This document shows, piece by piece, positions 1 to 34,011 of a stretch of DNA of 34,011 nt. Position numbers and translations under genes: made by a program. Origin of the DNA: Firmicutes bacterium ZCTH02-B6 (lineage in GTDB: Bacteria; Bacillota; Limnochordia; Limnochordales; ZCTH02-B6). The stretch is taken from contig LZRQ01000027.1 of the NCBI GenBank assembly GCA_002159155.1, positions 1-34,011 on the forward strand, in the 5' to 3' direction. The notes beneath the pieces are model-generated. The model searched no databases and was not told where the DNA came from. It saw only the letters and a program-made list of their open reading frames with translations. Each line of letters starts with the position of its first letter. Position 1 is the stretch's first letter.

Positions 1-1
1 G

Positions 2-1708
2 AAGAGCGACAAGGGCCCCCGATGGTACCACTGGGCTCTGGCCGCGGCAGCGGCTGTGAGCGGGCTGTACGCGGTCCTCGTGTGGCCTGAGCGGGTGCTG
101 AAGGTGGGCGACGTGCCCATCACCGACACGGTGATGGGCACCATTACCATCATCCTCGCGCTGGTGGTGGCCGCAAAGCACGCTGGGCTCACCTTGAGTG
201 TGGTCGCGGGGTTGTTCCTGGTTTACGCCCTCTACGGCCCGTACTTCCCCGGCGTGCTCGCTCACCGTGGTGTGGGCTTCCGGCGCCTGGTAGACTTCCT
301 CTTCATGACCACCGAAGGCGTGTTCGGAACGCCGATGGGCGTCTCCGCCACCTATATCATCCTGTTCGTCATCTTCGGCGCGGCCTTAAGCGCCTTCGGC
401 ACCGGCAGTTGGTTCGTGGATTTGTCCTACGCCATCGGTGGCCGCTTCCGGGGCGGGCCGGCCAAGACGGCGGTGTTCGCCAGCGCTCTCATGGGCACCA
501 TCTCGGGGGCCCCGGTCGCCAATGTGGTGACCACCGGCACCTTTACGATTCCCCTTATGAAACGGGTGGGCTACCCACCGGCGGTGGCGGGGGCGGTAGA
601 GGCCGTCGCATCTACAGGCGGCGCCTTCATGCCACCCATCATGGGGGCCGGTGCGTTTATCATGGCCGAGTACCTCGGCCGCCCGTATAAGGACGTGGCG
701 CTAGCCGCCCTTGTGCCGGCGCTGCTCTACTTCTTCGCCCTGTTTCTGGCGGTGGATTCCCAAGCCGTGAAACTCGGGCTAAAACCCACCTCGGCCGACG
801 AGCTGCGGGACCTGTGGCCGAAGGTCTTGAGAAAGGTCCATCTGGCCGTACCGTTGGTGTTTCTCATCGGCAGCATCATGATGGACTGGAACCCCATGCG
901 GGCGGCCTTTTGGGCATCCCTATTGGCTTTTGGAACGGCGTTTCTCAACGAGGAAACACGCCCGACATGGCGCCACGTGATTCAAGCCCTTGATGAAGGA
1001 TCCCGGCACGTGATGCCCATTGCGGCCGCGTGCGCCGCCGCCGGGATCATTGTGGGCGTCGTCTCCATTACCGGTGTCGGCGCTAAGCTGGCCACGGCCG
1101 TCGTGAGCTTGTCGGGCGGCAACCCGCTGATCGCTCTTGCCCTCACCATGGTGGCGGCCATCATCCTGGGTTGCGGCATGCCCATCACCGCGGTTTACAT
1201 CATCCTCGCTGCCACCCTGGCCAACCCGCTGATTCAAATGGGGATCACTCCCTTGGCGGCCCACATGTTCATGTTCATCTTTGCCTGCGTGGCGGGCCTG
1301 ACGCCGCCGGTCGCGCTGACGGCGTACGCGGGTGCCGCCCTGGCCGACGCCAGTCCCAATCGGACCGGCCTGGTGGCCTTTCGCATGGCGTTGCCGGCCT
1401 TTATCATGCCCTACCTGTTTGCCACGTCGCCGGCCCTGCTCTTGGACGGCGCGGCAGGTGCGGTCATCCAAGCGGTGCTGACCGCGACCATCGGCGTCAT
1501 GTGTTTCGTAGCCGCCCTCGAGGGCTATCTCTTCATTTGGTGGCCTGCAGTGTCGCGGGTGTTCTTAGGGGCAGCGGCCCTGCTCCTTCTCGACCCCGGC
1601 CTTACCACGGACATCATGGGCACCGCCCTCATCGCCCTGGCCGTGATGGTCTACTTGGTACAGGGGCTGACGCGCAAGGCCAGTACGGCGTCGCCGCCGA
1701 CGGCATAG
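2..1708 (+). CDS. TRAP transporter fused permease (4TM/12TM, DctQM-like), 5' truncated by window edge
   Basis: Frame open from base 2; many TM segments; motifs such as GTISGAPVANVVTTGTFTIPLMKRVGYPPAVAGAVEAVASTGGAFMPPIMGAGAFIMAEYLG typical of TRAP large permease. Confidence 0.9.
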   Translation, partial: KSDKGPRWYHWALAAAAAVSGLYAVLVWPERVLKVGDVPITDTVMGTITIILALVVAAKHAGLTLSVVAGLFLVYALYGPYFPGVLAHRGVGFRRLVDFLFMTTEGVFGTPMGVSATYIILFVIFGAALSAFGTGSWFVDLSYAIGGRFRGGPAKTAVFASALMGTISGAPVANVVTTGTFTIPLMKRVGYPPAVAGAVEAVASTGGAFMPPIMGAGAFIMAEYLGRPYKDVALAALVPALLYFFALFLAVDSQAVKLGLKPTSADELRDLWPKVLRKVHLAVPLVFLIGSIMMDWNPMRAAFWASLLAFGTAFLNEETRPTWRHVIQALDEGSRHVMPIAAACAAAGIIVGVVSITGVGAKLATAVVSLSGGNPLIALALTMVAAIILGCGMPITAVYIILAATLANPLIQMGITPLAAHMFMFIFACVAGLTPPVALTAYAGAALADASPNRTGLVAFRMALPAFIMPYLFATSPALLLDGAAGAVIQAVLTATIGVMCFVAALEGYLFIWWPAVSRVFLGAAALLLLDPGLTTDIMGTALIALAVMVYLVQGLTRKASTASPPTA

Positions 1709-1744
1709 ACCAACGTACTCTTTTGAGTGAGGAGGGTTTTTTGC

Positions 1745-2671
1745 ATGGTTCGCGAAGAACTGCGCGGGGTATTCCCGGCCGTCCTGGTACCGTTCAAGGA
1801 CGACTACAGCATTGACGAGGAAGGCTTCAGGCGCCTCGTCAACTGGGTGGCGAGCCACGACGGCGTTAAGGGAATTGTCGTCAATGGCCACACGGGCGAA
1901 ATCCAGTCCCTACTGCCCGAGGAACGGGCAGAAGTGGTGCGCATCGCCGTCTCGGAACTTAAGGGCCGTATCCCCGTCTTCTCCGGCGTATCCGCCGAGG
2001 GCACCATCGAAGCAGCCAAGCATGCCCGGGCCGTCCAAGAGGCTGGCGGCCAGGGCATCCTGCTGATGCCGCCCCACTCGTGGTTGCGGTTCGGCATGCA
2101 GCCCGAGTCGCCGGTAGAGTTTTTCCGGGGCGTGGCTAAGGCCATTGACATTTCCATCATCGTGCATCAGTACCCCAAGTGGACCAAGGCCAGCTACAAC
2201 TTGCAGCAGCTGTTGGCCATGAGCGAGATCCCGAACGTCATCGCCGTCAAGATGGGTGAACGGGACATGGCCACCTATGAGCTGCACGTGCGCACGCTGC
2301 GCAAGGAAGCGCCCCACCTGGCCCTGTGGACGTGCCACGACGAGTACTTGCTGCCCACCCTGGTGCAGGGGATGGACGGTGCGCTCGTCGGCTTCGCTTC
2401 CTTTGTCCCTGACCTCATCGTCGCCCTGGTGCGGGCGGTATGGGCGCAGGACCTGCCCGAGGCCAAGCGGGTGTACGATCGCATCTACGAGCTGAAGCAA
2501 GCCGTCTATCGCATGGACGAGCCCTCGGCGACGTCCCACGCGCGCATGAAGGAGGCCATGTTCCAGCGGGGCCTGATCCCCAACGCGCTGGCCCGGCCGC
2601 CGGTGGTGCCTCTCACCGAGGCCGAAAAGGCGTCCATCCGCGAAGGTCTGGTGCGGGTCGGCCTGCTGTAA
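1745..2671 (+). CDS. DapA / N-acetylneuraminate lyase superfamily aldolase
   Basis: GGAGG-type RBS upstream of ATG 1745; TIM-barrel class I aldolase motifs GHTGE and putative Schiff-base Lys in VIAVKMGERD. Confidence 0.88.
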   Translation: MVREELRGVFPAVLVPFKDDYSIDEEGFRRLVNWVASHDGVKGIVVNGHTGEIQSLLPEERAEVVRIAVSELKGRIPVFSGVSAEGTIEAAKHARAVQEAGGQGILLMPPHSWLRFGMQPESPVEFFRGVAKAIDISIIVHQYPKWTKASYNLQQLLAMSEIPNVIAVKMGERDMATYELHVRTLRKEAPHLALWTCHDEYLLPTLVQGMDGALVGFASFVPDLIVALVRAVWAQDLPEAKRVYDRIYELKQAVYRMDEPSATSHARMKEAMFQRGLIPNALARPPVVPLTEAEKASIREGLVRVGLL

Positions 2672-2704
2672 GAATTCGCCGCGCTGCCAGCCTCCCGCCG
2701 GCGT

Positions 2705-2751
2705 CCGGTAGCGCCGTGGGCCCCTGGGAAGGGTTGTCCCGGCGCTACCGG
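2705..2751. repeat. Perfect 12-bp inverted repeat CCGGTAGCGCCG / CGGCGCTACCGG with 23-nt loop, between convergent genes; possible bidirectional terminator
   Basis: Direct reading: 2705-2716 and 2740-2751 are exact reverse complements; no T-tract. Confidence 0.6.
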
Positions 2752-2832
2752 CGTGCCTGCCGGCCGTGTGCAGCGACGACCCGAGACACGGGGGCTGGTG
2801 CCATTGCACAGGGCGCCGCTTGGCCACCATTG

Positions 2833-3579
2833 TCACGCGGCATTCGCCAGCGGGTGCTTCATCCACACGTGCGGGTCTGCGTAGACGCCGACGTCGGCCT
2901 CCCGGTCGACAGCCACAGGCTGCAAAGCGCCGGGCACGACGTACTGGCCGCTGCCCGGCATCGGCACCCCGGTCCACTCCTCCCACTGGGCAACAGGCGC
3001 CTCTACAGTCAGCGTGTTCCGGGCGACCTTGAGAAAGCTAGCGCCCATGCGCCAATGAACCCGCAGCCACGGGTCAAAGGGCGCACCATCCGTGCGGGTC
3101 CAGCGGACGTATTCCTCCAAGGGGATAAGGGGATAGCGGGCTTTCCAGGTAGGCCGGACGGGGATGATGAGGTCCGCGCAACCCAGTTGCCGGCCGCTCC
3201 GGCGCATCTCCCGGAGAATCATCCTGCTAAGTCCCCTGCCCTGGTACTCTTGCGCCACGATGGCGGCCAACGCGCAGACGGCGTTGGGCTTGCGCCCCTC
3301 CTCCTCGGTTTGCAAGGCCCGTACGAGGATTTCATCAAGGGTTTCCGGAAGATCGGTCAACGTGCCGTCCCAGACAAGGGGCACCATATACCCCACCGCT
3401 GCCACCCGGTTGGACCCGTCACAGATAAGAATCTGGTGGTGTGCGAACGTGTCGAACACGTGCTTCCAATGGGGCGTGTCCCGGTACCGCAGAAAATCAG
3501 GCCACGCGCCTTTGTCCAGCTCTAAAACTTGGTCTAATAGGTCAGGTCTTTCACTGAGACTGTGGGTAGCGAAAGCCAT
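2833..3579 (-). CDS. GNAT family N-acetyltransferase
   Basis: MAFATHSLSERPDLL start preceded by AGGAGG; AIVAQEYQGRGLSRMILREMRR acetyl-CoA binding motif (Q/RxxGxG/A). Confidence 0.75.
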   Translation of the reverse strand: MAFATHSLSERPDLLDQVLELDKGAWPDFLRYRDTPHWKHVFDTFAHHQILICDGSNRVAAVGYMVPLVWDGTLTDLPETLDEILVRALQTEEEGRKPNAVCALAAIVAQEYQGRGLSRMILREMRRSGRQLGCADLIIPVRPTWKARYPLIPLEEYVRWTRTDGAPFDPWLRVHWRMGASFLKVARNTLTVEAPVAQWEEWTGVPMPGSGQYVVPGALQPVAVDREADVGVYADPHVWMKHPLANAA

Positions 3580-3662
3580 GCCCAGTCCTCCTGTGCCGTG
3601 TTTGCCGGCGTTCGACAAAGACGCCGCAAAGGATTGGCGACAGCCGCGGGGCCGCCTCATGC

Positions 3663-5018
3663 TCACCGGGGTGCGGCAAGACCATCCCGCAGAAGCTCCA
3701 GGTACACCGCGGTCTGCTCGGTGATGCTGGGCAGCAGGTTGAGCCCTTTCTGCGGGTGAGAGCTCAATTCCACCAGCAAGCGGTCAGCCAACGTGTCGGT
3801 AACCATCATGACCAGCTGCACCGCCTGGGCGGGCTCGACATCAGGCCGGAACGACGTGGTGTCGACACCGTCCATGATCAGTTCCCAGCCGCGCTGCGTC
3901 GCTTCGGCGACGTATTGCTGCAGCGCCTCTCGCGCACCCTCAGGCGGCTGGGCCAAGGCGGCAAGCACCAATCCGTATAAAGTCGGTTGCTCTTGAAAAA
4001 TAAGCGTCTTCCGGCGGGTCCAATTCAATAACCGCCGGATGAGGTCCGGTTCGGGACCGTCCTCGCGTTCGAAAAAGACCTTTGAGATGCGGGCGGCGGC
4101 GTCGGCCACAGAGGCCAGGTAGAGCTCGGCCTTAGACCCAAAGTGGTGAAAGATCAAGCCCTTGGCCACCCCGGCACGCTCCGCGACCGCTTCGGCAGAC
4201 GTGCCGTTATAGCCGCGCTCGGCAAACAACTCCTGGGCGGCACGGAGAATGCGCTCCCGCCGCTCATCCGCAGCTTGGACGGCTGGTGCGAGCCGCTCCA
4301 GCGCCGCGAAAAACGGTTTTGGATCGAGGGAAACCGGCCGAGCCCCAGGATGAGTTCCGGGACGGTACAGACCGTGGCGCAGCAAGTCGGCAAGCGCCCG
4401 GGCCCGTAGGCGCGCGTCCTCTGGGTTTGCGACCGACGCAGCAGCGTGGAGACCATCAGTAGCCAAGACCTCCGCTAGCCCGTCCAACGCCTGGTTTTCA
4501 AACCCTTCCGCCACCATCGCCAGCAATTCAATGGCGGCTCGGGGCTCGACACCAGACCGGAAGGCGCGGGTGTCGACGCCTTCCCGGAATCGGCTCCGCA
4601 GCCGGCTATAATGCTCGTCGATGCGGCGGGCAGGTGGACTCAACACAGAGTGCAAACGGCCCCGGAAGCGGGCGACGAACCACGCCTCCACCGGATGGGC
4701 GGCCAGCCGTGCGCACCTACGGGTGAGAAACTCCTCCAGCCGCGCGAACGGATCCGCCGGAAGAGGCTCATCCTCGGTGGGAAACAACCGTTCACATGCC
4801 CACTCGAGAGCAGCGTTGAAGAGGTCCTGCTTTGAGCCGAAGTGCCGGAAGAGGAGTCCTTTGGCCACTTGTGCGCTTTTGGCCATGCGGTTGGTGGACG
4901 CGGCATCATAGCCCCAGCGGGCAAACTCCGCGACCGCGGCGGACAAAATTGCCCCCCGCCGCCGGCCGCGGCGGATGCCATAAACCCGATCCTCGGTATG
5001 CGGGATTTCCACTGTCAC
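3663..5018 (-). CDS. Transcriptional regulator with two tandem TetR/AcrR units
   Basis: GTG start with TGGAGG RBS; two TetR HTH segments: ILSAAVAEFARWGYDAASTNRMAKSAQVAKGLLFRHFGSKQDLF and ILRAAQELFAERGYNGTSAEAVAERAGVAKGLIFHHFGSKAELY, each followed by a TetR-like C-terminal domain. Confidence 0.92.
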   Translation of the reverse strand: MTVEIPHTEDRVYGIRRGRRRGAILSAAVAEFARWGYDAASTNRMAKSAQVAKGLLFRHFGSKQDLFNAALEWACERLFPTEDEPLPADPFARLEEFLTRRCARLAAHPVEAWFVARFRGRLHSVLSPPARRIDEHYSRLRSRFREGVDTRAFRSGVEPRAAIELLAMVAEGFENQALDGLAEVLATDGLHAAASVANPEDARLRARALADLLRHGLYRPGTHPGARPVSLDPKPFFAALERLAPAVQAADERRERILRAAQELFAERGYNGTSAEAVAERAGVAKGLIFHHFGSKAELYLASVADAAARISKVFFEREDGPEPDLIRRLLNWTRRKTLIFQEQPTLYGLVLAALAQPPEGAREALQQYVAEATQRGWELIMDGVDTTSFRPDVEPAQAVQLVMMVTDTLADRLLVELSSHPQKGLNLLPSITEQTAVYLELLRDGLAAPR

Positions 5019-5036
5019 GTGGTCGGCCTCCAGCGA

Positions 5037-6137
5037 TCAGAAAAACCAACGAAGGCCGCCTGCAAGTCCGAGCCCGGCCGGCTGGGGCGGCCGCACCTGG
5101 CGGCGGAGCGACAGTTCCACCTCCGCCTGCCCGGGCAGCAGTCCGTAGGAGAGGGCAACACCCACCTCGTATGCCCGCTCGTTCCCTGCAAGCCCCCCAC
5201 CTCCGGCAGGCGCTCCCTTGTCAAGGAAGACGAGGGCGTCTGCGATCACCGCCCACCCGGAAGGAAACGCATAAGCCAGCTGTGCCGCGGCCACAGAAGC
5301 CTCGGTGGTCTCATCTCCAGCGCCGCCCGCCGCCGTAACGCTCGCCCGGCCGACCTCCGCAGTCCATAAAAAGTCGCCCACGTAGCCGGTGGCTCCCACG
5401 CTGCCGCGCAGGCCCGGCGCGCCTTTGAGGCTCCACAATTCCCCGTAGACGACCGTGGATCCTATCAGCCCGCTGGCACCGACACCTGCTGCGAGGCCGT
5501 CCTCCCGCCAAAGTACGTACCCCGTCGCCTCCCAGCCCACCAGTTGCTGCCGCCAGCCTAGAAGCCGCGTCCACTCCTCCCCCGCTCGCACGACCCCCAA
5601 CTGCAGCCGCCCGGTAGGCAAATACACATCGGTGCGCGCGCCGTCGACCCCCGGCCGGCGCCCGGCTTGGTCATGCGGCGTCAACGTGAACGGCATCGTC
5701 AAGCGGGCGGTTTCCAGCGGCAGCTGAAATCGGCCCACATACACATCCACGGCGGGAAACCGGAGGCCGGCGTAGGCTTCCGTCACAAGGGCAACGGAAC
5801 CCGCGACAACGCCGGTGCCGCTCAGGTCCACCGGAAACCACGGCTCCACCGTCAACGCAACCCACCACGGCGCAGCGACCGCCGGATTCAGCTGCAACGC
5901 CAATCTTCCTGCGAAAACGCCCACGGTCTCGGACACTGCACCGTGAGCTTGATGAGCGACCGTCACTGATGCCTCTCCTGCCACCGCCGCCTCGACGCCA
6001 TGGTCAGGCGCGGCCAGTGCGACGGCCCCGGGTCCGGCCAACAGATCGCCCCACAGGGCGAGTCCCGTCACGAGAATCAGCCGCAGCACCAAACGCCCAA
6101 GCCCCCAGCGCCGGCGCCAACTTAAGCGGCGGCTCAT
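5037..6137 (-). CDS. Predicted exported beta-barrel-like protein
   Basis: Basic plus hydrophobic N-terminal signal sequence; alternating amphipathic beta pattern; C-terminus ...GLAGGLRWFF ends in aromatic residue; 4-bp ATGA overlap with upstream ATPase gene. Confidence 0.6.
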   Translation of the reverse strand: MSRRLSWRRRWGLGRLVLRLILVTGLALWGDLLAGPGAVALAAPDHGVEAAVAGEASVTVAHQAHGAVSETVGVFAGRLALQLNPAVAAPWWVALTVEPWFPVDLSGTGVVAGSVALVTEAYAGLRFPAVDVYVGRFQLPLETARLTMPFTLTPHDQAGRRPGVDGARTDVYLPTGRLQLGVVRAGEEWTRLLGWRQQLVGWEATGYVLWREDGLAAGVGASGLIGSTVVYGELWSLKGAPGLRGSVGATGYVGDFLWTAEVGRASVTAAGGAGDETTEASVAAAQLAYAFPSGWAVIADALVFLDKGAPAGGGGLAGNERAYEVGVALSYGLLPGQAEVELSLRRQVRPPQPAGLGLAGGLRWFF

Positions 6138-6829
6138 GCCGCCCCCACCCGCTCGTCAGCCACCACGCGGCCGTCCTCAAGGCGAATGATGCGCTTCACG
6201 TGCTCCAACAGGCGCGGGTCGTGGGTGGAAAACAAGAACGTGATGCCCCGTTCCTCGTTGAGCTTTTTCATGAGCTCGATGAGGGACAGCCCGGCTTTCG
6301 AATCGAGGTTGGCCGTGGGCTCGTCGGCCAACACCACCCGCGGTTGTGCGGCGAGCGCCCGGGCCACCGCGACCCGTTGTTGCTGGCCGCCGGACAGCTG
6401 GTTGGGCCGGCGGTGGGCCAGTTCCGCGATTCCCAATGCCTCCAGGGCCGCCATCGCCTTCGCGTTCCGTTCCTCTCTAGGTACTCCCTGCAACTCCAGG
6501 ACAAAGGCCGCGTTTTCCAGCGCCGTCAGGACGGGGATAAGGTTGTAGGCTTGAAACACGAACCCAATCTCCCGTAGGCGCAGATGGGCCCGGGACACGT
6601 CGTCCAATTGGTCGGTGCGCCGCTCGCCGAGCCACGTCTCGCCCGCTGTCGGCTTGTCCAAACAGCCCAACAGGTGCAGCAGCGTGCTCTTGCCGGAGCC
6701 GCTCGGGCCCGCGATGGCGGTGAACTCCCCCGGCACGATCTCCAGGTCAACCCCTTGCAGCGCTGGCGTCCTCACACCTTCATTCTCGTACACTTTGGTC
6801 AGCCTGACGGCGCGCAAGATCGGTTTCAT
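6134..6829 (-). CDS. ABC transporter ATP-binding protein, LolD/MacB type
   Basis: GPSGSGKSTLLHLLGCLDKPTAG Walker A, LSGGQQQRVAVARAL signature, VVLADEPTANLDSK Walker B. Confidence 0.93.
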   Translation of the reverse strand: MKPILRAVRLTKVYENEGVRTPALQGVDLEIVPGEFTAIAGPSGSGKSTLLHLLGCLDKPTAGETWLGERRTDQLDDVSRAHLRLREIGFVFQAYNLIPVLTALENAAFVLELQGVPREERNAKAMAALEALGIAELAHRRPNQLSGGQQQRVAVARALAAQPRVVLADEPTANLDSKAGLSLIELMKKLNEERGITFLFSTHDPRLLEHVKRIIRLEDGRVVADERVGAA

Positions 6830-6846
6830 GACCGCAAATCCCTCCC

Positions 6847-8073
6847 CTAGGCCGCGTGCCGCATGGCTTCCACGGGCTGCAGGCGTCCTGCAACCCATGC
6901 TGGCCAAAGGGCGGCCGCCAGCGCGGTGAAAATCGCGAACGTCACCGTGACGGCCACCTGTACGGGAGTTACCGATGGGTACAGCACCAGCGGGAGCCCA
7001 TACTCGGCCATGACCTCATCGAACCCCGGCATACGGAACCCGTCCGCCCAGCTCGCGATGAGCAGCCCGCCGGCCAGCAGCCCAACGGCCGTGCCGGCCA
7101 GTACCAGAGTGAGACTCTCCGCGACCACCATGCGCATCACCCGCCACCGGTCGGCGCCGACGGCGAGGATGACGCCGAACTCCCGGATGCGCTCCACCAG
7201 GCTCAGGTAAATGGTGTTGACCACCATAAGGCCGGCCAGGACAAAGATGAAGAAGGAAAAGACGGTCATGACGGGGTCCATCATGTCGAGGAGCGCGGCC
7301 GTGTCGGGCGAGGCTTCGCGCCACGTTTCGACCAGCACCTCCTCCCCCAGCAGGGCTGTCGCCCTGGCCTTGGTTTCCTCCACCAAGGCATCCGTCGGTG
7401 CACCGCGCTCGGCTGCGAGGTGTACCTGGAGGCGGGTGACGGCACCCGGTGCAGCCAGTTCCTGGGCTCCTTCCAGGGACAAGTACGCCGCCTGGATCTC
7501 GTGGGATGTCTGGGGGAAGTCCAACAGCCCGACGAGGGTGTAGGCAGCTGCACCCCAGCCGTCGGTTCCCGGAGCAAACACGTAGACCGGATCTCCCAAC
7601 TCGACTTGCAAAGCCTTGGCAAGCGCCTGGCCGAGGGCGATCTCGTCCCAACTGCCGGGGGCGGGGAGCCGGCCGGCCGCGACGTATTCCCTGGCAAAAC
7701 GCTCGCCGAGGGCCTCGTCCTGCTCCATCCCGACGACCATGGCCCCACGGGCTCGCGTTTCGCCGCTGATGAGGGCAGGTACTTCCAAGAGCCGCCGCAG
7801 CCGGACACCCCGCAGTTCCTTGAGGAGCGCCATTTCCACCTCAGCCGCGTTGCGGATGAGGCGTGCGTCAAAGTCCTGAGCTTCCTTCGCTTGGGCATGA
7901 GTGATCTGCAGATGGCCTGACTCGGAAGTCAACACTTCGACCATGCCGTTCATGGTGGCGGTGACAAACCCGAAGAAAACGAGCGTAAACACAACGGCCA
8001 CTGCCACCGCACCGCCAGCCACGAAGCTCCGGGTTTTATGTCGCCAGACATTGCGCCAGGCCAATCCCCACAC
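6847..8073 (-). CDS. ABC transporter permease, FtsX/LolE-MacB type
   Basis: N-terminal WRNVWRHKTRS, SGHLQITH extracytoplasmic motif, C-terminal FtsX region RIREFGVILAVGADRWRVMRMVVAESL. Confidence 0.88.
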   Translation of the reverse strand: MWGLAWRNVWRHKTRSFVAGGAVAVAVVFTLVFFGFVTATMNGMVEVLTSESGHLQITHAQAKEAQDFDARLIRNAAEVEMALLKELRGVRLRRLLEVPALISGETRARGAMVVGMEQDEALGERFAREYVAAGRLPAPGSWDEIALGQALAKALQVELGDPVYVFAPGTDGWGAAAYTLVGLLDFPQTSHEIQAAYLSLEGAQELAAPGAVTRLQVHLAAERGAPTDALVEETKARATALLGEEVLVETWREASPDTAALLDMMDPVMTVFSFFIFVLAGLMVVNTIYLSLVERIREFGVILAVGADRWRVMRMVVAESLTLVLAGTAVGLLAGGLLIASWADGFRMPGFDEVMAEYGLPLVLYPSVTPVQVAVTVTFAIFTALAAALWPAWVAGRLQPVEAMRHAA

Positions 8074-10122
8074 TCACCGGCACCCTCTTTCCAACGCTTG
8101 CAGCGTGAAGCAGGCGTCGGGAACCGACGTGTCCAACTCCACGCCCGACAGGCGAACAAGGGTCCTGTACCCTTGCTTGGTCAGGTCCTCCACCACCATC
8201 AGCTGGGGCAGACGACTACCCCCGACCTCGAGATACTCCGAGAGCGTCAAGCGCTTGACGACTCGGCCCCGCTGGTCGTAGTAGTCGAGCCACTGCGGCG
8301 TCAAGCTGGTCTCCTCGACGCCGATGACGACACGGCCATAGGGCGTCGGGGCGCCCTGGCGCGGGGTGAGCTCGAGCACGATGGTGGCGTCCGTCCCACG
8401 GCCGCCGGCCGCTTCAGGGGCGGCGAACATCGCGGTGTAGTCCTTCTCGATGTCCCGGCCGACAATGTCGTTGTAGCTCACGTCCGAACTCAGGAAGGCG
8501 TTGCTGCGACCGCTGGGAGGAAGCCGGAGAGAGCGGCCTAAGCGGGCGTTGTACAGCCAAAGATCAGCACCGTCCATCAGAAACGCCTGCCCGGCTTCCC
8601 GGGGCGGCGCGACGATCCTGATGAGACCGCGGTCTTGACCGTCCGCGACGATCTCCATCACGTACTCCGTGGTCCGGCCCGGCCGCTCAATCGTGAACGT
8701 GTAAGTGCCCCGCAACGGCCCGCCGCGCCAGTTGTCCACCACCGCCTCTAACACGCCGGTGGCGTCCACCCCGGGGTGCACCGCGCCCTGGGTCGCGGCT
8801 GCAACGCCAGCCACTGTTAGAGCCACCACGATGCCCACAACCGCAGCGAACGCCCGCATGGCGATCGCGGTCCGCAGGCGTGCCGCCCGCCGCCCCGGGA
8901 CCAGGGCGCTCAGGACGACCGCCGCGGCGATCACCATGCCGGAGTACACCACATAGACGGCCCGCACCGCGCCGTACACCTCCTCGCTCAAGCCCGCCGT
9001 CGGCATGCTGGCGCTGACGGCGCCAAACAGCGGGCCGAGGATGTTGTAGCTGGCGAGAAGCCAAGCGAACGCGTAGCCTAGGCCCAAACCCGCAAGCCAG
9101 CCTAGAACACACGTGAACAACGCCTCCAGCGTCACCAGCGCCCCCAGACGGCCGGGCGGCACGCCCAGAGCGGAGATGACGCCCAACTCCCGAGTCCGTT
9201 CCATCACGCTCACAAAGACGGTACTGGCCACGGCCACCGCGGCGAAGGCGTAGACGATGAGCGCCAACACGTGGGCAAACACCCGGTTGGCTTCCACGTC
9301 GGCCTTGATCGGCCCGACGAGGTCCCAGACACCCCGGGCCGTAACGCCTGCGGGCAACACCGCCTGGGTTCGTCGTGCCACCTCGTCCTCCGCCCCCCGG
9401 GCAACGTCCAGGTCGAGCGTGGTGGCGGTGGACACCCCTGTAAGGCGGCGGGCGTCGTCGAGGTGAATAATAACGGCCGTTTGATCGACCAACGCCACCC
9501 CGCCGCGCACTATCCCCACAACCCGCAGCCCCATGGCCTGTGGTCCAGCCAGTGACCCGGCGCTCACCACCACCTGCTCGCCGATCCGGGCGTCGATGCG
9601 GCGGGCCACCTCTTGCCCCAAAACGATTTCTCCCGGCCCGGCGAGCCAGCGCCCTTCCGCCACCTTGCCGGGGATGCGGCTCAAGCGCGGCTCCCCCGCG
9701 GGGTCGACCCCCACGACTTCAACCCCCTGGGTGACGTAGACCGATTGGAGGAGCGCGGGAAACTGAAGCCTCGGCGAGGCCGCCCTGATGCCCGGGACAT
9801 CGGCCAGTGCCTGCTGGAACGCCAAATCGCTGAGGTGGTTCTCCGGGTCGGGGTCTTCGTACCAAGCATCCGCGGCGATACGCACGGGGGCAATGATGTA
9901 GCGGGCGTACGACTCGACGACCGACTCCGCGTACCCGTCCACGAAGCTCCAGTACACGATGGTAAGAAAGGTCACGTACGTTACGACCACCAGCAGCAGG
10001 ATGGTCCGCTGTCTGTGGCGCCACAAGTTGCGCCAAGCGAGACGCACGAGAGCCATGGCAGGAGAGGAACGCATCAGGGATATGGCAGGAGCGGGAGCCG
10101 GTTGGCGGGTTCCTTGCGTCAC
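8074..10122 (-). CDS. FtsX/LolE-type ABC permease fused to a LolA-like outer-membrane lipoprotein-sorting domain
   Basis: Permease half has WRNLWRHRQRT and ERTRELGVISALGVPPGRLGALVTLEALF; in-frame C-terminal half begins MRAFAAVVGIVVALTVAGVAAATQ (signal-like) and continues with LolA-like GTYTFTIERPGRTTEYVMEIVADGQDRGLIRIVAPPREAGQAFLMDGADLWLYNARLGRSLRLP. Confidence 0.85.
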   Translation of the reverse strand: MTQGTRQPAPAPAISLMRSSPAMALVRLAWRNLWRHRQRTILLLVVVTYVTFLTIVYWSFVDGYAESVVESYARYIIAPVRIAADAWYEDPDPENHLSDLAFQQALADVPGIRAASPRLQFPALLQSVYVTQGVEVVGVDPAGEPRLSRIPGKVAEGRWLAGPGEIVLGQEVARRIDARIGEQVVVSAGSLAGPQAMGLRVVGIVRGGVALVDQTAVIIHLDDARRLTGVSTATTLDLDVARGAEDEVARRTQAVLPAGVTARGVWDLVGPIKADVEANRVFAHVLALIVYAFAAVAVASTVFVSVMERTRELGVISALGVPPGRLGALVTLEALFTCVLGWLAGLGLGYAFAWLLASYNILGPLFGAVSASMPTAGLSEEVYGAVRAVYVVYSGMVIAAAVVLSALVPGRRAARLRTAIAMRAFAAVVGIVVALTVAGVAAATQGAVHPGVDATGVLEAVVDNWRGGPLRGTYTFTIERPGRTTEYVMEIVADGQDRGLIRIVAPPREAGQAFLMDGADLWLYNARLGRSLRLPPSGRSNAFLSSDVSYNDIVGRDIEKDYTAMFAAPEAAGGRGTDATIVLELTPRQGAPTPYGRVVIGVEETSLTPQWLDYYDQRGRVVKRLTLSEYLEVGGSRLPQLMVVEDLTKQGYRTLVRLSGVELDTSVPDACFTLQALERGCR

Positions 10123-10171
10123 GGTCTGACCACCGCCTTTCGCGGAGCAGACAAGGGGGCTGCCCGAAAAG

Positions 10172-10222
10172 TGACCGCGCGGTCAGCACCTCAAGTCTAC
10201 CGCGAAAGTGACCACTTGGTCA
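10172..10222 (-). promoter_or_regulatory. Two TetR-like palindromic operators over a putative promoter for the 10122->3663 operon
   Basis: TGACCGCGCGGTCA at 10172-10185 (perfect) and TGACCACTTGGTCA at 10209-10222 (6-bp arms); on minus strand TTGACC (10223-10218), 18-nt spacer, TAGACT (10199-10194). Confidence 0.7.
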
Positions 10223-10289
10223 ACGCGTCGCGCCTTCCAGGGGATCGCGCGAGGGTGTCGAAGCGGTGCATCGGTTTGGAGCGCGCCGG

Positions 10290-10868
10290 CTAAAGTTCCC
10301 GGATCACTCGGCACGGGTTTCCCGCGGCCAGCACCCGAGGCGGGACCTCCTTGGTGACCACCGCGCCGGCACCGATGACGGCCCCGTCGCCGACCCGCAC
10401 CCCAGGGCAAATGATCGCGCCGCCGCCGACCCACACGTCGTTGCCGATGTACACCGGCAATGCGGACTCCAGTCCCCGCCGCCGCTCGTCGGGATCGAGG
10501 GGATGGGTGGCCGTGTAGATGTGCACCCCGGGGCCAAACAAGACGTTGCTGCCGATGTGCACCTCGGCCGGATCAAGGATCACGCAGTCGAAGTTGAAAA
10601 ACACCCGGTCCCCCAGGTAAATGTTCTTGCCGTAGTCGCAGTAAAACGGCGGCTCGATGACCACTTCCGCGCCGACCGCGCCGAACAGCTCTTCATACAG
10701 TGCCCTCCGGGAGGAGGGATTGCCGTAATCCGGATCGGGTGCAAAGTTGAGTCGCCGCAGAAGTTCCCGCGCCCGGCGCCGGCCCGCCAACAGCTCCGGG
10801 TCCGAGGCGTCGTAAAGCTCGCCTTCCAGCATCTTCATTCGTTCCGACTTCAACCCCATCGCCTCCAC
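10290..10868 (-). CDS. Sugar O-acetyltransferase, maltose/galactoside acetyltransferase type (left-handed beta-helix)
   Basis: KMLEGELYDASDPEL N-terminal Mac motif; hexapeptide repeats ...GPGVHIYTATHPLDPDER...IGNDVWVGGGAIICPGVRVGDGAVIGAGAVVTKEVPP. Confidence 0.95.
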   Translation of the reverse strand: MEAMGLKSERMKMLEGELYDASDPELLAGRRRARELLRRLNFAPDPDYGNPSSRRALYEELFGAVGAEVVIEPPFYCDYGKNIYLGDRVFFNFDCVILDPAEVHIGSNVLFGPGVHIYTATHPLDPDERRRGLESALPVYIGNDVWVGGGAIICPGVRVGDGAVIGAGAVVTKEVPPRVLAAGNPCRVIREL

Positions 10869-10980
10869 CGACGTCTCCTATGCGGCGGTCACCGCGGGTC
10901 AATGGTAGTCTCCCCACCGGTACGGCGAACGACGCCGTCCGGAAGTGCAAAAGACAGCATGCTGTGACGACGACGTTGGC

Positions 10981-11889
10981 CTACCCGTGCAGGAACGAAA
11001 GCCCGCGCCGGAGGCTCGAGCCAAAGCCGTTTGGGTAGTCGTGGCCGAGTCCGGGGTGCTCCTCCACGTCGCAGGCCAGACCAGCTTGCTTCATGGCCAA
11101 CGCGAGCTCTTTGGCGGGCCCATAGCACCAGTCCTCGGTTCCGACCACGACGTATCCCCGGACGCCGCGGGGCGCCGTTTGGACCAGCGGGCCCATCTGC
11201 TCCGTGCGAAAACTCGGAGCGACAGCCAGGAACCCGCAGGCCGGTATCGATCCGCTCAACGTCGCGCGAATGGCCAAGCCTCCCCCCATCGAGAAGCCCG
11301 CGAGCACGATCGGGGAACCCTCCCCGATCTCCTCAAGGTGGCGGCGCACTTCTTCTATGGCTTTGGCCGCGTCTTGCCAGTGGTAGCGTCGAGGGGCAAA
11401 GACTTGCGATGACTGCAGCATGGCAACGCGCCATCCTAGCTGTACCGCTTGGCGCCAGTAATCGCCTTCGGTCAGGATGCTGCCGCCGGCTCCGTGCAGG
11501 GCGACCAAAAGACCGCACGGCTGCCCGGCCGGCTCCCACACTTGCCGCTCCGGTTTCGCCTCCGCTTGCGCCTGCTGGTGTCGCTCGTTAAATAGGCGCT
11601 GCAGGTCAGCCAGTTCCGCGGAATCGCGGATGATGTCCAAGTCCGGATCCCGGAGCATGCGCTCATGGTACCAGTGGCCGCGTTCGGCCGCCGACTGGAG
11701 CGCCCTGATGGCCTCGGAGCGGTTCCCCAGGCGCCCATAGAGACAAGCCCGCCAAAAGAGAAGGTCGCTCTCGAACTGCGTCAGCGCCTCGGCATGCTCG
11801 TCAATCAGCGCCAGCGCTTCCGCGTACGCTTGGCGCTCAGAGAGGGCGAACACCCGGTCGCGTAGTCGCTTAAACTGGGCGTCTTGCAT
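10981..11889 (-). CDS. Alpha/beta hydrolase (phospholipase/carboxylesterase-like) with N-terminal TPR-like helical region
   Basis: LVALHGAGGS, nucleophile elbow GFSMGG, C-terminal GLGHDYP; N-terminal helical repeat AYAEALALIDEHAEAL...GRLGNRSEAIRALQSAAERG. Confidence 0.8.
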   Translation of the reverse strand: MQDAQFKRLRDRVFALSERQAYAEALALIDEHAEALTQFESDLLFWRACLYGRLGNRSEAIRALQSAAERGHWYHERMLRDPDLDIIRDSAELADLQRLFNERHQQAQAEAKPERQVWEPAGQPCGLLVALHGAGGSILTEGDYWRQAVQLGWRVAMLQSSQVFAPRRYHWQDAAKAIEEVRRHLEEIGEGSPIVLAGFSMGGGLAIRATLSGSIPACGFLAVAPSFRTEQMGPLVQTAPRGVRGYVVVGTEDWCYGPAKELALAMKQAGLACDVEEHPGLGHDYPNGFGSSLRRGLSFLHG

Positions 11890-12014
11890 CTCCCAACGTC
11901 CCCCGTTGGACAAAATTCCTTTAGACCGATGGGTTCTACCTTTGAACACCCAGGTGCGCGATCCTTCGCCCCCAAGTAGCGGAGGAGGGAGGTCACCGGC
12001 TCGTCCTCTTTTAC

Positions 12015-12530
12015 GTGCTAGGCAACTCCGGCTTCCTCGCCTACAAGCGATCGCTATTGGCTGAGGCCGAGTCGTCCTGCTTGGAAGCCCTTGATCTCGC
12101 GGTCGAGTTGGGCCTCAAGAGCGGCCAGGCCAATATCGCTTACTACCTCGCGCTCATCGCTCTCGACCGGCGCAACCCGGCCCAGGCCTTGCCCTACCTG
12201 CGCCAAGCGCTGGAGCTGTCCATCGATGCCCACGCCTTGCACCTGACGCTGCAGGCCATGCACGGCTACGCCCGATACTTGGCCTTGGTGGGCCAAGGAG
12301 AGGCCGCGGCTGCCCTGCTGCATTTCGTCATCAACCAACCCAGTTACTCAAGCGCGGCCCGCACCCGTTCCGAAGAAGTACTGGGCGGTGTGCTTGCGGA
12401 TCTGACCCCGCAACAGCGAGCCAGGGCGGCCCGCAAGGCGGCCGAGTGGCCCCTGGAAGCCTTTACCGAGGAGCTGCGCCGCCTGGACGCGACCAGTCAG
12501 GAAACCTCAGGAGGAAAGCCCTCTAGCTAA
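12015..12530 (+). pseudogene. C-terminal remnant of a larger TPR-containing (AfsR/LuxR-type or similar) protein
   Basis: TPR-like GNSGFLAYKRSLLAEAESSCLEALDLAVELGL...; frame is open back to 11946 with no obvious RBS/start and no upstream domains. Confidence 0.5.
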
Positions 12531-12570
12531 CGGGTGAGTGCGGCCGCGGTTCGCATCACTGTCCGGCAGG

Positions 12571-13692
12571 CTAGCGATACTTCCCCCTGGCCATCACGGG
12601 GATCTCTCGCACCACTCGCCCGTCGCGATAGCCGTAAAGAACATCGCTCAAGTTGACCGCGGGACAAACGTGATTGGGAATGATGTGCAGCCGATCGCCA
12701 ACCCGCAGTTGGACGCCGTTATGGTCTGGATCGAAAACCAGAACGCCGTGTTCCTCGCTGAGCCGCTGCAGCCGCACCCCGGGCCAACCGACAACGTGCC
12801 CAAAGGTGCCGTCGCCCCGCACCGAAGGGTCGGAAGAGAACACCTTGCTCCCTGCGTCGATAACGGCCCGGTCGGGCGCCGGGCGACTCACCACTGTGGC
12901 CAGCACGGTGAGGGCGCAGTCGGCCTCTCCGGCCGCCCACCGATCCATGGTGTTGCGGTCGTTGAAGACATATGTTCCTGGCCGAATCTCGGTAACGCCG
13001 GACACTTGCGCCTCAAAGCACGCCGCCGGCGTCGATCCGGGGCTGACGTGGGCGATAGGCAGGCCGCGCCGGCGCAAGATCTCGGCGGTTTCCACCAAGG
13101 CCTCCGCAGCCCGGCGGGCCGTCGCCGCCAACTCCTCAGGGGTGCGAGCGGCCGCCACGTGCCCTGCGTGGGACATGAGCCCGGCCACCTCGAGCCCTTG
13201 GATCCGGGCAATCCGCTCGGCCAGCTCCACCGTGGGCATGCCGGGCCCTAGCCCCATGCGGCGGAGGCCCGTGTCCACGTCGATAAAAACCCGCGCCCGT
13301 CCCCGCCCACTGCGGCGCACCGCTTGGGCCATGGCCTCCGCCGCCTCCAACGAGTCGACGGACAGGATGATGTCCGCTTCGTTAAGCAACCGCTCCAGGC
13401 GGGACAGCTTTTGCTCGCCGAGGATGGGATACGCGAGCAGGATATCCCGGATGCCGGCCTCCACCATCGCTTCGGCTTCGCCCAGCTTGGCGACGGTGAT
13501 GCCGATGGCGCCGGCACGCAGCTGCTGATGGGCGATCCACGGCGACTTGTGCGTCTTGGCATGGGGACGCAAACCCACCCCCGTCTGCCGCGCCAGGCCG
13601 GCCATCCGCTCGATGTTCCGTTCCATAACCGCCAGGTCAACCACTAGGGCGGGAGTGTCCAGTTCTTCCAGCAAGGGGCGCGGCAATGCCAT
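12571..13692 (-). CDS. D-threonine aldolase / D-serine dehydratase-like PLP enzyme (alanine racemase fold III)
   Basis: GGAGG RBS before ATG 13692; LDTPALVVDLAVMERNIERMAG...RPHAKTHKSPWIAHQQL, C-terminal LRVGDRLHIIPNHVCPAVNLSD metal-binding motif. Confidence 0.92.
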   Translation of the reverse strand: MALPRPLLEELDTPALVVDLAVMERNIERMAGLARQTGVGLRPHAKTHKSPWIAHQQLRAGAIGITVAKLGEAEAMVEAGIRDILLAYPILGEQKLSRLERLLNEADIILSVDSLEAAEAMAQAVRRSGRGRARVFIDVDTGLRRMGLGPGMPTVELAERIARIQGLEVAGLMSHAGHVAAARTPEELAATARRAAEALVETAEILRRRGLPIAHVSPGSTPAACFEAQVSGVTEIRPGTYVFNDRNTMDRWAAGEADCALTVLATVVSRPAPDRAVIDAGSKVFSSDPSVRGDGTFGHVVGWPGVRLQRLSEEHGVLVFDPDHNGVQLRVGDRLHIIPNHVCPAVNLSDVLYGYRDGRVVREIPVMARGKYR

Positions 13693-13708
13693 GGCACCTC
13701 CGTATCCA

Positions 13709-13981
13709 TTACGGCTCGGGGACGACGGCAATGGCCTCGATCTCCACAAGGAAATTCGGATCCGCCAGTGCAGCCACAAAGACCACCGTCAGTGCCGGCG
13801 GCTTGCCCCGCTTTCCCCCATAGCGCATGAACACCTCAAACCCGGCCCTGGCCGAATGGCCGTGCACCACGTACACCGTCCACTTCACCACATGTTCGAG
13901 GCGGGCCCCAGCCGCGGCTAGTGTGGCCTCGATGTTCTTAAGCACCTGCTCGGTCTGGGCCGCCACGTCCCCAATGCCCAC
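13709..13981 (-). pseudogene. RidA-family protein lacking the N-terminal strands (5'-truncated)
   Basis: DGSGQIVGIGDVAAQTEQVLKNIEATLAAAGARLEHVVKWTVYVV...VEIEAIAV matches RidA core; frame hits TGA at 14033-14035 before the expected PYSQAV/SGQ N-terminus. Confidence 0.65.
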
Positions 13982-14244
13982 AATCTGGCCGGACCCGTCG
14001 ACCGCGTTGGTCCCGTCGACAGGCTGCTGCGTTCATCGTACGGGCCGCCTATCCTCGCCGGCGTGGCCTCGAGGCCTGGACCGGCTCCCCGGCAAGGCCG
14101 GCAAGCTCAGTCGGCGTCGACAGGAACACACATTCGGTTCCAGACGAGTCCATCCTGCTGCGAGTTCTCCAGGCCTTTGCGACAGCTCCTCGTTGCGGCT
14201 GGACGTCTGAAAGTGGTGCGATAGCAGCTGCAACGGCGGGTCTA

Positions 14245-15294
14245 TCATGCCGCAAACAGGAAATCCCGGCCCTCCTCTCGCCCCCAGGCTCGCAGCTGAG
14301 CCCGGATCTCCGCCCGGGCGTGGGCCGCGGGCACGGCGACAATGACGAACCGCCGGGTTTCTCTGAGATAATCGATCGCGTGGACAGGCCGACCGTGACG
14401 GGTGCGGCCGATGGAACGGGGCGTGATGTCCACAAACGCCTCGATGTCCACGCCCTCCCGCATCAGCTCCTTTCCCAGCCGGCGCCCGGTCATGCCGGCG
14501 CCCCAGATGATCACGGGGCCCCGGCGCACCCGCGGGTCGTGCGCGAGGAAATGCGCCTTGCAGCGGATAAAACCGCCCAGAGAGCAGCGCGGGTCACTGA
14601 ATGACAGGCGCTCGGGGTACATCCGCCAGCCCAACAGCACCTGGGACAGTTTCGCCAGGTGGTAGCCCGCTTGGTGATACCGGAGCCACAGATCGTAATC
14701 CTCCGGCCACGGCACGTCGCGGTAGCCGCCGAGCCTTAACACCTCGTCCCGGCGGTACATGGCCGACGGGTGAACGATCGGGCTTTCGATGTAGATCTCG
14801 CGAGCGATGTCCTCAGGCTGCACGAGGCGATTGGACCATGCTTCGTAGGCGTAAAAGGCGTCGCTGACGGCCCGCTTTGGAAATGACCGGACCCGGGTGC
14901 CCACCACCCCGACGGGCGGATGATTAAGCAGAAACGCGGCCTGCCGCGCCAGCCGCTCTGGATGCGCCACGTCGTCGGCGTCCATGCGGGCGATAAGCGC
15001 GTATCTGGCTGCCTCAAGTCCTGTGTTGAGCGCCGCCACGATGCCGCGGTGCGGTTGGGCGATAACCCGCAGTTCCGGATACGCGGCCGCCATCTCGGCC
15101 AAAAGCGCAAGACTGCCGTCCGTCGAACCGTCGTCGACGCAGATCAGCTCCACCTGCACGCGGCGCTGCCGGCGGATGCTGGCCACCGCCTGCGCCAGGG
15201 TCTCACGGGCGTTGAAGACCGGCATCACCACGCTCACCGCCGGGATGCGTAAAGACGCGGCCCCCGCAGACGCTCCCGCTTCTACGGCCATCAT
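14245..15294 (-). CDS. Glycosyltransferase family 2 with C-terminal Rossmann-like segment
   Basis: VSVVMPVFNARETLAQAVASIRRQ, DDGSTDGS, ARMDADDVAHPERL; C-terminal VIIWGAGMTGRRLGKELMREGVDIEAFVDI. Confidence 0.9.
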   Translation of the reverse strand: MMAVEAGASAGAASLRIPAVSVVMPVFNARETLAQAVASIRRQRRVQVELICVDDGSTDGSLALLAEMAAAYPELRVIAQPHRGIVAALNTGLEAARYALIARMDADDVAHPERLARQAAFLLNHPPVGVVGTRVRSFPKRAVSDAFYAYEAWSNRLVQPEDIAREIYIESPIVHPSAMYRRDEVLRLGGYRDVPWPEDYDLWLRYHQAGYHLAKLSQVLLGWRMYPERLSFSDPRCSLGGFIRCKAHFLAHDPRVRRGPVIIWGAGMTGRRLGKELMREGVDIEAFVDITPRSIGRTRHGRPVHAIDYLRETRRFVIVAVPAAHARAEIRAQLRAWGREEGRDFLFAA

Positions 15295-15362
15295 AGTCCG
15301 TCCGACACCAGCACTGTCCAGACACGCCGCGCCGACGGGCTCTCAGTCGCGCGGCTGCCTTC

Positions 15363-15821
15363 CTATCCGAGCATGGGCTTCCCAAGCAGGGCCCGGAGGG
15401 TGGAGATCTTGCCGATGTGATAGCCCCGGTGCAGATTCATAAACGTCAGGGCGCCACCGACCGTCCCGTATTCGTTGCCCCCGTCGGCCGCTTTGTCCAG
15501 ATCCGCCGTCTCCGCAAGGCGTATCATCCCTTCATTGGCGCGGCAAAACGCGTCATACACCTCCTGCAGCGGCGGCAGCGGCCCGTCCCCGGTGCTGCCC
15601 TGGCGGAACAGCTCCCGGTATCCCGCCGGCACCAGGAGCTCCCCTCCGGCCACATCCTGCACGAGCCACGCGTCGTAGTACGCCATATGCCCTACGTGCC
15701 AGACAATGGGTACAAGGCCTTGAGGGCGCGCCGTAGCATCCTCCTCCGAGACGTCCCGGAGGCTCTGTCTGAGCCATTGGGCTGTGAAATGCAGCTGGTT
15801 TTTGATCTCATCCCGCACCAA
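15363..15821 (-). CDS. DinB family protein
   Basis: Four-helix pattern with WHVGHMAYYDAWL and MNLHRGYHIGKISTLRALLGKP (conserved His residues). Confidence 0.8.
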   Translation of the reverse strand: MVRDEIKNQLHFTAQWLRQSLRDVSEEDATARPQGLVPIVWHVGHMAYYDAWLVQDVAGGELLVPAGYRELFRQGSTGDGPLPPLQEVYDAFCRANEGMIRLAETADLDKAADGGNEYGTVGGALTFMNLHRGYHIGKISTLRALLGKPMLG

Positions 15822-15838
15822 ACACGCCTCCTACTGCT

Positions 15839-16198
15839 TTATCCCTTGATGCGGATAGCCGTGCCGTAGACCACGATCTCGGCGGCGCCGGTCGTGATAG
15901 AGTTGGTCGCCATCCGAACCCCAATGATGGCATTGGCACCGAGCCGCCGGGCTTCAGCCTTCATTTCCTGGATAGCCTCTTCCCGGGTTTCTTCCAAAAG
16001 CCTCGCGTACTCCGTGATCTCGCCGCCGACGATCTTTCGCAAGCCCGCCACTAGATCCTGGCCTACGTGCCGGGAGCGCACGCGACTTCCTTTCACCAAT
16101 CCCAGCACCTCATACTCGGCCCTCAGGTCATCCGTCGTCGTCAGAAGCACTTGGCCAACCTCCCCGCGCCTTGGTCTCGCGCCATCTTGCTGCGTCAA
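15839..16198 (-). CDS. YbjQ/UPF0145 family protein
   Basis: YEVLGLVKGSRVRSRHVGQDLVAGLRKIVGGEITEYARLLEETREEAIQEMKAEARRLGANAIIGVRM. Confidence 0.93.
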   Translation of the reverse strand: MTQQDGARPRRGEVGQVLLTTTDDLRAEYEVLGLVKGSRVRSRHVGQDLVAGLRKIVGGEITEYARLLEETREEAIQEMKAEARRLGANAIIGVRMATNSITTGAAEIVVYGTAIRIKG

Positions 16199-16218
16199 TC
16201 GCGCATGCGCCCTTCCCT

Positions 16219-16998
16219 TTAAGCTATATCCCGCTTCTCAAGTGCGGCTGCGGCTGAGGCCACGAGACCCGCTGCGAGGGCGCTCATAACGAGTACGGGC
16301 AGCCATGGGAACGTTTCGTTGCGAAACAGCGCCGGGCTCGTCATTTGCACGTACACCGACAGGCTCCGCCAGGTGGGCAGAAAGCTCGGGATGGAGAATA
16401 TGGCCGCAACCAGGGCGGCAGCGACGCCGGCTCTCACGGGGTCGTCTAAGCGCGTGGAGACGACCAGCGCCAACCCGTACACAAACGCCCCACCGGCCAT
16501 GATGGGCACCAGGCCCGCGTAAAACGTCCACGGCACCGTGTACCCGTGGGCGATGCGAGCGGTGACGGCCAAAGCAAGCGTCCCCAACAGCGCCGCCGCG
16601 GCGATCCAAATTAGATCTACCGCTGTTTTCACCAGCACGACGGTCCCGCGGGACACCGGCCGGGAAAACAGGTATTGCGCCGACCCTCGGGCGAACTCGC
16701 CGGCCACCGCGCTCGACCCAAAGATGATGGCCACGATGACCACCGTCTGGTACAAATTTTTGGCGTGCCAGTTGGACCACAGGAACGTGCCCATTTGCAA
16801 CAGGTCCGGCGGCAACAGCTCCTTGAGGAACTGCGGGATCGACGTATCCTCCAAGAGCTGCCCGAGTACCCCGCCAAACAACTCGTAAGTCAGCGGCACG
16901 CCGGCCCCGAGCGCGATCAGCACCAGGGCGGCGATGGCAAACTTCCAACGGCCCTCTCGCATCTCTTTGTACCAAAGTGCGCGCACCGCCGCCGTCAT
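16219..16998 (-). CDS. ABC-2 type transporter permease
   Basis: ALWYKEMREGRWKF N-terminus, multiple TM segments, GSSAVAGEFARGSAQYLFSRPVSR motif; 4-bp overlap with ATPase gene. Confidence 0.85.
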   Translation of the reverse strand: MTAAVRALWYKEMREGRWKFAIAALVLIALGAGVPLTYELFGGVLGQLLEDTSIPQFLKELLPPDLLQMGTFLWSNWHAKNLYQTVVIVAIIFGSSAVAGEFARGSAQYLFSRPVSRGTVVLVKTAVDLIWIAAAALLGTLALAVTARIAHGYTVPWTFYAGLVPIMAGGAFVYGLALVVSTRLDDPVRAGVAAALVAAIFSIPSFLPTWRSLSVYVQMTSPALFRNETFPWLPVLVMSALAAGLVASAAAALEKRDIA

Positions 16999-17924
16999 GG
17001 GCGAGAGCCCTCCTTTCCGGCCGTTTCGAAATAGAGCTCCTCGAGATTCCGCTCGACCACCTCGACGACAAACGGGTTATATGCCCTGAGGCGAGCCACC
17101 AGCGCATCGATGTCACCGCTAACCTGTAGAAGATGCAGCTTCCCGTCGGTCTCGACCCGGACGACGCCTTCCCACGTCCCGAGGTCCGCCGGCGGCTGGC
17201 CTTGAAACACGACGCGGATGCGTCGCGCGGCCTCCTTGAGCTCATCCAGATCGCATTCCCGGACAATGCGTCCGTTCCGCATGAAGGCCACCCGGTCTGC
17301 GACGCGCTCGACCTCATGCAACTGGTGGGATGACATGACGACGGTGACGCCCTCACGGGCAACCGCGCCCAGGATGACGTTGAGGAAGTCCCTGCGCCGC
17401 TCGGGATCCAAGCCGGAGGTCGGCTCGTCCAGCAAGAGCAGTTCAGGTCGCTGCGCGACCGTGAGGGCCAGGGACAGCTGGCGCTTCATGCCCTTGGACA
17501 TCTTGGAAACCGGGACCTTGATGGGCAAGCCGAACACGTCGAGGGTCTCCCGCGCCAGGACGTCACTCCAAGTCGGATAAAGCCGGCGTGAGAAGGCCAT
17601 CGCATCCTCCGCGGTCAGCCAACGAAAAAGCGAGTCCTCTTCCGGCATGTAGCCGGTGCGCTCCCGAATCTCGAGGCTAGCGGCCACTACATCGCGACCG
17701 AGCACCCGTGCCATGCCCGCGGTGGGGCGCACGAGTCCAATGAGCATCTTGAGCGTCGTCGATTTGCCCGCGCCGTTGGGGCCCACCAACCCCGTCACGC
17801 TGCCCTTTGGTACAACCCAATCGATGCCGTCCACGGCTACCGCGGCGCCGTAGCGTTTGGTCAGTCCCTCGCACACGATGGCGACCTCGTCGGTGCCCAG
17901 CACTGCCCTTTGGACGACGGTCAT
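16995..17924 (-). CDS. ABC transporter ATP-binding protein
   Basis: GPNGAGKSTTLKMLIGLVRPTAG, KGMKRQLSLALTVAQRPELLLLDEPTSGLDPERR. Confidence 0.93.
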   Translation of the reverse strand: MTVVQRAVLGTDEVAIVCEGLTKRYGAAVAVDGIDWVVPKGSVTGLVGPNGAGKSTTLKMLIGLVRPTAGMARVLGRDVVAASLEIRERTGYMPEEDSLFRWLTAEDAMAFSRRLYPTWSDVLARETLDVFGLPIKVPVSKMSKGMKRQLSLALTVAQRPELLLLDEPTSGLDPERRRDFLNVILGAVAREGVTVVMSSHQLHEVERVADRVAFMRNGRIVRECDLDELKEAARRIRVVFQGQPPADLGTWEGVVRVETDGKLHLLQVSGDIDALVARLRAYNPFVVEVVERNLEELYFETAGKEGSRP

Positions 17925-18352
17925 GATCCCGCCTCCTTCCCGTCAAGCCGGCCGTCCGTTGGCCCGTCGTCTCCGGTTTCACGCCCTAAAGCGGCCCGAA
18001 CCGCTGCGATAATCTCCTCTTTCTCAAACCCGAGCGCCCTGGCCTCGGCCACCATCACCTCGACGGCAGTTGCCAGGCGCATTTGACGCACCTTGGCCGA
18101 CATGGTCGGGGCCTGGGCGGCTTTGACATACGTGCCGCGCCCCGGCGCCGTTTCGATGAACCCTGCCCGCTCCAGCTCCCGATACGCCCGGGCGACCGTG
18201 TTGGGATTGATGGTCAATTCCAAGGCCAGTTCCCGGACCGTGGGCAAGCGGTCACCTGCCCGCAGCACACCGGCGGCGATGGCCGTCTTGACCTGCTGCT
18301 CGAGCTGGATGTATATGGGCACGCCTGAATGCGGATTGACATGCCACTGCAT
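17921..18352 (-). CDS. GntR-family regulator, YtrA subfamily
   Basis: SGVPIYIQLEQQVKTAIAAGVLRAGDRLPTVRELALELTINPNTVARAYRELERAGFIETAPGRGTYV; short C-terminus; 4-bp overlap with ABC gene. Confidence 0.92.
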   Translation of the reverse strand: MQWHVNPHSGVPIYIQLEQQVKTAIAAGVLRAGDRLPTVRELALELTINPNTVARAYRELERAGFIETAPGRGTYVKAAQAPTMSAKVRQMRLATAVEVMVAEARALGFEKEEIIAAVRAALGRETGDDGPTDGRLDGKEAGS

Positions 18353-18444
18353 TGAAGTCGCCCTCTCACGAGGCCGACCAGTATCGCTGCGCAAAACGCG
18401 GCGAGCGCCGTCGGCCAGAAGTGATGAGCACGGCACGTTGTATC

Positions 18445-18460
18445 ATTGTATTAGTACAAT
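18445..18460. promoter_or_regulatory. Inverted repeat ATTGTA-TTAG-TACAAT at putative GntR operon promoter
   Basis: Perfect 6-bp arms; on minus strand TTGACA (18486-18481) and GATATT (18463-18458) with 17-nt spacer, repeat overlapping -10/+1. Confidence 0.65.
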
Positions 18461-18594
18461 ATCATTTTCCCTGGTACACATGTCAAGCCCTTCACTCTCC
18501 CATCATCCAGAAGGGGAGTGTTTCGCGACGGGGGAATAACCACCACAACATCCCACGGGGTTCAACAGACCGCTGAAAAGAGTTGGTCACGCCG

Positions 18595-19470
18595 ATGGAG
18601 CGGATTACGGTGAACGCCGATGCACGTCAAGTACCGCCGCTTTTCTCCGAAACGATTCGAGGGGATGACGCGCCGGGGACCGGCGCGGCCACCGGTCCCC
18701 TCAAGCCCATCCTCAAATGGGCAGGCGGCAAGCGCTGGCTCGTACCCGAATTGAGCCGCATCTGGAAAGAGCACGCCCATCGCCGGCTGGTGGAACCAAT
18801 GTGCGGCGGGCTGGCCGTCACATTGGGGCTGATGCCGCAGCGCGCGTTGCTTAACGACGTGAATTCTCATCTTGTGAACTTCTACCGGTGGGTGAAGGCG
18901 GGACTGAGGTTTGGCTTGCCGATGCGGAACGAGTCCACGATGTATTACGAACACCGGCGTCGTTTCAACGAGCTGATCCGCCAAGGTAAAGCGGACACCA
19001 GTGAAGCTGCCCAGCTGTTCTACTATCTAAACCGGACGGGATACAACGGTCTCTGCCGGTTCAACCGCCGCGGGGAGTTCAATGTGCCGTTTGGGAGGTA
19101 TAAGCGCATCAACTACGAGCCCGACCTGGCCCCCTACCAGCAAGCGTTCGCCAATTGGGAATTCCGGGTCGGGGACTTTGCCTCGGTGCCGCTGGAACCC
19201 GGCGATTTTGTGTACGCTGACCCCCCGTATGACGTCGAGTTCACGCAATACGCCAAAGATGGTTTCAGCTGGGACGATCAGGTTCGGCTCGTCGAATGGC
19301 TCGCTGCCCATCGGGGACCGGTCGTCCTGTCCAATCAGGCGACCAGCCGCATCGTGTCGCTGTACGAACGCTTCGGATTTCAACTGCGGTTTCTCGAGGC
19401 GCCGCGGATGATTAGCTGCAACGGAGATCGTACGCGAGCCCTGGAAGTTCTCGCGCTCAAAGGGGTCTGA
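18595..19470 (+). CDS. Dam-like N6-adenine DNA methyltransferase (D12 class)
   Basis: PILKWAGGKRWLVPEL (motif I), FYYLNRTGYNGLCRFNRRGEFNVPFG, FVYADPPYDVEF (DPPY). Confidence 0.93.
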   Translation: MERITVNADARQVPPLFSETIRGDDAPGTGAATGPLKPILKWAGGKRWLVPELSRIWKEHAHRRLVEPMCGGLAVTLGLMPQRALLNDVNSHLVNFYRWVKAGLRFGLPMRNESTMYYEHRRRFNELIRQGKADTSEAAQLFYYLNRTGYNGLCRFNRRGEFNVPFGRYKRINYEPDLAPYQQAFANWEFRVGDFASVPLEPGDFVYADPPYDVEFTQYAKDGFSWDDQVRLVEWLAAHRGPVVLSNQATSRIVSLYERFGFQLRFLEAPRMISCNGDRTRALEVLALKGV

Positions 19471-19499
19471 GCCTCGTCCCGGGATGCTCAGACACCGTT

Positions 19500-21602
19500 C
19501 TACCGCAGCCGGAAGCGCTCCATGCGCGCCTGCATTTCCGCAGCGCTGGTCCGTAGGCCCTCCGCGCTGGCCGCGAGCTGCTGGGTGACCGCAGCGTTGT
19601 TTTGGGCGATTTGGAACAACGACGACGTGTGGCCACCAACCCGCTCCAAGCTCGCCTGTTGCTGTTGCAGCACTTGATTGACCTGGCGCAGCATGGCGTC
19701 GGCCGACTGCACGCTCTGCTCGATGGACTCCATCATGGCGTCCACCTCGCCGGCCCCGGTGTCCGCCTGCCGCACCCATGTCAAGGTATTGTCCACCAGA
19801 CCGCGGATCTTGCCGGTCGACTCCGCGGCCCGTACGGCGAGACGCCGCACCTCCTCTGCGACCACCGAAAACCCGCGTCCCTCGTGACCTGCCCGTGCCG
19901 CTTCGATGGCCGCATTGAGAGCCAAGAGGTTCGTCTGTTCCGCCACTTCCTCGATAAGCCGGGTGATGCCGGCGATTTCGTGGCTGCTGCGCTCGATGGC
20001 GCTGGTCAACTCCACCATGTTGCGCATCTTCACGCGGCCTTCCCGGACCAGTGCCACGGCTTCCTGCGAACGGCGCCCGGCTTCCAGCGCGTCTTCGCCA
20101 GCTTGCGCCACCACCGCCATGATCTCGTGAATGGCTGCCTGCATACGCTCCACGGCTTCGGTCTGCTCTTGGGCGCCCCGGGCGATTTCCTCCGATGCCG
20201 CGGCCACCTCCACAGCGCCCCTGGCGACGCTGTCACTGCTTTCGCGCACCGCGGCCATCGCGTCCCGCAGATTGGCCAATGCCTGGTCAACGTTTTGCTG
20301 GAGCTCCCGGAGGTCGCCCACGGCCTCTGCGGTAATGGAGTGGGTCAGATCCCCCCTGGACAATGCCCGGGTCGTCTCCATGATTTCCGCAAAGAGGCTC
20401 GACAGCCGCTGCGCGGCGGCGATCGCTCGTGCCTGGGCCTCGCGAAACGTACCGGCGCCCGACACCTTGACCCCGTTTTGGGCGTGGATGCGGCCTTCCG
20501 CAAGCTCCGACAGCCGGGCCGACAGCTCGTTGATGGTGGTTTCAATTTGGTCCGCCGCGGCATTTACGGACTGTTTAATGCGCTCAAGCTCGCCGGGAAG
20601 GGTGATGAGCACCCGCCGGCCCAACTCGCCCCGGGCCAGGCCGCTGAACACCTGGGCCATCTCGGAAAGCAGCAACTCGACGCCGTCTAAGGCCAAGTCC
20701 ACTTCCCGCAGCGTTCTCGACAAGTCGGACCGCCCGCGGGCGTCGATCCGGACCGACAAGTTGCCCGACTCTAGGGCCCCGGCCACGCTCTGCAGCTTGC
20801 GCAAGGGGCCGGCAAACTGGTCAATCACGAGCACACCGGCGGCCAGGGTAGTGGCGGCGGCAAAGCCGAACATACCCCAAATCAGCGCGGGCGCGGCGCC
20901 CCCGTGCATGGCCGCCAGCGCGGCGGCAAACCACAAAAACGGCCATAGCAACATCAGGCCGATCTGGCGCGCCACCGGCAACCGCCCAAAGTAAAACCGC
21001 TCAATCCACGGCTCCCGCCGCCGAATCTCGGCCAACGTGTCGGGCTTGACCTCACCCCGGTTGACCTTTTCGTACAGCTCCTCGGCCTGACGGATCTCTT
21101 CGCGGGTCGGTTTCACACGCACGGACCGGTAACCGACGATTTGCCCGTCCCGGATGATAGGGGAGACGAACGCACGGACCCAGTAGTGATCGCCATTCTT
21201 GCAGCGGTTTTTGACGAGGCCGGTCCAGCGGTGTCCCGCCTGGATCGTGCGCCAGAGATCCGCGAACACCTCGCGCGGCACGTCCGGGTGGCGCACGATG
21301 TTGTGGCGCTGGCCCATGAGTTCCTCATAGGCGTAACCCGAGACGGTGCAAAACGACGCGTTGGCCATGGTGATAAAACCCTTGAGGTCCGTCTCGGAGA
21401 TGAGCCGCTCTTCCGCGGAATAGTCGCGCTCGATCTGCGTTACCGGGCGGCTGCGGGAATCGATCCTGCGGCGGCGACTCCCGGGCTGGCTCGGGGGCCC
21501 AGCCTCGCCGGTAGTGGGCGGCTGGGCCGGTGCCTCTGCCTCCCAAAGAGTTCCCGGCTGGTCCGGACTTTCGACGAGAGGAGGGCCAAAGGCTGTGTTC
21601 AT
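19500..21602 (-). CDS. Aer-type PAS-containing methyl-accepting chemotaxis protein
   Basis: [87 protein letters not shown] hairpin [40 protein letters not shown]. Confidence 0.95.
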
Positions 21603-22112
21603 GCCTACCAGCTCCCTGCTTTCTGTTTGCCAACGAACAAAAGTCCGGAATGAGCGACTTTTCTCTTTCCTGGCCCCGCTTTCAGTGGCCTCTTGAACCT
21701 CGACGCGAACCGACAGTCGATGAACGCACAAACCTAGTGAATCCGGTCTTGGGTGCCTTTCCTCCAGGGGTCAAGCGCGTGAGGAAGGACAACTACCGAC
21801 GAGAAACCGATGCACGATACGGCACGGCGGCAATGTGCGGCGCAGCTAAGTCCGAGCTCGCCGCCCCCCCCATCGACAATATCCGGATTTTTCCCTCTTC
21901 CGTTGTACGGGAAACCAAGCGAATCCTGCCGGAGATGGTGTCACTGCCTTCAAGACGCAATTTGCCACTATCTTCCTGACAACACGTCCCTGCAACCGCC
22001 CAGCGCCGCGCACTCCGGCAGCGCTTGCGTTTCTCAAGCCAAGCACCGACAGGACTTTTGCCGCAAATGATTAAAACATGATTCACATCGTCGCCTTGGA
22101 GGTGCGGTTTCC

Positions 22113-22727
22113 GTGGGTGCACAAGGGAAGTCCAGCCCCTGGTCGATGCAGTTTTCGACGCTCACCATTGTGTTGATTCCGGTCGCCATCGGCGTCAATT
22201 ACGTAGGCAAGCTCATCGCGGCCGCGCTCAAGCTGCCGCTGTGGCTTGACTCCATCGGCACCGTTTTGGCGGCCATGCTGGCCGGCCCCTGGGTCGGGGC
22301 CATCTCGGGCGCGGCCAACAACGTCATCTTTGGCCTCACCGCTGATCCGATTTCGTTCTGGTATCTCATCACCAGCATCGCCATCGGCTTCGTTGTGGGT
22401 TACATGGCCTTCACGGGCTGGGTGTCCTCCTTCGGGCGCGCCGTTGGGCTTGGGCTCATCGTCGGCATCGTGGCCACGGTGGTGTCGACGCCCATTAATG
22501 TCATCCTGTGGGAAGGCCAGACCGGCAACGTCTGGGGCGACGCCCTCTACGCGTACCTCGTGGGCAGCGGTTGGCCCATCTGGCTCGCTTCCTTCTTGGA
22601 CGAGCTCGTGGTGGACATTCCCGACAAGTTGGCCACCGTCATCGTCTCTTACCTGATCCTCCGGGCCCTGCCTGAGCGCCTGGCCACGCTGTTTGCGGGC
22701 GGCAGGGACCAGGTGGAAAGGCTGTAG
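22113..22727 (+). CDS. ECF transporter S component, substrate unassigned
   Basis: GTG start with GGAGGT RBS; ~5-6 TM segments; GKLIAAALKLPLWLDSIGTVLAAMLAGPWVGAISGAANNVIFG; followed by T and two A components. Confidence 0.8.
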   Translation: MGAQGKSSPWSMQFSTLTIVLIPVAIGVNYVGKLIAAALKLPLWLDSIGTVLAAMLAGPWVGAISGAANNVIFGLTADPISFWYLITSIAIGFVVGYMAFTGWVSSFGRAVGLGLIVGIVATVVSTPINVILWEGQTGNVWGDALYAYLVGSGWPIWLASFLDELVVDIPDKLATVIVSYLILRALPERLATLFAGGRDQVERL

Positions 22728-22738
22728 CCGGCGGGAGA

Positions 22739-22831
22739 GGCTCCCTCTGAGGGAATGGCCCCCTTTGCGGGGAAAGGGTCCCCCTGACGAGCGAGGCTCT
22801 CACTTACGGAAAAGGCTCCGCTCTTGCCGTG
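22739..22831 (+). repeat. Degenerate ~19-nt tandem repeat, about five units beginning GGCTCC/GGCCCC/GGTCCC/GGCTCT/GGCTCC
   Basis: Unit starts at 22739, 22757, 22777, 22795, 22814 (spacing 18, 20, 18, 19). Confidence 0.45.
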
Positions 22832-22886
22832 CGAGTCGTCGCGAACGCGAGCCCGGACACAAGCGGGCGGCTGAGGACCGGATCAC

Positions 22887-23657
22887 ATGCGCGTTAGCCT
22901 GTACGTTTCCGCCGACACGTGGCTGCACCGGCTGGACCCGATGACGAAACTGCTGATGGCGGCCACCGGTGTCACTCTCACGTTCATCTTGACCCGGACT
23001 GAAAGCGCCGCGGTCCTGCTGGCCATCTTCCTCGCAGCGCTTGGCACAGGCCGCGTCTTGCGCCAGGCGGCGTCGGTCTTCGCCGGCGTCGGCATCGTCG
23101 CCGCCACCTTTCTCATCGTCCAGGGGCTGGTGCACCCGACCAACGCCACGCCGCTGATCGCCTTGGGGCCGGTCGTGCTTTACACGGAGGGCCTGCTCAT
23201 CGGGCTGCGCCTTGCGCTGCGGCTTTACAACATCCTGTCGGCCACCCTCATCCTCGTGCTGGCCACCAACCCGGCCGACCTGACCGAAGCGTTGGTGCGC
23301 CGCGGGGCGCCTGCGCGCCTCGGCTACGTCATCATGTCGGTACTCCAGATCATCCCGACCATGGTGGCGCAGTCCGCCGCCATCACCGACGCCCAACGCT
23401 CCCGGGGCATGGAAACCGAAGGGAGCCTCTGGACTCGGGCGAAGGCGTTCTTGCCACTCATGGGGCCGCTGGTCACCAGCTCCCTCATCGCGACCGAAGA
23501 GCGGGCGCTGGCGCTAGAAGTGCGCGGCTTTGGCTCCACAGTTCGGCCGACCTTCCTGAGAGCCGAAACCCGGCCTCCCCACGCCGTGCCCGTCCGGATC
23601 TTGTGTGTCTTGACGCTCGCCCTAGGGGCAACGGGCCGCTGGGTGCTCGGATGGTGA
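22887..23657 (+). CDS. ECF transporter T component (EcfT-like)
   Basis: LDPMTKLLMAATGVTLTF, AAITDAQRSRGMETEG (Ala-Arg-Gly coupling motif region), TM segments. Confidence 0.88.
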   Translation: MRVSLYVSADTWLHRLDPMTKLLMAATGVTLTFILTRTESAAVLLAIFLAALGTGRVLRQAASVFAGVGIVAATFLIVQGLVHPTNATPLIALGPVVLYTEGLLIGLRLALRLYNILSATLILVLATNPADLTEALVRRGAPARLGYVIMSVLQIIPTMVAQSAAITDAQRSRGMETEGSLWTRAKAFLPLMGPLVTSSLIATEERALALEVRGFGSTVRPTFLRAETRPPHAVPVRILCVLTLALGATGRWVLGW

Positions 23658-23666
23658 AACGTTGCC

Positions 23667-24542
23667 ATGGCCGTCGTTGAGGTCGAAAACTTGCGCTACC
23701 GCTACCCGCGGCAGACGACGCTGGCCCTGGACGGTGTCAGTTTCACGGCCGAACCGGGCGAGTTTGTCGGCATCGTCGGGCCCAACCTTTCGGGCAAGTC
23801 CACCTTGTGCCACGCGCTCATCGGACTTGTTCCCCACTTCTACAAAGGCGCCATCGGTGGACGCGTCGTCGTGGCCGGCCTGGACGTTCATCAAACGCCC
23901 GTCGCGGAGATGAGCCGGCGCGTCGGGCTCGTGTTTCAAAACCCCTTTACGCAGATTACAGGGGCCAAGCTGACGGTGTATGAGGAAGTCGCCTTTGGCC
24001 TGGAGTATACCGGTGCTCCGCGGGAGGAGATGGCGCCCCGCATCGAAGAGGCGCTGCGGCTCTTGGGCCTCTGGGAGCTGCGCGACCGCAGCCCCTTCGC
24101 CCTTTCAGGGGGGCAGATGCAGCGGCTCGCCATCGCGTCGGTACTGGCCATGAGGCCGCAAGTGCTGGTGCTGGATGAACCCACGTCGCAGCTGGATCCT
24201 GCGGGAACCCGAGAAGTGTTTGACGCGGCTGCAACCCTCTGCCGCCAAGGGATAACCGTTATCATGGCTGAGCACAAGATCGAGCTCTTGGCGGAACACG
24301 CCGACCGGCTGCTAGTGCTCCACCAAGGCAGGCTGGTAGCCGACGGCACGCCCCGGGACATATTGACCCGGGCGGCGAGCCGGGAGTTGCCGGGCGAGCC
24401 TGCGCCGGCACCGCCTGTGACCCAAGCGGCGGCATCCCTGGACTGGCGCATGCCCGGAGGCGGTTTCCCGGTAACACTGGCAGAAGCGGTGGCCGTGGGG
24501 CGCCCCATCGTCGAGCGACATTCTGGGGTGGACAGCCGATGA
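23667..24542 (+). CDS. ECF transporter ATPase A1
   Basis: GPNLSGKSTLCHAL Walker A, FALSGGQMQRLAIASVLAM, VLVLDEPTSQLD. Confidence 0.93.
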   Translation: MAVVEVENLRYRYPRQTTLALDGVSFTAEPGEFVGIVGPNLSGKSTLCHALIGLVPHFYKGAIGGRVVVAGLDVHQTPVAEMSRRVGLVFQNPFTQITGAKLTVYEEVAFGLEYTGAPREEMAPRIEEALRLLGLWELRDRSPFALSGGQMQRLAIASVLAMRPQVLVLDEPTSQLDPAGTREVFDAAATLCRQGITVIMAEHKIELLAEHADRLLVLHQGRLVADGTPRDILTRAASRELPGEPAPAPPVTQAAASLDWRMPGGGFPVTLAEAVAVGRPIVERHSGVDSR

Positions 24543-25357
24543 GCGCCGTCATCGAAGCTCGAAGCGTCCATTTTCACTATACGCCCGGCGTACCGGTCCT
24601 GACGGGCGTTACTTTGAGCCTTGGCCCCGGTGCGACCGCCATCATCGGACAAAACGGGGCGGGCAAGTCCACCTTTGTGCGCCTGCTCAACGGCCTGCTC
24701 AAACCGGTCAGCGGCTCGATCCTCGTCAACGGGGCGGATACCCGCAGCCTCACGGTGGCGTCCCTGGCCCGCACGGTGGGCCTTGTATTCCAAAACCCTT
24801 CCGACCAGCTTTTCAAGAGCCGGGTCATCGACGAGGTCACGTTTGGGCCGCTCAATCTCGGATTCTCTAGAGAAGAGGCGGAAGAGCGCGCTCGAGAAGC
24901 CCTGGCGCAAGTCGGCCTTCATGGGGTGGAAACGCGCAACCCTTATGATTTGGGTCTGGCCGAGCGCAAGCTCGTCACCATTGCAAGCGTTTTGGCTATG
25001 GGCACCAGTGCCCTCATCTTTGACGAGCCGACCATCGCCCAAGACTATGCGGGCGTCCGCCGCCTGGGAAAGATCGTTGACGAACTGACCGCGGCGGGCC
25101 GAACCGTCATCGTCATCAGCCACGACATGGATTTCGTGGCCCGCCACTGCCATCGCGTCGTCGTTTTCTCCCGCGGGCGAGTGCTGGCCGATGGCGACGC
25201 GGCCAGCGTCTTCTCCCGACCGGATATCCTGCAGCAGGCAGCGCTGGAGGCGCCCCAGATCGCCCGCTTGGCACACGCCCTATCAATGGACCAGACGCCT
25301 CTCACTCCAGAGCAATTTGTCGATCTGGTGCGGCGCCGTCTTTCTGGCTCTTCCTAG
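24539..25357 (+). CDS. ECF transporter ATPase A2 with degenerate signature motif
   Basis: GQNGAGKSTFVRLLNGLLKP, YDLGLAERKLVTIASVLAM in place of LSGGQ, ALIFDEPTIAQD; 4-bp ATGA overlap with A1. Confidence 0.92.
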   Translation: MSAVIEARSVHFHYTPGVPVLTGVTLSLGPGATAIIGQNGAGKSTFVRLLNGLLKPVSGSILVNGADTRSLTVASLARTVGLVFQNPSDQLFKSRVIDEVTFGPLNLGFSREEAEERAREALAQVGLHGVETRNPYDLGLAERKLVTIASVLAMGTSALIFDEPTIAQDYAGVRRLGKIVDELTAAGRTVIVISHDMDFVARHCHRVVVFSRGRVLADGDAASVFSRPDILQQAALEAPQIARLAHALSMDQTPLTPEQFVDLVRRRLSGSS

Positions 25358-25366
25358 CGCCCGGGA

Positions 25367-27427
25367 TCACGCTACCCGGAAGCGGTTTACCCGCGCCTGC
25401 ATTTCGGCAGCACGGCGGTTAAGCTCCTCCGCCCGCGCGGCCAACTGCTGCGTCACCAGTTGCTGGGTAGCAGCCGCGCTGTCGTGGGCCATCCGGTACG
25501 ACGCCGAAGCCTCTTTGCTGATCTGCTCCAAGACCGCCTGCTGCTTCTCAAGGACGCGGGTGACCTGGTGCAGCGTCTCATGGGCCGACTGGATGCTCCG
25601 CTCGATATTATCCATCTGGGAGACCACTTCGTCGGCTCCCGCAGCCGCCTGCCGGACCAACCCTAGCGCGTGGTCCACCAGCGACCGGATTCGCTCCGTC
25701 GACTCGGCGGACCGCACCGCGAGCCTGCGCACCTCGTCGGCCACTACGGCGAACCCGCGCCCCTCCTCGCCTGCGCGGGCCGCCTCGATAGCGGCGTTGA
25801 GGGCCAACAGGTTGGTTTGATTGGCCACTTCCTCGATGAGGCTGGTGATGCCCGCAATCTCCTGGCTGCCCCGCTCGATGGCACGGATAATTTCCACCAT
25901 GCCCCGCAGCTTCTCACGGCCGTCCTGGGCATGATCCACCGCTGCACGGGAGCGAGAGCCGGCGTCCACCGCGGCTTTGGCCGCCCCGCTGACTTCCGCG
26001 ATGACCTCAGAAATCGCTTCCTGCATGCGCTGCACCGCGTGGGTTTGCTCCTCGACCCGCCCGGCCAGGCGGTTGGCCGTTTCCGCAAACTGCCGGGCAC
26101 CATCGGCTACGGCGTCGCTGTTTTCCCGCACGGCGGCCATGGCCTCCCGCAGGTTGGCCAGCGCCGCATCCAGATGGGCTTGTAGCCCCCGCAACTCTCC
26201 CTCGGCCGATACGGCCACCGGCCTCGTCAGATCTCCTTGGGACAATGCCCGTGCCAGTTCCGTCAAGTCCGCGAGCAGGTCGGCCACTTGCCGTGCGGCC
26301 GCCATGGCCTGCTCCTGCGCTTCCCTAAACTTTCCCGCCCCCTCCGCCTCCATCTTTTGCTGAGCGTGGAGGCGGCCAGCGGCCAAAGCCGACAAGCGGT
26401 CGGTCAAGTCTCGTATGGTGGTTTCCACCTGATCGGCTGCTGTGTTCACGGCCTGCTGGATACGCGCCAAGGCCGGCGGCAAGGTGACCAGTATGCGCCT
26501 GCCGAGGTCGCCCTGGGACATGCTAGTAAACACTTGCGCCATTTCGGCGATGAGCAGTTCGACGCCGTCCAGCGCCAAATCCAGTTCCCTCAAGGCCTTG
26601 GCTAGATCCGAGTGACCGTACACGTTGAGCCGCACGGACAAATTGCCCTGCTCCAGGGCTTGCGCCAGATGGCGAAGCCTGATGACCGTCTTTGACCATT
26701 GGGCTGCGACTTGGATGGCCATCGCGATGCCCGTCACGGCGGCCACTGCCCAAAGGGTCCACACCATCGCCGGCGCTACACCCCACTGAAACGCGGCCAA
26801 CGCCGCGGCCGACCAAACCAACGTCCACCCAATGATGAAAAGCAACTGGTGTCGGACGGCCAGGCGTCCAAACACGCTGCGCTCTAGCCACGGCGCTTCC
26901 CGCTTCAAGGCGCCTAAGGTGTCCAGCTTGACCTCGCCAGCGCGAACCTTTTCGTACAATCGCTCGGCCTCCGCGATCTCCTGGCGGGTCGGCTTCACCC
27001 GTACGGACCGGTAGCCCACCGTCTTGCCGTCCCGCACGATCGGCGACACGAAGGCTCGCACCCAGTAATGGTCGCCGTTGCTGCAGCGGTTCTTGATGAC
27101 CCCGGTCCACCGGGCGCCGGCTCGGATCGTGCGCCAAAAGTCGGCGAACACCTCGCGCGGTACGTCCGGGTGGCGTACAATGTTGTGTCGCTTGCCAATC
27201 AGCTCTTCGTGGCTGTATCCCGCCACGGCGCAAAACGAGGCGTTGGCCGACGTGATAAAGCCTTTCAGGTCAGTTTCGGAAATCAGCCGTTCGTTTTCGG
27301 GATAGTCCCGCTCTACCTGCGTCACTGGCCGCTCCCTGGCCATGACGCGGCGTGGACCAACGGAATCCCCACTCTCCCACTCCTCTTGCTCCGCCTCAGG
27401 AGCTGCGACAAAGGTCGACATCGGCAT
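25367..27427 (-). CDS. Aer-type PAS-containing methyl-accepting chemotaxis protein (paralogue of 19500-21602)
   Basis: [84 protein letters not shown] hairpin [40 protein letters not shown]. Confidence 0.95.
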   Translation of the reverse strand: MPMSTFVAAPEAEQEEWESGDSVGPRRVMARERPVTQVERDYPENERLISETDLKGFITSANASFCAVAGYSHEELIGKRHNIVRHPDVPREVFADFWRTIRAGARWTGVIKNRCSNGDHYWVRAFVSPIVRDGKTVGYRSVRVKPTRQEIAEAERLYEKVRAGEVKLDTLGALKREAPWLERSVFGRLAVRHQLLFIIGWTLVWSAAALAAFQWGVAPAMVWTLWAVAAVTGIAMAIQVAAQWSKTVIRLRHLAQALEQGNLSVRLNVYGHSDLAKALRELDLALDGVELLIAEMAQVFTSMSQGDLGRRILVTLPPALARIQQAVNTAADQVETTIRDLTDRLSALAAGRLHAQQKMEAEGAGKFREAQEQAMAAARQVADLLADLTELARALSQGDLTRPVAVSAEGELRGLQAHLDAALANLREAMAAVRENSDAVADGARQFAETANRLAGRVEEQTHAVQRMQEAISEVIAEVSGAAKAAVDAGSRSRAAVDHAQDGREKLRGMVEIIRAIERGSQEIAGITSLIEEVANQTNLLALNAAIEAARAGEEGRGFAVVADEVRRLAVRSAESTERIRSLVDHALGLVRQAAAGADEVVSQMDNIERSIQSAHETLHQVTRVLEKQQAVLEQISKEASASYRMAHDSAAATQQLVTQQLAARAEELNRRAAEMQARVNRFRVA

Positions 27428-27669
27428 CGGCTCCTAACTAAACTGCGATCTCGCAAACCGGAAGCAATGGCTGCGCTGATAACCACGAAGGCTCGGCGCA
27501 GCCAAGAATCAAGAATTGATTGCAATCCTTTATCCCCAAGATGTACTATTTCCTGCCAACTCTTTCTTATGGGATTTACGCCTACGCAAGCGCTTCAGCC
27601 ATGTTTTGCTAGCATGGACTCGTGTTTAAGGATTATTGATTTTCATACTGTCCCGTTACATTATTGGTG

Positions 27670-27675
27670 TATAAT
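27670..27675 (+). promoter_or_regulatory. Candidate -10 box TATAAT in AT-rich intergenic region
   Basis: Exact TATAAT; no convincing -35 hexamer, so tentative. Confidence 0.3.
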
Positions 27676-27849
27676 GGCCTTGTCGGCGTCATGTCAGCAA
27701 AGGTGCAAGGGGGGTGCATCGCGACGGTCGCCCGATGGGGGGCGGGCGAACGGCCAGCTGTAAAACTCCGTTGCCTTCTTTAGCATTCTCGCGAGCGATT
27801 TTGCGGATAGTGCCCCAACATCATCGGAAGCGACCACGGACGGTAACCA

Positions 27850-28872
27850 GTGCAGCCACATAAGGCCAAAGTCGTATTGCTTCTCCTGCTGCTCTCCCTT
27901 TTGCTCTCAGCCTGTGGTGGAGCATTAAGCGGCGGTGGACTCACGACACCAGGACCTCCGACACCGCATAACCCTGGCGACCCCAATTTGACAGGCGGCG
28001 ACGGGCGCGTTTCCCCGTTGCGCGGACGCGTCGTGTTTGCAGACACAGACTTGGGAATGAGGTCGTGGGTTGTGTTTCGCGACGCTTCCATCTTTACCGA
28101 GGACGGCTATTTCGGGCTCGATCTCGTACAGGGAGAGAATGAGTTTGCCGTCCGCAATTTGCTTGGGGAATATCGAAGCTTTTTGGTTCATGACGGGTCG
28201 ACGCGCCACACACTCCGATTCCCTCCCTTTGAGGGTTGGAGCCGTGAATACTTCGACGAACTACTCACTTTTGCCAGCACCGGTACCGTGGGTCGATGGC
28301 CCAACGGGGCCGAGATACCCGTTTGGGTCGAGTCTCCCAGGGAGGACCCGCTAATCACCGACAAAGGGCTACAGAAGGCCTACGAAGCGCTGGAGATCTG
28401 GGAGGCCGTCCTCGGCGGCGAAGTGCGCTTCAGGGAGACCACCAATAAGAAGCTGGCTGAGGAACAAGGGCTTGTGCTCTATTTCGCGACACGTGCGGAA
28501 GTGCAGGAGCAGAGCAGCGTCACAACGGCCATCGGGGTCTGTTCACGCAGTTGGTATCCATCCGAGGGCCGCATCGTAGCGGGTCAGGTCTTCGTCGACC
28601 ACGCGTACCAAGATTCCCTGTCCCGCTGGCTACATGAAATCGGTCACTGCATAGGCCTAGGACACAGTCCGGATGAGGGCGACGTGATGCACCCCATTTT
28701 GTGGGAGCGAGATGGAAACCTGACGGAAAAGGAAAAGAACATGGCTAGATTGCTGTACACCATTCCGATGGGTACCCAGGGGTTCCGCACTTCCAAAAAT
28801 GCTTTGCAGTCTCTACCCGTCATTCCCAACGGCGTGGTCGTCGACATAATCGTCGCTGAGGCCGGAATGTAG
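27850..28872 (+). CDS. Lipoprotein with matrixin-like (M10-type) zinc metalloprotease domain
   Basis: Signal peptide with lipobox LLSAC; zinc motif HEIGHCIGLGHS followed by Met-turn-like DVMHP. Confidence 0.82.
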   Translation: MQPHKAKVVLLLLLLSLLLSACGGALSGGGLTTPGPPTPHNPGDPNLTGGDGRVSPLRGRVVFADTDLGMRSWVVFRDASIFTEDGYFGLDLVQGENEFAVRNLLGEYRSFLVHDGSTRHTLRFPPFEGWSREYFDELLTFASTGTVGRWPNGAEIPVWVESPREDPLITDKGLQKAYEALEIWEAVLGGEVRFRETTNKKLAEEQGLVLYFATRAEVQEQSSVTTAIGVCSRSWYPSEGRIVAGQVFVDHAYQDSLSRWLHEIGHCIGLGHSPDEGDVMHPILWERDGNLTEKEKNMARLLYTIPMGTQGFRTSKNALQSLPVIPNGVVVDIIVAEAGM

Positions 28873-28890
28873 TGCGGAGGTGCCTGGGGG

Positions 28891-29421
28891 ATGTTCACCA
28901 GACGCTCGCCGATACGAACGTGGTCCACGCTCATAACAATCGCGCTGTTGCTCTTCGGCGCTTCGGGGGTGTCCGAAGCAGAAACCAGTGGTGACGTAGC
29001 TGTCGTAGAACTCTATGTAGACCGGGCTTCCCCTTTAGAGTGCAAGGTTCAGGAGCAGTGGGTCACCCAGCCTCGCCCGGCCCTTCGGGCGAGCTGGTTT
29101 GCTAAAGGTTTTGACGCCGCCCGGTTGATGGTACTGGTGTCCGTAGCCGACGGCGAAACGATCCACCATACCGGCGTAGTGTTCTTCGACGAGGATTTCG
29201 GCATCGTCGACGTGGTCGATCCCTGCAACGAAACTGTCCTGGCCCGTGTATCCATTCATCACCTGTTCCCCGACTCGGTGCGGCTCAGCACCGCAGGAAA
29301 CGAAGACAGCGCCCGATGGATTCGAGCTAATGACGAATTGCGCACAGCGGAGGGCTATACGGTTGTGTTTCGCGGTGTCTTCGGAAAAAGAGAGATCCTG
29401 GCCTTTGAGGTAATCGAATAG
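28891..29421 (+). CDS. Small secreted protein of unknown function, co-oriented with the metalloprotease
   Basis: GGAGGTGCCTGGGGG-ATG start context; signal peptide TLITIALLLFGASGVSEAE; 18-nt gap to upstream gene. Confidence 0.75.
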   Translation: MFTRRSPIRTWSTLITIALLLFGASGVSEAETSGDVAVVELYVDRASPLECKVQEQWVTQPRPALRASWFAKGFDAARLMVLVSVADGETIHHTGVVFFDEDFGIVDVVDPCNETVLARVSIHHLFPDSVRLSTAGNEDSARWIRANDELRTAEGYTVVFRGVFGKREILAFEVIE

Positions 29422-29481
29422 CCGGCGCAGACCGGACGTTCGTCGGCACCAGGCCCTCTTTTTGGCGGTCCGGGAAACCGG

Positions 29482-30429
29482 CTAGTTTTGCCCACCCGTC
29501 CATGCGGCCACGGTTTCCCGGATCGCCTGCTCGTGGGGGGTGACGTAACCGCCAAAAGTCCGCTGGAACTTGGTGGCATCGACGATAAAGGAACGCTCAA
29601 ATTGGTACAGCACTTCTCCAACCTCCCGCAGATCGCGGGAAAAGAAGCCGGCCAGCGCCAGCATCCATCGCCTGACGGGCATGCCGATGCGCGGGGGACG
29701 GCCTAGCGCTGCAAAGACCAAGCGGATAAACTCCCGGCCGGTGATAGGTTCAGCCGCGGGCAGGTGCCAAACTTCCCCGAAGGCCCGGGCGTTCTCTGCG
29801 AGGGTGACCAGGTTTCTCCCGACATCGGGCAAATAGGCCAGTGTATGGGGGACATCGAGACTGCCCAGCCAGGCAGCTCGTTTCCCAGCGATCGCCGGTT
29901 GGAACACCAACTGCGCGGCGACATTGTTTCCCATGCTTCCCGGCGAGGGCGGACCGTAGAAATCCGAGGCCCTAGCGATGCAGACATCCGCTTTTCGCTC
30001 CCGGTGGGCGTTGAGGAAAAACTCCTCTAGTTGTGCCCGCAGCCTGCCCTTCGGGCCCACGGGCCGCCGGGGCGTTTCCTCCGTGATAGGACCCTCTGCC
30101 GGGCCATACATGTACACGTTGTCCACAACCACTAATCGGGCGCCTGCTTCAGCGCACGCGGCGAGAATTTCCCGGGCCAGCTGAGGAAGGGTTCGTTCCC
30201 ACTGGACATATGGGACGTTGACACAGTGATAGACGACGGCCGCTCCCTTGCACACCCGCGCCAAGGTGGATCGGTCCGTCGCGTCGCCCCGGACGTAGTC
30301 CACCCCGCCTGGGAACTGAACATCCTTTCGTCCAACGGCGCGCGTGGGAAATCCACGGGCCACCAATTCACGCACAACGGCACCGCCAGCTCCGCCTGTG
30401 GCACCGAGCACGACGTGAAAGCCAGTCAT
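29482..30429 (-). CDS. NAD(P)-dependent epimerase / extended SDR family protein
   Basis: N-terminal VVLGATGGAGGAVVRELVARG; NVYMYGPAEG and SDFYGP motifs. Confidence 0.85.
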   Translation of the reverse strand: MTGFHVVLGATGGAGGAVVRELVARGFPTRAVGRKDVQFPGGVDYVRGDATDRSTLARVCKGAAVVYHCVNVPYVQWERTLPQLAREILAACAEAGARLVVVDNVYMYGPAEGPITEETPRRPVGPKGRLRAQLEEFFLNAHRERKADVCIARASDFYGPPSPGSMGNNVAAQLVFQPAIAGKRAAWLGSLDVPHTLAYLPDVGRNLVTLAENARAFGEVWHLPAAEPITGREFIRLVFAALGRPPRIGMPVRRWMLALAGFFSRDLREVGEVLYQFERSFIVDATKFQRTFGGYVTPHEQAIRETVAAWTGGQN

Positions 30430-30541
30430 ACGGACGCTAAAACCCCGCCAGCGAACTTTGATTACGTCTCACGCGGCAACCGCGCGGCGGCAAGCTTCAA
30501 AGGTCGCCTGCCGCTATCTTCGCCTGCGGGCGGCCTTGCCC

Positions 30542-30555
30542 TGCCGCCAGCGGCA
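30542..30555. repeat. Short palindrome TGCCGC-CA-GCGGCA 3' of gltB; possible hairpin
   Basis: Perfect 6-bp arms, within GC-rich 30430-30579 gap. Confidence 0.35.
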
Positions 30556-30579
30556 ACGGGATCGCGGAAACACGGCGGA

Positions 30580-33500
30580 TTATCCCGCTCGGATCATTTC
30601 CTCGACGCCGCGACGAGCCGTTTCCGCCGGCTGGGCACGCTTCCACCCCTTCGGCCGTATCGCCACAAACCGCTGCAAGACCGTTCCCCAGTCGGCGAGC
30701 AGCGCCCGGGCCTTCGGGCTACCGGTGAGCTGGTAGTGCCGCTCCACGATGGCAAACAGCCGCTGGCCATCGCTTTCGTCGATGGGACCGTAGGTCACCA
30801 GCTCATGGTTGACGCGCTGGGGTACCCGGCCCGTTTCATCGAGCACAAAGAGCTCCCCGCCGGTCATGCCGGCGGCCAGGTTGTAGCCGGTCGGTCCGAG
30901 GATGACGACCGTGCCGCCGGTCATGTACTCGCACGCGTGGTCACCAGTGCCCTCGACCACCGCGAGGCAGCCGCTGTTGCGCACGGCAAAGCGCTCGCCG
31001 GCACGGCCGCAGGCAAACAACGCCCCGCCGGTGGCGCCATAGAGCACGGTGTTGCCCATGATGACATGCTCGTGGGGGGCGTAACGGGTTCCGTCAAAGG
31101 GCCGCAGCACGATCTCCCCGCCGGCCAGCCCCTTGCCGACATAGTCATTGGCCTCGCCGATGAGGGTAAACCGCACGCCCGGCGGCAAGAAGGCTCCAAA
31201 ACTCTGTCCCGCCGAGCCGCGGAACGTCGCGTGGAGGCTCCCCTTGGGCAGGCCGCCGTCGCCGAAGCGGCGGGCAATGGTGAAAGCCAGCGTCGCCCCG
31301 ACCGCCCGGTCGGTGTTGGCGATGGGAAGTTCCACCTTCACATCCCGACCCAGGGCCATGGCTGGGGCCGCGTGGATGAGCAGCGCTGCGTCCGCCCTCA
31401 ACATGCCCTCCGACCGCCGCGGGCGCAGCAGGTCGTTGCGGGCCAACACCCGGTGGCGGGGCCGACCCTCGCACCCTTCCGGCACGGCCAGGAGCGGCGA
31501 CAGGTCCAACCGGGCGTAGGCCGGGTGTCCCGTGCGCACTTGCTCCAGCAGGTCCGTGCGGCCGATGATCTCGTCCAGGCTCCGGTAGCCAAGCTCGGCC
31601 AGGATCTCGCGCACTTCTTCCGCCACAAGGAGCATGTACGCCATCACGTTCTCAGGCCGTCCCACAAACTTGGCCCGCAAGTCCGGCCGCTGCGTCGCCA
31701 CGCCCGCCGGGCACGTGTTGTTGTGGCACACCCGGGCCATGACACAGCCTTCAGCGATCATGGCCGCGGTGCCAAACGAGAACTCATCGGCCCCGAGCAT
31801 CGCCGCGATGACCACGTCCCGGCCCGACTTGAGGCCACCGTCCACCCGCAAGCCCACCCGGTGCCGCAGGTTGTTGTCCAACAGCGCCTGCTGCGTTTCC
31901 GCGAGGCCGATCTCCCACGGCAGGCCGGCATTTTTGATGGAGTTGAGGGGCGAGGATCCGGTGCCGCCCGAGTGGCCGCTGATCACGATAATGTCCGCTC
32001 CACCCTTGGCCACCCCGGCCGCAATGGTGCCGACGCCGGTTTGGGCGACGAGCTTCACCGAAATCTCCGCGTCCGGATTCGCCGCTTTTAAGTCGTAAAT
32101 AAGTTGTGCCAGATCCTCGATGGAGTAAATGTCGTGGTGCGGCGGCGGCGAGATGAGAGCGACGCCCGGCGTCGTCTTGCGCAAGCGTGCGATGAGCGGC
32201 GTCACCTTGTCTCCGGGGATTTGGCCGCCTTCGCCGGGCTTGGAGCCCTGGGCGATCTTGATTTGGATTTCCGCTGCGGAGGCGAGGTATGCCGGCGTCA
32301 CGCCAAAGCGCCCGGACGCCACCTGCTTCACGGCGCTGTTGTGCTCCGTCCCAAACCGGTCTGGGTCTTCCCCGCCTTCGCCCGAGCCGGAGCGGGCACC
32401 GAGCCGGTTCATGGCGATGGCCAGCACCTCGTGAGCCTCGGGCGACAACGATCCCAGCGACATCTGCGCCGTGGAAAACCGCTTCACGATGGCCTCTGCC
32501 GGCTCCACCTCATGGATGGGGATCGGGCGCCGGTCGCTGTGAAATGTCAACGCCGAGCGCAGCTGGCTGGGCAAAGCGTTGACCATCTGCACCCATTCGG
32601 CGTAGGCGGCCCGGGAGGGGACGGCGGGGGCCGCTGTCCCGCTGCCGGCGCTGTCCGGGCTCTGCAGCCCGACGGCCTCGTGCAGTTTGCGGGCCGTCTC
32701 AGGCGTAAAGTCGTGATGCTCGCCCCCCTTGCGGGGCTTGTAAAAACCGTAGCTGTCCAGCTTGCCCGCCTGTGGAAACGCCTTTGCGTGCCAGGCGAGC
32801 ACGACCCGGGCGATGTCGGCGAAACCATTGCCCTTGACCACCGACGGCGTCCCCGGGAAGCACGTCTGCACCACCTCGTCCGCGAGTCCCACGGCCTCGA
32901 AGATCTGTGCCCCCATGTAGCTGTCGACAGTCGAGATGCCCATCTTGGACATAACCTTGAGCAAGCCTTCCTCGCACGCCTTGCGGAAACGGTCCTGGGC
33001 GGAGTCCGGCGTCATGGACTCGTCCTTGTACCGCATGGTCGCCACGGTTTCCAGAGCCAGATACGGGTACACCGCGGCCGCGCCATAACCCAACAGCGCG
33101 GCCATATGGTGCACCTCCCGCGGCTCGCCGCTCTCGACGACGATCGAGCAACGCATGCGCTTGCCGCGCCGGATGAGATGGTGATGAACGGCGCCGACCG
33201 CCATCAGGGACGGGATGGGGGCGTGCGCTTCGTCGACCTTGCGGTCGCACAGGACCAGCAGCGTCGCACCGGCGTCCACCGCGGCCTCCGCCTCGCGCAC
33301 CAGGCGCGTTACTGCCCTCGCCAGCTCTTCCGGTCCCCCGGCGACCGGAAACACGGTGTCCAGGCGCACCAGCGCAAACCGCGGATCCCGCCGGGCCACC
33401 TCCTCCAGCGCTGCCATCTCGCGTCCGAGCAGCACCGGCCCCGGCAGCTCGATCAGTGCCGCCGCCTCCGGGCGCTCAGCCAACAAGTTGTCCCGGGCGC

Positions 33501-34011
33501 CCAAAAGCGTTCGCAGCGAAAAGACCAGCCGCTCCCGCAGGTGGTCGATGGGCGGGTTCGTAACTTCGGCAAAGCGCTGCTTGAAGTAGTGAAACAGCGG
33601 CCGGGGCTGGTACGACAGCACGGCCAGCGCCGTATCGTCTCCCATGGAACCGCCCGGCTCCTTGCCGTCCTCGGCCATGGGCCGCATGATGACGATGAGC
33701 TCTTCCGAGGTGTACCCAAAAGCGAGTTGCCGTTGGGTAAGCTGGACCTGATCGGGCTCAAGATCGTCGTGCCCGGCAGCCGCTGGCCCGATCTCGGGTG
33801 AGTGCTCAGCGGCCGCAGCCGCCTGTCTTGCCAGCGGCACCATGTGCTGGCGGAGCCAATCGCCATAGGGCCGGTGCGCTGCCATCTCCGCCTTTATCTC
33901 GTGATCTTTATGCACACGGCCGCCCTCCAGGTCGACCGCGATCATCTGCCCAGGTCCGAGCCGCCCCCGCTCCACGACCCGCTCAGGCTCGATGGAGGCG
34001 ATACCCACCTC
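30580..34011 (-). CDS. gltB: Glutamate synthase large subunit, 5' end beyond window
   Basis: SPPPHHDIYSIEDLAQLIYDLK, VKLVAQTGVGTIAAGVAKGGADIIVISGHSGGTGSSPLNSIKNAG, 3Fe-4S motif CVMARVCHNNTC, C-terminal GXGXG beta-helix region. Confidence 0.97.
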   Translation of the reverse strand, partial: EVGIASIEPERVVERGRLGPGQMIAVDLEGGRVHKDHEIKAEMAAHRPYGDWLRQHMVPLARQAAAAAEHSPEIGPAAAGHDDLEPDQVQLTQRQLAFGYTSEELIVIMRPMAEDGKEPGGSMGDDTALAVLSYQPRPLFHYFKQRFAEVTNPPIDHLRERLVFSLRTLLGARDNLLAERPEAAALIELPGPVLLGREMAALEEVARRDPRFALVRLDTVFPVAGGPEELARAVTRLVREAEAAVDAGATLLVLCDRKVDEAHAPIPSLMAVGAVHHHLIRRGKRMRCSIVVESGEPREVHHMAALLGYGAAAVYPYLALETVATMRYKDESMTPDSAQDRFRKACEEGLLKVMSKMGISTVDSYMGAQIFEAVGLADEVVQTCFPGTPSVVKGNGFADIARVVLAWHAKAFPQAGKLDSYGFYKPRKGGEHHDFTPETARKLHEAVGLQSPDSAGSGTAAPAVPSRAAYAEWVQMVNALPSQLRSALTFHSDRRPIPIHEVEPAEAIVKRFSTAQMSLGSLSPEAHEVLAIAMNRLGARSGSGEGGEDPDRFGTEHNSAVKQVASGRFGVTPAYLASAAEIQIKIAQGSKPGEGGQIPGDKVTPLIARLRKTTPGVALISPPPHHDIYSIEDLAQLIYDLKAANPDAEISVKLVAQTGVGTIAAGVAKGGADIIVISGHSGGTGSSPLNSIKNAGLPWEIGLAETQQALLDNNLRHRVGLRVDGGLKSGRDVVIAAMLGADEFSFGTAAMIAEGCVMARVCHNNTCPAGVATQRPDLRAKFVGRPENVMAYMLLVAEEVREILAELGYRSLDEIIGRTDLLEQVRTGHPAYARLDLSPLLAVPEGCEGRPRHRVLARNDLLRPRRSEGMLRADAALLIHAAPAMALGRDVKVELPIANTDRAVGATLAFTIARRFGDGGLPKGSLHATFRGSAGQSFGAFLPPGVRFTLIGEANDYVGKGLAGGEIVLRPFDGTRYAPHEHVIMGNTVLYGATGGALFACGRAGERFAVRNSGCLAVVEGTGDHACEYMTGGTVVILGPTGYNLAAGMTGGELFVLDETGRVPQRVNHELVTYGPIDESDGQRLFAIVERHYQLTGSPKARALLADWGTVLQRFVAIRPKGWKRAQPAETARRGVEEMIRAG

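Follow-up and report, generated by a model that had tools for sequence, protein, structure and literature searches.

The window analysed here, a stretch of 34,011 nucleotides, is the entire contig C27 of a 2.77-Mb draft assembly (304 contigs) whose genome, that of a compost bacterium, is placed in the order Limnochordales (family ZCTH02-B6). The MAGs ZC4RG06 and ZC3RG10 have been assigned to this same provisional family of the Limnochordales (PMC8434746); the window's own genome is G000 in the numbering used for its relatives (G001, G002 and so on). Five co-oriented genes fill positions 10122-3663 on the minus strand: a permease-LolA fusion (10122-8074), a second permease (8073-6847), a LolD-type ATPase (6829-6134), a predicted outer-membrane β-barrel protein (6137-5037) and a tandem TetR regulator (5018-3663). 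The coordinates bear out the five genes, order and spacing first described for this locus, including the ATGA overlap between the ATPase and barrel genes and the 18-nt gap between the barrel and TetR genes, with one start corrected. The longest ORF of the ATPase, beginning at 6907, is over-extended: its orthologues begin at the equivalent of Met27 (6829), and this start leaves a 17-nt gap after permease 2 and removes the overlap between the two genes. Pfam assigned FtsX/MacB_PCD and LolA_like domains to the fusion, FtsX to permease 2, ABC_tran to the ATPase and two TetR_N domains to the regulator, with no Pfam family for the barrel protein; searching the window for Rfam families and tRNA genes gave no match.

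Directly after the TetR gene lies a GNAT-like acetyltransferase gene (2833-3666), the true start of which is likely an ATG around 3580 that has a GGAGG site. It was considered as a sixth operon member and rejected, as a scan of seven related loci gave no match to it. On the other side of the operon, upstream, a maltose-acetyltransferase-like gene and an alpha/beta hydrolase gene occupy positions 10290-11949; this pair recurs in the same order in G001 (93% and 76–79% identity) and in none of the other relatives examined.

The first permease (8860-10122, minus strand; residues ~1-421 of the fusion, with FtsX and MacB_PCD domains) has LolE as its closest solved structure (E 2.3e-15), and permease 2 (408 aa) has LolC (E 7.6e-8), the two being ~28% identical to each other. 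Permease 2 shares 58–81% identity with its counterparts in five relatives, and the ATPase is 80–91% identical among full-length orthologues. The LolA-like carrier domain (8074-8640, minus strand; PF17131, E 2.4e-38) spans residues 495-679, up to the end of the fusion gene, and finds its solved relatives in the LolA-superfamily structures 3buu, 4z48 and 3bk5. The initial annotation had read these parts as LolCDE and LolA. That identity stands only as remote homology: the proteins score well below the NCBIfam cut-offs—the permeases with 78–83 bits against the lolCE cut-off of 362, the ATPase with 216 bits against the LolD cut-off of 308—and the carrier belongs to PF17131, with no canonical LolA (PF03548) in the window genome. 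In E. coli, LolA docks onto a hairpin of LolC, the Hook, which is essential (PMC10865981). The corresponding loop of permease 2, conserved among its orthologues, appears ~8 residues shorter than residues 168-178 of E. coli LolC in a weak pairwise alignment, so that hand-over to the carrier may differ.

The fusion of permease and carrier, proposed from the outset, is present but specific to the window genome: no other genome in the 73-genome class set searched showed it. Permease 1 is a stand-alone gene in all relatives, and the carrier, kept in all orthologous operons, is a separate gene in every one of them. There, permease 1 ends in an AMRxE-like motif and a stop codon, followed by ~15–70 nt with a ribosome site, a new start and a signal peptide. 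The window junction (8788-8859, minus strand), identified from the relatives' intergenic region and from hydropathy as what was once the signal peptide of the LolA-like protein, reads RTAIAMR-AFAAVVGIVVALTVAGVAAA; stop, ribosome site and start have disappeared together with the basic N-terminal part of the signal peptide, and the loss is in frame. A one-base frameshift was rejected as the origin of the fusion, the whole intergenic stretch having been cleanly lost in frame. Hydropathy predicts that the core of this peptide, residues 424-442, now forms an additional transmembrane segment preceded by a basic loop on the cytoplasmic side, an arrangement that would put the carrier in the periplasm, either tethered or cut free; the junction has an AxA-type cleavage motif.

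An outer-membrane component is plausible in this host, unlike in ordinary Firmicutes, because the Limnochordia are Bacillota that are diderm by microscopy (PMC11456536) and because Omp85 was found in all 21 genomes searched, the window genome included, which shows an outer membrane. The putative barrel protein carries a signal peptide and ends in the aromatic motif LRWFF. Its orthologues share signal-peptide-like N-termini, an invariant GRxxLPxETxRLxxPxT core and C-termini (LRWFF, LRYFF or LRYYL) that are aromatic as in outer-membrane proteins, and remote profile homology connects them to the barrels of distant cassettes (hhalign E 6e-7, probability 92%). Strand alternation exceeded that of shuffled sequences in four of six orthologues (p 0.004–0.012) and was not significant in the other two, with non-barrel controls negative; these statistics moderately support the predicted barrel. 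The protein gave no Pfam match, no recognisable DUF1302 and no Omp85 match, and its AlphaFold2 model, computed from a two-sequence input, had a pLDDT of 33.6. Its outer-membrane location is a prediction, and we infer its export and its place as the last step of the path.

Close orthologues of permease 1 and the carrier occur in eight of the 73 class genomes, the window genome counted—a patchy presence that fits an accessory function. The related loci lie in G001 (same genus as the window genome), G003 (same family), G002, G008, G009, G015 and G020. G001, G003, G008, G015 and G020 share the block permease 1–LolA-like–permease 2–ATPase–barrel, which is diverged in G009 and split over three contigs (C219, C311 and C189) in G002, and the barrel is kept at every locus whose contig extends to its position. 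The earlier claim that energiser, extraction, carrier and predicted outer-membrane barrel form one co-oriented unit is upheld by this retention of the block. In G000, G002 (C189), G008, G015 and G020, the gene after the barrel is the tandem TetR; no orthologue of it was found in G001 or G003, either at the locus or elsewhere in the genome; although G001 is 89% complete, its operon contig itself has no TetR after the barrel. The initial annotation had called for a search for the same gene order in relatives and had counted conserved synteny lacking the barrel or the TetR as evidence against a self-contained operon: the barrel was retained, but the TetR is missing from two relatives. G002 apparently contains two operon copies, one similar to that of G003 and another that carries the tandem TetR, and the bin may include a second strain. 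Outside the class, no barrel orthologue was found in a 399-genome phylum sample.

A promoter candidate (10194-10223, minus strand) precedes the operon, comprising a −35 box TTGACC (10223-10218), an 18-nt spacer and a −10 box TAGACT (10199-10194), with an expected transcription start near 10187. It is the sole sigma-70-like match in positions 2600-11000 (8.4 kb), where 0.9 would be expected by chance, so that on its own it is no better than chance; the −35 and −10 columns are kept in relatives. The palindrome first reported at this promoter is real, but there are two of them. Operator O1 (TGACCAAGTGGTCA, 10209-10222) overlaps most of the −35 box and part of the spacer, and operator O2 (TGACCGCGCGGTCA, 10172-10185), a perfect palindrome, is located at about +2 to +15; both read TGACC-N4-GGTCA, stand 36–37 bp apart and flank the −10 box. 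The pair at this set spacing greatly exceeds chance, with occurrences in five of 61 genomes—G000, G008, G015 and G020 at this operon, G054 elsewhere—and a reversed control pattern gave 0 matches in the same 61 genomes. The former four are the loci where promoter and tandem TetR are both readable, the promoter of the tandem-TetR copy in G002 not being on any recovered contig. O1 is conserved in G008, G015, G020 and G001 and degraded in G003, and O2 is conserved in G003, G008, G015 and G020 and degraded in G001, the two degraded cases being those without the TetR. The genome has two more single TGACC-N4-GGTCA sites, both within ORFs and as frequent as matches to the control pattern, for which reason we claim no wider regulon. 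In G054 (contig C28, L072, 4944-4996), the operator pair lies upstream of genes for an alpha/beta hydrolase, an unrelated TetR with one module and a phosphotriesterase-family protein.

The regulator has two complete TetR modules in each chain (two TetR_N copies, 113 bits in all), with near-identical recognition segments (VAKGLLFRHFGSK / VAKGLIFHHFGSK), as expected if each helix-turn-helix module reads the same TGACC half-site. The operators match the RutR box, TTGACCAnnTGGTCAA. The RutR site has been described as a palindrome of ~16 bp (PMC10891134), and the window protein shares TetR_N domains with RutR and TetR-family repressors at large, from which it differs in its two full modules per chain and in the two operators that bracket one promoter. 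No close tandem relative was detected outside the class in the 399-genome phylum sample, the three other matches covering the second module only; an AlphaFold2 model from a one-sequence input had a pLDDT of 37.7. As the operator pair and the tandem TetR co-occur and decay together, the comparative evidence that the tandem TetR would autoregulate the operon is strong. The idea of an operon with its own repressor is thus strengthened by two operators at the operon promoter and qualified by the relatives that lack the TetR, which is not integral to the system.

Two described cassettes have a comparable composition. In Castellaniella defragrans, AmeABCD comprises the RND/HAE3 transporter AmeD, the LolA-superfamily protein AmeB and the DUF1302 outer-membrane protein AmeA, and its deletion lowers tolerance of apolar monoterpenes and increases Nile Red accumulation (PMC6394551). 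Like the window operon, it unites an energised inner-membrane transporter, a LolA-superfamily periplasmic protein and a dedicated outer-membrane protein in one cassette, and the three structures related to the window carrier are those cited for AmeB (PMC6394551); the window operon differs in its LolCDE-type ABC energiser and tandem TetR, and in having no recognisable DUF1302 and no AmeC. In Borrelia, BBJ23-29 encodes a MacB/LolE-like ABC transporter, the LolA-like BBJ28 and the Omp85-type barrel BBJ25, and has been proposed to supply the outer membrane with a non-polar ligand (PMC13078400). The clustering of a LolCDE-like ABC transporter, a LolA-like carrier and an outer-membrane barrel is common to both; the Borrelia cluster combines an Omp85-family barrel and two TPR proteins with one permease, proposed to act as a homodimer, whereas here there are two permeases, a barrel without an Omp85 match and a self-encoded TetR. 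The operon is a new variant of a known transport design, not a new type of system.

The class itself, in which PF17131 is present in 54 of 61 genomes, contains distant ABC cassettes, often arranged as (TetR)–ATPase–permease–permease–LolA-like–barrel, along with RND cassettes made up of MMPL, LolA_like and a DUF1302-like barrel. One of the latter, with MMPL, LolA_like and a DUF1302-type barrel, is a second cassette of the window genome itself (contig C36, L074:4378-8975). In one other family of the class, MMPL/RND-LolA_like fusions of ~1015–1030 aa are found (L085:3008-7924, L087:5414-10372, L088 and L089), preceded by a single TetR and followed by a barrel. Given these RND-LolA fusions in another family, the joining of engine and carrier has occurred at least twice.

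On balance, we consider it rather probable that the locus is an accessory, inducible, ABC-powered operon for trans-envelope export of a hydrophobic or lipid-like substrate. The LolE-like and LolC-like permeases, presumably a heterodimer, would be driven by the LolD-like ATPase to lift the substrate from the inner membrane and pass it on to the LolA-like periplasmic carrier, from which the dedicated outer-membrane β-barrel would receive or release it. The double-module TetR would bind both TGACC-N4-GGTCA operators, over the −35 box and the transcription start, repressing the whole operon, including its own gene, until a ligand—probably the substrate—frees the operators. In the fused protein, the former signal peptide of the carrier would form an extra membrane helix, which signal peptidase may or may not still cleave. 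A bolder version, which we regard as quite improbable, would have the carrier remain tethered through this fifth membrane helix, swing between permease and barrel and so offset a missing LolC Hook, with the TetR acting as a natural single-chain 'dimer' on its paired operators.

Other explanations have to be weighed against the export operon. The genes might be the organism's Lol lipoprotein-sorting system, in which the ABC complex would extract lipoproteins and the LolA-like domain ferry them to the outer membrane, with the barrel standing in for LolB. The kinship of the permeases with LolE and LolC fits this proposal, as does the absence of canonical LolA from the window genome and from 59 of the 61 genomes searched, which could leave the PF17131 protein as sole carrier, and in Halanaerobiales, other diderm Firmicutes, LolA and LolCDE have been proposed to lie in one cluster (PMC5007114). 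Against it, the scores fall far below the Lol equivalog cut-offs, and with orthologues in so few class genomes, and some class genomes lacking any LolA_like protein, the operon does not look like housekeeping; moreover, it is under TetR control and includes no LolB-type gene. Compared with LolCDE-LolA of E. coli, it is alike in permease and ATPase homology and in the principle of extracting and carrying, and unlike in its PF17131 carrier in place of PF03548, its barrel in place of LolB, its patchy distribution, its TetR and its apparently shortened Hook. We therefore find a Lol role unlikely, and export of a hydrophobic or lipid-like substrate is favoured, with moderate confidence, over housekeeping lipoprotein sorting because the RND form of the cassette matches AmeABCD and the ABC form resembles Borrelia BBJ23-29.

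More remote still, and highly improbable in our judgement, is a MacB-like efflux pump forming a continuous channel instead of a shuttle, with the barrel in the place of TolC and the LolA-like domain in that of MacA. The permeases do belong to the MacB/FtsX superfamily, and TetR control is common among efflux pumps; yet the operon contains neither a MacA-type adaptor nor a TolC-type protein, its ATPase is separate from the permease, LolE and LolC outscore MacB, and the carrier belongs to a superfamily of lipid-binding half-barrels, not of adaptors. The fusion, for its part, could be an artefact of assembly or binning that masks two separate genes, a suspicion that a draft in 304 contigs and the separate genes of every relative invite. 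We hold this to be improbable too, and more so than a Lol role, as the join is in frame, free of stops and frameshifts, tens of nucleotides shorter than the corresponding region of the relatives and retains a plausible signal-peptide core, GC3 shows no shift at the junction, and energiser-LolA fusions of another kind (RND-LolA) exist in the same class.

What surprises in the export operon that we favour is its switch of paired operators and tandem TetR, a compact regulatory element, together with an engine that seems exchangeable and a carrier fused to its permease. Diderm Firmicutes hold a key place in discussions of how the outer membrane was gained or lost, and little is known of how their envelopes transport hydrophobic material. 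In the Limnochordia, a LolA-like carrier and a barrel, often together with a TetR, are combined with two unrelated engines, a LolCDE-type ABC transporter and an RND/MMPL protein, each with at least one fusion to the carrier—a pattern which suggests that the carrier-barrel pair is the functional core of these systems and that the engine can be exchanged.
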